From assembly GCA_022826945.1 (NCBI GenBank), contig JAJDTY010000073.1, positions 372,001 through 436,000 on the forward strand: a DNA stretch of 64,000 bases, read 5' to 3'. The first letter of the stretch is position 1; each line of letters begins with the position of its first letter. Source of the stretch: Candidatus Binatia bacterium. GTDB taxonomy: Bacteria > Desulfobacterota > Binatia > Bin18. This document shows positions 1 through 64,000 of the stretch, in pieces. A program made the translations under genes and the position numbers. The notes beneath the pieces were generated by a model that saw only the letters and a program-made list of their open reading frames with translations, was not told the DNA's origin and made no database searches.

Positions 1-329
1 CCCGATTCCGGTCGAGCCCACTCGAACACCAGGGTTTCGAAGGGATAGGGCAAGCGCAGCCCATAGGCAAACTTGCTGACCAGAATATGATCTCCAATTT
101 GGAGCGTCGGCAGCATGGAGCCTGACGGAATTTTGAATGCCTGCACGATAAAACTCCGGATAAAAAGCGCCAGCACGAGGGCGAAGAGCAGAGCCTCGGC
201 GTATTCACGAACGGCCGATTTCTGTTTTTTTGGGGTTGTCGGCGTGGAGAGCAGTCTGTCGCCTGTCTGTTGATTTGTCAGGCCGACAGAGCCTGCCGAC
301 CCGTGGGCCGATGTTTTTCCTCTGGCCAT
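1..329 (-). CDS. lepB: Signal peptidase I, N-terminal part (cut by window edge)
   Basis: This gene is missing from the ORF track because it runs off the left edge; I translated it by hand. The 109 visible residues start at an ATG 12 bases after the lepA stop codon. They contain a basic, proline-rich N-terminus, one hydrophobic anchor (about residues 46-63, ALLFALVLALFIRSF) and the signature PSGSMLPTL, whose second serine is the catalytic nucleophile of the S26 family, followed by GDHILVSKFAYGLRLP. The catalytic lysine region would lie beyond the edge. The family removes signal peptides at the outer face of the inner membrane. Its position just downstream of lepA is the classical lepA-lepB arrangement, so the two are probably cotranscribed. 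Confidence 0.93.
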   Translation of the reverse strand, partial: MARGKTSAHGSAGSVGLTNQQTGDRLLSTPTTPKKQKSAVREYAEALLFALVLALFIRSFIVQAFKIPSGSMLPTLQIGDHILVSKFAYGLRLPYPFETLVFEWARPES

Positions 330-341
330 ACCCGCTACTCT

Positions 342-2162
342 CTACCCTCGCCGTTGCGTCTCACTCTCGCCCACCTGCAGCAGCGCCAGGAACGCCTCTT
401 GGGGAATTTCTACCCGCCCAACCTGTTTCATCCGGCGTTTTCCTTCTTTCTGTTTCTCTAGCAGCTTTCGTTTACGGGTTATATCCCCACCATAGCATTT
501 GGAGGTGACATTTTTGCGCAATGCCTTCACAGTTTCCCGCGCGATCACTCGACTCCCGATGGCGGCCTGGACAGCCACCTCGAACATTTGGCGCGGAATG
601 AGGGTACGCATTTTTTGCACGAGTTCGCGTCCACGCGTATAGGCGTGATCGGCGTGGACGATCAGGGACAAGGCATCGACCATATCGCCATTAATGCAGA
701 TATCAATCCGTACTAAGTTGGCCGGACGCATATCTAGGAATTCATAATCAAACGAGGCGTAGCCACGGCTGATCGATTTGATCCGGTCATAGAAATCAAC
801 CACAATCTCATTGAGCGGCAGCTCATACTCCAGGGCGACGCGCGAAGCCCCCAGATATTTCATGGCGCGTTGTTCTCCGCGTCGCTCCTGACAGAGCCGC
901 ATGACATTGCCGACGTATTCTTCGGGCACATGAATACTCGCCAAGATAAAAGGCTCTTGGATGGAATCGATTTCCTGTACCGGCGGGAGAAAGGACGGAT
1001 TCTCGACGTGCATGATTTCCCCATCGAGCGTCAGGACTTGATACTCAACCGTTGGCGTGGTGGTAATGAGGTCAAGGCCGAACTCTCGCTCCAAACGCTC
1101 CTGGACGATTTCCATATGGAGCAATCCCAGGAAACCGCAACGAAAACCAAACCCAAGGGCCAGCGAGGTTTCTTTCTCGTACGAAAAAGCGGCATCGTTG
1201 AGACGAAGTTTTTCGACCGCGTCGCGTAGTGCCTCGTAGTGTTTCGATTCGACCGGATACAGGCCGCTGAAAACCATGGGTTTTGCGGCCTTAAAGCCCG
1301 GCAACATGACTACCGTAGGACGTTGGGCTCCCGTAATCGTGTCCCCGACGCGGGCTTCTCGGACCTCTTTAATACCAGCCGTGAGAAAGCCCACTTCCCC
1401 TGGCCCGAGCGCTTTGACCGCTTGGGCGTGCGGAGCGAAAACCCCGACCTGTCCGACTTCGTACTCTTTGCCACTTGACATAAGCTGAATGGACATTCCA
1501 GGTCTCAGTACTCCGTCGAATACCCGGACGAGTACAACGGCTCCCTGGTAGGGATCAAACCAGCTATCAAAAAGCAGCGCTTTGACCGGCGCACTAGGAT
1601 CCCCCTGAGGAGGAGGCATGAGCCGCAGGATGCCCTCTAGCACCTCAGCAATCCCCCTCCCCTCTTTTGCGCTGGTTAAAACCGCGTCACTGCCATCCAG
1701 CCCAATGATGTCTTCGAGCTCTTGCCGAACGCGTTCAGGTTCCGCACTGGGCAGATCGATTTTGTTAATAACAGGAAAAATTTCAAGCTGATGATCGAGC
1801 GCAAGATAGGTGTTTGCCAGTGTTTGCGCCTCGACCCCTTGGGTCGCGTCAACGACTAGGATGGCACCTTCGCAGGCGGACAAACTGCGCGAAACCTCAT
1901 AGGCAAAATCCACATGACCGGGGGTATCAATCAGGTTCAGATAATACTCGGCGCCGTCTTGCGCCTGATAGCGCAGGCGGACGGTCCGGGCTTTAATCGT
2001 AATGCCTCGCTCCTGCTCAAGCTCCATGGTGTCCAGAAACTGCGCCCCACTTTCACGCTCACTAATCGATCCCGTCTGGGAGAGGAGCTGGTCGGCCAGT
2101 GTCGATTTGCCATGATCGATATGGGCAATAATGCTAAAGTTCCGAATCTGCTCGATATTCAT
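342..2162 (-). CDS. lepA: Elongation factor 4 (back-translocating GTPase LepA)
   Basis: The 606-residue product is full length for EF-4. The GTPase domain is intact: [14 protein letters not shown] (P-loop), ERGITIKA (switch I region), DTPGHVDF (G3) and NKIDLP (G4). The elongation-factor domains II, III and V follow, and the basic LepA-specific C-terminal domain ends with [24 protein letters not shown]-4 acts on stalled or mistranslocated ribosomes. The start ATG overlaps the end of the upstream GalE-like gene by four bases (ATGA), indicating translational coupling, and lepB begins 12 bases after the stop. Confidence 0.97.
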
Positions 2163-3079
2163 ACCGATGTCCGCAGGGAGGCAACCGTTTTCTCAAGCCC
2201 GTCAGCAAGTGATACCAGTGGCTTCCAGTTCAGCGTGTCCGCGGCGCGGCCCCAAGACAAGACACTACGGCGCTGTTCTCCTGGCTTGGCAGCACCGTAG
2301 TGCGCTTGGTCGCGTGAGCCGGTTATCCGCTGTAAATGTTCGGCTAAGGTATTGACCGTCGTCTCAAGACCCGTGCCGATGTTGATCGCGCCGGAATAGT
2401 CGGCGGTCAGTGCTGCCAGATTCGCCTGGGCCACGTCGGCGACAAACACATAGTCTCGCGTCTGCTGACCGTCGCCGTTAATCGTAATCGTCTCTCCCGC
2501 TAGTAGGCGCTGAGTGAAAATGGCCACCACACCGGCTTCGCCATGGGGGTCCTGCCGCGGCCCATATACGTTCGCATAGCGCAGGCTCAGCGACGGGATA
2601 CCATGCTCCCTCTGGTAGAAATACAGATACTGTTCTCCAGCTAACTTGCTGACTCCATACGGACTAATTGGACGGGTGGTATGGTCTTCGGTTGCAGGAA
2701 AGGTGTCTTGTTCCCCATATACCGTCCCGCCAGAAGACGCAAAGATAATACGCAGGCATCGAGCCTGCCGCGCGCCTTCAAGAATATTAAGCAGTCCGAG
2801 AATATTCACCCGCGCATCAAACAGCGGATCGGCAACCGAGCGACGGACATCCATTTGCGCCGCATGGTGGTTAACCACCTCAATCCGTTCGTCAAGCAGA
2901 ATTTTTCGTACTGCTGCATCGGTGATATCCGCTTGGACGAAGTGCGCATCGGACGGAACGTTGGTCGGCTTGCCGCTTGACAAGTCGTCGACAATCCAGA
3001 CTTCATGGCCCGCCCCAAGATAGATTTCCGCGACGTGAGAGCCAATAAAGCCCGCTCCTCCGGTTACCAGTATCCTCAT
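2159..3079 (-). CDS. NAD-dependent epimerase/dehydratase, UDP-glucose 4-epimerase-like
   Basis: This is an extended short-chain dehydrogenase of 306 residues. It begins with the Rossmann motif [15 protein letters not shown], has an NAD-selecting DDLSSG stretch near residue 31, a serine-rich segment [11 protein letters not shown], and the catalytic pair YGVSK. It most resembles bacterial GalE-type enzymes that interconvert UDP-sugars in the cytoplasm; the exact sugar cannot be read from sequence. The start is well supported by an AGGAGAGGA ribosome-binding site. The next gene upstream is a second sugar-nucleotide enzyme and a glycosyltransferase lies beyond, which suggests a role in surface polysaccharide or glycolipid supply. 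The 4-base overlap with lepA couples it to that gene. Confidence 0.85.
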
Positions 3080-3142
3080 ATACTACGTCCTCTCCTGAGC
3101 CCTAGCGGTGCCTCTCTCGTTCTTTCTTACAGGGACTGGAGG

Positions 3143-4084
3143 CTAGCGAACCCCTAGCTTTTCCTGGAAATAGGCGATGGTTTTGCTCAGTCCGTCTTCG
3201 AGGGAGACGCGGGGTTCCCAATCCAATAGCTGGCGGGCAAAACCCACATCAGGTTGGCGGACTTTCGGGTCGTCCACCGGCAAAGGCTCAAACGCAATAG
3301 AACTGGAACTCCCGGTCAGCCGGATAATCGTCTCGGCAAATTCTCGAACGGATAATTCGTGCGGATTACCCAGATTCACAGGTTGAGCGCAGTCTGAGCG
3401 GAGGAGACGGACGATACCCTCAATTAAATCATCCACAAAACAGAAACTCCGGGTTTGACTCCCGTCGCCATACACCGTTAACGCTTCTCCCCTCAGTGCC
3501 TGGGTAATGAAATTGGGCACAACGCGGCCATCCCCGAGACGCATACGTGGACCATAGGTGTTAAAAATACGGACAATACGGGTCGCCACACCATGACTGC
3601 GGTGGTAGGCCATAGTCAGGGCTTCAGCAAACCGTTTTGCCTCATCATACACTCCTCGCGGGCCAATCGGATTCACATTGCCCCAATAATCTTCCGGCTG
3701 AGGATGGACGAGCGGGTCGCCGTAGACCTCGGAGGTCGAAGCGAGCAGAAAACGGGCGGCTTTCACCCGGGCCAAGCCGAGTCCTTTATGCGTGCCGAGC
3801 GAGCCTACTTTCAGGGTCTGAATCGGCAGTTCAAGGTAATCTATCGGGCTCGCCGGCGAAGCAAAGTGGAGAATCGCATCAATATGGCCACTGACGTAAA
3901 TATAGTTTGTCACATCCTGATGGACAAAGGAAAAGCGTGGATCGACAAACAGGTGCGCCACATTGTCCATGTCGCCAGTAATGAGGTTGTCCAGACACAC
4001 CACCTCGTCCCCGTCGGCCAAGAAACGCTCACACAGATGCGAGCCGATAAACCCAGCCCCTCCGGTGATTAAGATGCGTGCGAT
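3143..4084 (-). CDS. UDP-glucuronate decarboxylase-like (UDP-xylose synthase) epimerase
   Basis: This extended SDR protein matches the UXS pattern closely: [20 protein letters not shown], the glycine-rich [20 protein letters not shown] segment, [23 protein letters not shown] with the catalytic tyrosine and lysine, and [13 protein letters not shown] enzymes oxidise and decarboxylate UDP-glucuronate to UDP-xylose. The start is unusual. The track start is a TTG at 4129 with no ribosome-binding site. An AAAGGAG site sits 7 bases before an in-frame ATC (4084-4082), exactly where relatives begin M-A-R-I-L-I-T-G-G, and there is no ATG or GTG nearby. I place the start at this ATC; TTG at 4129 is the alternative. 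Confidence 0.85.
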
Positions 4085-4148
4085 GACTCTGCTCCTTTCA
4101 ATTCGCGCTTGGGTATCAACGCTCGGCAACAGTAAAATCCGTCTCTAC

Positions 4149-5087
4149 CTATTCTAACACGTCCTTAATCCAGTAGACGGGCTTTTCCTGACTCTCGTGG
4201 TAGGTGCGAGCCAACATCTCAGCGATTAAGCCGGTGGTCACAAGCTGGACACCGGTGACAAGCAGGAGAATCCCCAAGAGTAAAATGGGACGGTTTGCTA
4301 ATTGCACATCGAACAGGAGACGCTGAATCCCCAGGACGGTCGTGATCCCCCCGCCAACGAGGACGGCAATTAACCCCAGAAAGCCAAATAAATGACTCGG
4401 ACGGGTCGCATAGCTCGACATGAATTTAACGGTAAGTAAGTCCAGTACGACCCATAACGTTCGGGTTAAACCGTATTTTGAGGTGCCGTGCTTACGCGCA
4501 TGATGGGTGACCGGAAGCTCGGCAATCCGGGCTCCCATGTCCCCGGCCAGAGCCGGGATAAATCGGTGCATTTCTCCGTACAGCTTGAGACCCTTTGCCA
4601 CCTCACGGCGGAACGCCTTGAGCGTACAGCCATAATCGTGCAGTTTGACCCGCGTTGTGAGCGAAATCATATGATTGGCGATCTGAGACGGAAGACGCCG
4701 GTGCAAAAACGGGTCTTGTCGATTGACACGCCAGCCGTTCACCAAGTCATACCCCTCGTCCAGCTTTGCCAACAAACGCGGAATATCGATGGGATCATTC
4801 TGCAGGTCACCATCCAGCGAAACAATGACGTCACCCTGGGCGTATTCAAATCCCGCGGCTAGCGCAGCAGTCTGGCCGAAGTTGCGTCGAAAGCGGAGAA
4901 CTTTGAGCGTATCGTCTTCGGCGTGCAGCTCAGCCAACAGCTCACTACTCCCGTCCTGACTACCGTCATCAATGAGGATAAGTTCGTAGCTCCAGTCCGT
5001 CGGCGCCAGTACGGCATGGACCCGTTCACACAACGGACGCAGATTATCGACCTCATTGTAGATCGGGACGACGATGGAAAGGTCCAT
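4149..5087 (-). CDS. Family 2 glycosyltransferase with two C-terminal membrane helices (ArnC/dolichyl-P-mannose synthase type)
   Basis: The 312-residue protein opens with the GT-A fold motif MDLSIVVPIYNEVDNL, has LIDDGSQDGS, the DXD-like VSLDGDLQNDP, and the acceptor-region stretch RVNRQDPFLHRRLPS. Two hydrophobic helices follow at about residues 232-255 (FGFLGLIAVLVGGGITTVLG) and 268-292. This layout is typical of enzymes moving a sugar from a nucleotide donor to a polyprenyl phosphate at the inner membrane. It lies between the UXS-like gene and the PfkB kinase gene on the same strand, with gaps of about 65 and 20 bases, so it probably belongs to a small sugar-transfer operon. Confidence 0.88.
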   Translation of the reverse strand: MDLSIVVPIYNEVDNLRPLCERVHAVLAPTDWSYELILIDDGSQDGSSELLAELHAEDDTLKVLRFRRNFGQTAALAAGFEYAQGDVIVSLDGDLQNDPIDIPRLLAKLDEGYDLVNGWRVNRQDPFLHRRLPSQIANHMISLTTRVKLHDYGCTLKAFRREVAKGLKLYGEMHRFIPALAGDMGARIAELPVTHHARKHGTSKYGLTRTLWVVLDLLTVKFMSSYATRPSHLFGFLGLIAVLVGGGITTVLGIQRLLFDVQLANRPILLLGILLLVTGVQLVTTGLIAEMLARTYHESQEKPVYWIKDVLE

Positions 5088-5107
5088 AGCGATTCGGCGC
5101 CAGCGGG

Positions 5108-6007
5108 CTAGAATTGGGTCAGACTCACGAACTGACGATAGCGCTGTTCGATGGTATCCCGGCTCAGGGCGTGCAGCCGCCGCAGGCTGAAATCTTCCAC
5201 CGCGAACGAGGCCACCACACTACCGTAGACAATGGCCTTGCGCAGTCCAGCCTCAGACGTGTCGTTCGACTCAGCCAAATAGCCGAGAAACCCACCGGCA
5301 AAAGAGTCACCGGCCCCAGTCGGATCAACCACATCCTCCAAGGGATAGGCGGGAACGGCAAAAACCGACTGGGGAGAAAACAGCAACACCCCATATTCAC
5401 CCCGCTTAATGAGCAACGTCTTTGGTCCCATGTCCAAAATCCTGCGTGCGGATTTCACGACGTTGGACTCCCCGCTGAGCATACTCGCCTCTTCATCATT
5501 GATGATCAGCACATCAACACGTTTCAGCACGGCTTCGAGCGCCGCACGCTCGTGTTCAATCCAGTGACTGATCGTGTCGCAGCCGATCAGGCGTGGCCCG
5601 TCGGTTTGGTCTAACACCTGGCTTTGCAAGCCAGGGTCGATATTCCCCAGAAACACAAAAGGCGTCCGGCGATACTGTTCGGGCAGTCTCGGAGCGAAGT
5701 TCGCAACCACATTCATCTGGAGGTCTAAGGTGTCGCGGATATTGAGATTTTCGTGATAGCGGCCAGTCCACCGAAACGTCCGCCCCGCTCCTACTTCCAA
5801 CCCGTCCAGGTTGATATTCGGCGCGGTCAGAGTTGCCTGCGCATCTGCGGGAAAGTCTTCACCAATAACGGCAACAACATTCACCGTCGTAAAATAGCTC
5901 GCCGCAACGGCGAAATAGGCTGCCGAGCCACCCAGGACTTCGTCAGCCCTACCGGACGGCGTTTCAATAGAATCCAATCCGACCGAACCGACAACCACAA
6001 TACTCAT
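5108..6007 (-). CDS. PfkB-family carbohydrate/nucleoside kinase
   Basis: The protein has the ribokinase fold: an N-terminal GSVGLDSIETPSG segment, LGGSAAYFAVAASYF, and the C-terminal ATP/anion-hole signature DPTGAGDSFAGGFLGYLA with the catalytic aspartate. The track begins 13 codons upstream, but an AGAGGA site four bases before the ATG at 6007 gives MSIVVVGS, which fits relatives and avoids overlap with mtnP. The substrate is unknown. Its position 16 bases after mtnP (methylthioadenosine phosphorylase) suggests a purine or methylthioribose-related sugar, by context only. About 299 residues is normal for the family. Confidence 0.88.
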   Translation of the reverse strand: MSIVVVGSVGLDSIETPSGRADEVLGGSAAYFAVAASYFTTVNVVAVIGEDFPADAQATLTAPNINLDGLEVGAGRTFRWTGRYHENLNIRDTLDLQMNVVANFAPRLPEQYRRTPFVFLGNIDPGLQSQVLDQTDGPRLIGCDTISHWIEHERAALEAVLKRVDVLIINDEEASMLSGESNVVKSARRILDMGPKTLLIKRGEYGVLLFSPQSVFAVPAYPLEDVVDPTGAGDSFAGGFLGYLAESNDTSEAGLRKAIVYGSVVASFAVEDFSLRRLHALSRDTIEQRYRQFVSLTQF

Positions 6008-6023
6008 AACGTCCTCTTGGCGT

Positions 6024-6884
6024 TTATCCATTGATATATTTCCCAATAATCGGCTCGAGTTCGTTTTTTACTGTTTCTGGAATCATCGCCCGGTCGGTGA
6101 TGATCGCATCTGCAAGCGCAGTCTCACAGCCGCACACCCGCTCAGGGGACAGCCGCCGGGCGGTGTCCCGTACAATGCGTTGAGCGGTGACAACGTTTTT
6201 GTTCAGAATTGCCAGCACCTCTTCTATCACCACGTCGCCGGCCTCGGTATTCCAGCAGTCGTAATCGGTTGCCATGGCCAAGGTGGCAAAACAGATTTCG
6301 GCTTCACGCGCGAGCTTAGCTTCTTGGAGATTCGTCATCCCAATGATATCAGCACCCCAGCTCCGATACAGCAAAGATTCAGCCCGCGTGGAGAATTGCG
6401 GGCCTTCCATACAGATATACGTTCCCCCGCAATGAACAGCTATGTCCAGACTGTCACTAGCTTCAACCAAAGACTGGGATAAGAGCGGACATACCGGGTC
6501 GGCAAAGGCGACATGGGCGACAATACCCCGGCCAAAGAAGGTACTGATGCGCCCACGGGTCCGGTCGATGAACTGGTCGGGGATGACAATATGGCCGGGC
6601 GCAATTTCCTGCTTCAAACTGCCCACCGCACCCACGGCAACCAAGCGCCGCACGCCAAGCCTTTTCATCCCATAGATATTGGCGCGGAAATTCAGCTCGG
6701 AGGGCAGGATACGGTGGCCACGGCCGTGCCGCGGCAGGAAAACCACGCGGACACCGTCTAATTCGCCAACAAAATAGTCATCCGACGGCAGGCCAAACGG
6801 CGTTTCAACGCTCACCCACTCGCCGTGCTCGATACCGTCCATCTGATATAGACCGCTGCCGCCAATAACACCAAGCGTGATCAT
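6024..6884 (-). CDS. mtnP: S-methyl-5'-thioadenosine phosphorylase
   Basis: At 286 residues this is a full-length member of the PNP/MTAP family 2 trimeric phosphorylases. Diagnostic segments are GVIGGSGLYQMDG, FLPRHGRGHRILPSELNFRANIYGMK, GGTYICMEGPQFSTRAES and MTNLQEAKLAREAEICFATLAMATDYDCW; the last favours methylthioadenosine over inosine or guanosine. The enzyme cleaves methylthioadenosine with phosphate to adenine and methylthioribose-1-phosphate in methionine salvage. It sits between rlmN and the PfkB kinase gene on the same strand with gaps of about 15 bases, so cotranscription is likely. Confidence 0.93.
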   Translation of the reverse strand: MITLGVIGGSGLYQMDGIEHGEWVSVETPFGLPSDDYFVGELDGVRVVFLPRHGRGHRILPSELNFRANIYGMKRLGVRRLVAVGAVGSLKQEIAPGHIVIPDQFIDRTRGRISTFFGRGIVAHVAFADPVCPLLSQSLVEASDSLDIAVHCGGTYICMEGPQFSTRAESLLYRSWGADIIGMTNLQEAKLAREAEICFATLAMATDYDCWNTEAGDVVIEEVLAILNKNVVTAQRIVRDTARRLSPERVCGCETALADAIITDRAMIPETVKNELEPIIGKYING

Positions 6885-6898
6885 GACTGTCCCTTTTC

Positions 6899-7927
6899 CT
6901 AGGCCGCTTGCTCCAGGGGGGCGGCCAGTTGCCCACAGGCGGCCTGTACATCCTGACCACGGCTTTCGCGAATACTGGCGTAGATGCCCCGGTCGAGCAG
7001 GATTTGACGAAAGCGTGTGATCCGCTCGCGTGGCGAGGGGGCAAATGGTGCCCCAGGGAAAGAATTAAACGGAATCAGGTTGACCTTGGCCCGGATGCCA
7101 TGCAGGAGCGATACGAGACGTTTTGCGTCGGCTGGACTATCGTTCAGTCCGTCCAGCAGGGTATACGCAAAGGTCACCCGGTTGCGCGGAGCGATGGACA
7201 GAGACCGGCAGGTATCCAACACAGCCACCAGAGGGTAGCGCCGATTGATCGGCATGAGGGTGTTCCGCACGGCATCAGTTGTTGCGCTTAAGGAGATGGT
7301 GAGGTTGACCTGGGTGTCGTGCAACAGGCGTTGCATTTGCGGCACCAATCCAACCGTTGATACGGTGATGCGGCGGGGAGAGAGCTGGTACCCCCAGGCT
7401 GCCGTCAGAATAGTGATGGCCTTCACGACCTGATCGTAATTCGCCAGCGGTTCGCCCATACCCATAAAGACGACGTTGGTCACCGCTTCGTGTTGGGGCC
7501 GTCGGTGCTGGACTTCCCAGACTTGGCTGACGATTTCCCCGGCGGTCAGGTCACGCACGGGCCGCACGCGGGCGGTCGCACAAAATTGACAGCCCATGGC
7601 ACAGCCAGCCTGGGAAGAAATGCAGAGCGTCCGGCGGTTCTCACTCGGAATAAAAACGCTCTCAATCCGGCGTCCATCGGAAAGGGTAAAGAGAGATTTC
7701 TCCGTCCCGTCAACCGCCGCAGTGTGCCTGCTACAATCCAGACGGGTAAGCTGAAAATGCAGGGCTAACTCCTCGCGTAGGGCCAGGGGTATATTGCTCA
7801 TCTGCCCCACATCTGTGAGTCGGCGGTGATATACCCATTTCAAAATTTGCCGCGCCCGGAAGGATTTGTGTCCGCGTGCAGTCAGCCAGCGGGCTAGTTC
7901 GTCTTGGGTACAATCTTTAAGGTCCAT
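6899..7927 (-). CDS. rlmN: Dual-specificity 23S rRNA/tRNA adenine C2-methyltransferase
   Basis: The radical-SAM motif is present as CAMGCQFCATA (CxxxCxxC binding the 4Fe-4S cluster), preceded by LCISSQAGC, with GMGEPLANYD and the methyl-carrying cysteine region near the C-terminus (RESRGQDVQAACGQLA). RlmN methylates A2503 of 23S rRNA and A37 of certain tRNAs. The length of about 342 residues fits. The track start is a TTG three codons upstream; I prefer the ATG giving MDLKDCTQDEL, though neither has a strong ribosome-binding site. It is followed on the same strand by mtnP 15 bases later. Confidence 0.95.
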   Translation of the reverse strand: MDLKDCTQDELARWLTARGHKSFRARQILKWVYHRRLTDVGQMSNIPLALREELALHFQLTRLDCSRHTAAVDGTEKSLFTLSDGRRIESVFIPSENRRTLCISSQAGCAMGCQFCATARVRPVRDLTAGEIVSQVWEVQHRRPQHEAVTNVVFMGMGEPLANYDQVVKAITILTAAWGYQLSPRRITVSTVGLVPQMQRLLHDTQVNLTISLSATTDAVRNTLMPINRRYPLVAVLDTCRSLSIAPRNRVTFAYTLLDGLNDSPADAKRLVSLLHGIRAKVNLIPFNSFPGAPFAPSPRERITRFRQILLDRGIYASIRESRGQDVQAACGQLAAPLEQAA

Positions 7928-7975
7928 ACCGATCAAACAGGTAGAGAGTACGCGGGCCAGACCTGAAAAAGCGTC

Positions 7976-8392
7976 TTAGGCCAAGTCCAGCCCACTAAAA
8001 AAATAGCCAATCTCCCATTGAGCCGTTTCGGGCGCATCGGAGCCATGTACGGCGTTCTGCTCGATATTCGTGGCAAAATCCTTCCGAATCGTACCCGCAT
8101 CCGCTTCAGCCGGGTTGGTCGCCCCCATAATTTTCCGGTGAGCTTGAATGGCCCCCTCACCCTCAAGCACGGAGACGAGAATCGGACCTGAGGACATAAA
8201 GTCTGTCAGACTCCCAAAAAAGGGGCGTTCTTGATGAACCGCATAAAAGCCTTCGGCTTCGGCTTTGGTCAGGGAGACCATTTTGGTGGCTACGATTTTG
8301 AGTCCGGCTGCTTCAAAGCGGCGGAGAATTTCACCAATGACATTCTTCTTGACTGCGTCAGGCTTCACAATAGAGAGGGTTCGTTCGGTCAT
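7976..8392 (-). CDS. ndk: Nucleoside diphosphate kinase
   Basis: The 138-residue protein is full length. It begins [21 protein letters not shown], contains the phosphate-binding [14 protein letters not shown] region, and has the active-site histidine in NAVHGSDA, the NDK signature. It transfers gamma-phosphate among NTPs and NDPs in the cytoplasm. The gene lies between the TPR gene and rlmN on the minus strand, a common placement of ndk beside rlmN in Proteobacteria. Confidence 0.97.
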
Positions 8393-8458
8393 ACCTGTCC
8401 TTTCTTGTACGACAAAAGAGTCTATCCAGGCCCGCTATGGGGGTCAATGTTCACGCTC

Positions 8459-9565
8459 TCAGGGTAGATTGAGGGGGGGCGGGAGCGGCGTAAAATACAA
8501 GCCACATCTTCGATAGGCGTGTTTCACCGCCCGCCAGTCGGGACTCTCCGCTACCAGGGCAAGACCAGTGAGCGCATGGCAAGCTTCCGCCTGGTAACCA
8601 AAGCGCTGGGCCTCATCATAGCAGCGAGCAAATACGGTCTTCGCGCGTTTGTGTTCTCCCTGTAAAAACGCCAATTCCCCGGTTCCCAAACGACAGTAAA
8701 CCGCCCCGCGGATGTCGCGCGTCTCACGGAAGAGCTGTTGCGCCCGTCTGAATGTCGCTCGGCTGCGTTCATGGTCGCCCTGCATTTTGAAGGCCGTGGC
8801 CATCGCCCAGACCGTATAGGCAAAGCTCGCCTTATCGCCAATCCGCTGGTATAAGCGCTCGGCTTTTGCAAAGAGCCGCAAGGCGGGCATAAATTCTTTA
8901 CGCATACGGGCCGCATTGCCAAGGCCGCAGTAGGAATAGGCCCGGCCGTACACATCGTCTTCAACCTCAAACACCTCGTTTGCTTCGGCGTAATAGTTCT
9001 GGGTATCCGCAAATCGACCCATTAAACGCGATGCGCCCCCCAGACCGCATAGCGCATATCCAGCTCCAAGCGTGTCGCCCTCTCGTTCGGCGAGTCTGAG
9101 GGCCTGCTTGAAATGGCTCAGCGCTTTTTTGAGGTCGCCGCAGAAACGATATGTCCCCCCCATAGCCCAGACAATAAAGCCTTCCCCGTCATATACCCGC
9201 GCTTGACGATAGAGGGCCCGCGCCTCGGCCAGATACGGCAATGCGCGCTGGGGATTCCCTTGAGCGCGGACGCTGAGGCCGATACCAGCCAGACTCTCCG
9301 CCTCCCCTTCTATATCAGCCAAGCGGCCAGCCAGACGGCTCGCCCGTTCATAGGCACGTTTGGCGAACCCAAATTGTCCCTGCATGCGCAAGCAATCGCC
9401 AATACCGAGGTGGGCATCAAGTTCGCATTCCCCCAGGTTTGCGACTTTTGCAGCCTGACGCGCCTGTCGGTAAAGCGCCAGCGCCTCGGCAAAGCGACTT
9501 TTCAGGCGGGCGCGTTCGCCCTGCTGAAACAGGGCACGCGGTGTCTGGTCCAGCGATGTTGCCAT
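8459..9565 (-). CDS. Tetratricopeptide-repeat protein of unknown function
   Basis: Almost the whole 368-residue product consists of degenerate TPR units of about 40 residues (for example LGIGDCLRMQGQFGFAKRAYERA, LAGIGLSVRAQGNPQRALPYL, WAMATAFKMQGDHERSRATF). I count around eight, resembling the kinesin-light-chain or NB-ARC-associated type. There is no signal peptide, membrane segment or catalytic domain, so it is probably a cytoplasmic scaffold. It lies between sucD and ndk on the same strand. Nothing in the sequence identifies the partner. Confidence 0.8.
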   Translation of the reverse strand: MATSLDQTPRALFQQGERARLKSRFAEALALYRQARQAAKVANLGECELDAHLGIGDCLRMQGQFGFAKRAYERASRLAGRLADIEGEAESLAGIGLSVRAQGNPQRALPYLAEARALYRQARVYDGEGFIVWAMGGTYRFCGDLKKALSHFKQALRLAEREGDTLGAGYALCGLGGASRLMGRFADTQNYYAEANEVFEVEDDVYGRAYSYCGLGNAARMRKEFMPALRLFAKAERLYQRIGDKASFAYTVWAMATAFKMQGDHERSRATFRRAQQLFRETRDIRGAVYCRLGTGELAFLQGEHKRAKTVFARCYDEAQRFGYQAEACHALTGLALVAESPDWRAVKHAYRRCGLYFTPLPPPLNLP

Positions 9566-9641
9566 TAGACTCGGAGGGGCGGTTTGTGAACTTCCCCTCC
9601 CCTGCTTGACGAGATCTGATAGAGGGGTCTACCCGAATTCC

Positions 9642-10511
9642 TTAGCCCATGGCAGCCGCCATGGTTTTGCCCATCTCAGCCGGACTTGAGATAATCGCCA
9701 CACCAGCGTCCCTGAAGGCTTGGACTTTCTCGACCGCGGTTCCCTTCCCACCGGCAATGATCGCTCCAGCGTGTCCCATGCGCTTACCTTTGGGGGCGGT
9801 TTGACCAGCAATAAACGCTGCGACCGGCTTGGTCATATGCTCTTTAATGAACGCGGCAGCTTCTTCTTCCGCCGAACCGCCAATTTCACCGATCAGCACC
9901 ACGCCCTCGGTTTGGGGATCATCCTGGAAAAGCTGTAAGACGTCGATAAAGCCCGTTCCGTTCACTGGGTCGCCACCTATCCCGACGCACGACGACTGAC
10001 CGATCCCCAACTGGGTCAGTTGATGGACGGCTTCATAGGTCAAGGTTCCACTGCGCGACACCACGCCGATTGATCCGGTGGCATGGATATAGCCCGGCAT
10101 GATCCCAATCTTGCATTCCCCCGGGGTAATCACACCAGGACAGTTGGGACCAATCAGGCGAGACTTTTTGCCGGCCAAGTAGCGCTTGACCCGAACCATA
10201 TCGAGCACCGGAATTCCCTCAGTAATACAGATCACCAACTCCACTTCGGCATCGACCGCTTCCATAATGGCGTCGGCGGCAAACGGCGGCGGCACATAGA
10301 TAACGGAAGCGTTTGCCCCCGTTTCCGCAACCGCCTCCACAACCGTATTAAAAATAGGAATGCCTTCGAAATCCGTGCCACCGCGACCAGGCGTTACTCC
10401 GGCCACCATCTGGGTGCCGTAGTCTCGACAACCCCGGGTGTGCAGTTGGCCGGTTGAGCCGGTAATTCCCTGCGTCAGGACCTTGGTGTTTTTATCAACA
10501 AGAATGCTCAC
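9642..10511 (-). CDS. sucD: Succinate-CoA ligase, ADP/GDP-forming, alpha subunit
   Basis: The 289-residue subunit carries the CoA-binding Rossmann start ([28 protein letters not shown] is the family pattern), [16 protein letters not shown], and the phosphorylated histidine in [15 protein letters not shown]. It makes succinyl-CoA hydrolysis drive nucleotide phosphorylation in the TCA cycle together with SucC. The start is a GTG preceded by GAGGAG at 7 bases. SucC lies 61 bases upstream on the same strand and mdh before that, giving an mdh-sucC-sucD transcription unit. Confidence 0.97.
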
Positions 10512-10572
10512 GAGCGTGCTCCTCGATTTCTCGCCCTACAAATTGATACAAACGGTTGATCCGGTGCGCCGC

Positions 10573-11736
10573 CTATGCACCAATCGCCTCGACGATTTTC
10601 TTTGCGCCGTCAGCTAAATCGTCCGCAGGAATAATATCAAGCCCCGACTCAGCCAGAATCGTTTTTCCTAGTTCAACATTCGTGCCTTCTAAGCGAACGA
10701 CCAAGGGGACCGACAGATTGACTTGTTTGGCGGCTTCAACTACCCCGTTGGCCACTACATCGCAACGCATAATCCCCCCAAAAATATTGACCAGAACGCC
10801 TTTGACATTCTCGTCCGACAGAATAATTTTAAATGCCTCGGTGACCTTTTCCGTGGTCGCGCCCCCGCCGACATCCAGAAAATTCGCCGGCTCAGCTCCG
10901 TAGTGTTTGATGATATCCATGGTCGCCATCGCCAGCCCAGCCCCATTGACCATGCAGCCGATATTGCCGTCCAACGCAATATAGTTGAGGTCAAACTTGG
11001 ACGCCGCGACTTCTTTCTCGTTTTCCTCAGTCACATCCCGCATCTCACGGATATCAGCGTGACGGAACAGCGCGTTGTCATCAAAGCCCATCTTGGCGTC
11101 CAGAGCGACAAGGTCGCCGGACTTCGTCAGTACCAACGGATTAATCTCAGCCATGGAGGCATCACTCTCGGAAAATGTCTTGTATAAGCCGCGCATGAAG
11201 GACACGGCTTTGTTGACCGAGTCCTTGGGTAGGCCCAGGCCGTAGGCGAGCTGGCGGCCCTGGAAGTCTCCGAAGCCAACGGCGGGATCGATGGTGGCGC
11301 GGAGAATCTTCTCGGGCGAGCGCTCTGCCACCTCTTCAATTTCCACGCCACCCTCGGAGCTAGCCATCACCGTGACTCGCGCGGTCACACGGTCAATGAC
11401 CATACCGAGGTAGAACTCTTGATCGATATCACAACCCTGCTCAACAAATACCTTCTGGACTTCTTTACCTTCGGGTCCGGTTTGGTGGGTGACCAAGGTT
11501 GAGCCAAGCAGAGCCGTCGCATGGGCGTGGGCTTCCTGCGGCGTCTTGGCGAGCTTGACCCCACCGGCTTTACCTCGCCCACCGGCGTGAATCTGGGCTT
11601 TGACGACACACAGACCACCGCCCAATTCCTGAGCAGCGGCTTCGGCTTCGTCCGGAGTGGTAGCGACCCTGCCGTCTAACACGGCCACCCCATTTTTCCG
11701 CAATATCTCTTTTGCTTGGTATTCGTGGATATTCAT
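10573..11736 (-). CDS. sucC: Succinate-CoA ligase, beta subunit
   Basis: At 387 residues this is a full-length ATP-grasp beta subunit. It begins [19 protein letters not shown], contains [18 protein letters not shown], the Mg-binding [20 protein letters not shown], and the C-terminal CoA-ligase part [17 protein letters not shown] with [11 protein letters not shown]. It pairs with the downstream SucD. It starts 25 bases after mdh, so malate dehydrogenase and both ligase subunits are likely made from one mRNA. Confidence 0.97.
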
Positions 11737-11760
11737 ACCCTCTTACCTTACCGTGGGAGA

Positions 11761-12759
<999 letters not shown>

Positions 12760-12942
12760 TCAGGACGGCTATCCCCATCTCAATCCGTTGAGATATTGCT
12801 TGTTCGGCAAGGTTTTGGGGCAGGATGCCAAAATTCCTACAGCCTGTCTAGGCCAGAAGGTTGTTGAAAGGCTCGCTCTTGTGGCCTTGGAGGAGTCTCG
12901 GCCTCTCTTTACTATCAGAAGCGCATAAGGGACTGTTTGGCT

Positions 12943-13653
12943 TCATAAACCTGGCTGCCCAGAACGCTGTTTCATCCGGTTGCGTTCAGCGTCAGAGCGA
13001 CGGATATACTGTGGGACGAGTTGGGATACGTCGTCGTGATCTCCCTGTTTGAATCGCAGCCAGGCTAAGCGAGCGACAATGCTGCCACACGGCAGGACAG
13101 CAGCAAGCGGCAGAACCTCAATATGGGGTCTGCAACGTTCCTGAATTATTTCACCGTAACGCTCAACGCCATCTCCAACAAAGAGGCATGGCCCACTGAT
13201 TTGGTTGGCCAACTCTTCGGGCGCGAGGACCATATCGTCAGTCAGACGGGTAATGTACCCGCCTGCGTCGCGGGCAAAGCAGGCAGCATATACTTCACGT
13301 TTGCGAGCGTCCAGCACAACGTACAGTCGGCCTGTCCAATGGGTCACTGCATGGGCAAGTGTGAGGAGCGTCGAGACGCCAGCAACCTGTTGAGACAAGG
13401 CATAGGCAAAACCTTTTGTCGTGCCAAGCGCGATGCGCAGACCGGAGAAGGCTCCGGGGCCGATCGTCACCCCTATCCCTGCGACCTCCGGCAGGCTGAT
13501 ATGAGACTGCTCAAGGACGTGGTGAATCAAGGGCAAAAGATTTTCCGCATGACTCACCGTAGCGTTACCTGATTGTTCTGCCAGAACACTGCCGTCCTGT
13601 ATCAGGCCGACACTCGCAATCGGGGTCGCCGCGTCTATGCCGAGAACGAGCAT
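12943..13653 (-). CDS. tsaB: tRNA threonylcarbamoyladenosine biosynthesis protein TsaB
   Basis: The 236-residue product begins MLVLGIDAATPIASVGLI and contains HAENLLPLIHHVL, the conserved GPGAFSGLRIALGTTKGFAYAL and LDARKREVYAACF, which are characteristic of TsaB, the inactive-kinase-like partner of TsaD. TsaB scaffolds the TsaD-TsaE complex that makes t6A37 in ANN-decoding tRNAs. It follows rseP by 9 bases on the same strand, so it is probably expressed from the rpsB-rseP block. Confidence 0.92.
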   Translation of the reverse strand: MLVLGIDAATPIASVGLIQDGSVLAEQSGNATVSHAENLLPLIHHVLEQSHISLPEVAGIGVTIGPGAFSGLRIALGTTKGFAYALSQQVAGVSTLLTLAHAVTHWTGRLYVVLDARKREVYAACFARDAGGYITRLTDDMVLAPEELANQISGPCLFVGDGVERYGEIIQERCRPHIEVLPLAAVLPCGSIVARLAWLRFKQGDHDDVSQLVPQYIRRSDAERNRMKQRSGQPGL

Positions 13654-13662
13654 GTCAAGAGA

Positions 13663-14733
13663 TCAGCTGACAAGGCGTGAAATATCGTTGTAGAAGACCA
13701 GGACGATGAGCGAGACAATAACCAGGAAGCCAACGCGTAAAGCCATTTCTTTGGAACGATTACTCAACGGGCGGCCGATGAGGAGTTCAATGAGCATTAG
13801 CAACAGATGGCCGCCGTCAAGGATCGGGATAGGCAGAAGATTGAAAATGGCTAGGTTGACGTTCACGATGGCCGTGAAGCGCAGCAAATAATCCAATCCC
13901 AAACGCGCCTGCTGTCCAGCCACCTGCGCAATGAGAATGGGGCCGCCTAGCTCTTTGGTTGAAACCTCTCCACTTATAAGCTTAATAACGCTGTCCAGAA
14001 TGAGGTGCGTCCACAGCCAGGTTTGCTCCGCTCCAAGCGTTATCGCTCGTCCTATGGTAACAGCTTCGTTCGTAAAGGCCCGCTCAATGCCAATCACATA
14101 GACTTGCCCGCCGACGGGGTTGTCACGCAGTTGAGGGGTGACCGTTGTGGCAATAATCTGGCCGCGGCTCGCCTTTTGAATGACAAGGTCAATCTCATCC
14201 CCATTGCTAAGCTGAATCTGCTCAGCCAGTTCCTCCCAGGTGTGGACGGGAACCCCATCGATTTTGAGGATCTCGTCTTCCGGTTCTAGACCAGCCGCTT
14301 CTGCGGGCATGTTCGCTACGACTCCACCAACCGTGGGCTGATCGACTGGGACATTGACGCCAAATTGGGCAAAGGCCAGACTGAAAACGACGAAAGCCAT
14401 CAGAAAGTTGGCCAATGGTCCGGCAGAGACAATCAGAAAGCGTTTTGGCAAAGATTTATGAGTAAAGGAACGGTGCAGGTCAGCCTCATCCACCTCCTCA
14501 CCGATTTCCTCTCCAACCATCTTCACATAGCCACCTAGAGGAATGGCGCTGAGTAAATACTCCGTCTCGCCGATCTTACGACCGATGAGTTTCGGACCAA
14601 ATCCGAGTGAGAATCGCTCAACTCCAACACCGGCCCATTTGGCGGTCAGGAAGTGCCCCAATTCGTGCACAAAAATAATTAATCCAAAGACGATAACCAC
14701 TCGTAGCGCAACATCAAAAGTTGAAAGATCCAT
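13663..14733 (-). CDS. rseP: RIP site-2 zinc metalloprotease
   Basis: The zinc-binding helix is IIFVHELGHFLTAK near the N-terminus, and the third ligand motif is NLLPIPILDGGHLLLMLIE near the C-terminus. One PDZ domain lies between (PTVGGVVANMPAEAAGLEPEDEIL...). The E. coli enzyme has two PDZ domains, so this 356-residue form is the shorter single-PDZ type. Site-2 proteases cut transmembrane anti-sigma factors or leftover signal peptides in the inner membrane. The track start at 14832 overlaps cdsA by 68 bases; ATG 14733 with GAGGAG upstream is preferred. The usual neighbour dxr between cdsA and rseP is absent. Confidence 0.93.
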   Translation of the reverse strand: MDLSTFDVALRVVIVFGLIIFVHELGHFLTAKWAGVGVERFSLGFGPKLIGRKIGETEYLLSAIPLGGYVKMVGEEIGEEVDEADLHRSFTHKSLPKRFLIVSAGPLANFLMAFVVFSLAFAQFGVNVPVDQPTVGGVVANMPAEAAGLEPEDEILKIDGVPVHTWEELAEQIQLSNGDEIDLVIQKASRGQIIATTVTPQLRDNPVGGQVYVIGIERAFTNEAVTIGRAITLGAEQTWLWTHLILDSVIKLISGEVSTKELGGPILIAQVAGQQARLGLDYLLRFTAIVNVNLAIFNLLPIPILDGGHLLLMLIELLIGRPLSNRSKEMALRVGFLVIVSLIVLVFYNDISRLVS

Positions 14734-14764
14734 GCCCACATACTCCTCGGCTTTCGGGCCAGAT

Positions 14765-15574
14765 TTAATGCCACAACATACTATAGTAATAGATAAAGGC
14801 ACCTGGGAAAAGTAAACTATCAATACGATCAAGCACTCCGCCGTGGCCGGGAAAGAGACGGCCTGAGTCTTTTGCGCTGCAGGCCCGCTTCAAGGCAGAC
14901 TCACACAGGTCGCCCAACTGAGCGAGTCCTCCCATCAGAAGCGCAAGGACCACTAGTTCGGGCGCAGATCGATTGGGCAGGAGATACTGCCAGGCGACGA
15001 GAGCGGCGATGCAATGCCCGCCTATCGATCCGACGCTTCCCTCTATGGTTTTGCCGGGACTGATATACGGGAGCAGTTTCCGTTTTCCCCATATTCGTCC
15101 AACGGCATACCCTCCGGTGTCTCCAAGCATGGCCACAAGTAGTATAAAAAAAATCCATTCCGCGCCTTCCGGACCGCGATGTATCCACAGCAAGTGTGGA
15201 AAAAGGAACCCAATATACACAACACCAAGTACGAAGAGGCTCGTTGTTTGGATTCCTCGCGCTGGGTGACGGTCTCGAAGACTTAGGATAAAAACCAGTA
15301 CAAAACCAAGGGTCAATGCGCCGCCGCTGAGCCGCATATCGCCCGCTAGCATGCTGAGTGCGACAAGCATGCCCCACAGTTCACCGATGACCGGAGAAAG
15401 GGTGCATTGGGCCCGCGTGAGTGAGAAGTATTCATATAAGCCGACACCAGTCAGCACCAGAATGGCACTCGAAAAGCCCCATTCCGGCGCAGAGTGTATC
15501 AGGAAGATGAGAAGGGGAAGCGCGACCGCGGCGGTCAGGAGCCTAGTGCGCAGCACGTTTGAGCTCAGTCTCAA
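14765..15574 (-). CDS. cdsA: Phosphatidate cytidylyltransferase
   Basis: This polytopic membrane protein of about 269 residues ends with a perfect CDS signature, SALKRACSAKDSGRLFPGH followed by GGVLDRIDSLLFPG. It makes CDP-diacylglycerol from phosphatidate and CTP, the precursor of all phospholipids. The track start is a TTG that overlaps uppS by 32 bases; a GTG six codons later (15556) is an alternative with a smaller overlap. Neither has a clear ribosome-binding site, so translational coupling to uppS is likely. Confidence 0.94.
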   Translation of the reverse strand: MRLSSNVLRTRLLTAAVALPLLIFLIHSAPEWGFSSAILVLTGVGLYEYFSLTRAQCTLSPVIGELWGMLVALSMLAGDMRLSGGALTLGFVLVFILSLRDRHPARGIQTTSLFVLGVVYIGFLFPHLLWIHRGPEGAEWIFFILLVAMLGDTGGYAVGRIWGKRKLLPYISPGKTIEGSVGSIGGHCIAALVAWQYLLPNRSAPELVVLALLMGGLAQLGDLCESALKRACSAKDSGRLFPGHGGVLDRIDSLLFPGAFIYYYSMLWH

Positions 15575-16319
15575 TCAGCTGCTCGGTCGTCCGACCGAAA
15601 CGCCGATCCCGCTGCTGATAATCCGCCAGTGCCTGCAAGAAGGCGTCGCGGTCGAAGTCTGGCCACAGGGTATCGGTCACATAGAGTTCCGTGTAGGCCA
15701 ACTGCCAGAGCATGAAGTTACTGATCCGGAACTCTCCACTCGTCCGAATAAGGAGGTCCGGAGCGGGGATATCTGCCGTCCACAATGATTGTTCGATCGC
15801 CTGCTGGTCAATCTCGAATGGCCGCAGTTGTCCCGCCTGTACGGCGGTCGCCAGAGTCTGTACGGCGGCAACGATTTCTTCCCGTGCACTATAGCTCACA
15901 GCTAGTACAACAGTCAGTCCGGTGTTGTCTCGGGTTGCGGCAATAGCGTCAAGCAGAGATTTCCGAACCGTCGCTGGAAGGCGACTCAGATTACCAATGG
16001 CACGCAGGCGGATATTATACCGCATCATACGACGGAGTTCCGTCCGAAGGTAGCGATTGAGGAGTCCCATGAGCGCCCGAACCTCACGGGGCGGCCGCTG
16101 CCAGTTCTCCGAAGAGAAGGCGTACAGGGTCAGATACGAGAGACCGATGCCGCGGCTCATCTCGACGATATTGCGGACCGCTTCTTTCCCACGCTTGTGG
16201 CCCTCGATACGGCTCAGCCCGCGTCGCTGCGCCCACCGCCCGTTCCCATCCATAATAATGGCAACATGACGGGGCAATTGGTCTTTCTCAAGGATGACGC
16301 TCACGCGTATAAACAGCAA
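15543..16319 (-). CDS. uppS: Undecaprenyl diphosphate synthase (isoprenyl transferase)
   Basis: The cis-prenyltransferase signature is clear: LPRHVAIIMDGNGRWAQRRGL with the catalytic aspartate, GHKRGKEAVRNIV, LYAFSSENWQRP, and DLLIRTSGEFRISNFMLWQLAYTELY. The enzyme extends farnesyl diphosphate with isopentenyl units to make the lipid carrier for peptidoglycan and other wall glycans. The track start is TTG; a GTG five codons later is also possible. It lies between frr and cdsA in the canonical order. Confidence 0.96.
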   Translation of the reverse strand: MLFIRVSVILEKDQLPRHVAIIMDGNGRWAQRRGLSRIEGHKRGKEAVRNIVEMSRGIGLSYLTLYAFSSENWQRPPREVRALMGLLNRYLRTELRRMMRYNIRLRAIGNLSRLPATVRKSLLDAIAATRDNTGLTVVLAVSYSAREEIVAAVQTLATAVQAGQLRPFEIDQQAIEQSLWTADIPAPDLLIRTSGEFRISNFMLWQLAYTELYVTDTLWPDFDRDAFLQALADYQQRDRRFGRTTEQLIETELKRAAH

Positions 16320-16367
16320 GTTAGAATAGATTGCTCACATGGCCAGTCGCAGGAAAACATTATCCCC

Positions 16368-16925
16368 TTATACCGCCATCAACTCTTCCTCTTTCAGCTT
16401 GAGGATATGGTCAAGTTTTTCGATATATTCATTCGTCATCTTTTGGACACGGTCCTGTGCGGTGTGCAGTTCATCTTCGGTAATTTCTTTATCCTTTTGC
16501 ATTTCCTTGAGATAGTCATTGGCCTCGCGTCTATGGTTCCGCATAGAGATCCGGTATTCCTCCGCACTTTTCCGAATTTTTCGGACAAAATCTTTCCGCC
16601 GTTCTTCGGTGAGTTCGGGTATGGGGACACGAATGATTTTCCCATCGTTGACTGGAGTCAGGCCTAAGTCCGCCTGATAAATCGCCTTTTCCACATCACC
16701 GATAATATTTTTTTCGTATGGCTGGACCACAAGAAGACGTGCTTCTGGAGCAGACAAAGAGGCGAGTTGATTAAGTGGAGTTGGGGATCCGTAATACTCC
16801 ACCATCACGCCTTCGATTAATGACGTGGAGGCACGACCGGTGCGCACTTTCGAAAACTCGACACGGAGCGACCCAAGTGTTTGCTCCATTTCCTGCTTCA
16901 TTTGTTCCAAAACTTCGGCGCTCAT
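16368..16925 (-). CDS. frr: Ribosome recycling factor
   Basis: The 185-residue protein is the standard RRF length. It has the N-terminal [36 protein letters not shown] segment, [20 protein letters not shown], and the helical [16 protein letters not shown] region typical of the three-helix bundle (here [16 protein letters not shown]). With EF-G it splits post-termination ribosomes. Its start overlaps the pyrH stop by four bases, showing translational coupling. Confidence 0.97.
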
Positions 16926-17653
16926 AGCTCCCCTCCATTGACCACCGTTCCGATAGGCTCTCCACGTACCACGCGCTGGATATTACCAGGTTCAAGCATA
17001 CTGAACACAATGATGGGGAGGTGATTGTCCATGCACAATGATATCGCAGTGGAGTCCATGACCTTGAGGTTTTGCTGCAAGACTTCAAGATAGGTCAAGT
17101 TCTGATACCGCTCGGCCGCCGAGTCTTTCATTGGGTCAGCGCTATAGATCCCATCGACCTTGGTTGCTTTGAAAATAGCTTGTGCCCCAATTTCCATAGC
17201 CCGCAAGCTGGCGGCGGTGTCCGTGGTAAAATACGGATTTCCGGTACCGGAAGCAAAAATGACGATCCGGCCTTTCTCAAGATGGCGGGTAGCACGCCGT
17301 CGAATATACGGTTCCGCCACCTGCGATACGGTTAGGGCTGACATCACACGCGTAGGGACCTCTAACTTCTCCAGAGCTTCCTGCATGGCTAAGCTATTGA
17401 TCACCGTGGCCAGCATCCCCATATAATCGCCGGTCGCCCGCGCAATCCCTCTTGAATTCGCGTCTACTCCACGCAGTATGTTCCCTCCACCAAGGACCAA
17501 AGCAATCTCACACCCTAGCGCATGAATCTCCTGAATCTCTCCGGCGATGCGAGCCAAGACAACATCATCAATCCCATAGCCTCGTTCGCCAGCGAGCGCT
17601 TCTCCTCCTAACTTGAGGAGAACGCGCTGGTATGATGCAGACTTTGTCGTCAT
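16922..17653 (-). CDS. pyrH: UMP kinase
   Basis: The 243-residue protein belongs to the amino-acid-kinase fold: [20 protein letters not shown], the glycine-rich [51 protein letters not shown] and the C-terminal GTVVNGG. It phosphorylates UMP to UDP and is usually hexameric and GTP-regulated. It follows tsf by 5 bases and overlaps frr by 4, in the conserved rpsB-tsf-pyrH-frr order. Confidence 0.97.
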
Positions 17654-17658
17654 GCAGC

Positions 17659-18282
17659 CTACTCAGTCCCTCCGTTAGCGGCGCTTGCTTCTCCGATCTG
17701 GAAACGCGCAAATCGGTGGACAACAATATTTTCACCCGTCTTACTCACCGCATCATTGACAATCTCTTGTACGGTTTTGCTCGGTTCCCGAATATAGGAT
17801 TGTTCGAGCAAACACACTTCGCTGTAAAACTTCTCGACTTTTCCTGAAACGATCTTCTCGATAACCTGCGCCGGCTTTCCAGACGCTTCGGCCTGTGTCT
17901 GATAGACCGTCCGCTCCCGCTCAAGCTCTGCCTCGGTAATGTCTTCTCGACGCACGCAGCGTGGATTTGCGGCAGCCACTTGCATCGCAAGGTCTTTGAC
18001 AAGCTGTTGGAACTCCTCAGTCCGAGCGACAAAGTCCGTCTCACAATTCACTTCGACCAAGACGCCGATCTTGCCACCCCCGTGAATATAGGAGCCAACC
18101 ACGCCCTGCTCTGCCGCGCGTCCAGCCCGCTTTGCGGCAGCGGCCAATCCTTTCTCACGAAGGAAGTCAATGGCTTTTTCAATATTCCCATTATTTTCGG
18201 CGAGCGCTTTTTTGCAGTTGACAATACCCGCACCTGTCCGCTCGCGCAGTTCTTTTACCTGGGCCATCGAAATATCGCTCAC
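17659..18282 (-). CDS. tsf: Translation elongation factor Ts (short form)
   Basis: The N-terminal UBA-like domain ([25 protein letters not shown]) and the core motif [15 protein letters not shown] are intact. At 207 residues the protein lacks much of the second core subdomain present in the 283-residue E. coli protein, a short form known from several phyla such as Thermus and some deltaproteobacteria. EF-Ts exchanges GDP for GTP on EF-Tu. The start overlaps the rpsB stop by four bases. Confidence 0.95.
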
Positions 18283-19133
18283 GCCTCACTCCCTTCCTCA
18301 ATAGACGCCGCCTCTGTCGGAGTGTCTTCGGCTTGCGCCTCAGGAGATGGCGCCGGAGATTCCGTCATATCCGGTCCAGCGTGCGTTTCTGTTTCTTCTT
18401 GGTCCGCTTGGTCCAGAGCTTCACCCTCGCCTTGTTGCTGCTCTTGATACAGCGTCCGCCCCTCTATGGAAGCGTCAGCGATGGCGTCCACAAAAAGACG
18501 AATAGCCCGAATGGCATCATCATTCCCTGGGATTTTATGCGTAATCAGGTCCGGATCACAGTTTGAATCAATCGCCGCGACAACTGGCAGGCCGAGCTTA
18601 TTCGCCTCCCGCACGGCGATTTCTTCCTTCTTGGTGTCAACGACAAATATCGCATCAGGCAGCTTCCGCATCGTTTTGATGCCACCTAATACATTCATCA
18701 GCTTATCCCGCTCCCGACTAATCCCTAAGAGTTCTTTCTTTGTCAGCGCATCAGCAATCGCGGCTGTTTCGAGCATCTCCTCGACTCGTTTCAGTCGATC
18801 AATAGACTTCCGGATGGTTTGAAAGTTCGTTAACATCCCACCCAGCCAGCGGTTATTGACATAAAACATTTCACACCGCTCGGCTGCTTCACGCACGACT
18901 TCCTGCGCCTGCTTCTTGGTTCCGACAAAGAGAATCTGCCCCCCATCTGCGACCAGATCGCGAATGAAGCCGCACGCGTCGCGTAACATGCCCACGGTTT
19001 GCTGCAAGTCGATGATGTGGATTCCGTTGCGGGCACCAAAAATATAGGGCTTCATTTTTGGGTTCCAGCGACTTGTCTGGTGGCCAAAGTGAACCCCAGC
19101 CTCAAGCAGTTGCTTGATCGTAATCTCAACCAT
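18279..19133 (-). CDS. rpsB: 30S ribosomal protein S2 with acidic C-terminal extension
   Basis: Residues 1 to about 225 are a standard S2: [58 protein letters not shown] and [15 protein letters not shown]. The last 50 or so residues (after [14 protein letters not shown]) are low-complexity and strongly acidic, rich in E, A, P, T and S. This gives 284 residues against about 241 in E. coli. Acidic S2 tails occur in other lineages. It is the first gene of the rpsB-tsf-pyrH-frr-uppS-cdsA-rseP block and has a plausible promoter just upstream. Confidence 0.97.
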
Positions 19134-19192
19134 GTAGAGAGCACCTTTCTTTCTTAACTATGCGTGGAATATGCTTAATTTCAGGGAGGAAT

Positions 19193-19221
19193 TTTGTATC
19201 AAAGGCGAAAAATCTTTGCAA
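19193..19221 (-). promoter_or_regulatory. Candidate sigma70-type promoter of rpsB
   Basis: On the minus strand TTGCAA and TACAAA are separated by exactly 17 bases, 4/6 matches to consensus in each hexamer. The -10 lies about 60 bases before the rpsB start and the element sits just after the rho stop codon, where a promoter for the ribosomal-protein block would be expected. Confidence 0.45.
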
Positions 19222-19235
19222 TGCGCCAGAGAGCG

Positions 19236-20564
19236 CTATTGATTCATAGACTCAAGAAATTCTTGATTATCCTTTGTCCCCTGGATTTTATCCATAAAAA
19301 ATTCCATTGCTTCGACGGCGTTCATTTGGGTCAGCAATTGTCTAAGAAGCCGCACTCGGTCCAAGGTCTTCTTGGTCAGCAACATCTCTTCCTTGCGGGT
19401 GCCGGAGCGGCCAATGTCCATGGCAGGAAAAATCCGCTTATCCATCAGGCGGCGATCCAGGTGGATTTCCATATTACCAGTCCCTTTGAATTCTTCAAAG
19501 ATGACTTCATCCATACGACTGCCGGTATCGACTAAGGCCGTCCCAATAATGGTTAAGCTGCCCCCGTCTTCAATGTTGCGTGCCGCTCCAAAGAATTTTT
19601 TCGGCATCCGTAAGGCGTTGGCATCCACACCACCGGACAGTAATTTTCCACTCGGCGGAACCACCGCGTTATTCGCGCGCGCTAAACGGGTAATACTATC
19701 GAGTAAGACGACAACGTCTTTTCCATGCTCGACCAGACGTTTTGCTTTTTCTAAGACCATCTCCGCCACCTGTACATGCCGATTCGCCGGTTCGTCAAAC
19801 GTCGAACTCACAACCTCGGCACGGACTGAGCGCTGCATATCTGTGACTTCCTCTGGTCGCTCATCAATCAATAAGACAATCAAAATGACCTCTTTATGAT
19901 TGTGAACAATACCGTGCGCCAAACTTTGCAGCATCATGGTCTTGCCTGTACGAGGGGCGGCAACAATTAAGCCACGTTGACCCTTTCCTATGGGAGTGAA
20001 CAGATCTATGGTCCGCGTTGTATACTCCTCAAAATTGTGTTCGAGCCGAAGTTGTTCCTCGGGGTAGAGTGGCGTCAAATTGTCAAAAAGGATTTTATCT
20101 CGGGCGCGTTCAGGCTCCTCATAGTTCGTTGCTTCAACTTTCAGTAACGCGAAATAACGCTCGCCTTCCTTGGGTGGACGGATTTGTCCGGCCACCACGT
20201 CTCCGGTGCGGAGATTAAACCGTCGAATCTGGCTCGGTGACACATAAATGTCATCCGGCCCCGGCAGATAATTGTAGTCAGGAGAACGGAGGAAACCGAA
20301 CCCATCAGAGAGAATCTCTAGCACCCCTTCACCGTAGATGAAGCCGCTCTGCTCGGCCTGGGCTTGGAGAATAGAAAAAATCAAGTCTTGTTTACGGAGA
20401 CTGGATGCTCCTTCGACATTAAAATTTCGGGCGATCTCCGCCAGTTCGCCAATTTTCTTTGATTTCAGAGACTTCAGGTTCAGACCGACATCCTCGCCGT
20501 CTCCATTAATGCGAACCTCCTGGAGTCCGTTTACAGTATCATTCTTTGCGGTCGTTCGACCCAT
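19236..20564 (-). CDS. rho: Transcription termination factor Rho
   Basis: The 442-residue protein has an N-terminal helical RNA-binding part ([39 protein letters not shown]), the cold-shock-like primary RNA site ([43 protein letters not shown] pattern), the P-loop [15 protein letters not shown], Walker B region [18 protein letters not shown] and the secondary-site loop region [14 protein letters not shown]. It is a ring-shaped RNA helicase that releases RNA from polymerase. It stands alone with a strong promoter and a leader of about 190 bases, in keeping with the autoregulation known for rho in other bacteria. Confidence 0.97.
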
Positions 20565-20756
20565 ATCTTCCTCCTACTTGTCTGCAGTAGTAAACTGGAG
20601 GGACGTATCCTTGGTATTACGCATTGCCGAGGCATATCCGCCTCGGACGCCAATTGCCCGTGTTAGGGGAAAAACCATCAAGAAATAGCGGTATGCCGGT
20701 GAGAAATTCTTTTTCAGAGTGATCTACAAAGGACGATTTATCCTCTGAGAGATACC

Positions 20757-20785
20757 TTCATAATACACCCTCACCAACCTGTCAA
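20757..20785 (-). promoter_or_regulatory. Candidate sigma70-type promoter of rho
   Basis: The minus strand shows a perfect -35 TTGACA, a 17-base spacer, and TATGAA (4/6) as -10. It lies in the gap between the rluD stop (20795) and rho, which puts transcription start roughly 185 bases before the rho ATG. This is the best-matching promoter I found in the window. Confidence 0.65.
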
Positions 20786-20794
20786 CGAAAAGAC

Positions 20795-21730
20795 TCACTC
20801 CCAGACAGCGGACAACTCCAGCAGGAGTCCGGCAAAATCAGCAGGATAAGGCGCCTGAATTGTCACCATTGTATGGTCTTGGGGATGCCTGAACTCAATC
20901 GCCTGAGCGTGCAATGCTTGACGAGGAAAGTGCCGAACCTCAGGGGGTAATGTGTTCTCCATACGCCGTGACCCATACAGATCATCCCCTATAATGGGGT
21001 GGTTGAGTGCAGCGAGATGAACCCGTAGTTGATGGGTTCGGCCAGTCTTAGGAAAGAGCTGGACAAGAGAAACACTGCGACACGACCTCAGCACTTCATA
21101 CCGACTGACCGCCGGACGGCTCTTCCTGGCGTGGATGGACATTTTCTTCCGCTCCTGTGGATGCCGACCAATAGGAAAAGTGATCTCCCCCTCATGCTGC
21201 GGCAGGCATCCAACTACGACAGCTCGGTAAGTTTTACGCACTTGTCTCGATTTGAATTGTTCAGAGAGGGCTTCCAACGCTATATGATGCTTTGCGACGA
21301 GCAAGACGCCGGACGTATCCTTATCAAGTCTATGTACAATCCCCGGACGGAGCGATGCTTCTTCGACATTCCATCCCCAGTGTGCCAGCAAGGCGTTCAC
21401 CACCGTACCATGCCACTGACCGGGGGCGGGATGCACAACCATACCGGGCGGTTTATTAATTGCGGCCAGACTGTCATCTTCGTACAAGATATCGAGCGGA
21501 ATATCTTCCGGCGTGGCAGTCGTTGGTGGTGAAGGAAGGGGAGCTATTTCTATGATTTCCCCGCTACGGACAGGATAGCTCGCCTTTTGGGGAGTTCCGT
21601 CTACCAAAACATGGCCCCGTTTAATGAACAGCTTTGCCTGGGACCGACTGATTTTCGCCAGGGAGGCCACTACCATATCTAAACGCTGACCGATCTGAGC
21701 GAGCGGAATCTGAAGATGTTGGACTGTCAC
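20795..21730 (-). CDS. rluD: RluD-type pseudouridine synthase
   Basis: The 311-residue protein has an N-terminal S4 RNA-binding domain (QIGQRLDMVVASLAKISRSQAKLFIKRGHVLVDG) and the RluA-family catalytic core, with the nucleophilic aspartate in GIVHRLDKDTSGVLLVAK, and FPKTGRTHQLRVHLA. S4 plus this core is the RluD or RluC layout; RluD makes pseudouridines in helix 69 of 23S rRNA. The specific target is inferred. It overlaps ribF by four bases (ATGA). Confidence 0.88.
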   Translation of the reverse strand: MTVQHLQIPLAQIGQRLDMVVASLAKISRSQAKLFIKRGHVLVDGTPQKASYPVRSGEIIEIAPLPSPPTTATPEDIPLDILYEDDSLAAINKPPGMVVHPAPGQWHGTVVNALLAHWGWNVEEASLRPGIVHRLDKDTSGVLLVAKHHIALEALSEQFKSRQVRKTYRAVVVGCLPQHEGEITFPIGRHPQERKKMSIHARKSRPAVSRYEVLRSCRSVSLVQLFPKTGRTHQLRVHLAALNHPIIGDDLYGSRRMENTLPPEVRHFPRQALHAQAIEFRHPQDHTMVTIQAPYPADFAGLLLELSAVWE

Positions 21731-22665
21731 GAGGGGGTATTTCCAGTTGATGAGAGGAAACGACGAGCCCGGTCAGCATCCTCTCGGATCTGCTGCACGA
21801 GTTCTTCGACCGACGAGAACTTCCGCTCTGCTCGCAGGTGCTTGACAAAGCTCACCCGGAGACGTTTTCCGTACAGGTCGGCGGAGAAGTCAAAAAGGTT
21901 TGTTTCAACGGTTCTCTGATTTTCGCCAAAAGTCGGATTCACCCCAACATTTGCTACGGCATCATACTCCCCGTCGTCTACACAGGCTCGGACTGCGTAC
22001 ACTCCATTCGGCAACAGCACTGATGTCCGCGGACGGATATTCGCAGTCGGGAATCCGATCTGCCGACCGCGCTGAAATCCCTTAACAACCCGGCCACTTA
22101 CCGCATACTGCTGCTCCAACAGCTTGGTTGCCTCGTGCAGTTTGCCAGCTTGGAGCAGTGAGCGCACTACGGTACTGCTGACCTCTTGCTGCCCCACAGT
22201 CACCGACCCTATGACCTCCACCTCAAATCCCCACCGCTTTCCTAGGGCACTGAGCAGGCGAGCATTGCCGGCCCGGTCTCGACCAAAACTGAAATTATGA
22301 CCGACCAGAATTTTTTCGACGCCAATTGAGTCGAGCAGATATTGACGCACAAACGCTTCGGGGGCGAGCTGCGAAAAGTTACGCCCAAATCGCTGTAACA
22401 CGATTCCATCGACACCCAACTCAGCAATCCGCCGGAGCTTCTCACGTAAACTGAGAATCAACGGCACTGGGCTTTCGGGCCGCAACACCGAAAGAGGGTG
22501 AGGGTAAAATGTCATGGCCAGAGCGGTCCCCTGGCGCACTCTGGCTTCTTCGACAAGCCGAGAGAGAATCATCCGATGGCCCAAGTGCACCCCATCGAAA
22601 TTTCCGAGACCAATGACCGGATGGGGGAACAGCAAGTGGTGCGAGGCGTGTCGGATAATTTTCAT
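21727..22665 (-). CDS. ribF: Bifunctional riboflavin kinase/FMN adenylyltransferase
   Basis: The N-terminal nucleotidyltransferase domain shows VIGLGNFDGVHLGHRMIL, FYPHPLSVLRPESPVPLILSLREK and the GHNFSFGRDRAGNARLL motif. The C-terminal flavokinase domain shows VVKGFQRGRQIGFPTANI, LPNGVYAVRA and NVGVNPTFGENQRTVETNLFDF. At 312 residues it is full length. It makes FMN and FAD from riboflavin in the cytoplasm. It is translationally coupled to rluD. Confidence 0.96.
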   Translation of the reverse strand: MKIIRHASHHLLFPHPVIGLGNFDGVHLGHRMILSRLVEEARVRQGTALAMTFYPHPLSVLRPESPVPLILSLREKLRRIAELGVDGIVLQRFGRNFSQLAPEAFVRQYLLDSIGVEKILVGHNFSFGRDRAGNARLLSALGKRWGFEVEVIGSVTVGQQEVSSTVVRSLLQAGKLHEATKLLEQQYAVSGRVVKGFQRGRQIGFPTANIRPRTSVLLPNGVYAVRACVDDGEYDAVANVGVNPTFGENQRTVETNLFDFSADLYGKRLRVSFVKHLRAERKFSSVEELVQQIREDADRARRFLSSTGNTPS

Positions 22666-22700
22666 ACTCAGTGCCCCGAAGAAGTCCAGGGGTGGGTATG

Positions 22701-23534
22701 CTAACGTCCAAGCGTCTGGAGCATGGTTTGTGCTTCAACCGTTTGGGCGGCTGACGGATGGTCGTTAACGAGCTTCTGAAGAATCAGGCGGGCGTCCGTC
22801 TTATCTCCAATCGCAAGAAATGCCTGAGCCTGTCGCAGGAGGGCTGCGGCAACGCGATCACCCCGTCGATATGAGAGAACATCATTAAACTCCAGGATGG
22901 CTCGATTATAGTCATTCTGGACGTAGTGGCTCTCGCCTATCCAATACTGTGCATCATCCGCCATTTGTGATTCAGGGCAGCGACGCTGAAAGGTGCGGAA
23001 TTCCTGAATCGCAGGATTATACCTTTGGTCTTGAAAGAGCCGAACTGCTCCTCGATAAAGGTCTTGACACTCTGGAGTATCAGCAGTCGAAGGTGAGCTG
23101 ATGGAGGCAGGAGGAATTCCCGGCGGATCAAGAGGGAAAGGGAGAGAGGAGGTAGGAGGCGTCTGGGTGCTTGGTCCGACAGGTTCATCCAATCCAGGCT
23201 CGGGCTTGTGTCCAGCAAAGCGCAGTTGCCTTTCAACGACGCCTAACCGTTCCTCAAGAGCGCCTAAGCGCTGCTCGATTCTACGCAGGGATGGGATGGT
23301 TTCACTCTCCCGTTTAGAGAGGCGGGTCAGATTATGCTCGAACTCTTCAAGCTTGCCTTGCAGTTGCTGGACCTTGCGGCCCAGACTATCGATTGAGGCG
23401 TCCGTATTGGCCACTTGGGTGCGTATTGCCCTGCGTTCACTCTGCACCTGTTGCAGGTCCGCTTGGGTTGCGCATCCAGCAAGCCAGAAGCCTAGCAGGA
23501 TCACAGGGCATAGCAGGCAGTGACTAGCTCTCAC
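22701..23534 (-). CDS. cpoB: Tol-Pal system protein CpoB (YbgF), lipoprotein form
   Basis: From the GTG at 23534 the product starts with a compact lipoprotein signal ending in FWLAGCATQ (lipobox LAGC). Then comes a coiled coil (about residues 25-85, QVANTDASIDSLGRKVQQLQGKLEEFEHNLTRL), a proline-rich linker, and C-terminal TPRs starting at CQDLYRGAVRLFQDQRYNPAIQEF. This is the YbgF/CpoB layout; CpoB coordinates peptidoglycan synthesis and outer-membrane constriction with Tol. E. coli CpoB is periplasmic and soluble, whereas this one is probably lipid-anchored. The track start (ATG 23615) overlaps pal by 46 bases and gives an overlong signal, so I prefer the GTG, though neither has a good ribosome-binding site. 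Confidence 0.85.
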   Translation of the reverse strand: MRASHCLLCPVILLGFWLAGCATQADLQQVQSERRAIRTQVANTDASIDSLGRKVQQLQGKLEEFEHNLTRLSKRESETIPSLRRIEQRLGALEERLGVVERQLRFAGHKPEPGLDEPVGPSTQTPPTSSLPFPLDPPGIPPASISSPSTADTPECQDLYRGAVRLFQDQRYNPAIQEFRTFQRRCPESQMADDAQYWIGESHYVQNDYNRAILEFNDVLSYRRGDRVAAALLRQAQAFLAIGDKTDARLILQKLVNDHPSAAQTVEAQTMLQTLGR

Positions 23535-23569
23535 AGCACGTGTGTAGAGCCAGAGCTGACGCCCGTTGC

Positions 23570-24103
23570 CTAGCGTAGGACTGAGAAATGGCCGCGTCGA
23601 TTTCGCTGCCAACATGATTCATTCGCATCAGTACACTGGGGTAGTTCTTCGCCATAACTAATGACGGAGAGCCGCTCGGCAGGGACCCCTAAAGTAATGA
23701 GATAATCCTGCGCGGCACGGGCTCGTTTTGTGCCAAGGGCAAGATTGTATTCGGCCGTTCCCCTCTCATCACAGTGCCCTTCAATTTCTACTTTGGCCTC
23801 GGCATTGTTTTGCAGCCAGTCGGCATTCGCTTGCAGAGTTTGCCGCGCCTCTTCAGACAGCTCAAACGAGTCATAGCTAAAGAAGACGTCTTGTAAGGGT
23901 CCGCCCTCTCCGTCTTCCTGGACACGATCTTGGAGGCGTTCGCCCTCCCCAATCTCAGCTTCACCCATCCCTGACGTACCAGAGCCCGTACTCGGAGTTC
24001 CATACCTCATCTGCTGAGGGGATTGTTTCGGACAGCCGATCAAAGCCAGGGAGAGAAGGAGTACGCCTATCAGCCACCCACCACGGAATGTATTATTAAC
24101 CAT
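23570..24103 (-). CDS. pal: Peptidoglycan-associated lipoprotein Pal
   Basis: The 177-residue precursor has a lipoprotein signal ending LLSLALIGCPKQ, a low-complexity acidic linker (residues 35-65), and a C-terminal OmpA-like domain with VEIEGHCDERGTAEYNLALG, the diaminopimelate-binding motif, and the Pal-typical end LPQCTDANESCWQRNRRGHFS. Pal anchors the outer membrane to peptidoglycan and binds TolB. It lies between tolB and cpoB in the expected order. Confidence 0.96.
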   Translation of the reverse strand: MVNNTFRGGWLIGVLLLSLALIGCPKQSPQQMRYGTPSTGSGTSGMGEAEIGEGERLQDRVQEDGEGGPLQDVFFSYDSFELSEEARQTLQANADWLQNNAEAKVEIEGHCDERGTAEYNLALGTKRARAAQDYLITLGVPAERLSVISYGEELPQCTDANESCWQRNRRGHFSVLR

Positions 24104-24134
24104 TTTTCACCATTTTCCCTCGTCCCACGCATAC

Positions 24135-25436
24135 TTATGGAAGACGCGGTGACCACGCCGGACTAGTATCATTTCCACTTCCCCCGGTCAATTGCTGTAC
24201 GCTCTGACCGTCTCGACTCGCCAGATAGAGTCGCCCTCGTCGCGTCACGGCAAGATAGCGCCCGTCCGGCGACCAGGAAGGGTGTTCACCACGGACGACA
24301 TGCGTGGCTTCTCCACCGTTCGGATCGATCCACATCACACGAAATCCGCCTGAGCGGGACGTATAGGCGATCCGATCTCCTTTTGGCGACCAAGCGGGAT
24401 CAGTATTATAGGCACTCTGAAACGTAATGCGTTTGGACTGTCCGGTTTCGATGTCCATCACATAAATCTGGGGGCTGCCACTCCGGCTTGAACAAAACGC
24501 CAGTTGGCGTCCGTCTGGCGACCAGGCGGGAGAAACATCGATACCGCTGTGGTGGGTTAAACGACGAATTAACCGACCTTTGGACGAGAGCAGGAAAAGG
24601 TCAGAATTGCCGTTCTGATCGAGACTGACAGCGATATGGGTACCGTCCGGGGACCAGCTTGCTCCATAGGCAATGCGGGCATCGAGCCGCGCCGACCGGC
24701 CAGTCGCCAAATCGAGCTTAAACGAATGGGGGCCGCCCTGCTTGTACGAAATAAACAAGAGCTCTGCCCCGGTTGGACTCCAACTCGGTCCGAGGCTCAG
24801 CGTCCTATCCTGTGTGACCCGGCGTACTTCAGTTCCACTCAGGTCGGTGACATAGACTTCCTTGATCCGCCCATCAACACGATTCGAAATGAAAGCGATC
24901 TTCGAATTAAAAGGTCCTTCTTCACCGGTCAGGAAGAGCATGACCTGATCGGCAAAGCGGTGCGCCATACGGCGCACGTCTCGTTTGTGTCCGATATACC
25001 GTCTGCCGCCAAGCTGTTTTTGCTGGGTCACATCGAACAGGCGCGCCTCGATAGTCAACTGTTCCCCATTCAGCCAAAAGCCGCCTTTGACCAGGGCTAA
25101 TGCGTCCAGTACAGACCAGTTTTGAAAATTAATGCGGTCGAGCACAAACCCCTCCGGCCCCTCGATATACGCGCGTCGGTCAAGCACACGGAAAAGACCT
25201 GAGAGAGTGAGGTCTCTGGCAATAGTACGGGCAAAGGTTTCCCCGATTTGTCGCTCGGCGTGAGAGTCCGGATTCGACAGGGGCGAAAGGGCGATCGGAA
25301 CTCCCGCCTCACCGGGGTTCGGCACTTCAATGCGTATTTGGGCGGGAGCCGACGTAGCCAACACAGCAAGCGCAGCAATGACCGTCAGCAGCACCCCCGA
25401 CCGAGTCATCCGCAGCGGCGGTCCTCCCCGGCTCAT
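24135..25436 (-). CDS. tolB: Tol-Pal system beta-propeller protein TolB
   Basis: An N-terminal TolB domain (IRIEVPNPGEAGVPIALSPL...) is followed by a six-bladed propeller built from repeats such as SPAWSPDGRQLAFCSSRSGSPQIYVMDI and DPAWSPKGDRIAYTSRS. TolB is periplasmic and shuttles between Pal and TolA. The track start overlaps tolA by about 60 bases. ATG 25436 begins right after the tolA stop, and ATG 25409 has GGGGAGGA upstream and gives the cleanest signal peptide (MTRSGVLLTVIAALAVLATSAPAQ). Either is possible. Confidence 0.95.
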   Translation of the reverse strand: MSRGGPPLRMTRSGVLLTVIAALAVLATSAPAQIRIEVPNPGEAGVPIALSPLSNPDSHAERQIGETFARTIARDLTLSGLFRVLDRRAYIEGPEGFVLDRINFQNWSVLDALALVKGGFWLNGEQLTIEARLFDVTQQKQLGGRRYIGHKRDVRRMAHRFADQVMLFLTGEEGPFNSKIAFISNRVDGRIKEVYVTDLSGTEVRRVTQDRTLSLGPSWSPTGAELLFISYKQGGPHSFKLDLATGRSARLDARIAYGASWSPDGTHIAVSLDQNGNSDLFLLSSKGRLIRRLTHHSGIDVSPAWSPDGRQLAFCSSRSGSPQIYVMDIETGQSKRITFQSAYNTDPAWSPKGDRIAYTSRSGGFRVMWIDPNGGEATHVVRGEHPSWSPDGRYLAVTRRGRLYLASRDGQSVQQLTGGSGNDTSPAWSPRLP

Positions 25437-25437
25437 T

Positions 25438-26400
25438 TCACTCGCTCCGAACCTGCTGCGACCGAGCGCGCTGCGGCTCGCCAAAAACCACCTCAATCTT
25501 TTGCCGGGTAAATTCGTTTCGGTAGGCCTCTGGTGGGGGGGGAAGCGGATGGGCCTTTCTCACCGCGCGCATTGCGGATTCATCGAAAACAATATCACCG
25601 GACCGTTCGGCCAGCTCCACCCCGACAACCTCGCCATTGGCCAGGATACCGAACCGTACCACTGCCGTAAGACCAGACTTATGCTCAGCGACGATCCAAC
25701 TTTGCTTTACCCGCTGTTTCACCTCTTGCGTGTACAAAATAAAGGGCAGTCCGCGCAACGTGTCACCGCCTCCACCCCCCCCGGACGCCGAGGTTGAATG
25801 AGAGGGCTCGGCGGTTTGACGCTGGTCAGCCTGCACCCGCTGCCGAATCTTTTTCAAGGCCGCCACGATCTGCTGCTCGCGGTCCTCGGCGCTCAGGCGT
25901 TGCCCCTCAGGCTCTTTGGGAGTCGATGGTTGTGGTGGCGGTTTTTTTGCCTGCTCGGGTTTTTGGGTCTGAGGTTTCTTTACTGCCGTTTTTAACGACG
26001 CCTTTTTGGGCGGCGGTTTTTTCTTCGAGGCTATTTGCACGTTCTTTTTCTTTTTGGACTTGACAGCTTTGGGTTTCTTTTCCGTTTTTGGTTTCTTTAC
26101 CTCGACTTTCGGCGGCTCCGGCTTGGGTTTTGGTAAGGACTCAACAGCCGCGGATTCTACCTTCTTGGGGCGGGGAGCTGGCGGAGGCTCGGGAGCGAGC
26201 CCCAGGGCCGCCGGAGCAACCAAAGAAACGGTATAGCTTTGGGGCGTCCAGGGCTTTGACTGGGGCGGGTCGGCAGCGGAGACCAGAGCCAGGAGCAGCC
26301 CGGCATGGAGCAGTCCGGAAAGCATCACCATACGACCGAGCCGCTTATCCTGAGGCGGAGTATCGTGCGGATTGAGATTTTTTTGGTTTTTTTTGATCAC
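25438..26400 (-). CDS. tolA: TolA-like energy-transducing protein with TonB C-terminal domain
   Basis: The 320-residue protein has one N-terminal membrane helix (MVMLSGLLHAGLLLALVSA), a long lysine/proline-rich periplasm-spanning middle (about residues 75-170, with many PK and KK runs), a glycine run, and a C-terminal TonB/TolA fold (VKQSWIVAEHKSGLTAVVRFGILANGEVVGVELAERSG...). Its place between tolR and tolB makes TolA the best name, but the C-terminal domain is of TonB type. It transmits proton-motive-force energy from TolQR to TolB and Pal. The start codon is GTG. Confidence 0.88.
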   Translation of the reverse strand: MIKKNQKNLNPHDTPPQDKRLGRMVMLSGLLHAGLLLALVSAADPPQSKPWTPQSYTVSLVAPAALGLAPEPPPAPRPKKVESAAVESLPKPKPEPPKVEVKKPKTEKKPKAVKSKKKKNVQIASKKKPPPKKASLKTAVKKPQTQKPEQAKKPPPQPSTPKEPEGQRLSAEDREQQIVAALKKIRQRVQADQRQTAEPSHSTSASGGGGGGDTLRGLPFILYTQEVKQRVKQSWIVAEHKSGLTAVVRFGILANGEVVGVELAERSGDIVFDESAMRAVRKAHPLPPPPEAYRNEFTRQKIEVVFGEPQRARSQQVRSE

Positions 26401-26403
26401 AGC

Positions 26404-26853
26404 TCAGGATTCGCTTTGTTGTGTGCGGTGACCTGCCGGGAGTGGCTCGGTTACCATGCCAAGCTTTGCTATGCCCGCGCTCCGTATGGCGGCCATGACC
26501 GCAACGACCTTGCCATATACAACATCTTTATCCGCTCGGAGATAGACGGTCCGATCTGGTCGCAGCTTCACAATTGCAGTCAGTTTTTCACCCAGGGCGA
26601 CAAGATCGAGGGACGTATCGTTCAGGTGGATACGCCCCTCCCCATCTATCGCCACAACCAACTGATCCTCGGTATCAGAGACAAGAGGGCCGGCTTCTAC
26701 GGCGGGCAACTCGACGTTGACACCTTGCTGCAGGATAGGGGCAGTCACCATAAAGATGACGAGAAGGACCAGCATAACGTCAACAAAAGGGGTCACATTG
26801 ATGTGTGAGATGCTGCCTTCATCGTACTGTTCAAAAGCCATATAGTCTGGCAT
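26404..26853 (-). CDS. tolR: Biopolymer transport protein TolR (ExbD family)
   Basis: The 149-residue product has one membrane helix beginning INVTPFVDVMLVLLVIFMVTAPIL, with the essential membrane aspartate of the ExbD/TolR family in FVDVML, followed by a small periplasmic domain. With TolQ it forms the proton-driven motor. tolQ ends 8 bases before it. A second ATG four codons in gives MAFEQYDEG and may be the real start, because GAGGAG touches the first ATG. Confidence 0.93.
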   Translation of the reverse strand: MPDYMAFEQYDEGSISHINVTPFVDVMLVLLVIFMVTAPILQQGVNVELPAVEAGPLVSDTEDQLVVAIDGEGRIHLNDTSLDLVALGEKLTAIVKLRPDRTVYLRADKDVVYGKVVAVMAAIRSAGIAKLGMVTEPLPAGHRTQQSES

Positions 26854-26861
26854 CTCCTCGT

Positions 26862-27608
26862 TTAGAGAAAGTGACGTTCAGCAATATTGAGGAATTCAGC
26901 CGAGAAATTCTCCATGTCCGTTGCAAGGACGCGAACCTTTCGACTGAAGTGATTATACGCCATAACCGACGGAATCGCAGCGGCAAGCCCGATCGCGGTT
27001 GCAATCAAAGCCTCAGCAATACCAGGCGCGACAGCTTGAATGGTCGAGGTCCGAGTCAGACTCAAGCCCCGGAAGGCATTCATAATACCCCAGACTGTTC
27101 CAAAGAGACCGATAAATGGCGCGGTGCTGGCCGTTGTGGCTAAGAAAGTCAGCGCGCGCTCCAAACGGGTCACCTGCTCGCGCACGGCCCGGCGCATAGC
27201 GCGCTCGATATTGTCAATCCCGCCTTCTTCCGGAATGGTCAGCGAAACAGGATCGGTAGCTTCCTCAGGTGACTTTCTCGTCCGGGTGAGACGTATGAGT
27301 TCTTGATAGCCCGCTCGAAAGACTTGGGCGAGCGGACTTTCCTGCATTTCAAGGGCTGCAGTGTGAATAGCGGGGAGATTCTTGGTCTCCCAAAATATCG
27401 TGATAAAGCGCTCAGACTCCCGCCTGGCTTGACGCAGTTGGCGGAACTTATAAAGCATGATGCCCCAACTCACGATGGAGAAGCCCAAGAGGATATAGAG
27501 GACGGCCAGGACCACCGGTCCTGAGCCTGTCACCATATCGATAATACTGTGGGACTGTCGAAGTGGAACGTCGGCTTGAATCGCAAAACGCCCAAGAAAA
27601 CCATCCAT
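26862..27608 (-). CDS. tolQ: MotA/TolQ/ExbB proton channel family protein TolQ
   Basis: Three membrane helices are visible: GPVVLAVLYILLGFSIVSWGIMLYKF, RALTFLATTASTAPFIGLFGTVWGIMNAF, and ALIATAIGLAAAIPSVMAYNHF. The conserved TTASTAPFIGLFGTVWGIM segment identifies the family. It is the first gene of the tol block and diverges from gap across about 230 bases. The ybgC thioesterase that often precedes tolQ is absent. Confidence 0.94.
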   Translation of the reverse strand: MDGFLGRFAIQADVPLRQSHSIIDMVTGSGPVVLAVLYILLGFSIVSWGIMLYKFRQLRQARRESERFITIFWETKNLPAIHTAALEMQESPLAQVFRAGYQELIRLTRTRKSPEEATDPVSLTIPEEGGIDNIERAMRRAVREQVTRLERALTFLATTASTAPFIGLFGTVWGIMNAFRGLSLTRTSTIQAVAPGIAEALIATAIGLAAAIPSVMAYNHFSRKVRVLATDMENFSAEFLNIAERHFL

Positions 27609-27769
27609 AATCCGCTACCCACCCTCCACACATATCGGTTGGCACATATTGGGGGCTTCGGTTCCTCTCGTGATCGGGGAAGCCTCAAATCATAATCATT
27701 GATTGGTAGGACTAATATATGAGGGGAATCGAGTCAATCGTTTTCCTTGGATCAACCGTTTTTCCGTGA

Positions 27770-28843
<1,074 letters not shown>

Positions 28844-28851
28844 AGAATTCC

Positions 28852-29613
28852 ATGGCCATACGGCTCCCTCTTATTGCCGGCAACTGGAAAATGCATAAGA
28901 CGCCGGCTGAGACAGCTGAACTGCTCTCAGCCCTAGTCGCGCGGCTGCCGACGACGCTCTCAGGTCGGGAGGTTGTGGTCGCTCCCCCCTTTATCGCGTT
29001 GGAGACTGCGGCTCGAACGCTACGTGGCAGCCCGATCCGTCTCTCGGCCCAGAATCTCCATACTGAGACACACGGCGCGTTCACTGGCGAGGTGTCTGGA
29101 CCGATGCTGAAGGCTGTCGGCTGCCAGTACGTTATTATCGGGCATTCGGAACGTCGCCAGTATTATGGAGAAACCGACGAACAGGTCGCCCAAAAAGTCA
29201 AAGCCGCCCAGCGTGACAGCCTGACTCCCATCATGTGTGTGGGAGAAACCTTGGCCGAACGCGAACGCGGCGATATGTTTAGCGTGATCTCGCGTCAGAT
29301 TCGTGCTGGTCTGGCAGGTCAGACCGCCCAAGCCATTGCGGCCCTTGTCCTGGCCTATGAGCCAATCTGGGCCATTGGCACGGGGAAGACCGCTTCGCCT
29401 GAACAGGCCCAGGAGGTACATGCGACCATTCGACAGACGCTCAGTGAACTCGCCGATCAGTCTAGTGCTGCGGCGGTCCGCATTGTGTACGGCGGCAGCG
29501 TCAAGCCGGACAACGTCGATGGACTGTTGGTCCAGCCCGATATTGATGGCGCGTTGGTCGGTGGAGCCAGCTTGCAAGCGGACTCATTTGCCCGTATCGT
29601 TCACTTTGAGTAG
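28852..29613 (+). CDS. tpiA: Triosephosphate isomerase
   Basis: Starting at ATG 28852, the 253-residue product shows LIAGNWKMHKT (catalytic lysine), the catalytic histidine in IIGHSERRQYYGETDE, the catalytic glutamate in LAYEPIWAIGTGKTAS, and phosphate-binding VYGGSVKPDNVDGLL. It interconverts dihydroxyacetone phosphate and glyceraldehyde 3-phosphate. The track start lies inside gap and is not supported. The gene is packed between gap and secG. Confidence 0.97.
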   Translation: MAIRLPLIAGNWKMHKTPAETAELLSALVARLPTTLSGREVVVAPPFIALETAARTLRGSPIRLSAQNLHTETHGAFTGEVSGPMLKAVGCQYVIIGHSERRQYYGETDEQVAQKVKAAQRDSLTPIMCVGETLAERERGDMFSVISRQIRAGLAGQTAQAIAALVLAYEPIWAIGTGKTASPEQAQEVHATIRQTLSELADQSSAAAVRIVYGGSVKPDNVDGLLVQPDIDGALVGGASLQADSFARIVHFE

Positions 29614-29624
29614 GATATGCTCCC

Positions 29625-30092
29625 ATGATGTATACAGCCCTGATTGGTCTGCATGTTTTCGCCTGTATTTTTCTGATCGCGGTCGTGCTTTTACAAACCG
29701 GCAAAGGGGCTGACATGGGAGCCGTGTTCGGCGGCGGCTCAAGCGAAACCGTCTTTGGCAGTTCCGGGGCGGGCAATTTTCTGACAAAGCTGACCACCGG
29801 CATCGCCATCCTCTTTATGTTGACCTCGCTAGTCATGACCTATGGGCTCGCACGTCAAACCTCGCAGAGTTTGTTTGACGACGTTCCTGCCCCAACGGTC
29901 CCCCAAGAGCCAGCCGAGGGAATCCCGTCGGCTGGTACGGCGGAAGGCCAGGCCTCAGACGCACAATCTGTCGCCCCTCCGCTGACCGAGACCGAGGCAG
30001 GAACGGAAGCCACTTCAGAGTCGGCAGCACCGGCAGCATCCGCAAGCGAAGAGCCGCAGGGTGATGCGCCAGCGGCAACACCGAGCAGCTAA
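29625..30092 (+). CDS. secG: Preprotein translocase subunit SecG with extended C-terminus
   Basis: The first 80 residues are typical SecG: two membrane helices (LIGLHVFACIFLIAVVLLQTGKG and LTKLTTGIAILFMLTSLVMTYGLA) around the conserved DMGAVFGGGSSETVFGSSGAGNFLTK. A tail of about 70 residues rich in A, E, P and S follows, giving 155 residues against about 75-110 in many bacteria. SecG assists SecYE in protein export. The gap-tpiA-secG linkage is common. Confidence 0.94.
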   Translation: MMYTALIGLHVFACIFLIAVVLLQTGKGADMGAVFGGGSSETVFGSSGAGNFLTKLTTGIAILFMLTSLVMTYGLARQTSQSLFDDVPAPTVPQEPAEGIPSAGTAEGQASDAQSVAPPLTETEAGTEATSESAAPAASASEEPQGDAPAATPSS

Positions 30093-30233
30093 TTCTTGAG
30101 AGTATCGGGTAAAACTCGCGTGCTGCACGCGCCGCGTAGTGTCTCGGGCAAATACGAGTTGGCCCAAGTCGTCCGACACTGACTCGGCTCGGTCTTACAT
30201 GATCTTGCAGCGGTAAACACACAGGAGCAACGC

Positions 30234-31640
30234 ATGTCTCATACTCACGCGGTCGTCATTGGTGGCAGCATGGCCGGCTTGTGCACCGCACGCGTACTCA
30301 GCTCGCATTTCGACAGAGTTACCGTCCTGGACCGGGATACCTGCCCTGATGGTGCGCAGGAACGTGCCGGGGTTCCGCAGAGCCGTCACGTCCATGCGCT
30401 GCTCGTGCGCGGACGGCGAGAGCTCAACCGTCTCTTTCCAGGCTTTGACACTCTGATGCTTGAGCGTGGGGCGTATGAGATTGACTTTGGCAACGACTTT
30501 GCCACGCTCCGGAACTGGGGCTGGGAGCCCCGTCGTCCCACCGGTATGCTGACGCTGTTCGCCAGTCGCTATCTGATTGAATCAACCGTCCGGGAGTTGT
30601 TTTGCAAGCTCCCCAATGTTGAGATCCGCGATCAAACGAGTGCGACCAGCCTGGGCATGGCTGCCGCTGGCCCTCCGCGTATTGATACCGTACATCTCGT
30701 ACCGCACGACGCGGGGGAACCCAGTTCGATTCAGTCTGACTTGATCGTTGACGCCAGTGGGCGGGCATCAAAAGCGCCGAGCTGGCTCCAGGAACTCGGC
30801 ATTGCGCCTCCTCCTGAGACTGTTGTGGATGCGCATACAGGCTACAGTTCGCGCTGGTATCAAGCACCGGACCATCTCCCCAAGGACTGGTGGTGGAAGG
30901 GCGTTTGGCTCGACCTGAAACTGCCGGAACACCCCCTGGCCGGCGTGCTCTTCCCGGTCGAACGCAACCGCTGGATTGTCACCCTAGCCGGCGTCTCCAA
31001 GCACTATCCGCCCAAGGACGAGGAGGAGTTTACGGCGGCGCTTTCACGACTGCGCTCTCCGGTCTTGGCTGACGCAGTACGTCTCGCCGAGCCCATCTCT
31101 TCGGTCTATGCCTACCGGAAAATGGCAAACCGATTCCGTCGGTATGAAAAATGGAAAACACGCGTGGACGGCTTTATTGCCGTCGGCGATTCCACCTGCG
31201 CGTTTAATCCGGTGTATGGACAAGGCATGACAACCGGGACCCTCTCGGCCGGCGTGCTGGACGAGTGCCTCAAAAAATACGGTCCGACGCATCCGGACCT
31301 ATCGCGACATTTCTTTAAGGCCCAGGCTCGGGTCCAGGCCGCCCCGTGGGGTCTCGCAACCGGAGCCGACTTTAGCCTGCCGACAACGGAAGGTGAACGG
31401 CCAAAAGGCGCGCGTCTTGTTGGGCCCTACATGAATGCCCTTTTCATGGCCGCTATTGAAGACATGACCCTCCGGCGTCACATCGGTGAAGTCCTTCAGA
31501 TGCTCAAGCCACCCTCCAGCTTCTTTACCCCAGCAGTTATGGGGCGCGTGGCCAAAGGCACATTCCGGCGGTGGCGGCGGCATCAATCCGAGCAGCCGGC
31601 TCCTCCGGCCATGCCACCCACGCCGATGCCCGTGGTCTAG
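30234..31640 (+). CDS. FAD-dependent oxidoreductase/monooxygenase-like protein
   Basis: The 468-residue protein has an N-terminal FAD-binding motif HAVVIGGSMAGLCTARVLS, RAGVPQSRHVHALLVRG, and a C-terminal FAD motif region GFIAVGDSTCAFNPVYGQGMTTG. This is the group-A flavoprotein layout (PHBH-like), and the VPQ-xR-H-xH segment is seen in a family of uncharacterised oxidoreductases related to polyether epoxidases. Substrate is unknown. It stands alone between secG and tRNA-Leu, preceded by a 140-base gap. Confidence 0.75.
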   Translation: MSHTHAVVIGGSMAGLCTARVLSSHFDRVTVLDRDTCPDGAQERAGVPQSRHVHALLVRGRRELNRLFPGFDTLMLERGAYEIDFGNDFATLRNWGWEPRRPTGMLTLFASRYLIESTVRELFCKLPNVEIRDQTSATSLGMAAAGPPRIDTVHLVPHDAGEPSSIQSDLIVDASGRASKAPSWLQELGIAPPPETVVDAHTGYSSRWYQAPDHLPKDWWWKGVWLDLKLPEHPLAGVLFPVERNRWIVTLAGVSKHYPPKDEEEFTAALSRLRSPVLADAVRLAEPISSVYAYRKMANRFRRYEKWKTRVDGFIAVGDSTCAFNPVYGQGMTTGTLSAGVLDECLKKYGPTHPDLSRHFFKAQARVQAAPWGLATGADFSLPTTEGERPKGARLVGPYMNALFMAAIEDMTLRRHIGEVLQMLKPPSSFFTPAVMGRVAKGTFRRWRRHQSEQPAPPAMPPTPMPVV

Positions 31641-31668
31641 CGGGGATAACCGCGCCCCCTTCCCCCCC

Positions 31669-31697
31669 TAGACCAGCTCAAAAGAGCGCGGTATTAT
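31669..31697 (+). promoter_or_regulatory. Candidate promoter of tRNA-Leu
   Basis: TAGACC (4/6 to the -35 consensus), a 17-base spacer and TATTAT (5/6 to the -10 consensus) lie about 44 bases before the mature tRNA 5' end, immediately after the FAD oxidoreductase gene. Confidence 0.45.
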
Positions 31698-31740
31698 CCT
31701 CCGTCCACATTCATCTTTATGGTGAAAGTGTCCTGTTTTC

Positions 31741-31824
31741 GCGAGGATGGCGGAACTGGTAGACGCGCTAGTTTGAGGGACTAGTGGGGTAACACCCGTG
31801 GGGGTTCAAGTCCCCCTCCTCGCA
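31741..31824 (+). tRNA. tRNA-Leu (anticodon GAG)
   Basis: The 84-base sequence folds as a class II tRNA. Acceptor arms GCGAGGA and TCCTCGC pair fully, the anticodon stem is CTAGT/ACTAG with loop TTGAGGG (anticodon GAG, reading CTC and CTT), there is a long variable arm (GGGGTAACACCC), and the T arm is GGGGG-TTCAAGT-CCCCC. The discriminator base is A and the CCA end is not encoded. Confidence 0.95.
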
Positions 31825-31918
31825 TACGCCTTACGAGCCGCAAACCGCCAAAATCAGCCTGCTTCCTCCACCCAGACGGCCAGACACCCTGAGCGGGTCT
31901 GGGCAGAGCTGGCCCTGC

Positions 31919-32131
31919 CTATTCCACCTCAAAGTGTATGATTTCCGTGAAGTCGTAATGCCGCTGATTCTTCGCCCGGTCAAGGACCGTCATTTCCTCG
32001 AGGCCCCAGATTCCGGGGGCCGAGCCGGGCGGCAGAGTGATGGTTACGCTGTGCTCAAACCACGCCAGAGAGCCGGGCGGAGCAGGTCCTGCCACTGGTG
32101 GGGACGGGAAGGAGGTGGTGCCGGCTCCCGT
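31919..32131 (-). pseudogene. C-terminal fragment of a lost gene
   Basis: This stretch is not in the track because it has no proper start. Read on the minus strand it is an open frame of 70 residues ending at a TAG, with protein-like content: SLAWFEHSVTITLPPGSAPG and GLEEMTVLDRAKNQRHYDF, ending in FTEIIHFEVE. It looks like the last beta-sandwich of a secreted or surface protein, but I cannot name the family with confidence. The frame is closed upstream by a TGA inside an insertion-sequence-like end (32131-32149), which suggests the 5' part was removed by that event. The gap between tRNA-Leu and the M16 gene holds nothing else I can support. Confidence 0.5.
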
Positions 32132-32149
32132 TCAACGTGAGACACTACC
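32131..32149 (-). repeat. Solitary mobile-element end
   Basis: On the minus strand this is GGTAGTGTCTCACGTTGAA. It matches 18 of 19 bases of the left end of the element at 60212. No partner end is visible nearby, so it appears to be a scar left by excision or recombination. It adjoins the truncated gene at 31919-32131. Confidence 0.5.
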
Positions 32150-32221
32150 CCTCCGTGCTCGCCCGTCTGATACTCCGGTCTTTCTTGACTCCCTCTCGGG
32201 GGTGTGAAACACAGGGAGGCC

Positions 32222-34828
32222 ATGTCGAACGTCTCGTGGAACCCCACAGCCGACCCGCAACAGAATCCAGATCGTCTTCTTTTTACGCTCGAAAACGGCC
32301 TTCGCGTCGCCATTCAAGAAGACCATTTTGCGCCCGTCGTCGCCATCCAGATATGGGTCAAGGCCGGCAGTGCGGATGAGACTCCCGATGTTGCCGGCGC
32401 CGCCCATGTCCACGAGCATATGCTCTTTAAGGGTACCCGGCGGCGTCCGGTCGGAGCCATCGCCACGGAAATCGAATCATCCGGTGGCAGCATTAACGCG
32501 TTTACCACTGCGGATCATACCGTCTATCATATCGTCCTCGCCTCCCGACATTTTTCAGACGGTCTCGATATTCTGACCGATGCCATCCAAAACTCGACTT
32601 TTGATCCACGCGAACTGGACAAAGAACTCCAGGTCGTGATGGAAGAATGGAAGCGCGGCGAGGATTCACCCACCACGCGAGCGGCAACCGAGCTGTTTGA
32701 GGTTGCCTATACACAGCACCCGTACGGGCGTCCAATTATTGGCTATCGTGCAACCATTGAGGCACTCAATCGCGAGCGCGTCGTGCACTTCTACCAGCGC
32801 TGGTACCATCCCAATAATATGACGGTAGTGATCGTTGGGGATATTGATCGGGAAAAAGCTCGACAAGAAGTCCAGCGGCTCTTTGACCAGACCCCCTCCG
32901 TGCAACTTCCCGCCCGTCCTCGTCCGACCGAACCGGCCCAGACCGAGCTGCGCCTCTCCGTTGTGGATATGAACGTCGAGGAGTTCTACCTCTATATGGG
33001 CTTTCCTCTCCCGCCGGCTGAACATGAAGATATTTTCGCCCTTGATCTCCTCAGCTTTATCGTGGGCGGCGGAGAAAGCTCGGCGCTCGTCCAAAAGCTC
33101 CAAGCCGAACAGGAATTGGTCAACTGGATTACGGCCAGTGCCTACACACCGGCCGATTCTGGTCTGTTCATCCTGGCGGCAGCACTGGAACAAGAAAAGA
33201 TTCGGTCAGCACTAGAACAGAGTTTGGCCCTGATCTTCCAGTACAAGCATACGCCTGTGACCCAGGCGGAACTCGACCGGGCTCGAACGAATCTCGCCAG
33301 TGATTTTGTTTACCGGCGGGAGACCGTCCAAGGCCAAGCCCGCCAACTGGGGTATTTTCTCACGGTCTTCTCTGACCCCGACTATGAGCAACGCTATCTC
33401 ACCGGCTTGGCTGCGGTTACGCCTCGGGACATTCAGCGTGTCGCGCGCCAGTACCTCTCTCCCACAAGTCTCAGCGCCATCATCCTGGGCAAGACACAGG
33501 ACACCCGTATCCCGACTGCCGAGGAACTCGCACAATTGTGCCACCACCTCGACCAACCGGCCAGCAAAGCTGGCACCCCAGCGGAAACGAACGGGGCGAA
33601 CGGCAACGCGGTGACGGCCGTTCGCCTCGATAATGGCGTTCGTCTACTGGTGAAGGAACACCACGGCATCCCGGTCATGGCGGTTCAAGCGGCAACGCTC
33701 GGTGGCCTCTTGTTTGAAGACGAACACAACGTTGGCATTAGCAATTTCATTGCCGGCATGTTGACTCGTGGCAGCCAACAATTCTCACGCCTCAGCCTAG
33801 CGGAAGCGGTTGAATCGCTAGCAGGTGGCCTAAGCGGCTTTTCCGGACGGAATAGTTTGGGCTTATCGGGCTCGTTTCTCACGACCCACGTCGATGAAGG
33901 TATTGATATTTTCCTTGAGACCTTACTCCATCCAACTTTTCCAGCCGATGAAGTAGAAAAACGTCGTCGTGAGATTTTACTGGCCCTCAAAAATCGTGAA
34001 GATGATCTCGCCCAGGTTGCTTTCGATTTGTTTTACCAAACCTTGTACGAGACGCATCCTTATCGCCTGCTTACCCTCGGCAGCGAAGCCAGCGTCAGTG
34101 CCATGACACAAGAGCAGGTTGCCGCTTACTACAAAACCCTCCTCGATCCTGAACGCTTGGTGCTGAGTGTTGTTGGCGACGTTGAGACAACGCAACTGAT
34201 TGACCGCCTGAGTGCCGGATTATCGACCCTACCCGCAGTCTCGCCCCCCTCCGCTCCCGCGCCAGAGGCTCGCCCTCTTGGTGTGCGGACCGCAACCAAG
34301 AGGGTAGAGAAACAACAGGCTCATGTGGTTCTGGGCTTTCAAGGCGTCACGCTTGACAATCCAGACCGATATGCGCTGAAAGTCCTCGATACCATCCTGT
34401 CTCGCCAAGGGGGACGGCTGTTCTATGAGGTGCGTGAACAGCGTGCCCTTGCCTATTCTGTAACCGCGTTCAGTGTTGAAGGCCTCGCCCCAGGGACGTT
34501 TGGTGTGTACTTGGGCACAGACCCTGGCCGCGTAGACGAAGCGGTAAGCGCCACACAAGCGGAGTTGGAACGCCTCCGCCAGGAGAAAGTCACGGCTGAT
34601 GAACTTGAACGAGCCAAGAAATATATGACCGGCAGCTATGAGATTTCCCTCCAATCAAATACCGCGCAATCTGAAGAATTGGCCTTTAACGAACTGTACG
34701 GTCTCGGGCATACGCATGGGCGTCGCTATCTCGACTATATCCAGCAGGTGACGGAGGCAGATGTGCAGCGCGTTGCCAATACCTACCTTAATCCAGCCGA
34801 GCAGACTCTGGTTATTGTGGGCCAATAA
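32222..34828 (+). CDS. M16-family zinc protease, two-copy (pitrilysin/PqqL-like)
   Basis: The 868-residue protein contains two M16 halves. The first has the inverted zinc motif HVHEHMLFKGT (HxxEH) and the distal glutamate region ELDKELQVVMEEWKRGED, so it is catalytic. The second half (from about residue 440, VRLDNGVRLLVKEHHGIPVMAVQAATLGG) lacks HxxEH and is structural, as in other M16 pairs. No signal peptide is evident. The track begins at a GTG six codons upstream; the ATG at 32222 is preceded by GGGAGG at only two bases, so the exact start is uncertain. prmA starts 11 bases downstream, suggesting an operon. Confidence 0.9.
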   Translation: MSNVSWNPTADPQQNPDRLLFTLENGLRVAIQEDHFAPVVAIQIWVKAGSADETPDVAGAAHVHEHMLFKGTRRRPVGAIATEIESSGGSINAFTTADHTVYHIVLASRHFSDGLDILTDAIQNSTFDPRELDKELQVVMEEWKRGEDSPTTRAATELFEVAYTQHPYGRPIIGYRATIEALNRERVVHFYQRWYHPNNMTVVIVGDIDREKARQEVQRLFDQTPSVQLPARPRPTEPAQTELRLSVVDMNVEEFYLYMGFPLPPAEHEDIFALDLLSFIVGGGESSALVQKLQAEQELVNWITASAYTPADSGLFILAAALEQEKIRSALEQSLALIFQYKHTPVTQAELDRARTNLASDFVYRRETVQGQARQLGYFLTVFSDPDYEQRYLTGLAAVTPRDIQRVARQYLSPTSLSAIILGKTQDTRIPTAEELAQLCHHLDQPASKAGTPAETNGANGNAVTAVRLDNGVRLLVKEHHGIPVMAVQAATLGGLLFEDEHNVGISNFIAGMLTRGSQQFSRLSLAEAVESLAGGLSGFSGRNSLGLSGSFLTTHVDEGIDIFLETLLHPTFPADEVEKRRREILLALKNREDDLAQVAFDLFYQTLYETHPYRLLTLGSEASVSAMTQEQVAAYYKTLLDPERLVLSVVGDVETTQLIDRLSAGLSTLPAVSPPSAPAPEARPLGVRTATKRVEKQQAHVVLGFQGVTLDNPDRYALKVLDTILSRQGGRLFYEVREQRALAYSVTAFSVEGLAPGTFGVYLGTDPGRVDEAVSATQAELERLRQEKVTADELERAKKYMTGSYEISLQSNTAQSEELAFNELYGLGHTHGRRYLDYIQQVTEADVQRVANTYLNPAEQTLVIVGQ

Positions 34829-34839
34829 GTTCATAGATT

Positions 34840-35745
34840 ATGGGCGCAGAGCGATGGCTGCGTGTTGCGGTATCTGTCCCTACTGAGGCGGTCGAGATCG
34901 TCTCCTATTTTCTGATCGAACTCGGCTCAAGCGGTATTGCTGAGGAGGAATGGAAACCAGACACGCCGCCACCAGCCTGGACGCTCGTCCAGGGATTTTT
35001 TCCCCCAGACCGGGATTCCGGAACGTTGTTGGCAAGCCTCACGAATTATCTCCAGGGTATCGCCACTGAGTATCCTACCTTGCTCACCTGCATTCCCGAG
35101 TGTGAGGTCATTACCAGCGACACCTGGCAAGACCGATGGAAAACCCATTTCCCTCCCCTCCCGGTTGGACAACGTTTACTCATTCTTCCGCCCTGGGAGG
35201 TCCGACCTGTGCAATCGAGGCGAGAGGTGATTGAGATTAATCCCAGTATGGCCTTCGGCACAGGGCATCACGCGACCACGTACACCTGTCTGGAGGTGCT
35301 CGAAGCGTTGTGTGACACGTATGGTCCTCCGGCGCGAGCCCTCGACCTGGGCACCGGCTCTGGAATTCTGGCTATTGCCTTAGCTAAACTAGGGACTCCT
35401 TCAGTCTGGGCAACAGATATCGATCCGAGCGCACGTGAGGAAGCGCAGAAGAATGCACTAGTGAACGGCGTCGCGACAGCCGTCCGCATCAGTGCCGCCA
35501 GCCTCAACGAACTTCCAGCTTATTTTCAGTTGGTCGTCGCCAACCTTTTTGCCTCAACGCTGACGGCACTCTGTCCAGCGCTCACGCAAGTACTGACGCG
35601 TTCCGGACACGCCATTTTATCCGGGATCCAGAGCGACCAGGCCGAGTCCGTGCTTCAGGCATTCAGCGCGCCAGAGTGGATGCTGGTAGAACGCTGCTCC
35701 AAAGACGACTGGACAACCCTGGTCTTGCGTCGGGACTCCGACTGA
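34840..35745 (+). CDS. prmA: Ribosomal protein L11 methyltransferase
   Basis: The 301-residue product has a N-terminal L11-binding domain and a Rossmann methyltransferase domain: the conserved INPSMAFGTGHHATTYTCLEVLE, SAM-binding ALDLGTGSGILAIALAKLG, and motif IV-like VVANLFASTLT. PrmA trimethylates L11. It is encoded between the M16 protease and rsmE with short gaps; prmA-rsmE is a common pair. Confidence 0.94.
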   Translation: MGAERWLRVAVSVPTEAVEIVSYFLIELGSSGIAEEEWKPDTPPPAWTLVQGFFPPDRDSGTLLASLTNYLQGIATEYPTLLTCIPECEVITSDTWQDRWKTHFPPLPVGQRLLILPPWEVRPVQSRREVIEINPSMAFGTGHHATTYTCLEVLEALCDTYGPPARALDLGTGSGILAIALAKLGTPSVWATDIDPSAREEAQKNALVNGVATAVRISAASLNELPAYFQLVVANLFASTLTALCPALTQVLTRSGHAILSGIQSDQAESVLQAFSAPEWMLVERCSKDDWTTLVLRRDSD

Positions 35746-35761
35746 CCGGACAGCAGGTGAT

Positions 35762-36508
35762 ATGCGGCGCTTCTCCATCCCATCCCAGGCCATCACTCAG
35801 GACCGTGCCCAGCTCAGCGGGGCGGAGTTTCATCATCTGCGTCACGTCCTGCGGCTCGGTCGTGGCGCACGCATTACCCTATACGATGAAAGAGGCGCGA
35901 CCTACCACGGTGAGATTCTCCGTATCGCGCCGACATATGCTGAGATCAGCATCACGCAACACCAGTCAGCGGCACCATCCTCTTTACACCTCACACTGGC
36001 TCAGGGCACGCTCAAAGGACGCAAAATGGACCTCGTGATTGAAAAAGCCACCGAACTCGGCGTTCATGTTATTGTGCCCCTTGTCTCAGCCTTTACAGTT
36101 GCCCGTATTCCTGACGGCAAACGGGCTGAACGGACAGCGCGCTGGCAGCATATCGCCCGTGCTGCGGCAAAACAGTCGGGCAGCCCGCCGCCCGAGATTC
36201 GCCCCCCGCAGTCTTTTCCTGAGTTCTTGCATTCTGTTCCGACTCCTTCAGGGAAGCTTATTTTCTCAGAACGAGAGCGGACGCTGCACCTCAGGGAGTT
36301 TGCCCAACACACCACTCAGTTCGACTCCCTGCATATTCTCGTTGGTCCGGAAGGCGGCTTTGCTCCTGAAGAAATCCAGCAGGCCCAGGCCGCCGGGTTT
36401 GTGTCGGTCAGTTTAGGCGCTTCGGTGCTGCGGGCTGAGACGGCGAGTATCACTGCTGTCGCCCTGTGTCAGTTTCTGTGGCGCGATATCCATTCCCCCT
36501 TGCCTTAA
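35762..36508 (+). CDS. rsmE: 16S rRNA m3U1498 methyltransferase
   Basis: This 248-residue SPOUT-family enzyme begins MRRFSIPSQ and shows HHLRHVLRLGRGARITLYD (N-terminal PUA-like part), KGRKMDLVIEKATELGVHVIVPLVS, and the SAM-knot motifs ILVGPEGGFAPEEIQQA and VSLGASVLRAETASITA. It methylates U1498 in the decoding centre. The start has AGGTGAT upstream. It follows prmA by 16 bases. Confidence 0.95.
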   Translation: MRRFSIPSQAITQDRAQLSGAEFHHLRHVLRLGRGARITLYDERGATYHGEILRIAPTYAEISITQHQSAAPSSLHLTLAQGTLKGRKMDLVIEKATELGVHVIVPLVSAFTVARIPDGKRAERTARWQHIARAAAKQSGSPPPEIRPPQSFPEFLHSVPTPSGKLIFSERERTLHLREFAQHTTQFDSLHILVGPEGGFAPEEIQQAQAAGFVSVSLGASVLRAETASITAVALCQFLWRDIHSPLP

Positions 36509-36596
36509 GCCCAATGACTGCCTAGCATGCCGCACCTGTGGACAGAGGAAATCCTTCTTCGTCTTGATGGAAGCGCGCCGGCTAAGAGGAGGCAGC

Positions 36597-37562
36597 ATGA
36601 TGCGTTTCGCCTTTATTATGGACCCGATTCAACACGTCCTGATCGACAAAGACACCACCTTTGTTTTTATGCTTGAGGCACAGGCACGTGGCCACGAGGT
36701 CTGGTATCTGGAAATGTCCGACTTGTTTATTGAACGCACGCGCGCCATGGGTCGGGCTCGCCAGATCGAACTGCGCCGGGAGCTGGACAATCATTTTACC
36801 TTTGGTGCAGAGCACACGGGCCCGTTGGGTGAGTTTGATGCGATTTTCATGCGCAAAGATCCGCCCTTTGATATTGCCTATCTGCACGCGACCCAGTTGC
36901 TCGACCTTGCCCAGAATGAGGGCGCGGTTGTCCTCAATCGTCCCGCCGGCCTACGCGCAGCGAACGAGAAACTCTACGCTCTCAACTTTCCCAGCGTCAT
37001 CCCCGTTACCTTGATCACCCACGACGCCAAGCGCCTCAAAGCCTTTCTCGATGAGCTGGGTGGAGAGATGATTATTAAGCCCATAGACGGTCATGGCGGT
37101 GCCGGTATTTTTTATGTCCGTCAGGATGATCGGAATCTGAATTCCATCCTCGAAACCCTGACTCAGGACGGGCGCGAGGCCATCATTGCCCAGCAGTATA
37201 TCCCGGAGGTCCGTCGGGGCGACAAGCGTCTTATCGCCCTGAACGGCGAGCCCATCGGTTGTACCCTGCGTGTACCCCGGGCCGATGAAAATCGGGGCAA
37301 TATCCACGTGGGTGGAACCTGCGTCAAGGCGGACATCACCGACCGCGATAAAGAGATCTGTCAAACCGTCGCCCCGTTTCTCCAGAGGGACGGGTTGTAT
37401 TTTGTCGGGCTCGACATCATTGGCGACTACCTGACCGAGGTTAATGTCACCAGCCCAACCGGTGTGCAGGAAATTGATCGGCTCAACCAGACCTGCCTGG
37501 AAGCCCAGGTTATTGACTTTGCCGAGCGGCAGGTAACAGCGCAGTCGCGTCCCCGTGCGTAA
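36597..37562 (+). CDS. gshB: Glutathione synthetase
   Basis: Starting at the ATG with AAGAGGAGG four bases upstream, the protein is MMRFAFIMDPIQHVLIDKDTTF..., of about 321 residues. It shows the bacterial GshB pattern: FMRKDPPFDIAYLHATQLLDL, RPAGLRAANEKLYALNFPSVIPVTLIT, ATP-grasp KPIDGHGGAGIFYV, QQYIPEVRRGDKRLIALNGEPIG, and GLDIIGDYLTEVNVTSPTG. It joins gamma-glutamylcysteine and glycine. A glutathione-dependent formaldehyde dehydrogenase-type gene (49019) in the same window fits a glutathione-using organism. Confidence 0.96.
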   Translation: MMRFAFIMDPIQHVLIDKDTTFVFMLEAQARGHEVWYLEMSDLFIERTRAMGRARQIELRRELDNHFTFGAEHTGPLGEFDAIFMRKDPPFDIAYLHATQLLDLAQNEGAVVLNRPAGLRAANEKLYALNFPSVIPVTLITHDAKRLKAFLDELGGEMIIKPIDGHGGAGIFYVRQDDRNLNSILETLTQDGREAIIAQQYIPEVRRGDKRLIALNGEPIGCTLRVPRADENRGNIHVGGTCVKADITDRDKEICQTVAPFLQRDGLYFVGLDIIGDYLTEVNVTSPTGVQEIDRLNQTCLEAQVIDFAERQVTAQSRPRA

Positions 37563-37572
37563 CTGACATCCA

Positions 37573-38289
37573 ATGCCGCACGACGCTCGCACTCCGACTG
37601 ACCGGGCTTGGTCGGTGCATACCCGTGAGGTCTTCTATTCCTTTCTGGCTGGAATTTTTCTGACCTCGCTGACCTTGGGGAATGTTGTCGGCATTACAAA
37701 GTTCGTCGACCTGGGCTGGTTTGTGATCCCGGCCGGGCTGTTGGCCTACCCTTTTACCTTTTTGGCCACCGACCTGATCAGCGAACTCTACGGCCGGCGA
37801 AGGGCGCAGTCCATCGTCTGGGTTGGTTTTTGCATGAATTTCTTCATGCTTTTTCTGATGTGGTTTGGTCACGTGTTGCCGGATGCCTCGGGCGTATCAG
37901 GGGCAGCCGCAACGTTTGACGCGGTGTATGCCTTTATGAAGCCGGGCGTTATTGCCTCTATGATTGCCTATCTGGTCGCCCAGTCCGTTGATGTGTATCT
38001 CTTCCATTTCTGGCAACAGCTCACCAGGGGACGACATTTATGGCTGCGTAATAACGGCTCGACCATGCTCAGCCAAATCATTGATACGTTTCTTATCTCG
38101 TCGATTCTGTATGCTTCCGGCGCGCTCGGCTCAGCCATTGATTCGCTAGACAAGCTCATCCCGCTGGCGCTGTCCTCGTATGCCTTCAAGCTCGTCTTTG
38201 CCCTGCTCGACACACCCCTGTTCTACCTGGGGGTGTATTGCCTGAGAGACCGCGTCCCGGCCATAGACGAGAGTCAGCCCGCAACATAG
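37573..38289 (+). CDS. Queuosine precursor transporter, YhhQ/VUT family
   Basis: The 238-residue membrane protein has about six hydrophobic segments and the family pattern GNVVGITKFVDLGWFVIPAGLLAYPFTFLATDLISELYGRRRAQSIVWVGF. VUT/YhhQ proteins import 7-cyano-7-deazaguanine (preQ0) or preQ1 for tRNA queuosine. It begins 10 bases after gshB. Relatives are well conserved, so the family call is firm; the substrate is by family knowledge. Confidence 0.88.
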   Translation: MPHDARTPTDRAWSVHTREVFYSFLAGIFLTSLTLGNVVGITKFVDLGWFVIPAGLLAYPFTFLATDLISELYGRRRAQSIVWVGFCMNFFMLFLMWFGHVLPDASGVSGAAATFDAVYAFMKPGVIASMIAYLVAQSVDVYLFHFWQQLTRGRHLWLRNNGSTMLSQIIDTFLISSILYASGALGSAIDSLDKLIPLALSSYAFKLVFALLDTPLFYLGVYCLRDRVPAIDESQPAT

Positions 38290-38328
38290 CCAGCACGCTC
38301 AGGCGTGCGCCGTAGCCGTATCAGCCGG

Positions 38329-39000
38329 CTATTCAGATTGCCGAGCCTCCCACTCCTCAAACCGGACCATGCGCAGACTATTGGGCGTTTCGTGGAGAAT
38401 ATAGGTGACTGGTTCGCGAAAGGTCTTAGTCCTAAACGCTTTCTGAGCCCGTTCCCACAGGTCAAGATCTTCTCCGTAGTTCAGGTCACAAAACCCACCC
38501 AGCTCGATAAAGACGGTGCGCTTTCCGAACAGCGTCCCACCGATTACACATTCGGATATGCGGATGAGTTTGGTCGGATCAAAGAAGTCGACGACCCACT
38601 GCTTGCCAGCGACCTGGACGCCGCCCTGAATCAAATCAAGGTCATGCTGACGCAACAGTTCGAGTCGCGTCTCCAAATGGGCAGGGCGATATTCGTCATC
38701 ACTATCGAGACAGGCGATGTGTTCTCCACGGGCTTCCGTAACACCACGGTTGCGTGCGGCCCCAACCCCCTGATTGGCTTGGCGGACATAGCGAATCTGG
38801 TCAGACTGTTTCTGCCACGCCGCGACAACTTCGGCCGTATTATCGGTGCTTCCATCGTCGATGACGATCAGTTCCCAGTCCGTGAATGTCTGGGCCAGTA
38901 CCGATGCAATACTCCGTGGCAATAAATCCGCTCGATCAAAAGTCGGTAGGATCACCGATATCAGTGGCGTGTTGTGTCCTGCGTCTTGTTTCCCTGACAC
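38329..39000 (-). CDS. Family 2 glycosyltransferase
   Basis: The 223-residue GT-A protein begins at a GTG with GGGGAGGGA upstream. It shows PLISVILPTFDRADLLPRSIASVLAQTFTDWELIVIDDGSTDNT, NQGVGAARNRGV, the DXD-type CLDSDDEY, and a C-terminal GEDLDLWERA acid motif. It has no membrane helices, unlike the GT2 gene at 4149, so it is a cytoplasmic transferase adding one sugar or acting in surface-glycan synthesis. It is convergent with the YhhQ gene and isolated from other sugar genes. Confidence 0.85.
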   Translation of the reverse strand: MSGKQDAGHNTPLISVILPTFDRADLLPRSIASVLAQTFTDWELIVIDDGSTDNTAEVVAAWQKQSDQIRYVRQANQGVGAARNRGVTEARGEHIACLDSDDEYRPAHLETRLELLRQHDLDLIQGGVQVAGKQWVVDFFDPTKLIRISECVIGGTLFGKRTVFIELGGFCDLNYGEDLDLWERAQKAFRTKTFREPVTYILHETPNSLRMVRFEEWEARQSE

Positions 39001-39199
39001 TGCTGCGTCCCTCCCCGCCCAACGTCACTATCACTGGATGTTGATATACCGCCCGCTAGTGGTCAAATCGTCCGTCTCTCCTCCACGCGCTATCATCACC
39101 GACTCATCAACGTCAACGGTTTAAGCCTCGCCTCTTGTACACCCGTAATAGGGCTTGCCAAGAAACTGGATTAACTGCTAAGAGGATGCCCCACTAGGT

Positions 39200-39272
<73 letters not shown>

Positions 39273-39348
39273 CATTTTCTCTTCACATCATCAGTGAAAT
39301 GAGATTGACAGCCATCCACGGCCAACCAAGCGTGTGATGAGACTCGTT

Positions 39349-41085
39349 TCAATTTCGCGGTATGCGAATCTCCTCAACCATGTCTTGGACTGCAGGTGGT
39401 GGCGGGCTGGTGAACGAGGAAACGACAAGCGCGATGCCAAAGTTGATCAGCATGCCAACTCCGCCAATACCTTCGGGTGAGATACCCCAGAGCCAGTGCT
39501 CGGCCGTATTGGCTTCAGGGCTGATAAATTTGAAATAGATAATATAGGCGGTGGTAAAACTCATGCCGCAGATCATGCCGGCAATCGCCCCGGCTCGGTT
39601 CAGGCGTTTGGAAAAAATCCCCAGGACAATTACCGGAAAGAAGCTCGAAGCGGCCAGGCCAAAGGCAAACGCCACGACTTGGGCGACAAACCCCGGCGGG
39701 TAAATACCGAAATAGCCGGCGATAATCACCGCTCCGGCCGCGGCGAAACGGGCATAGCGGAGCTCTTGCTGCTCGGTGATATCCGGACGAATCACCTTTT
39801 TCATCAGATCATGGGAGACCGACATCGACAGGACGAGCAACAGGCCGGCCGCAGTAGACAGAGCGGCCGCCAGACCGCCCGCCGCAACCAAGGCGACGAT
39901 CCAAGCCGGGAGTTGGGCAATTTCCGGGTTGGCGAGCACGATAATATCGCGGTCGATGTATAACTCATTGCCCTTCCAGCCTTGCGCTGTCGCGCGCTCG
40001 GCAAAGGCAGGGTTGCGATCATTATAATACTGAATCCGACCGTCCTGGTTCTTATCGGAAAACCGAATCAGGCCGGTTTCTTCCCATTTTGAGAACCAGT
40101 CAGGCACCTGGGCATATGCGGTGTTATGAACGGTCGTTAAGAGATTGGTCCGGGCAAACGCCGCAACCGCAGGAGCAGTAGCGTACAGGATGACAATAAA
40201 CAGCAGGGCCCATCCGGCTGAGAGACGCGCATCTTTCACCTTCGGAACCGTAAAAAAACGGGTGATGACATGCGGCAGACCGGCCGTCCCGACCATCAGA
40301 GAGAGGGTAATGAAAAAGACATCGATAGTCGTTTTACTCCCCCGACCGGTGTAGGCCGCAAAACCAAGATCCTGGCTTAAGCCGTCAAGCTTATCCAGCA
40401 GAGACGTTCCTGGCTCCGTTGTCAGTTCCGCCCCAAAACCAATTTGGGGGAGTAGCGTATCGGTCATCAACAGGGAGATAAAAAAGGTAGGCAACATATA
40501 GGCAAAGATCAGCACACAGTATTGGGCGACTTGCGTATAGGTAATGCCTTTTTGTCCACCGGTTACGGCGTAGATAAAGACGATGGCCATGCCGATAACC
40601 ACGCCGAATTCAACCGGGACTTCTAAGAAACGCGCAAACACGACACCGACCCCACGCATCTGACCAGCCACATAGGTAAACGAGACAAAGATGGCGCAGA
40701 CAAGCGCGGCGACCCGGGCGGTCTGCGAGTAATAGCGTTCGCCAACAAAGTCCGGCACGGTGTATTTCCCGAACTTCCGTAGGTATGGTGCGAGCAACAG
40801 GGCTAAGAGCACATACCCGCCCGTCCAGCCCATCAGATACATTGCACCGTCACGTCCCAGGAAGGACATCATGCCCGCCATTGAGATAAACGAGGCCGCA
40901 CTCATCCACCCTGCGGCGGTCGCCATGCCGTTCGCGACGGCACCGACCCGCGAACCGGCAACATAAAAGTCACTCGTTGACTCAGCTTTGGCTCGCCAGG
41001 CGATGCCGATATAGAGCGCGAATGAAAGGCCAACGATAATGAAGGTCCATATTTTGACCGGATCTGTCGGAAGGAGGTCCATCAC
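39349..41085 (-). CDS. Sodium:solute symporter (SSS family, VC_2705/ActP-like)
   Basis: The 578-residue protein has around 13 membrane segments and SSS hallmarks: FYVAGSRVGAVANGMATAAGWMSAASFISMAGMM, GGQKGITYTQVAQY, AGLPHVITRFFTVPKVKDAR and AGGLAAALSTAAGLLLVLSMSVSHDL. It is the transport subunit of a DUF4212-linked symporter, a group that takes up small organic acids such as acetate or related solutes with sodium; the exact substrate is unknown. It overlaps the DUF4212 gene by four bases. Confidence 0.92.
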   Translation of the reverse strand: MMDLLPTDPVKIWTFIIVGLSFALYIGIAWRAKAESTSDFYVAGSRVGAVANGMATAAGWMSAASFISMAGMMSFLGRDGAMYLMGWTGGYVLLALLLAPYLRKFGKYTVPDFVGERYYSQTARVAALVCAIFVSFTYVAGQMRGVGVVFARFLEVPVEFGVVIGMAIVFIYAVTGGQKGITYTQVAQYCVLIFAYMLPTFFISLLMTDTLLPQIGFGAELTTEPGTSLLDKLDGLSQDLGFAAYTGRGSKTTIDVFFITLSLMVGTAGLPHVITRFFTVPKVKDARLSAGWALLFIVILYATAPAVAAFARTNLLTTVHNTAYAQVPDWFSKWEETGLIRFSDKNQDGRIQYYNDRNPAFAERATAQGWKGNELYIDRDIIVLANPEIAQLPAWIVALVAAGGLAAALSTAAGLLLVLSMSVSHDLMKKVIRPDITEQQELRYARFAAAGAVIIAGYFGIYPPGFVAQVVAFAFGLAASSFFPVIVLGIFSKRLNRAGAIAGMICGMSFTTAYIIYFKFISPEANTAEHWLWGISPEGIGGVGMLINFGIALVVSSFTSPPPPAVQDMVEEIRIPRN

Positions 41086-41378
41086 TGGGCACCCCCACTA
41101 CGCACCCCTTCTCGCTCCTCCAGGCCATATTCCCGGTCCAGACGATTCATCAGCCACACGTACACGAAGATCAGAATGACAAAGACATACATCGAGCCCT
41201 GTTGCGCCATCCAAAAACCAAGCCGAAAGCCGCCCAGCCGGATGGTGTTCAGCCCGTCAACACAGAGAATGGACAGCCCAAAGGAAACGATAAACCAGAC
41301 GCTGAGCAGGGCTCCGACAATGAGAAGATTCGTACGCCAGTAACGCTGGGACAGGTGGGATACGGATTCATCTTTCAT
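41082..41378 (-). CDS. DUF4212 small subunit of sodium/substrate symporter
   Basis: From ATG 41378, preceded by AAGAGGTG, the product is 98 residues with two membrane helices (LLIVGALLSVWFIVSFGLSIL and GSMYVFVILIFVYVWLMNRLDREYG) and the family pattern RYWRTNLLI and RLGGFRLGFWMAQQGS. DUF4212 proteins always accompany an SSS symporter like the one downstream and are thought to be its accessory subunit. The 4-base overlap couples their translation. Confidence 0.9.
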   Translation of the reverse strand: MKDESVSHLSQRYWRTNLLIVGALLSVWFIVSFGLSILCVDGLNTIRLGGFRLGFWMAQQGSMYVFVILIFVYVWLMNRLDREYGLEEREGVRSGGAQ

Positions 41379-41457
41379 ATATGACACACCTCTTGATAGG
41401 CCAGACGGAGAAATCTGAGGAGATACTGCCGCGGTCTTTTCCCAAGATAAAAATCAA

Positions 41458-41862
41458 CTAGGCCGCGTCCGGTGGCGAGGGGAATTCATGCGAGACAATA
41501 TAGTGAAGCACAGTCTGGGGTGTGATCAGACCAACCACAACATCTTGACGAACCACGGGCAAATGATGAATTTTCTGCTCTCGCAAAATGGTGAGCACCT
41601 GATCCGCAGGAGTGAATTCGTCGACGGTTATCACATATTCCGTCATTAGTGTTTCCACAGTCACATCGTTGGAACGCTGGGCAAGAAAGGCGTCGAGCAT
41701 GTCGCTTTCGGTGATGATACCAACAACTCGTCCGTTCGTATCGGTGACGGGCAGGCCAGTGATGTCCAACCGGGCAAGTTGGCGCGCAGCCTCGGCCAGG
41801 GTCGTCTCGGGAGAGACAACCACATCGTTTGCCGCCATAAATTGTCGGGCGTGCCCCTTCAC
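41458..41862 (-). CDS. CBS-domain pair protein
   Basis: The product of about 134 residues consists of two CBS domains and little else: VVVSPETTLAEAARQLARLDITGLPVTDTNGRVVGIITESDML and YVITVDEFTPADQVLTILREQKIHHLPVVRQDVVVGLIT. Such pairs sense adenine nucleotides or similar ligands. The second GTG (41862) has GGAGG at five bases and is the likely start, two codons inside the track ORF. It lies immediately upstream of the DUF4212/SSS pair on the same strand, which suggests it senses cell state for that transporter; this is inference. Confidence 0.85.
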   Translation of the reverse strand: MKGHARQFMAANDVVVSPETTLAEAARQLARLDITGLPVTDTNGRVVGIITESDMLDAFLAQRSNDVTVETLMTEYVITVDEFTPADQVLTILREQKIHHLPVVRQDVVVGLITPQTVLHYIVSHEFPSPPDAA

Positions 41863-42068
41863 TGACACCTCCCTCTCTCCACCACCGGGTGTATCGAGTC
41901 AAACATGGGTATTGTGACACACTCAACCTACAACGTCGAGATTGCTCACGCATCGGCATTTATCCTGTCGCTTTGTTCACCCATGGCAGCACCACCACCA
42001 GATCGGCTCGAAGACACCTCACTTCTGTGGTATTGGTGTAACAACACCTTTTAGAGGAGGAAGAACAG

Positions 42069-42446
42069 ATGCCAGTTGTCCACAACGAAACAGTAGAAAA
42101 ATTTGCCCTTCCCGGCTTGGAACACCAGACCCTCGCCGGGCCGGAACATGGCATGCAGGCCTTAGAAATGTGGATGCAAACCATCAAGCCCGGCAGCGGG
42201 ACGCCCGTTCACCGTCACGACTGTGAAGAGGCTATCGTGGTGTTGCGCGGCGCGGGACGCTTGACGGTTGAGGGAGAGGATACGGATTTTGGTCCGAACT
42301 CAACGCTCCAGATACCACGCGATGTGATCCATCAGATAGTCAATACCGGGACAGAGGATATGTTTATTGTTGCGGCTCTCGGCCAGGCACCGGTCAGAGT
42401 CTGCACCGCGGACAATGAACACATGCCCCTTCCCTGGCAAGACTAA
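42069..42446 (+). CDS. Small cupin-domain protein
   Basis: The 125-residue protein contains a single cupin barrel with motif 1 as GSGTPVHRHDCEEAIVVLRGAG (histidines and glutamate for metal) and motif 2 region PRDVIHQIVNTGTEDMFIV. It probably binds a metal and a small molecule in the cytoplasm; the reaction is unknown. It has a strong ribosome-binding site (GAGGAGGAAG). A small hairpin GGTGT-AACA-ACACC followed by four Ts lies just before that site. Confidence 0.85.
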   Translation: MPVVHNETVEKFALPGLEHQTLAGPEHGMQALEMWMQTIKPGSGTPVHRHDCEEAIVVLRGAGRLTVEGEDTDFGPNSTLQIPRDVIHQIVNTGTEDMFIVAALGQAPVRVCTADNEHMPLPWQD

Positions 42447-42469
42447 GGCGTCGGTGCGCTGGCTGAGGG

Positions 42470-42904
42470 TCAGGCCTCTTCCCTCACCCTTCTTCTGGTC
42501 CATAGAAAGAAACTGCCCGCGCCCAGCCCGCCGCCTATCACATCCGCGACGACATCGACCGTGCTGGACACACGTCCCGGCACGAAGCTCTGATGCCATT
42601 CATCGCTGAGCCCATATCCAAGAGTAAAGAGAAGGGCGAAAAGCACGACTGCCAGAGACGAACATCCCTCCCACGTCTCCCTGAGCGCTACCGTCCAGAG
42701 CCAACCCAACACGGCATACGCTGCCACATGGACCAAGGTATCGGAGGAAGACACCACCTGAGGAAGACGCAACCTGGGTTGATCGGAAAGGTAGTAGAGA
42801 AGTCCGCAATAACTCACGACCGCGGACCATGCGAGAAGCTGTCGGCCCCAAGTCGCCTTTCCTTTTTGTTCCACCTGGCCTTGCCACATGATACGATTTT
42901 CCAC
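42470..42904 (-). CDS. VanZ-like membrane protein
   Basis: The 144-residue protein has about four hydrophobic segments and the VanZ-family pattern YYLSDQPRLRLPQ, DTLVHVAAYAVLGWLW and GLSDEWHQSFVPGRVSSTVDVVADVIGGGLGA. The family name comes from a teicoplanin-resistance gene, but most members have no known function. The start is GTG with GAGG upstream; an ATG five codons later is possible. It ends convergently with the cupin gene and follows the DUF711 gene on the same strand. Confidence 0.82.
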   Translation of the reverse strand: MENRIMWQGQVEQKGKATWGRQLLAWSAVVSYCGLLYYLSDQPRLRLPQVVSSSDTLVHVAAYAVLGWLWTVALRETWEGCSSLAVVLFALLFTLGYGLSDEWHQSFVPGRVSSTVDVVADVIGGGLGAGSFFLWTRRRVREEA

Positions 42905-42921
42905 ACACCCTCAGCCGACCA

Positions 42922-44076
42922 CTAATCGACGGCCATAATCTGCGTATTCACAAAATAGGGAAAGTCGAACGTTGTCATCTCGCCGACCTGCTTGCCTGGG
43001 ATTGGAAGCAGACGAACGGAGAGCGGTTTCTGCAACTTCCAGCCTAACGCCTCAACATCTGAGAGAAGTCCCATCAGTTGATGCTGAGAGACGTCGCCAG
43101 CAAGCGGGATGGTGTCAAGCCCGGTACCGCACACTGCGGAATATGTCAGCAGTTGGGGAAGTCGGATTTTTCCCTGATTATTGCGTTCAGCGAGACCAGC
43201 ATCTTCGAGCACTGGCAACATAAGTCCACAGTAGCCACACTGGTCGAGGGTCGTCGCTTTGAGTGCCGCAGTGACCAAGGCAGCTGCCGCAAGCGTGCCC
43301 GGACTGCCAAAGGGAGCGGCGCTGATCTGCTCAATTGCCCGGGCAATACTGCTTCCAGGGCCCGGCGCCGGTGAAAGGTCAAAGCCCGCAAATCGAAAAT
43401 ACTGCTGCCCAAGGCGTTTCAGACGTCGCGCAAGGGGGCGAAGCTGACGTTCAAATGCCTGTTGTATCTGAGTGATAAGCCCGGTCGGACTGAGATCAGG
43501 CGGGGCAACGGACTCCACCACATCGGCAGCTTCAAGGGCAAGGGAGACGGCTGGCGTTCCAGTGTGGAACGCCACCGGGAAGAAAGGGGTCTGGGCACGG
43601 ATGTGTATCGCGGCCGCAAATCGGAGATTGCCAAATCCATCCGGCGTCGTGTCTGCGACCGTCTTCATAATACCGGCAATCGCTTGGGTTACAGACCGAG
43701 CGGGAACGTGGTCGCCGTTGCCGAGACGGGCGCTGACGAACATGATTTCGGTCCCAGCGATCAGATCTGGCAACAACTCAACAAACCGGCGCTCCTCGGG
43801 CACGCTCGGGTCGACTGGTCCGAGCGCGCAATAATCCAACCCATTGGCGAGACAGCAGGCTTCCAGCTCTTGGGCAAAGCGAAGGATCGTGGCAGGAGCG
43901 CAGTCGGCCAGGTACTGAGGAAATGGAGGGGTAGCCAAACGGAGGGTTTGCACCGCTAACCCTTCCTCCTCACAGATGGTCTTTACTTCCTTGGCGAAGC
44001 GTCCGCCTTGCGCGATCCGATTGGTCTTCAGCGGAAAGCCGGGATCGAGCCCTATCGTAATAGACCGAATCTTCAT
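42922..44076 (-). CDS. DUF711 family protein
   Basis: The 384-residue protein begins MKIRSITIGLDPGFPL and carries the DUF711 features FAQELEACCLANGLDYCALGPV, the FAAAIHIRAQTPFFPVAFH stretch, and GYCGLMLPVLEDAGLAERN. Some relatives are annotated as UPF0210; the fold is related to glycyl-radical-like barrels but no reaction is established. It lacks a signal peptide. It is transcribed divergently from the HTH gene at 44199 across about 120 bases. Confidence 0.8.
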   Translation of the reverse strand: MKIRSITIGLDPGFPLKTNRIAQGGRFAKEVKTICEEEGLAVQTLRLATPPFPQYLADCAPATILRFAQELEACCLANGLDYCALGPVDPSVPEERRFVELLPDLIAGTEIMFVSARLGNGDHVPARSVTQAIAGIMKTVADTTPDGFGNLRFAAAIHIRAQTPFFPVAFHTGTPAVSLALEAADVVESVAPPDLSPTGLITQIQQAFERQLRPLARRLKRLGQQYFRFAGFDLSPAPGPGSSIARAIEQISAAPFGSPGTLAAAALVTAALKATTLDQCGYCGLMLPVLEDAGLAERNNQGKIRLPQLLTYSAVCGTGLDTIPLAGDVSQHQLMGLLSDVEALGWKLQKPLSVRLLPIPGKQVGEMTTFDFPYFVNTQIMAVD

Positions 44077-44198
44077 GGATTTTCCCCTACATCAGCGGCG
44101 GGTAGACATATCTCCAGCACTATCACTTCCACGTTCTGCCCATTGGCACCGTTTCCATTTATCAGTATTATACCTGGGAAAAATAGAGCGATCCGACT

Positions 44199-44744
44199 AT
44201 GGCGAAAAAAGAGGAGCCGACAACCCTGTTGGACGAACAGGCTACGGGAGAGGGGGCTGATGTTCAGATTCGCCTGACGCGCCGTCCTCCGTGGCAGCCG
44301 TCCCCACGCCTTCCCGATTATTTACTGGAAGACGAGCTCAATCGGCTCATGGACCCGCGCGAGTGGAAAACCTACCGGGCCTTGTGGCGGCACTCCATCG
44401 GTTTACGACGGACTCCACTGATTACGGCTGGCTATGCCGAAATCTGTGAGATGACGGGCTTGTCCCGGGCCTCGGTTATCCGGGCTTTGAAAGGGCTCAT
44501 GAAGAAGCGCTATGTCATACGGATCCTCGGACCAGAGGCGAAAGGTGAGACTCGGGTCGAAAAGGCCCGGTTACCAACCAAACCGCGCGATGGACATCGA
44601 TATCTGGTCTGTACGTATCGCGAAGTGATAGAAGGGCGGCTCAAGGACGGAACGCCGCTCAAGGATATTCCCGAAGGGGGCCTGTTCCCGGAGGAGGTCC
44701 AGGTCTTTCGGCGTGAAGAGCAAGACCCGTTATTCTCAAGCTAG
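44199..44744 (+). CDS. Winged helix-turn-helix DNA-binding protein
   Basis: The 181-residue product has a charged N-terminus and a winged-helix domain at about residues 45-115: MDPREWKTYRALWRHSIGL, AEICEMTGLSRASVIRALKGLMKKRYVIRI. This resembles replication-initiator or MarR-like helices, but there is no ligand domain. It could regulate the HEAT and HtrA genes downstream or the divergent DUF711 gene. I do not recognise the family. Confidence 0.72.
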   Translation: MAKKEEPTTLLDEQATGEGADVQIRLTRRPPWQPSPRLPDYLLEDELNRLMDPREWKTYRALWRHSIGLRRTPLITAGYAEICEMTGLSRASVIRALKGLMKKRYVIRILGPEAKGETRVEKARLPTKPRDGHRYLVCTYREVIEGRLKDGTPLKDIPEGGLFPEEVQVFRREEQDPLFSS

Positions 44745-44805
44745 CGCCCTTGCATCCAGTCTCTGTGTGGGGCATCTTCAGTCAATTACGAGTGGCAGTA
44801 AACCT

Positions 44806-45579
44806 ATGTGTGCAGGAGTGACGAAACAGCATTGTGGACTGAGAGCAGGGGTGGTGCTCGGTATCATTCTGTTCCTCGCATTCGGCCTTTTCGACTGGAT
44901 CGTGCCGTGTGTCTCTGAGGCGCAATTTCTGGGCCAGGGTACGCGATTGGGAAACCGCTTGACGCGCGAGAGTCGGCTGCGGTTGCGCCAGGAAAAACAG
45001 AAAAGAGGATCAGGACCAGAAATGGAAGAGATTATCCGTCGGCTGGGGAATGATCGGCCGGAAACACGCATGAGTGCGGTGAAGTCGCTCGGAGAGATGA
45101 AAAATCCGCAGACGATTGACTATCTGCTCAATGCGACCGCGGATGCTGATATTCGGGTCAAGGTTAAAGCCATTGAATATCTGGGCAATATGCGAGCGAC
45201 CGATGCCACCCCGGCCCTGGCCCAGCAGTTATTTTTGCGCGACGTGCATGCCGGAGTCAAAAAAAAGGTTTTGATTGCCTTAGGCAAAATTGGTGACCCG
45301 CGGGGCGCCATGCCCATTATGGAGTTTTTGCGGCGCGACCTTGATGAGCCGACAAAAGGAACGGCCCTCTTTGCTCTGAAAGAAGTGGGGACGGAGGATG
45401 TCCTCACTTTTCTCGACGAATTCTCCCGCATCGAGGAGTCGGTCCCCCTGCGGAGGCTGGCTGCTGACGCAGCAATGGATATCCGGCACCGCCTCTCGCC
45501 GGAATTCGCTCCGGTTGTCCCCTCGTTCGTAAAACAGGTGGAACTGCGAGAAAAGATGGAAAAGGGAGCAAAACCGTAA
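44806..45579 (+). CDS. Secreted HEAT-repeat protein
   Basis: From ATG 44806 the 257-residue product has a signal peptide ([25 protein letters not shown]), a basic linker, then about five HEAT/PBS-lyase-like repeats ([81 protein letters not shown]). It is probably periplasmic and binds another protein. The track start at 44713 (GTG) overlaps the HTH gene and destroys the signal peptide. The htrA-like protease gene follows 28 bases later. Confidence 0.78.
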
Positions 45580-45607
45580 CCCTTGGGTGTGGAAAGGGAA
45601 GGAATGC

Positions 45608-47119
45608 ATGCGTAAGAGCGGATCGGTACGACACGGCGTTTTCACCGCGAGCATCCTCATACTGTCAGGATTGCTGCTAGTGGACCGCCCTCCCCTACAC
45701 GCCCTAGAACTATTCGGTTCAAAAAAAAAGGAGGAAAAGAGCGAAGAGGAAGCGCGTCCACCGGTGGTGACAAGTGTAAGCCAGCTTCCCGATTTTGCTA
45801 ATATAGCAAAATCGACCATGCCTGCGGTCGTGAACATCTCAACGACCCAGACATCGACGCGCCGCTCCCAACGTCGCCAGAGGCCGCTGCCGGGACCAAA
45901 TCCCTTTGGCGGAGAAGACCCATTTGAAGAGTTCTTCCGTCGCTTTTTTGGCGACCGCCCCCCCCCGCGCCAGCAGCGCAGTTTGGGCTCTGGCTTCATT
46001 ATCAGCCAAGACGGCTATATCGTCACGAATGAGCATGTTGTTGGGGATGCCGACAAAATTACGGTCCGCCTCTCGGATGAAGACGAGTTTGAGGCGCAAA
46101 TTATCGGGACTGACGATAAAACAGATTTAGCTCTAATCAAAATTAAGTCAGAAGAGCCCTTTCAGAGCGTTCCACTCGGCAACTCATCGGATTTACAGAT
46201 TGGCGATTGGGTCATGGCCATCGGCAATCCGTTCGGACTCGAACAAACAGTGACGGCTGGCATCGTCAGCGCTAAGGGACGAGTGATCGGAGCTGGACCG
46301 TATGACGATTTTATCCAGACGGACGCCTCGATTAACCCCGGTAACTCTGGCGGTCCACTCTTGAACCTCCGAGGTGAAGTCGTGGGTATTAACTCCGCCA
46401 TTTTTAGTCAGGGCGGTGGCAATATTGGTATTGGCTTTGCCATCCCGATCGATATGGCGAAGTCCATCATTAACCAACTCAAAAACACAGGGAAAGTGAC
46501 CCGGGGCTGGCTGGGTGTCGCTATTCAAACGGTCACAGCAGAACTCGCAAAATCTTTTGACCTGGATGAACCCATCGGCGCCTTGGTCGCTGAGGTTACG
46601 GAGGGTGGACCAGCAGAGAAGGCGGGTCTTGAGCGGGGCGATATCATTACCCACTTCAAAGGTGAAAAAATTCTGAAATCACACGACTTGCCGGCTATGG
46701 TGGCACGGACTCCGGTCGGAGAAAAGGTCGAAGTCATCGTTCTTCGTGGCGGAAAAGAACAAACCATCTCTGTCGCGCTTGGAGAATTAACCGATCAGGT
46801 CGCCCAAGGCGGAAGCCGCGAGGAGAGCGAGGCAAGCTGGGGCCTGACCGTCGCCGATATCTCAGACGAACATCTCCAACGCTACCGCTTGCCAGACAAT
46901 CAAAAAGGCGTTGTTGTCACGGCGGTTGAGCCTGGCAGCCCAGCCGAGATGGCTGGTATCCGTCCCGGAGATGTTATCGAAGAAGTGAACCGCCAAGCCG
47001 TCAAATCGGTGCGCGACTTTACGACGGCTGTAGAGGAAGTCAAAGACGCAGAGACCCTCCTGCTCCTTGCCCGTCGAGGAAATTTCACTTCGTTTTTTGC
47101 ACTGCGTAAACAAGGATAA
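45608..47119 (+). CDS. Do/DegP-like periplasmic serine protease (HtrA)
   Basis: From ATG 45608 (AAGGA upstream) the 503-residue precursor has an N-terminal signal/anchor, an S1 protease domain with the catalytic triad in [13 protein letters not shown] (His), TDLALIKIK (Asp) and [13 protein letters not shown] (Ser), and two PDZ domains ([11 protein letters not shown]... and [16 protein letters not shown]...). HtrA proteases degrade or refold misfolded envelope proteins. A glutamine/arginine/proline-rich insert precedes the protease domain ([18 protein letters not shown]), as in DegP-type LA loops. It is the third gene of the HTH-HEAT-HtrA run. Confidence 0.95.
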
Positions 47120-47125
47120 CAGATT

Positions 47126-47153
47126 CCTGCGGGGCGCGAAGTTGCCTCGCAGG
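47126..47153. terminator. Hairpin between convergent genes, candidate bidirectional terminator
   Basis: CCTGCGGGGC and GCCTCGCAGG form a 10-bp stem with one mismatch around an 8-base loop, lying exactly between the htrA-like stop and the VOC gene stop. There is no clear T tract on either strand, so its termination strength is uncertain. Confidence 0.5.
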
Positions 47154-47537
47154 CTATAGCCCCTGAGCCAACTCGATCAAATAGCCATCCGGGTCACGCA
47201 CGTAGGCTGTCCGCTGTCCCCACGGGCGGGTTGTCGGCGGGGTGACCGGCGTCGCTCCGCCTGCCACTATTTCCGCGTAGGCCGCATCAACGTCGGCAAC
47301 CTTGAAGCCCAACTCGAAACCAGGAGCAGCCTGTTGAGCGGGCTCCAGGGTGAAACCGATCACGGCTGCCATGGCTGGACGGGTATAGAATCCAATGCGG
47401 GTCACACCGGTGTCGAGTTGCGCGTAGTCTCCGGAGCGATGGCCAAGGCGGAGCCCTAAAACCTGGGTATAAAAATTAAGGGCACGGTCGAGATCATCAA
47501 CAATCAAGATGATATAGTCGGCCGCTTCAAGTTGCAT
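47154..47537 (-). CDS. VOC (glyoxalase/bleomycin-resistance) fold protein
   Basis: The 127-residue protein has two beta-alpha-beta-beta-beta modules: ADYIILIVDDLDRALNFYTQVLGLRLG and ELGFKVADVDAAYAEIVAGGATPVTPP, ending AYVRDPDGYLIELAQG. The metal-site glutamate near the C-terminus is present (LIELAQ). The reaction is unknown; relatives include glyoxalases, dioxygenases and antibiotic-binding proteins. It follows ispH by 24 bases on the same strand. Confidence 0.85.
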   Translation of the reverse strand: MQLEAADYIILIVDDLDRALNFYTQVLGLRLGHRSGDYAQLDTGVTRIGFYTRPAMAAVIGFTLEPAQQAAPGFELGFKVADVDAAYAEIVAGGATPVTPPTTRPWGQRTAYVRDPDGYLIELAQGL

Positions 47538-47561
47538 GCACGTGTCCTGGCAGGACCAGCT

Positions 47562-48806
47562 TCAGCCCGCGACTGGAGCAATGAAGGGATAGGGCTGCAA
47601 GACCGCTTCCATTGTTCGCGGCTGGTCGAAGAAAGACAGCACCCGCAGCAGGACTTCGTCCACAATGGCATCTGGACAGGACGCCCCACAAGTGAGGGCG
47701 ATATCAAGTGGACGGTGTTCAGGCAGCCAGCTCTGCGTAGTCTCGACCTGTTGCCGGTCTAAAACAAAATGGTCGATGTAGGACGGGGAGACGATGTCTT
47801 TTGCACCCTGAACGAAATATGTCGGCATGGCCGCCCGGCAGAGCTCGACAATATGCGAGGTATTTGACGAGTTATATCCACCGACAACAAGACCCAGATC
47901 GGCCCCATGCTCAATCAAGGCATACGTGGCGTGTTGGTTCTCATTCGTCGCATAACACAGGGTGTCGGACGTGTCAGCAAAGGTCTCACCCAGCCGCCCC
48001 TCACCATAACGGTCGACCAAGGCCTGACGCAAAATCTGGGCAACCTGCCGTGTTTCGGAAGCTAACATCGTGGTTTGATTAACGACCCCGATCCGTTGTA
48101 AATCGCGCTCGGGGTCGAAACCGTGAGAGCAGGTATGGCCGAAGTGCGCAAAGAAAACGTCCGGCTCGAGCCGGCCACGAATAATGTCACCTAAGATATG
48201 AGCTTCTTCAAGATTGAGGACGACAACGGTCGGCGCATTTTGAATACTATGAGAGAAGGTCGCACGGGTTTCCTCATGGGAAGCTTTGCCATGTACGACC
48301 ACGGTATAGCCGCTACTGCCGAGCTGAGCGCTGCGTTTCCAGACACGCTCCACAAACGGACAGGTAGTATTATAGGTATACGGGTCTAATCCACGTTGGG
48401 CTAAGGCGTCCTGAACTTCTACACTCGCCCCGAAGGCAGGCACGACTACAATATCCTCTGCGGTGAGTTCGTCCCAGGCGATCAGGTGTTCGCCCGTAGA
48501 GGAGAAGATAAAGCGCACTCCCCGCTCCTGGAGGTCCTGGTTCACCGCGGGGTTATGGATCATTTCGCTTAAGAAAAAAATCCGCTTACCGCTGTTTTCC
48601 TGAAGCGTCCGATAGGCAATCTCGACTGCATTTTCCACACCAAAACAGAAACCAAAATGGCGGGCAAGAATAAAGCGCACCGGGCCAAAGTCGAGCACCG
48701 TGGGCAATAAGTCCTGCTTGCGAGGGTCTTGTAGCTGACGGTGTTTTTTCACCCGAGAAATGATGGGGCTTTTATAGAAGTCTGGGATATGAAACTGCCG
48801 AGCCAT
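47562..48806 (-). CDS. ispH: 4-hydroxy-3-methylbut-2-enyl diphosphate reductase, cyanobacterial/plant-type
   Basis: From ATG 48806 with GGAGAGGG upstream the product is 414 residues, about 100 longer than E. coli IspH. It has a long N-terminus (FHIPDFYKSPIISRVKKHRQ) and the pattern ARHFGFCFGVENAVEIAYRTL, SEMIHNPAVNQDLQERGV, TCPFV, DTLCYATNENQHA and GGYNSSNTSHIVELC. These supply the three cluster-binding cysteines and the diphosphate-binding SSNT-like loop. The length and HNPAVNQ-type motif match the form found in cyanobacteria and plants. It makes IPP and DMAPP in the MEP pathway. The track start adds 65 unsupported residues. Confidence 0.94.
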   Translation of the reverse strand: MARQFHIPDFYKSPIISRVKKHRQLQDPRKQDLLPTVLDFGPVRFILARHFGFCFGVENAVEIAYRTLQENSGKRIFFLSEMIHNPAVNQDLQERGVRFIFSSTGEHLIAWDELTAEDIVVVPAFGASVEVQDALAQRGLDPYTYNTTCPFVERVWKRSAQLGSSGYTVVVHGKASHEETRATFSHSIQNAPTVVVLNLEEAHILGDIIRGRLEPDVFFAHFGHTCSHGFDPERDLQRIGVVNQTTMLASETRQVAQILRQALVDRYGEGRLGETFADTSDTLCYATNENQHATYALIEHGADLGLVVGGYNSSNTSHIVELCRAAMPTYFVQGAKDIVSPSYIDHFVLDRQQVETTQSWLPEHRPLDIALTCGASCPDAIVDEVLLRVLSFFDQPRTMEAVLQPYPFIAPVAG

Positions 48807-48856
48807 GCTACGCCCTCTCCGCCCTACCCATGCTCTGGACGAGCGGAAAGCCTTGA

Positions 48857-50128
<1,272 letters not shown>

Positions 50129-50195
50129 GTACCCTTTTCCCCCAGACAGTCACCGCAGTGGGACAGACTGCTACCGCTTTCCTGTTGGGCTTCGC

Positions 50196-51371
50196 ATGGA
50201 TATCCCTGATCAAACAAACAGCCTCCTCAAGGCCGTATCTGACCTCGCTGCCCAGGTTCGTTCGCTCAGTCATCAGATTGAAGCCCAGCGTCGCCTCCCC
50301 CAATCTCTTGTCGATGCCATGGCCACCGCAGGCCTCTTTCGGCTGCTCATTCCTCGCTCGCTTGGCGGTCTTGAGGTCGATGTCTCTACATTCATCCAGA
50401 CTATTGAGGCGACCGCAGCCTTGGACGGTTCAGTCGGCTGGTCGGCTATGATCGGTGCAACGGGAGGACTGACGAGCGGCTATCTTCCGTTGGAAACTGC
50501 TCGGGAGATCTATGGCAGCGACCCGCATATCGTCACTGCCGGAGCCCTCGCTCCACACGGAAAGGCTAGACCGGTCGAGGGAGGCTACTACGTCACAGGA
50601 CGTTGGCCTTTTAACAGCGGTTGTGAATACTGTGCCTGGCTCATGGGCAACTGCATTGTCCAGGCGGCTGAGGAGTCTCCTCATCTGCGTTCCGACGGAC
50701 AGCCAGACATTCGTCTGATGCTCTTTCCTGCGGCGGAAGCCGACATTATCGACACCTGGTCAGTCTCCGGCCTGCGAGGAAGCGGCAGCCACGATATTGC
50801 GATCCATGACCTTTTTATTCCCGCAGAGAGAACGGTGGCATATGGCCTTGAGCCCCCTACACAGCCTGGCCCACTCTATGCCTTCCCTACCTTTGGCTTA
50901 CTGGCAATCGGTGTTGCCAGCGTAGCCGTGGGTATGGCCCACAGCAGCATTGCCTGTCTGATAGAGCTTGCCCGTACCAAGATTCCAACCGGAGGGCGTC
51001 GGCCGCTCGGTGAACGCCCATTCATCCACATGCAGGTGGCGCAGGCTCAAGCACGGCTCCAGGCAGCCCGCGCCGGGCTCTTTGCCATAGCCCAGGAGAC
51101 ATGGAATATGACGTGTCAGAGGGAAGCGATTCCCCTTGAGCAGCGGGCGGCTATTCGTCTTGCAGCTAACTACGCCACCAGCGAGTCCGTCGCAGTGGTG
51201 GATAGTATGTATACTGTGGCGGGGACCAGTGCCATCTGGGACACGAGTCCGCTCCAACGGGCTTTCCGCGACATCCACGTGCTGACCCAACACGCGGTCA
51301 TCGCGCCACCTCTGTACGAGCTTGCCGGTCGGGTCTTGTTTGGCCTCAAGACCGATACGTCGATGTTATAG
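50196..51371 (+). CDS. Acyl-CoA dehydrogenase-fold flavoprotein (HsaA/HpaB-like monooxygenase group)
   Basis: The 391-residue protein has the acyl-CoA dehydrogenase fold: QSLVDAMATAGLFRLLIPRSLGGLEVD, the AALDGSVGWSAMIGAT segment, YVTGRWPFNSGCEYCAW and GLRGSGSHDIAIHDLFIPAERTV, ending AFRDIHVLTQHAVIAPPLYELAGRVLFG. The lack of the catalytic glutamate and this pattern are typical of flavin-dependent hydroxylases of the HsaA or DszC type rather than true dehydrogenases. The substrate is unknown. It lies 67 bases after frmA on the same strand. Confidence 0.83.
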   Translation: MDIPDQTNSLLKAVSDLAAQVRSLSHQIEAQRRLPQSLVDAMATAGLFRLLIPRSLGGLEVDVSTFIQTIEATAALDGSVGWSAMIGATGGLTSGYLPLETAREIYGSDPHIVTAGALAPHGKARPVEGGYYVTGRWPFNSGCEYCAWLMGNCIVQAAEESPHLRSDGQPDIRLMLFPAAEADIIDTWSVSGLRGSGSHDIAIHDLFIPAERTVAYGLEPPTQPGPLYAFPTFGLLAIGVASVAVGMAHSSIACLIELARTKIPTGGRRPLGERPFIHMQVAQAQARLQAARAGLFAIAQETWNMTCQREAIPLEQRAAIRLAANYATSESVAVVDSMYTVAGTSAIWDTSPLQRAFRDIHVLTQHAVIAPPLYELAGRVLFGLKTDTSML

Positions 51372-51400
51372 TCGTCTGACCACTTTCCTCTTCTCGCATG

Positions 51401-54217
51401 TCAGGGGACGACTTTTTTGAGCAACTGGAGGCTAACCTGAGGATTGTGGTACGGTCCGCTAACCTGAAACGGCAGCGCCGTGAGTCGGTCGGTGCTCTGG
51501 GCGAGTAGTTTGCCCGCTAAAGGAACCTTCTCAACGACACTCGTAATACCGCGCAGCGGAACAACATCGGTCGCGATATCAAGCGTTTTCTGCCGCAAGT
51601 TCACCTGGCCTCGGGCGTCCAGGCGAACAGCCTCCCCGATGAGAGCGAGATTCTCTGTGGTGAGGTGCCCGTGTCTCACGACGACATCTCCGGTCAGCGA
51701 AGAAAAGGGAAGGCCGTCGCGGGGCAACTGCGGCAACGAGAAGCTGAGAAGGCTTTGCAGACTGACGGCGGTCCAGAGCCGAACGAGAATCGGGAGTTGC
51801 CGGGCAATCCCATCTTGAACTGAGAACGTCAATTCGCCATCCCATTCCTCCGGGTCATCCCAGAACTCCCAATTGGCAATCTCGATCTCGCCGCTGGCAT
51901 CTAAGACGCCAGAGAGAGTATCGGTTGGATGGCCAAGAGCGGTAAAAAAATCTGCCGCATCAACTTGGCTTACCTGCGGTGCGAACGAGAGCGCGGACGA
52001 GTCGAGCCAAAACGTCCCTTCTCCCCGAACGTGTCCGGCTGAGATGCCAGCTTCTCCGAGGCGGAAGTCAACCTGACGGTCATGCCGGTCAATAGAGACC
52101 CGGAGCGGTGCCACGCTAAACGTCTGATACCGCACACGGTCGCACTGGACATCGACCCGCACCTTGTTCTGTTCCGTTGTCTCTTTCTTCTCCGGTTGAA
52201 CGGCACCAGGTATTAAGATCGATTCGAAATCCAACTCGCCACACTCCAGGCTGACACGCAGTTCCAGGGGCTCAAGGCTCAGCAGTTCACCCGAGCCCGC
52301 CACACTCCCACCGGGCAGGCTGGCCTGCTCAATGACAAATTGCCCCTGCTGACCCTGCCAGGAGAATTGTCCACGCGTGATATCGAGCGGTTCAAGAAAC
52401 GACAGCACGTCCATACGGGCCTGGCTCAGCGCAATTCTCCCCTCGGTCTCCAGGCTGTGACGTTGCGGACCAAACCGGGCAACCAGCCTACCGCTGAACC
52501 GTCCGGACTGTAGGTCCACTACAGCCCCGTCAAGCAGCGCCACAAAATCCTGGACAGCCGCCTGTGGAAGGGACAGAGCAACATGTCCCCGCTGTGAGGC
52601 AGTAAAGGGATGTTCGATCGTTCCCTCCAGGAACCCGACCGAGGTCCCCATACGAAAACGGATATCCTGGAGCCTCGCCTCCTCCGGCGTGAGATGCACG
52701 GCTCCATTCACCTCGGACAGGGTTAGCCCCCACTCGGGAAGGTTCATGCCGGCTGAACGCCACTCTAACGTCGCGGCGTACGAGAGCTGGGTGCTCCCGC
52801 CAGGGGGAAGCCGCACGTTTAGCCGAAAGTCAGCCTGTCCTGACGGCTGGTGCACTGCTGGCAGGAACGTTTCTCGTTTTTTTGGTGACACAAATGAGAG
52901 CAGAGGCTCCAGGTCATCGGCGAGATTTATCTGCGCGGCGAGTCTGACTCCGAGCGCTGGTGACGCTTTTGAGAACAGGGGCCCCCAGTCAGCGCTCAGT
53001 TCCGTGAGCGCCGAGGCTTGTCCGTACGAGCCCTTCAGGTTCGAGGCGTGCAGTTGACCGTCCTGCAAACGAAGTTGTCCCGCTACCAGACGAACCGGAA
53101 GGCCATTCTTCACGAACCGGGCCTCCACCTCTTCAAGCGTGGCATTCAAGGTGAGCGATGCTGGACTTTCAGCCAAGTTTTCGAGCAGCCCGGCGACCGG
53201 GGCGACCACCAACCATGAGGAAGCGTAAGGCGGATTATCCCAATGCAAGTCTGTCAGGCCGATGCTGCCACGCTCAATCGTCAGGTGTGAAAGACGGGCC
53301 TCTCGGACGCTTATTCGACCCGAGACGGTCGTGCTTGCATTCGCCCCTCCGGCATACTTCCCCGAGAAGTCTGCCCGCGCCACGGGCCAATCTGCCCCAA
53401 CCCATGTACCCAACTCATGGACGGCAACATTCTGGAGGCGAATGTCGCCTCGCCATTTTGCCGGAGGCGCATTCGGTGTCGGCTCCCAGTGTGAGGAGCG
53501 AGAACGGAGCGTCAGTTGTCCAACCTCTCCGTTCCTGCCCAAGTCCGCACTCAACTCTCCCCACACGCCACCGGTATCCCAAGCAATCCGCATCCGTGCA
53601 CGGGTGAAGACCACAGGAGCTCCGGTGGATGGTTGCTGAAAGACAAGTGTTGCATCTTCCAAGACAAGTTGGTGGACCAACAGTTGTGGGGAAAACCAGA
53701 GATTGGTGTCGGACGGAGTGTTCTCAGCCTCGGCTTCTTCGGCAAACGGATTCGCCTGGCGAGAGAACAGGCGCGCAACCGGAGCGGTCGATTCGGCATT
53801 CGATGTCGGTTGCGTAAGCTGGACGCTCGGCTTCAAGAAAAAGATATGACGAAAGAGCAGTTGCCCACGTAAGAGCGCTTTGAGATCAAGCACGAGATCA
53901 ATACGTTCGGCAGTCATGAAGGGATCGGTGCCGTCGTGCGCCTGCATATTGACTGTCTTGAACTGCACCCCTACCCCCTGCCGAAAGGAGAGCGTACTCG
54001 ATGCAATCTCCACTTCTGCGCGGAAGAACCGTTCCAGTTCTTGTTCAAGGAAGGCAACATAGCGCTGTTCGGATAAGAACCAGCCAGCGAGTAGAAATCC
54101 CGCCAGGATTCCACTCAATACAAAAACGACCAGACCCAGCACCAGCCGCCGGAGTCCCCTGGGATAGCGAAATAGCCGGGATCGCTGTTCTGCCGTCTCC
54201 GTCTCAGGTTGGGCCAT
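51401..54217 (-). CDS. AsmA-like envelope protein (AsmA/YhdP superfamily)
   Basis: The 938-residue protein has one N-terminal membrane helix (LVLGLVVFVLSGILAGFLLAGWFL) and then a long periplasmic beta-rich region with the AsmA N-terminal pattern QELERFFRAEVEIASSTLSF and VNMQAHDGTDPFMTAERIDLVLDLKALLRG. The C-terminus is an AsmA-like domain ending ALPFQVSGPYHNPQVSLQLL. AsmA-family proteins are thought to form bridges that move phospholipids between the membranes. It ends convergently with the flavoprotein gene and the next gene upstream (alpha/beta hydrolase) is on the same strand. Confidence 0.85.
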   Translation of the reverse strand: MAQPETETAEQRSRLFRYPRGLRRLVLGLVVFVLSGILAGFLLAGWFLSEQRYVAFLEQELERFFRAEVEIASSTLSFRQGVGVQFKTVNMQAHDGTDPFMTAERIDLVLDLKALLRGQLLFRHIFFLKPSVQLTQPTSNAESTAPVARLFSRQANPFAEEAEAENTPSDTNLWFSPQLLVHQLVLEDATLVFQQPSTGAPVVFTRARMRIAWDTGGVWGELSADLGRNGEVGQLTLRSRSSHWEPTPNAPPAKWRGDIRLQNVAVHELGTWVGADWPVARADFSGKYAGGANASTTVSGRISVREARLSHLTIERGSIGLTDLHWDNPPYASSWLVVAPVAGLLENLAESPASLTLNATLEEVEARFVKNGLPVRLVAGQLRLQDGQLHASNLKGSYGQASALTELSADWGPLFSKASPALGVRLAAQINLADDLEPLLSFVSPKKRETFLPAVHQPSGQADFRLNVRLPPGGSTQLSYAATLEWRSAGMNLPEWGLTLSEVNGAVHLTPEEARLQDIRFRMGTSVGFLEGTIEHPFTASQRGHVALSLPQAAVQDFVALLDGAVVDLQSGRFSGRLVARFGPQRHSLETEGRIALSQARMDVLSFLEPLDITRGQFSWQGQQGQFVIEQASLPGGSVAGSGELLSLEPLELRVSLECGELDFESILIPGAVQPEKKETTEQNKVRVDVQCDRVRYQTFSVAPLRVSIDRHDRQVDFRLGEAGISAGHVRGEGTFWLDSSALSFAPQVSQVDAADFFTALGHPTDTLSGVLDASGEIEIANWEFWDDPEEWDGELTFSVQDGIARQLPILVRLWTAVSLQSLLSFSLPQLPRDGLPFSSLTGDVVVRHGHLTTENLALIGEAVRLDARGQVNLRQKTLDIATDVVPLRGITSVVEKVPLAGKLLAQSTDRLTALPFQVSGPYHNPQVSLQLLKKVVP

Positions 54218-54225
54218 GCTTACGT

Positions 54226-55065
54226 CTATTCAGTCGTACCAGTAGAGGGTTCATCAGCGACGAACTTGTCAATAGTTTGGAAATACCGTTGCCCGGCGAC
54301 CCGGTACAGGCCGCCATGCTCTCCACCTGGGATTTCATAAAACTGCTTGGGTGGAGGAGCCAGTTCATACAAGTCACGACCCTGCTGAAAGGGCACAAGC
54401 CCATCCCGGGTGCCATGAATAACAAGCAGTGGAACTGCGAGCCTTGGAATAAGCCTAGCTGAGTTGAGGTCGTCTTTCACCAAGAAGGCTAGGGGTCGGA
54501 GGAGAAGCAGGGCTTGTCCCATCGCGTACAGGGAGTAAAACGGGGCTTCCAGAACCATGCGGGCCGGGCGCACCTCCAGTACAGGGTCAACCGCAAGGGC
54601 AATCGCGACCGCGCAGCCCAAGGATTCGCCAAAAAAGACGAGCCGTTTTCCCTCGCTCCAGCCCCGTTCCTGAATGAGCTGGAGTGCGGCCCGACCGTCG
54701 GATATAATGCCGGGAATCGACGGACGGCCATGACTCAGGCCATAGCCCTGGTAGTCAAACAGGACATGGCTGCCGCCAACATGCGTATGCATCAAATAGG
54801 CGTGCTCTAATCGATTCTGAATATTCCCGCCATTCCCGTGAAACCAGATAAAGATGACGTCCCCCGGGCCGGGAATATACCAGCCGTGCAAGAGTGTCCC
54901 CGTCTCTCCTCCAAAGCGGATGTCCTCGTAGGCAAGCTCATAAACTGCTGGCGTTACATCCACAGTCGAGCTGGGATGGAAAAGGAAAAAATTCTTCAGC
55001 CACTCGGTAGGAGCGATAAGAGTCGAGGCAAAAAAAGCACTCCAGCCAAGAACGATCTGCGTCAT
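54226..55065 (-). CDS. Membrane-anchored alpha/beta hydrolase (BEM46-like)
   Basis: The product of about 279 residues has a short N-terminal hydrophobic segment, IWFHGNGGN (oxyanion HGxG), the nucleophile elbow VFFGESLGCAVAIAL (GESLG), the acid HGTRDGLVPFQQG, and the catalytic histidine in GGEHGGLY. This fits the BEM46/YqkD group of serine hydrolases with unknown substrates. The track start is GTG 55074; ATG 55065 begins MTQIVLGWSAFF. It precedes the AsmA-like gene by 8 bases, hinting at a shared envelope role. Confidence 0.87.
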   Translation of the reverse strand: MTQIVLGWSAFFASTLIAPTEWLKNFFLFHPSSTVDVTPAVYELAYEDIRFGGETGTLLHGWYIPGPGDVIFIWFHGNGGNIQNRLEHAYLMHTHVGGSHVLFDYQGYGLSHGRPSIPGIISDGRAALQLIQERGWSEGKRLVFFGESLGCAVAIALAVDPVLEVRPARMVLEAPFYSLYAMGQALLLLRPLAFLVKDDLNSARLIPRLAVPLLVIHGTRDGLVPFQQGRDLYELAPPPKQFYEIPGGEHGGLYRVAGQRYFQTIDKFVADEPSTGTTE

Positions 55066-55130
55066 GCTTGTCACTGTATAGTTGCTCTACTCGCGAGGGC
55101 CGGAGAGGTGGCGTACGAGTTATTCCTATC

Positions 55131-55631
55131 CTATGGTTTCTCGGTCTGGCGGACCGATCGTTTCTTCTTTTGATATAAACCACTCCGCCCTTCTCGCAAA
55201 TCACGTTGAGCAAGCTCTTCTTCTGAACTAGTCTGCCCACTCACAAAACGATAGCTCGCCTGCACAAACTCGTCGACCTTGTCTTCGTCCGTCAATGTTT
55301 CTGCGCTGAGAGCCAGATATTCCCGCATCACGAACTCCCCACCACCGGGATGAAAAAGGTCTCCGGCCCGACTGGCGCTCGCGGAAACCAACTGCATAGC
55401 TGGGAGTTTCAAGGCCAAGTCTTCACCCAGGAGAAAAGAAAAGGGATTCCCGTTGGCATAGTAGCACAGGCCACCAAACATACGGCGATGCGTGACCCCC
55501 GTCAGGCCCAGACGGGCAATTGCCTCATCCAAAGTCAACTGATGACGCGGAGGCGGACGCTTTGCCTTTTGTTTTGCTATCTTTTGCGCCACGACGATCA
55601 AGATAGAGGGGAAAGACAGGAGGAGACCCAC
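55131..55631 (-). CDS. TfoX N-terminal-domain protein
   Basis: The core (about residues 30-125) matches the TfoX N-terminal domain: DEAIARLGLTGVTHRRMFGG, LCYYANGNPFSFLLGEDLALKLP, and a C-terminal LTDEDKVDEFVQASYRFV. TfoX/Sxy proteins regulate competence in gammaproteobacteria, but short stand-alone domains like this have no established role. The tail is basic (KKKRSVRQTEKP). The start (GTG 55631) is uncertain; an internal GTG at 55592 would remove a hydrophobic stretch that is unusual for the family. Confidence 0.75.
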   Translation of the reverse strand: MGLLLSFPSILIVVAQKIAKQKAKRPPPRHQLTLDEAIARLGLTGVTHRRMFGGLCYYANGNPFSFLLGEDLALKLPAMQLVSASASRAGDLFHPGGGEFVMREYLALSAETLTDEDKVDEFVQASYRFVSGQTSSEEELAQRDLREGRSGLYQKKKRSVRQTEKP

Positions 55632-55640
55632 ATCTAATGT

Positions 55641-56117
55641 CTATAAGAGCTCCTGTGGCCCCTCCCCCTCCATAACGCCCCCAGGGGCGGCGACCATACC
55701 CAATCCAACCAGAACCCAGAGCAGGACAATGCCGCACACAATTCCTATAGCAATCGCGCTCCAGTACGACGCAAGCTCACCGCCTTGTTGGATATGCAGG
55801 GCGATAGCCCGTCCCTGCAGACGAGTCGTCAGGAAATACATTACAAACACTTGGAGACCAACCAGCAGCGCCTCAAGCATACGTTGCTCTTGCGGTATCA
55901 ATCTGCTGAGGAGCAACGAGCCTACCGTCAGCATCCCCGTCCAGAGGAAAACATCCCGAACGGCACGGGGTTGAGACAGTCTCCGACAGTTCATTGACAG
56001 CAGAACACCGCCAGCAAGGGGAGAACCGAGGAAGGTTGCCAAGACAACGGCCCACACAGAATAGAGAGGCTCCTCCAGGTTATTCGTTCTGTGGCTCGGT
56101 AGATCAGTCGGCGGCAT
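55641..56117 (-). CDS. Small multi-pass membrane protein of unknown function
   Basis: From ATG 56117 with GGAGG five bases upstream, the 158-residue product has about four membrane helices (SVWAVVLATFLGSPLAGGVLL, FLWTGMLTVGSLLLSRLI, ALLVGLQVFVMYFLTT, SAIAIGIVCGIVLLWVLVGLGMV). I do not recognise a family. It precedes the TfoX-like gene by 9 bases on the same strand. Confidence 0.65.
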   Translation of the reverse strand: MPPTDLPSHRTNNLEEPLYSVWAVVLATFLGSPLAGGVLLSMNCRRLSQPRAVRDVFLWTGMLTVGSLLLSRLIPQEQRMLEALLVGLQVFVMYFLTTRLQGRAIALHIQQGGELASYWSAIAIGIVCGIVLLWVLVGLGMVAAPGGVMEGEGPQELL

Positions 56118-56291
56118 AGCCCCCTCCACAAAAGATATTCATCGGCCACGGTCAGCACACGAAAGTGCTCTGAGGCTACCCTTTGCTCCAAGACAATTCA
56201 ACTGAGCATGACACCGGTAGCGCGCGTGTGTATCTGCTTCGTCACCACGGGCTATGCCACACTCAGGGTATGCCGTCCAGGAGGCCAACGT

Positions 56292-56611
56292 ATGGCAAAA
56301 GGCATCGTTATCATCCTTTGGAGTTTTGAGGTCCTTGCCTGGCCGCTGATGGGACTTGGGCAAGGCACGATTTACACCTGGGTTGATAGCAAGGGACCGT
56401 CCATTATTCCGACACACTAACCGGTGAAGCCCGCTCGGTCGACGACGAGCTTCCACCGACGGCGAGTTTTGCAGCGCAGCCAGATACCATGTCACAATCG
56501 GAAATACAGCCCCCTGCCCTTCCCACCCGAAGGGTGACGGCAGACGCGGTCGCTAACGCAGCTGAGCGTGAAGAGATGTTCAACCAATGGAAAAGGAGAG
56601 GCCGAAGGTGA
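56292..56611 (+). pseudogene. Frameshifted DUF4124-domain envelope gene
   Basis: Reading from ATG 56292 gives a signal peptide (GIVIILWSFEVLAWPLMGLG) and the DUF4124 start GQGTIYTWVDSKG, then the frame stops after eight more residues. In the frame shifted by one base, translation continues from the same point as VHYSDTLTGEARSVDDELPP and on to a TGA at 56611, ending MFNQWKRRGRR. The family pattern is IYxWVDxxGxVHxSD, so one base has been lost within AAGGGACCGTCC. The track shows only the first part (56208-56420). It is either a real pseudogene or a sequencing error. The IS5-family element begins 80 bases downstream. Confidence 0.7.
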
Positions 56612-56692
56612 CCAAGTCGGACGAGGCGAAGATTTCGCACTCGGTCGAGATGGGCCGTTCGGCACAGACAACAGCAACGTGTTTGAGGACTA

Positions 56693-57528
56693 GGGTCCGG
56701 AATCATAACCAATAGAGGACGATGGCAGCGAGGGTGACCGTGGCCAAGTAGTTCTGCGCGAGTTTATCGTAGCGGGTGGCGAGGCGGCGCCAGTCCTTGA
56801 GGCGGCAGAAGGTGCGTTCAATACCATTGCGCTCCCGGTAGGCGACCGGGTCGAAGGGATGTTTGCGTTTGCGCGTCGGGTTGTTGGGGATGACCGGCTG
56901 ACAGCCCCGGCGCCACAGTAAGGCACGCAACGCATCACTGTCAGAGGCCGTATCGACCAGACAACGCTTCGGGGTCATATCAGCCACCAAGTCGGCGCCG
57001 ACCGGGGCGTCCCCGCGATGGCCTGGGCGGACGAGCAGCCGCCGCGGCCGGCCGTATTCATCGACGGCGGCATGGATTTTCGTCGTGCGGCCCCCCCGCG
57101 ACCGGCCAATCGCCTGCTGGTCCGCCCCCCTTTTCCCCCCGCCGCTGACCGATGCGCCTTGACGGGCGTCGCATCCAACATCAGCACCACGGGCGGCCCG
57201 CCGCGGCCACCTCCGTGAAGACCCGCTCCCAGATGCCTTTGCGCGCCCAGCGCACGAACCGATTGTACAACGTCTTGTAGGGCCCATAGCCGGGCGGTGC
57301 ATCGCGCCACCGACAGCCACTCTGTCACACGCGGATGATCCCGGAAATGACCCGCCGGTCGTCCACTCGCGGGACCCCCCGCACCTTGGTCGGCAACAGC
57401 GGCTGGAGCCGCGCGCATTGCTCCTCAGATAACCAAAACGGATTGCTCATCGCCTCTGCCCTCCAAAGTGAAGGGAGAACGAATCACAGCCCGCTTGCAA
57501 GGAAAATCCCCGTTATGAGTCCTGATCC
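56693..57528 (-). mobile_element. IS5-family insertion sequence (IS427-like), 836 bp, decayed
   Basis: Imperfect terminal inverted repeats of 17 bases are visible: GGGTCCGGAATCATAAC at 56693-56709 and GTTATGAGTCCTGATCC at 57512-57528 (14 of 17 pair). TA lies immediately outside each end, as expected for the TA target duplication of the IS427 group. The element contains one transposase gene broken by several lesions. The right-hand TA is also the left edge of the MITE-like element at 57529. Confidence 0.8.
56703..57450 (-). pseudogene. IS5-family transposase, inactivated
   Basis: The ATG at 57450 gives MSNPFWLSEEQCARLQPLLP, a classical IS5-family start. An in-frame TGA interrupts codon 42 where relatives have leucine (..IIRV-stop-QSGCRWRDAP). 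After VFTEVAAAG the frame changes to read PPVVLMLDATPVKAHRSAAG (first DDE aspartate), and then changes again at a GGGGGGAAAAGGGGGG run to SRGGRTTKIHAAVDEYGRPR... and ..RIERTFCRLKDWRRLATRYD-like NGIERTFCRLKDWRRLATRYD (glutamate region). The last change may be the programmed frameshift of the IS427 group; the nonsense codon and first shift are damage. The track shows parts as 56703-57320 and 56975-57418. Confidence 0.8.
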
Positions 57529-57721
57529 TAGTGTGCTGGAATTGAAGTTCGTGGCAGAAGTGGTGCTCGCCCCGGTGACAGAAGCGTTTGACCGCCGCAC
57601 GGATAGCGGCGGCGGACTGCGGCCCTGTGAAGGGGTTCGCCACGGCCCAGCAGAAAACCCTCCTGACAGCCAACGCTGAGGGCCATTCTCTAATGAGCTG
57701 TACTTCAGTTCCAGCACACTA
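57529..57721. mobile_element. MITE-like 189-bp element with 18-bp inverted repeats and TA flanks
   Basis: GTGTGCTGGAATTGAAGT (57531-57548) and ACTTCAGTTCCAGCACAC (57702-57719) are inverted repeats with one mismatch in 18, each flanked outside by TA. The interior is too short to encode a transposase; one open frame crosses it on the minus strand (57484-57717 in the track) but runs on into the neighbouring IS, so I do not call it a gene. TA flanks suggest mobilisation by an IS630/mariner-type or IS5-type enzyme; the family cannot be decided. Confidence 0.65.
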
Positions 57722-57777
57722 GCGCGCGATGCGAGTGAGTAGTCGCTCGGTGGAGGTTATGAGAATTTGCCTGACGG

Positions 57778-57820
57778 GGAAGCGTCCAGCCGGGACATTG
57801 CGGACCGTCTGGACGCTTCC
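57778..57820 (-). terminator. Perfect 12-bp inverted repeat downstream of the substrate-binding protein gene
   Basis: GGAAGCGTCCAG (57778-57789) and CTGGACGCTTCC (57809-57820) pair perfectly around a 19-base loop, 10 bases beyond the stop codon of the ABC substrate-binding protein gene. No T run follows, so it could be a Rho-dependent end or mRNA-stabilising hairpin. Confidence 0.45.
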
Positions 57821-57830
57821 ACCCGAAGGA

Positions 57831-58700
57831 TTATTCAAAGGATTCATCGCACGCAGCGATGGTTTCAGGGTCGGTAGCAAGTTGATCTTCCCACTCGCGG
57901 GTCTGGAACCAATAGTGGCTGCGCTGGTCGAGCCAGCCGCTCGCCTTGTTGGCCTCGATCCAGGTATTGAAGAAATTTAAGGTATCGAGGTCTCCTTTCC
58001 GCACGGCGACCGCTCCCACTTCCGAGGCAAACGGCTCCTCGAAGGGCAGGCGCAGAGTCTCCGGGTTGGCTTCAACCCACGTGGTCCGAGTCGTCGCGAA
58101 CGCTGCCGCAGCATGGGCGTCACCGGCGACGACTGCATCGCGGACAGCGGTGTCGGAATCAAAGAGCAGGAGCATAGCATCAGGAAAGGCACTCTCGACA
58201 AAACGCACGGACGATGCTCCCCGACGGGTCGCAATCGTGACATCGGAACTGTTAAAATCCGCCAGCGTTTCCATGTTTGCGGTTTGCTCCGTATTCGCCA
58301 CCAGGTAGACATCGCTGGAGTTGTACGTTGATGTGAAATTGACCCGGAGATTGCGTTCCGGAAGGGTCGTCATCCCGCTGATAATGACGTCAAACTCCTC
58401 GGCGATCAGTTCCGAGATGATGTAGTTCCAGTTCGTCGGGACAAATTCGATTCCAACCCCCATGTCCGCGGCCACTCTTTTCGCGACATCGATCTCGAAG
58501 CCGATCAGCTCACCGTCCGCATTGCAGGCCGACCAGGGTTCGAACAGACCGAGACCAACTCTCAGCGTCCCACGGTCCTGGACCTCCTCGATGACGCTGT
58601 CAAAAGCCCACCACGGGAAAAACTCGGCTGTCGCGCGAGAGTTGAAACCGCCAATCAGGACAGTAACGACCAGACCACACAATACGTGCTTTGTTCGCAT
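57831..58700 (-). CDS. ABC-type amino-acid/polar solute substrate-binding protein (SBP family 3)
   Basis: The 289-residue precursor has a signal peptide (HVLCGLVVTVLIGGFNSRATA) and the family 3 pattern: IEEVQDRGTLRVGLGLFEPWSA, GELIGFEIDVAKRVAADMGVGIEFVPTNW, DVIISGMTTLPERNLRVNFTSTY, and KGDLDTLNFFNTWIEANKASGWLDQRSHYWF. It would bind an amino acid or related ligand in the periplasm. The start has AAAGGAGG upstream. No permease or ATPase gene is adjacent, so it is an orphan binding protein here, hemmed in by mobile elements. Confidence 0.9.
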   Translation of the reverse strand: MRTKHVLCGLVVTVLIGGFNSRATAEFFPWWAFDSVIEEVQDRGTLRVGLGLFEPWSACNADGELIGFEIDVAKRVAADMGVGIEFVPTNWNYIISELIAEEFDVIISGMTTLPERNLRVNFTSTYNSSDVYLVANTEQTANMETLADFNSSDVTIATRRGASSVRFVESAFPDAMLLLFDSDTAVRDAVVAGDAHAAAAFATTRTTWVEANPETLRLPFEEPFASEVGAVAVRKGDLDTLNFFNTWIEANKASGWLDQRSHYWFQTREWEDQLATDPETIAACDESFE

Positions 58701-58782
58701 GGGACACCTCCTTTGAAGATTCGCTTTGAGGATTCGCTCCTCTCAGTACCTAGCACACGTGACTGAATTTTCACAATCTGAA

Positions 58783-58790
58783 TGTATGTA
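58783..58790. repeat. Left copy of 8-bp direct repeat TGTATGTA
   Basis: The same 8 bases recur at 60203-60210. The two copies lie exactly outside the inverted ends of the 58791-60202 element, as a target-site duplication would. Confidence 0.65.
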
Positions 58791-58793
58791 GGT

Positions 58794-58826
58794 ACTGTCC
58801 TAAGTAGGCAGTTGACTGCCTAAGTG
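58794..58826 (-). repeat. Left iterated end: two copies of the ACTTAGGCAGT-type motif
   Basis: Reading the minus strand, CACTTAGGCAGT (58826-58815) and ACTTAGGACAGT (58805-58794) are 20 bases apart at their TTAG cores. The spacer contains the perfect palindrome GGCAGT-TG-ACTGCC. The orientation is opposite to the right-end array. Confidence 0.65.
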
Positions 58827-58845
58827 AGGCAGTGTGTAGGAATAA

Positions 58846-59436
58846 TCAGTTTTCAACATCCTTTATCCAGCCTTTCTCTTTGAGATATGCCGCCTCCATT
58901 ATAGCAGGCATCTGCTCTTCTATTATAATGCGTTCCACCTCATGATCATCTTTTGGGTTCAGGCTATTAACCCACTCCTCAATTTCGTTCAACTTTGTCT
59001 CGTAGTCTTGTTGATTCTTTTCGTGCATTCGGCTTTGATCATCAAGTATTTCCAATTGTCTTGCAAAACAGCTATCCTCGTCATGGCATACATCCTCCCC
59101 ATTCTGTTTTCGGAAATTAATAGTGTGAACTTTCACTTGAAGCTCACGAAGTGAGTCTATACCAACATATCGCATGATGTATTCTAACAGTGCTTTATCG
59201 GATTTCTCGTAAATCTCTCGCACTTGACGCCCTAACACGATCCTCCAGAGTTCCCTATTGATGAGCTTCTTAATTTGTTCCTCGCTCCCCTCGATTGCTC
59301 TAAGCTTCTTGAGTTCTTCAACAACCTCCCTCCCGCTTTGTTCCTTGCTTTCCTCAACTGGCTCATCCTCTGTCCACCCAGGGACACTAATGAGTAATGC
59401 CACGACCAGACCTGCCGCGATCCAGAGAGCAGGCAT
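58846..59436 (-). CDS. Secreted coiled-coil orphan protein
   Basis: The 196-residue precursor has a signal peptide (LWIAAGLVVALLISVPGWTE) and a mature part that is charged and largely helical (EELKKLRAIEGSEEQIKKLINRE, ILDDQSRMHEKNQQDYETKLNEIEEW) with two cysteines (DVCHDEDSCF) that could form a disulfide. I recognise no family. Codons are richer in A and T than in neighbouring genes, suggesting transfer. It begins on the minus strand and stops 20 bases inside the left end of the candidate transposon. The 287 bases upstream of it (59437-59723) hold no gene I can support. Confidence 0.7.
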   Translation of the reverse strand: MPALWIAAGLVVALLISVPGWTEDEPVEESKEQSGREVVEELKKLRAIEGSEEQIKKLINRELWRIVLGRQVREIYEKSDKALLEYIMRYVGIDSLRELQVKVHTINFRKQNGEDVCHDEDSCFARQLEILDDQSRMHEKNQQDYETKLNEIEEWVNSLNPKDDHEVERIIIEEQMPAIMEAAYLKEKGWIKDVEN

Positions 59437-59723
59437 ACGTCACCTCTCTTTCCGTGTGTTGCAGGATCAAACAAGCAGAAAGGGGTCGGAAGCGACAGGT
59501 GCGAGAGGCGAGGGGGCAGCCGCTGCCCGGCTGATCCAGGTTGCTGAGCCGTGTCTTCATCGCGCAAATGTACTGCGAGGTCTTGCCTATTCGAGTGTAC
59601 GGGCCATGACTCCCAAACAACTAGACTCTGTTGTATTCGGCGAGTGACCTGACATGCGGATCACTTGCACGATGAAGACGGACCTAGAATAGAGAAGAAG
59701 CAACTGAGGCGTCAAGCGTAGCT

Positions 59724-59963
59724 TCAGGCTGCCTTGTTACTTTTCGCAGGGCGGAGCGACCCCTGTTTATCGATATGCTCCAGCAGCTTCATGAGCGTAG
59801 CTCGCGTATTCTCCTCAAGATCGTCCTTATTGTTAGACACATGGATATGAATACCATATGCTTCCCAGGCATGGTCTTCCGTATAGACGAAGCACACCTC
59901 AACCGACCCTTGCTTACCGCTAATTGGACAAAAACTCTCTTGCTGTGTTGGAGGATTACTCAT
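59724..59963 (-). CDS. Small orphan protein, divergent partner
   Basis: The 79-residue product (MSNPPTQQESFCPISGKQGSVEVCFVYTE...) has no signal peptide or recognisable domain; it contains two cysteines and ends with a basic tail. Its ribosome-binding site GAGG lies inside the coding sequence of the divergent gene at 59962, six bases before the ATG. The two start codons overlap in one CATG. Its strong site and compact placement suggest it is real. Confidence 0.6.
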   Translation of the reverse strand: MSNPPTQQESFCPISGKQGSVEVCFVYTEDHAWEAYGIHIHVSNNKDDLEENTRATLMKLLEHIDKQGSLRPAKSNKAA

Positions 59964-60153
59964 GCCTTACCTCATTTCTCAGGACTCACAGAATGAAACC
60001 TGGACCTGGAAGTTAGTGGTTGATGGTACTCATGAAATTGCTAGGGCCTCATCCCCATTCCCAACTGAAGAAGCTTGTCGTGAAGGCATTGAACAGGTCA
60101 GGCGCGAGACAAGAACGGCGCTAGTGCAATATGAGGGAGAGACACCCACTTAG
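59962..60153 (+). CDS. Small DUF1508/YegP-like protein
   Basis: The 63-residue product MPYLISQDSQNETWTWKLVV... has the pattern of one YegP/DUF1508 repeat (W-x-W-x-L, an alanine/serine turn, EEACREGIEQVR). GGAGG lies seven bases before the ATG, inside the divergent gene. Its stop codon TAG falls inside the first right-end repeat of the candidate transposon (60148-60158). YegP-type proteins have no established function. The domain call is from pattern only. Confidence 0.6.
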   Translation: MPYLISQDSQNETWTWKLVVDGTHEIARASSPFPTEEACREGIEQVRRETRTALVQYEGETPT

Positions 60154-60202
60154 GCAGTTGTCTCGTGACTTAGGCAGTGGAGCACTCACTTAGGCAAGTA
60201 CT
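60148..60202 (+). repeat. Right iterated end: three motif copies at exact 20-bp spacing
   Basis: ACTTAGGCAGT at 60148 and 60168 and ACTTAGGCAAG at 60188 are spaced by exactly 20 bases, about two helical turns, placing the sites on one face of the DNA. The array ends at AAGTACT, directly beside the right TGTATGTA copy. Confidence 0.7.
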
Positions 60203-60210
60203 TGTATGTA
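60203..60210. repeat. Right copy of 8-bp direct repeat TGTATGTA
   Basis: It is identical to 58783-58790 and lies directly outside the right inverted end of the candidate transposon. Confidence 0.65.
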
Positions 60211-60211
60211 T

Positions 60212-60654
60212 GGTAGTGTCTCACTTTGAAAATTGCCGATCCATCAACACGCGCCAGTCCTCCGTCCTCCCTTGTCATCGTTGTCAGACTGCCCGGGGTT
60301 CCGACTCCTGCACTCGCTTCCTCGGGCCGCGAGGCCTCCGCTCCCCGGCGCGATCCTGGCTCGCGCGGTCCAGGAACTCTCTTGACACGATTGCCAGTCC
60401 GGCTGTCTCCCCCAAAAATGTGCCCGGTCCCATACCCGAGGCTCGGCATACCCCTGGGCCTCCGCTCCTGGGCTCATCCCCCGGGCCGTATCTGGCCGCC
60501 CCCGCCTCGGGGCCGGGCGCTCCCACTTCTGTCTTCACTCCCGGCATGGTCACTCAAGGCTGGGGCGCAACGCAATTCTCATAGAAGGCGTTCGGCTGTG
60601 AGGGGCTGGTGTGACAAACACACAGAAGGAAGAAATGTAAAGGGAGACACTACC
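60212..60654. mobile_element. 443-bp element remnant bounded by GGTAGTGTCTC inverted repeats
   Basis: GGTAGTGTCTCACTTT (60212-60227) and AAAGGGAGACACTACC (60639-60654) are inverted repeats with one mismatch in 16. A third, solitary copy of the end is at 32131-32149. The interior is GC-rich and carries overlapping open frames on both strands without recognisable domains, so I call no gene in it. It begins one base after the right TGTATGTA. No direct repeat flanks it. The remaining bases to 60804 show no gene either. The IS family cannot be assigned. Confidence 0.5.
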
Positions 60655-60804
60655 GTGTGCGTTATCTGCATCTGCCGCTCTGCAAGGCTTGGCCAGAGCA
60701 TTTTCAGGTTATCGACCGACTGTCTCAGGCGAGGTCTGGTCGAAGGCAGAGAACAGCGCTAGTATTGGCTCATATTCACTGAGACGTTCGCAAACCGGCC
60801 CACT

Positions 60805-62028
60805 ATGGCCAAACGAAAAAGGGGGTGCAGTGTGAGTGCGCTGGATCATATTCGAATACTCGATTTAACCCAATTTGAGGCTGGCCCTTCGTGTACTGAA
60901 ATTTTGGCCTTTCTTGGTGCGGACGTGGTGAAGGTCGAGCCACCCAAAGGAGGGGACCAAGGTCGGTATCTTATTACCGATAAACCGGGACTCGATTCGC
61001 CCTATTTCCTCTTGTTGAACGCCAGCAAAAAAAGCATCAGCATCAATCTCAAAAGCGAAAAAGGGATGAGCCTCTTTAAGCAACTCGTGCCGCATTTTGA
61101 CGTCCTGGTCGAGAATTACGGCCCCGGCGCCATCGCCAATCTGGGTCTGGGATATGACGTTGTCTCGGCAATCAATCCGCGGATCGTCTATGCTCAGGTC
61201 AAAGGGTTTGGAACCTACGGTCCATATTCTGGATTCAAGAGCTTTGACATGATTGCGCAGGCCACCGGTGGAGCCATGAGTGTCACGGGCACTCAGGACA
61301 CGCCACCGCTTCGTCCCGGTCCGACCATAGGCGATACCGGAACCGGAATCCACTGCGCCGTTGGCATTCTCTCGGCCCTGCTCCAGCGCGAGAAAACCGG
61401 TACGGGTCAGCGGGTCGAAGTGGCCATGCAGGATGCGGTAGTGAATCTGACCCGCATTGGCATGATGAGTCATTATTACGGCAGCGTCCCAGCACAACGC
61501 TCGGGCAATCGGCTCGCGGCCATGGCCCCAACCGATCTCTACCCATGCGCGCCAGGTGGTCCCAACGACTATGCCTACATTATTAACACCACCCCGGCGA
61601 TGTGGGAGGGAACCCTGACAACCATCGGACGCGCGGACCTCATCAACGATCCACGTTTTTGCGACCAGAAGAGTCGTAATGAACACTTTGATGAAGTGTT
61701 TGCCATCATTGCGGACTGGACCAAACAGCGCGACAAATTTGCGGTTATGGAAGCCTTTGGCAAGGTGGGGGTGCCGTGTGGAGCCGTGCTCGACAGCGGC
61801 GATATCCTCGCCAACGAACACCTCAAAGAGCGCGGCATGATTACCACCGTCGAGCATCCGACGCGTGGGTGTTTCACTATGCCGGGCTGCGCGGTCCAGA
61901 TGTCAGATTCTCCGGCCGAGGTTCATCCCGCTCCGCTCTTGGGGCAGCATAACGCCGATATTCTCGGCTCCCTGCTGGGTCTGACTGAAGGCGATTTGGC
62001 CGGACTCAAGGACGACGGCATTATCTAG
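60805..62028 (+). CDS. Class III CoA-transferase (CaiB/BaiF/formyl-CoA transferase family)
   Basis: The 407-residue product shows the family signatures RILDLTQFEAGPSCTEILAFLGADVVKVEPPKGGDQGR, LLLNASKKSISINLKSEKGM, the active-site aspartate region FKSFDMIAQATGGAMSVTG, and GPTIGDTGTGIHCAVGILSALL. It moves CoA between carboxylic acids; the substrate is unknown. The start may be ATG 60805 or, with GGGGG just upstream, GTG 60832, which gives the more usual N-terminus SALDHIRILDL. An etfD-like gene follows 84 bases later, which hints at acyl-CoA catabolism. Confidence 0.92.
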   Translation: MAKRKRGCSVSALDHIRILDLTQFEAGPSCTEILAFLGADVVKVEPPKGGDQGRYLITDKPGLDSPYFLLLNASKKSISINLKSEKGMSLFKQLVPHFDVLVENYGPGAIANLGLGYDVVSAINPRIVYAQVKGFGTYGPYSGFKSFDMIAQATGGAMSVTGTQDTPPLRPGPTIGDTGTGIHCAVGILSALLQREKTGTGQRVEVAMQDAVVNLTRIGMMSHYYGSVPAQRSGNRLAAMAPTDLYPCAPGGPNDYAYIINTTPAMWEGTLTTIGRADLINDPRFCDQKSRNEHFDEVFAIIADWTKQRDKFAVMEAFGKVGVPCGAVLDSGDILANEHLKERGMITTVEHPTRGCFTMPGCAVQMSDSPAEVHPAPLLGQHNADILGSLLGLTEGDLAGLKDDGII

Positions 62029-62112
62029 TCGGTGACCCCGTTCCTCAAGAGAGGTACCCTTGCGGCTCCGCCCCAAAGCTGACACAAAAAAGAGCCGTAT
62101 AGGAGGACAGGC

Positions 62113-64000
62113 ATGGAAGAGGTCACCAGAGAAATTTTGTGGAATATCTCACTGACGGGCAAGGTCGTGATGTATGTCCTCCTGTTCACGACCTTCTTTG
62201 GTGCACCGCTCTATCTCGCCTACGAATGGTGGAATCGGATTAAACACGGGTCTGCGACGACGCGGATTGATAATATTCCAGAGCGGACCAAACTGTTTCT
62301 CCTCGAAGCCTTTGGGCAGGGGAACGTCGTGCAGGAAAAGCCGGGTGGCCTCTACCATCTGACGCTGTTTGTCGCTTTCTTTGGCCTGTTCATTGGGACT
62401 GGGTTGGTCACCCTTGAGCATGACACGCCCATGCACTTCTATTTTGGCGCTTTCTACAAAGTCTATAAATTGGTCCTCGATACCTGCGGGGTGTTGCTCA
62501 TTGCCGCCTGCGGATTGTTTCTGTATCGCCGCTACGTCCAGCAGCCAGCGGCCCACGCCGGTCCGGCTCAAGAAAAAATGGTTGATAATTTCGAGAACCG
62601 CGTCGGCTATGGCCTGCCGTTAGTGCTCATCCTGCTCATTGGCGTGACCGGCCTCATGCTTGAGGGGGTACGTATTCATACCAACCCCGCGAGTCATCCG
62701 GGCTGGGCCTATGCCGGGATGGCGTTTGCCGGTGTTTTTGCCCTGGCCGATGCAGGAGAAGGTACGCATCAAATCGTATGGTGGGTGCACCTGCTCATTA
62801 TCACCGCATTTTTCGGCCTGATTCCGTTTACCAAGATGCGGCATATATTCCTGGCACCGGTCAATATCTTCTTCAGCAATCTGAAACCACGCGGCCATCT
62901 GGAGCCGATTACCGACTTTGAAACTGCAGAGACCTTCGGCGTCTCACAGGTTGAGGAGTATAGCTGGAAACAACTGCTCGACATGGCGTCCTGCCTTGAA
63001 TGCGGACGCTGTACGCTCAACTGTCCCACGGTCAATACGGATAAGCCGCTGAATCCCAAAAAACTGGTCATGGTTCAACGTGAGCATCTCATCCAAAAGA
63101 CGCCCTTCCTCTTGCAGCTTGCTGCGGTCAAGGCGCAGAACGCGCAAAACGGCGAGCAGGTTGAGCTGCCGGTCTGGGAGGGGGCGGATATGGTTACCGA
63201 GGTGGCGACCGAAGATGTCATCTGGGGCTGTACGACGTGTGGTTGGTGTGAGGAGGGCTGTCCGGTCAATATCGAACATATTCAGCGGATTGTGGACATG
63301 CGGCGCTACGATGTGATGATGGAAGCACGGTTTCCACAAGAAGTGGTCAACGTCTTCAAAGGCTTGGAAACCAATTCCAACCCGTGGAATCTGGGGTTTG
63401 ACAAACGCGCGGATTGGGCGGCTGGTCTGGGTGTGAAGACCCTGGCCGAAGACCCCGAAGCCGATGTGCTGTATTGGGTTGGCTGCGCCGGTTCGTTCGA
63501 TGAACGCAACCAAAAAGTCTCCACCGCCATGGTCAACATCTTACAGAAGGCTGGCGTGCGCTTTGCCATTCTGGGTAAAGAGGAAGGCTGTACGGGTGAT
63601 CCGGCGCGGCGCTTGGGCAACGAATATCTTTACAGCATGCTGGCTGAGCAAAATGTCCAGACCTTGAATGGCTATAACGTCAAGGAAGTGATTACCCAGT
63701 GTCCGCACTGCTTCCATACGATTGCCAACGAATATCCGGACCTGGGCGGGAACTACAAAGTCTACCACAGCTCGGAGTATATCGAGGAGTTGGTCAAGCG
63801 AGACAAGATCAACCCGCGCATCCTGAATGAACAGAACACCACCTTCCACGACCCCTGCTATTTGAGTCGTCACAATGGTCGCTATGCGCCGCCTCGGGAG
63901 GCGTTGCGGGCCATTCCAGGTATTAAGCTTAATGATATCGAGCAGTCGAAAAACCGTACCTTCTGTTGTGGTGCTGGTGGTGGCTCGGTCTGGAAAGAAG
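62113..64000 (+). CDS. EtfD-like membrane iron-sulfur oxidoreductase (3' end beyond the window)
   Basis: This gene is not in the track because it runs off the right edge; I translated 629 codons from ATG 62113, which has AGGAGG upstream. The N-terminal part has about five or six membrane helices of the nitrate-reductase-gamma type (VVMYVLLFTTFFGAPLYLAYEW, HLTLFVAFFGLFIGTGLVTLEH, GYGLPLVLILLIGVTGLMLEG...). Two 4Fe-4S motifs follow (CLECGRCTLNCP near 293 and CTTCGWCEEGCP near 377), then two cysteine-rich CCG domains (VGCAGSFD, CPHCFHT, HDPCYLSRHN, FCCGAGGG). This is the layout of EtfD, which passes electrons from electron-transfer flavoprotein to quinones in beta-oxidation; a heterodisulfide-reductase-like role is the alternative. 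Confidence 0.85.
   Translation, partial: MEEVTREILWNISLTGKVVMYVLLFTTFFGAPLYLAYEWWNRIKHGSATTRIDNIPERTKLFLLEAFGQGNVVQEKPGGLYHLTLFVAFFGLFIGTGLVTLEHDTPMHFYFGAFYKVYKLVLDTCGVLLIAACGLFLYRRYVQQPAAHAGPAQEKMVDNFENRVGYGLPLVLILLIGVTGLMLEGVRIHTNPASHPGWAYAGMAFAGVFALADAGEGTHQIVWWVHLLIITAFFGLIPFTKMRHIFLAPVNIFFSNLKPRGHLEPITDFETAETFGVSQVEEYSWKQLLDMASCLECGRCTLNCPTVNTDKPLNPKKLVMVQREHLIQKTPFLLQLAAVKAQNAQNGEQVELPVWEGADMVTEVATEDVIWGCTTCGWCEEGCPVNIEHIQRIVDMRRYDVMMEARFPQEVVNVFKGLETNSNPWNLGFDKRADWAAGLGVKTLAEDPEADVLYWVGCAGSFDERNQKVSTAMVNILQKAGVRFAILGKEEGCTGDPARRLGNEYLYSMLAEQNVQTLNGYNVKEVITQCPHCFHTIANEYPDLGGNYKVYHSSEYIEELVKRDKINPRILNEQNTTFHDPCYLSRHNGRYAPPREALRAIPGIKLNDIEQSKNRTFCCGAGGGSVWKE

Follow-up and report, generated by a model that had tools for sequence, protein, structure and literature searches.

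Architecture of the locus

Within the 64-kb window, by which we mean the whole stretch of DNA that was analysed, a 1,412-bp transposon without a transposase of its own occupies positions 58791–60202 (Table 1). Its inverted ends read GGTACTGTCCTAAGT (58791–58805) and AGTACTTGCCTAAGT (the reverse complement of 60188–60202), and the inverted copies share the consensus (G/A)GTACT..CCTAAGT. Further copies of the inner motif ACTGCCTAAGT follow in exact 20-bp steps, one on the left (58815) and two on the right (60148–60158 and 60168–60178). The motif positions confirm two phased motifs at the left end and three at the right in opposite orientations, as given in the preliminary description, which had also reported an 8-bp target duplication at both edges, present here as TGTATGTA, and an interior of lower GC content that encodes no transposase (approximately 42–54% GC compared to approximately 54–64% in the surroundings, with no transposase among the genes). 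The left inner motif is contained in a near-perfect palindrome, ACTGCCTAAGTGAGGCAGT, that was absent from that description. Every one of the three exact matches to TGCCTAAGTGNG in the window lies at the ends of this unit, which was also the sole match in a whole-window scan for a perfect 8-bp duplication combined with 14-bp inverted ends. The left end recurs between different flanks in genomes G397 (position 7986 of locus L069) and G398 (position 8060 of locus L070).

Table 1. Features of the 1,412-bp unit and of the adjacent 443-bp element (window coordinates)
Feature	Position	Strand	Remarks
8-bp target duplication TGTATGTA, left copy	58783..58790	.	Read directly and found by window scan
Left end, GGTACTGTCCTAAGT followed by ACTGCCTAAGTGAGGCAGT	58791..58833	+	Two motifs phased at 20 bp; the inner motif is palindromic
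Cargo gene A, 196 aa	58846..59436	-	Hydrophobic leader at the N-terminus and charged C-terminus; family search gave nothing above the cut-off
Leader region upstream of gene A	59463..59680	-	Also present in other mobile elements or next to them
Cargo gene B, 79 aa	59724..59963	-	No family
Cargo gene C, 63 aa	59962..60153	+	DUF1508 domain (PF07411, 23.9 bits, cut-off 22)
Right end	60148..60202	-	Three motifs phased at 20 bp (60148, 60168 and 60188), in the orientation opposite to that of the left end
8-bp target duplication TGTATGTA, right copy	60203..60210	.	Read directly
Second element, 443 bp, ends GGTAGTGTCTCACTTT / GGTAGTGTCTCCCTTT	60212..60654	.	No transposase; degenerate 8-bp duplication GTATGTAT / GTGTGCGT

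All three cargo genes had at first been taken for orphans, which holds for the 196-aa and 79-aa products and not for the 63-aa product, because the latter has a DUF1508 domain. The 196-aa protein had no match among phage proteins, plasmid sequences gave no DNA match to the element, and an Rfam search of the element including the leader region returned nothing credible.

Uninterrupted sites and a neighbouring element

The genus sample consisted of seven genomes, namely that of the window (G000, contig C17) and six further ones. Uninterrupted sites, for which the preliminary description had proposed to search related genomes, occur in G396, G397, and G398, where the flanks are continuous and both the 1,412-bp unit and the 443-bp element are missing, while G399 carries a short unrelated insert at the same site. 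The left flank in G398 extends up to 58788 and the right flank picks up at 60655, so the missing segment is larger than the element first reported. Directly to the right of the 1,412-bp unit lies the overlooked 443-bp element, which has ends of the type GGTAGTGTCTC and belongs to the GGTAGTGTCTCA family. The uninterrupted site of G398 reads GAAT-GTATGCGT-TATC with a single GTATGCGT, from which the octamer before the 443-bp element differs by two changes and the one after it by one. Most likely, the 443-bp element inserted first and duplicated GTATGCGT, and the 1,412-bp unit would have arrived later, in TGTATGTA beside its left edge.

The family of the 443-bp element is related to the phased-end family described below and is more numerous: ends of the form GGTAGTGT(A/C)TCA.TTTGAA number 34 in the window's own genome versus three for the reversed pattern. 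Such ends flank 70-bp and approximately 300-bp miniature inverted-repeat elements (MITEs) as well as a 1,173-bp unit, each with 8-bp duplications, and intermediates such as GGTAGTGTCCTAATTTGA (L161) bridge both end types. The 1,173-bp unit (430–1602 of L071; G398:C8:104429–105601) has a perfect 8-bp duplication, GAATAGAT, and ends GGTAGTGTA; it had been considered as an insertion sequence (IS) and was rejected because its sole content is an alpha/beta-hydrolase-like (epoxide-hydrolase-like) gene.

A genus-wide family of units without transposase

Further copies, which the preliminary description had suggested searching for, occur throughout the genus and are flanked by 8-bp duplications of their own. 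The family with ends GGT(A/G)CTG.CCTAA(G/T)T comprises MITEs of 70, 81, and 101 bp and cargo units of 317, 683, 836, and 1,412 bp. Members with their own 8-bp duplications include five, two, and four MITEs of the respective sizes, one 317-bp unit, one 683-bp unit (7/8 matching), and the 1,412-bp unit itself; the 836-bp spacing is that of two phased ends in G398 (L070), between which lies a gene for a 188-aa protein. A 1,614-bp element with the related ends GGTACTGGCTG likewise has a matching 8-bp duplication. This unit (11–1624 of L154, G400), in which the duplication is perfect, carries an ankyrin-repeat gene and has a palindromic GGTACTGTCCTAATTAGGACAGTACC nested inside.

In 15 of 40 distinct ends of this type, collected in the genus and in relatives of it, a second motif stands exactly at +20. 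Shuffled sequences gave 0.096 such ends on average and never more than 2, and the phasing is therefore not due to chance. That the region is ancestral, with repeats that arose by chance rather than through insertion, can be regarded as refuted, as the site is uninterrupted in three relatives, many copies exist with independent flanks and duplications, and the phasing lies far above that in shuffles. Neither of the two outcomes that would have spoken against the preliminary description, a lack of further copies and an ancestral region without an empty site, was obtained.

The double-motif pattern is present in every one of the seven genus genomes if the motif may contain either G or T, and its strict form in five of them. 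Outside the genus it was found in none of the 111 genomes scanned, of which 9 belong to sister genera and 102 to other families within the class, and reversed patterns used as controls also gave zero. A phylum-wide scan outside the genus yielded only scattered matches with two mismatches. Exact scans of sequence collections for the CCTAATT double motif retrieved only G397 itself and one match in the Bacillota without a GGTACTG end, and there were none in the viral contigs scanned. G397 corresponds to the record Desulfurellaceae bacterium bin18 (MPMI01000030.1); this lineage is probably a symbiont of sponges to which more recent taxonomies give a different position.

IS1-type transposases beside related ends

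The preliminary description had also called for an autonomous relative. Loci encoding PF03400 (IS1) transposases lie beside such ends; a complete element that combines phased ends on both sides with an intact transposase was not found in the seven genus genomes. The 2,652-bp element L072 (G396:C28:8241–10892) has identical, single-site GGTAGTGCGTCAATTTGAAA ends with a 6/8 duplication; besides passengers it encodes a PF03400 transposase, which is spread over two overlapping frames. A search with this transposase retrieved relatives in three genera of the family. For instance, the 3,468-bp element L296 (G406:C719:55–3522) from a sister genus encodes an intact 292-aa PF03400 transposase between phased ends with a 20–22-bp step, a diverged motif, and a 7/8 duplication; the number of right ends like this one expected by chance is approximately 0.002. 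In L298 (G397:C69), a left end of the window type, GGTACTGGCCTAGGTGGGCAGTTGACTGG, lies approximately 750 bp from a truncated related transposase, which alone, at 19.1 bits, falls short of the Pfam cut-off of 24.1, and the locus runs off the contig. L303 (G397:C61) combines a phased GGTGCTG end with a transposase fragment. The assembly to which the window belongs is 90% complete, and no IS1-type transposase was detected in it. An end in this genome that seemed to abut the tail of a transposase gene (G000:C17:133106) was rejected, as there was no match to a transposase.

In the transposase tree, L295, L072, and L297, which have single-site ends, stand apart from L298, L303, L296, and L300, of which the first three have phased ends and the last has no end that could be seen. 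The sample behind this split by end type is small and the clade supports are modest (81/85 and 90/92). Since the tree divides by end type, a link between the enzyme and the arrangement of its sites is directly testable.

The preliminary description had found no family that it could name, a statement that can be narrowed in view of the ends, the duplication size, and the transposases that adjoin such ends, all of which fit the IS1 family. A published relative of ISAba3 in the IS1 family ends in GGTGGTGTTTCAAAAAG (GGTGGTGTTTCAAAAAGTATGCTG) and makes 8-bp duplications (PMC6382973). The 1,412-bp unit shares with this family (e.g., the ISAba3-related GGTGGTGTTTCA ends) the terminal GGT(A/G)(G/C)TG and the 8-bp duplication, which is of constant size throughout the phased-end family and lies within the 8–9 bp typical of IS1, and the DDE transposase with a PF03400 domain is here encoded beside related ends. 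The unit differs in that it lacks a transposase, carries cargo, and has two to three motifs per end at 20-bp steps. Moreover, the related transposases have diverged, with a best score of 74 bits (L296) against the NCBI IS1 transposase equivalog cut-off of 100 bits, and so represent a divergent IS1-like group rather than canonical IS1.

Mobilisation by a transposase from a family not seen so far, with ends that resemble those of IS1-like elements, would account for the lack of a complete autonomous phased-end element in the genus and of an IS1-type gene in the window's assembly; it is very unlikely given four loci with IS1-type transposases of one clade, three of which have iterated ends. The arrayed, phased sites at both ends of the unit recall Tn7-like, Mu-like, and Tn552-like systems, in which each end likewise has several phased putative transposase sites. 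Tn7 and Mu generally make 5-bp duplications and have TG termini and arrayed sites. In contrast, the duplications of the present family are 8 bp, its ends begin with GGT, no TnsB or MuA gene was seen, and the transposases found beside such ends are of the IS1 type, by which a system of this kind is largely excluded.

Resident IS1595 transposons and the shared leader region

The main rival to an IS1-like enzyme is the resident IS1595 family (PF12762), which is present in all seven genus genomes (in six above the cut-off), makes perfect 8-bp duplications, and frequently carries passenger genes, and which has GG termini and the leader region in common with the 1,412-bp unit. We consider mobilisation of the unit by these transposases unlikely and set them aside as the enzyme source because their ends are different: the resident PF12762 elements end in GGGAATTAYATAC, those with definable ends are mostly of the GGGAATTA(C/T)ATAC type without GGTACTG and without the phased motif, and the GGTACTG ends in the vicinity of IS1595 genes, two in number, have the look of remnants or of separate insertions. 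The mixed ends GGTGCTGTCCTAATTAGAGCAATAATATGCTTGACTA of L202 and L203, part of which resembles an IS1595 end, speak for the rival. Both are 1.63-kb units (2257–3890 of L202 and 2235–3869 of L203) with approximately 40-bp ends that are IS1-like outside and IS1595-like inside. These 1,634-bp units were rejected as autonomous candidates; they carry a DUF433/PIN toxin-antitoxin-like pair and no transposase, and no duplication was seen. A 2,829-bp element in the window's own genome (6027–8855 of L096, G000:C21) has GGGACTTATAT ends, the duplication ATAATTTT, and a GGTACTG end approximately 53 bp inside its right edge; no PF12762 gene was found in it, and it is apparently an IS1595-type cargo unit.

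The leader region upstream of gene A is 85% identical to sequences in L071 and L072, where it corresponds to a 115-bp stretch upstream of the L072 passenger, and 77–85% identical to sequences inside the IS1595 transposons L073 and L074. It precedes a passenger gene at 6104–6218 of L072, 4381–4577 of L071, 5552–5647 of L073, and 5222–5282 of L074. This recurrence in or beside both IS1-like and IS1595 elements suggests a shared expression module. The product of gene A also bears a weak likeness to the C-terminus of the L072 passenger (24% over 114 aa, E = 0.002 in a single comparison).

Proposed mobilisation and relation to mobile insertion cassettes

The 1,412-bp unit is probably a non-autonomous cargo transposon that is moved through its phased ends by an IS1-family transposase encoded elsewhere. 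This is the best reading of the evidence and sustains the earlier proposal of a cargo-carrying element moved in trans, a movement that we infer. The transposase would bind the phased ACTGCCTAAGT sites at both ends and cut at the terminal GGTAC, and the staggered cuts at insertion would give rise to the 8-bp duplication. The three small genes occupy the unit in place of the transposase. Any benefit of the cargo would be similarly putative.

Mobile insertion cassettes (MICs, as they are named in ISsaga/ISfinder) are defined by IS ends around passenger genes, lack a transposase, and are activated by a cognate transposase (PMC3129680). The 1,412-bp unit has inverted ends and a duplication of fixed length, passengers without a transposase, and both uninterrupted sites and independent family copies. 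The most fitting description is therefore a mobile insertion cassette that belongs to a divergent IS1-like group and whose phased ends are unusual. It resembles MIC231 of Bacillus cereus in having IS ends around passengers. However, MIC231 uses the ends of IS231 (IS4 family), whereas those of the unit are IS1-like and phased and its family ranges in size from MITEs of 70 bp up to cargo units of 1.4 kb. Such cassettes have seldom been documented, and here one genus harbours a whole population, from 70-bp MITEs to 1.4-kb gene carriers, that shares ends and duplication length. With the phased sites, ends that hold several sites each, an arrangement known elsewhere from Tn7 and Mu, are now found beside IS1-type transposases.

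We tentatively propose, as a reading that stands close to an even chance without reaching it, an undescribed IS1-like group whose transposase would recognise arrays of palindromic sites at a 20-bp step, with ends built like those of Tn7 and Mu, and whose gene-carrying passengers, spread throughout the genus, may exchange both their cargo and their leaders with IS1595 transposons. Units of this kind would be invisible to automatic annotation because they have no transposase. Elsewhere in the window, an IS5-family (IS5_3 type) transposase is encoded at 56703–57418, apparently split across two frames.
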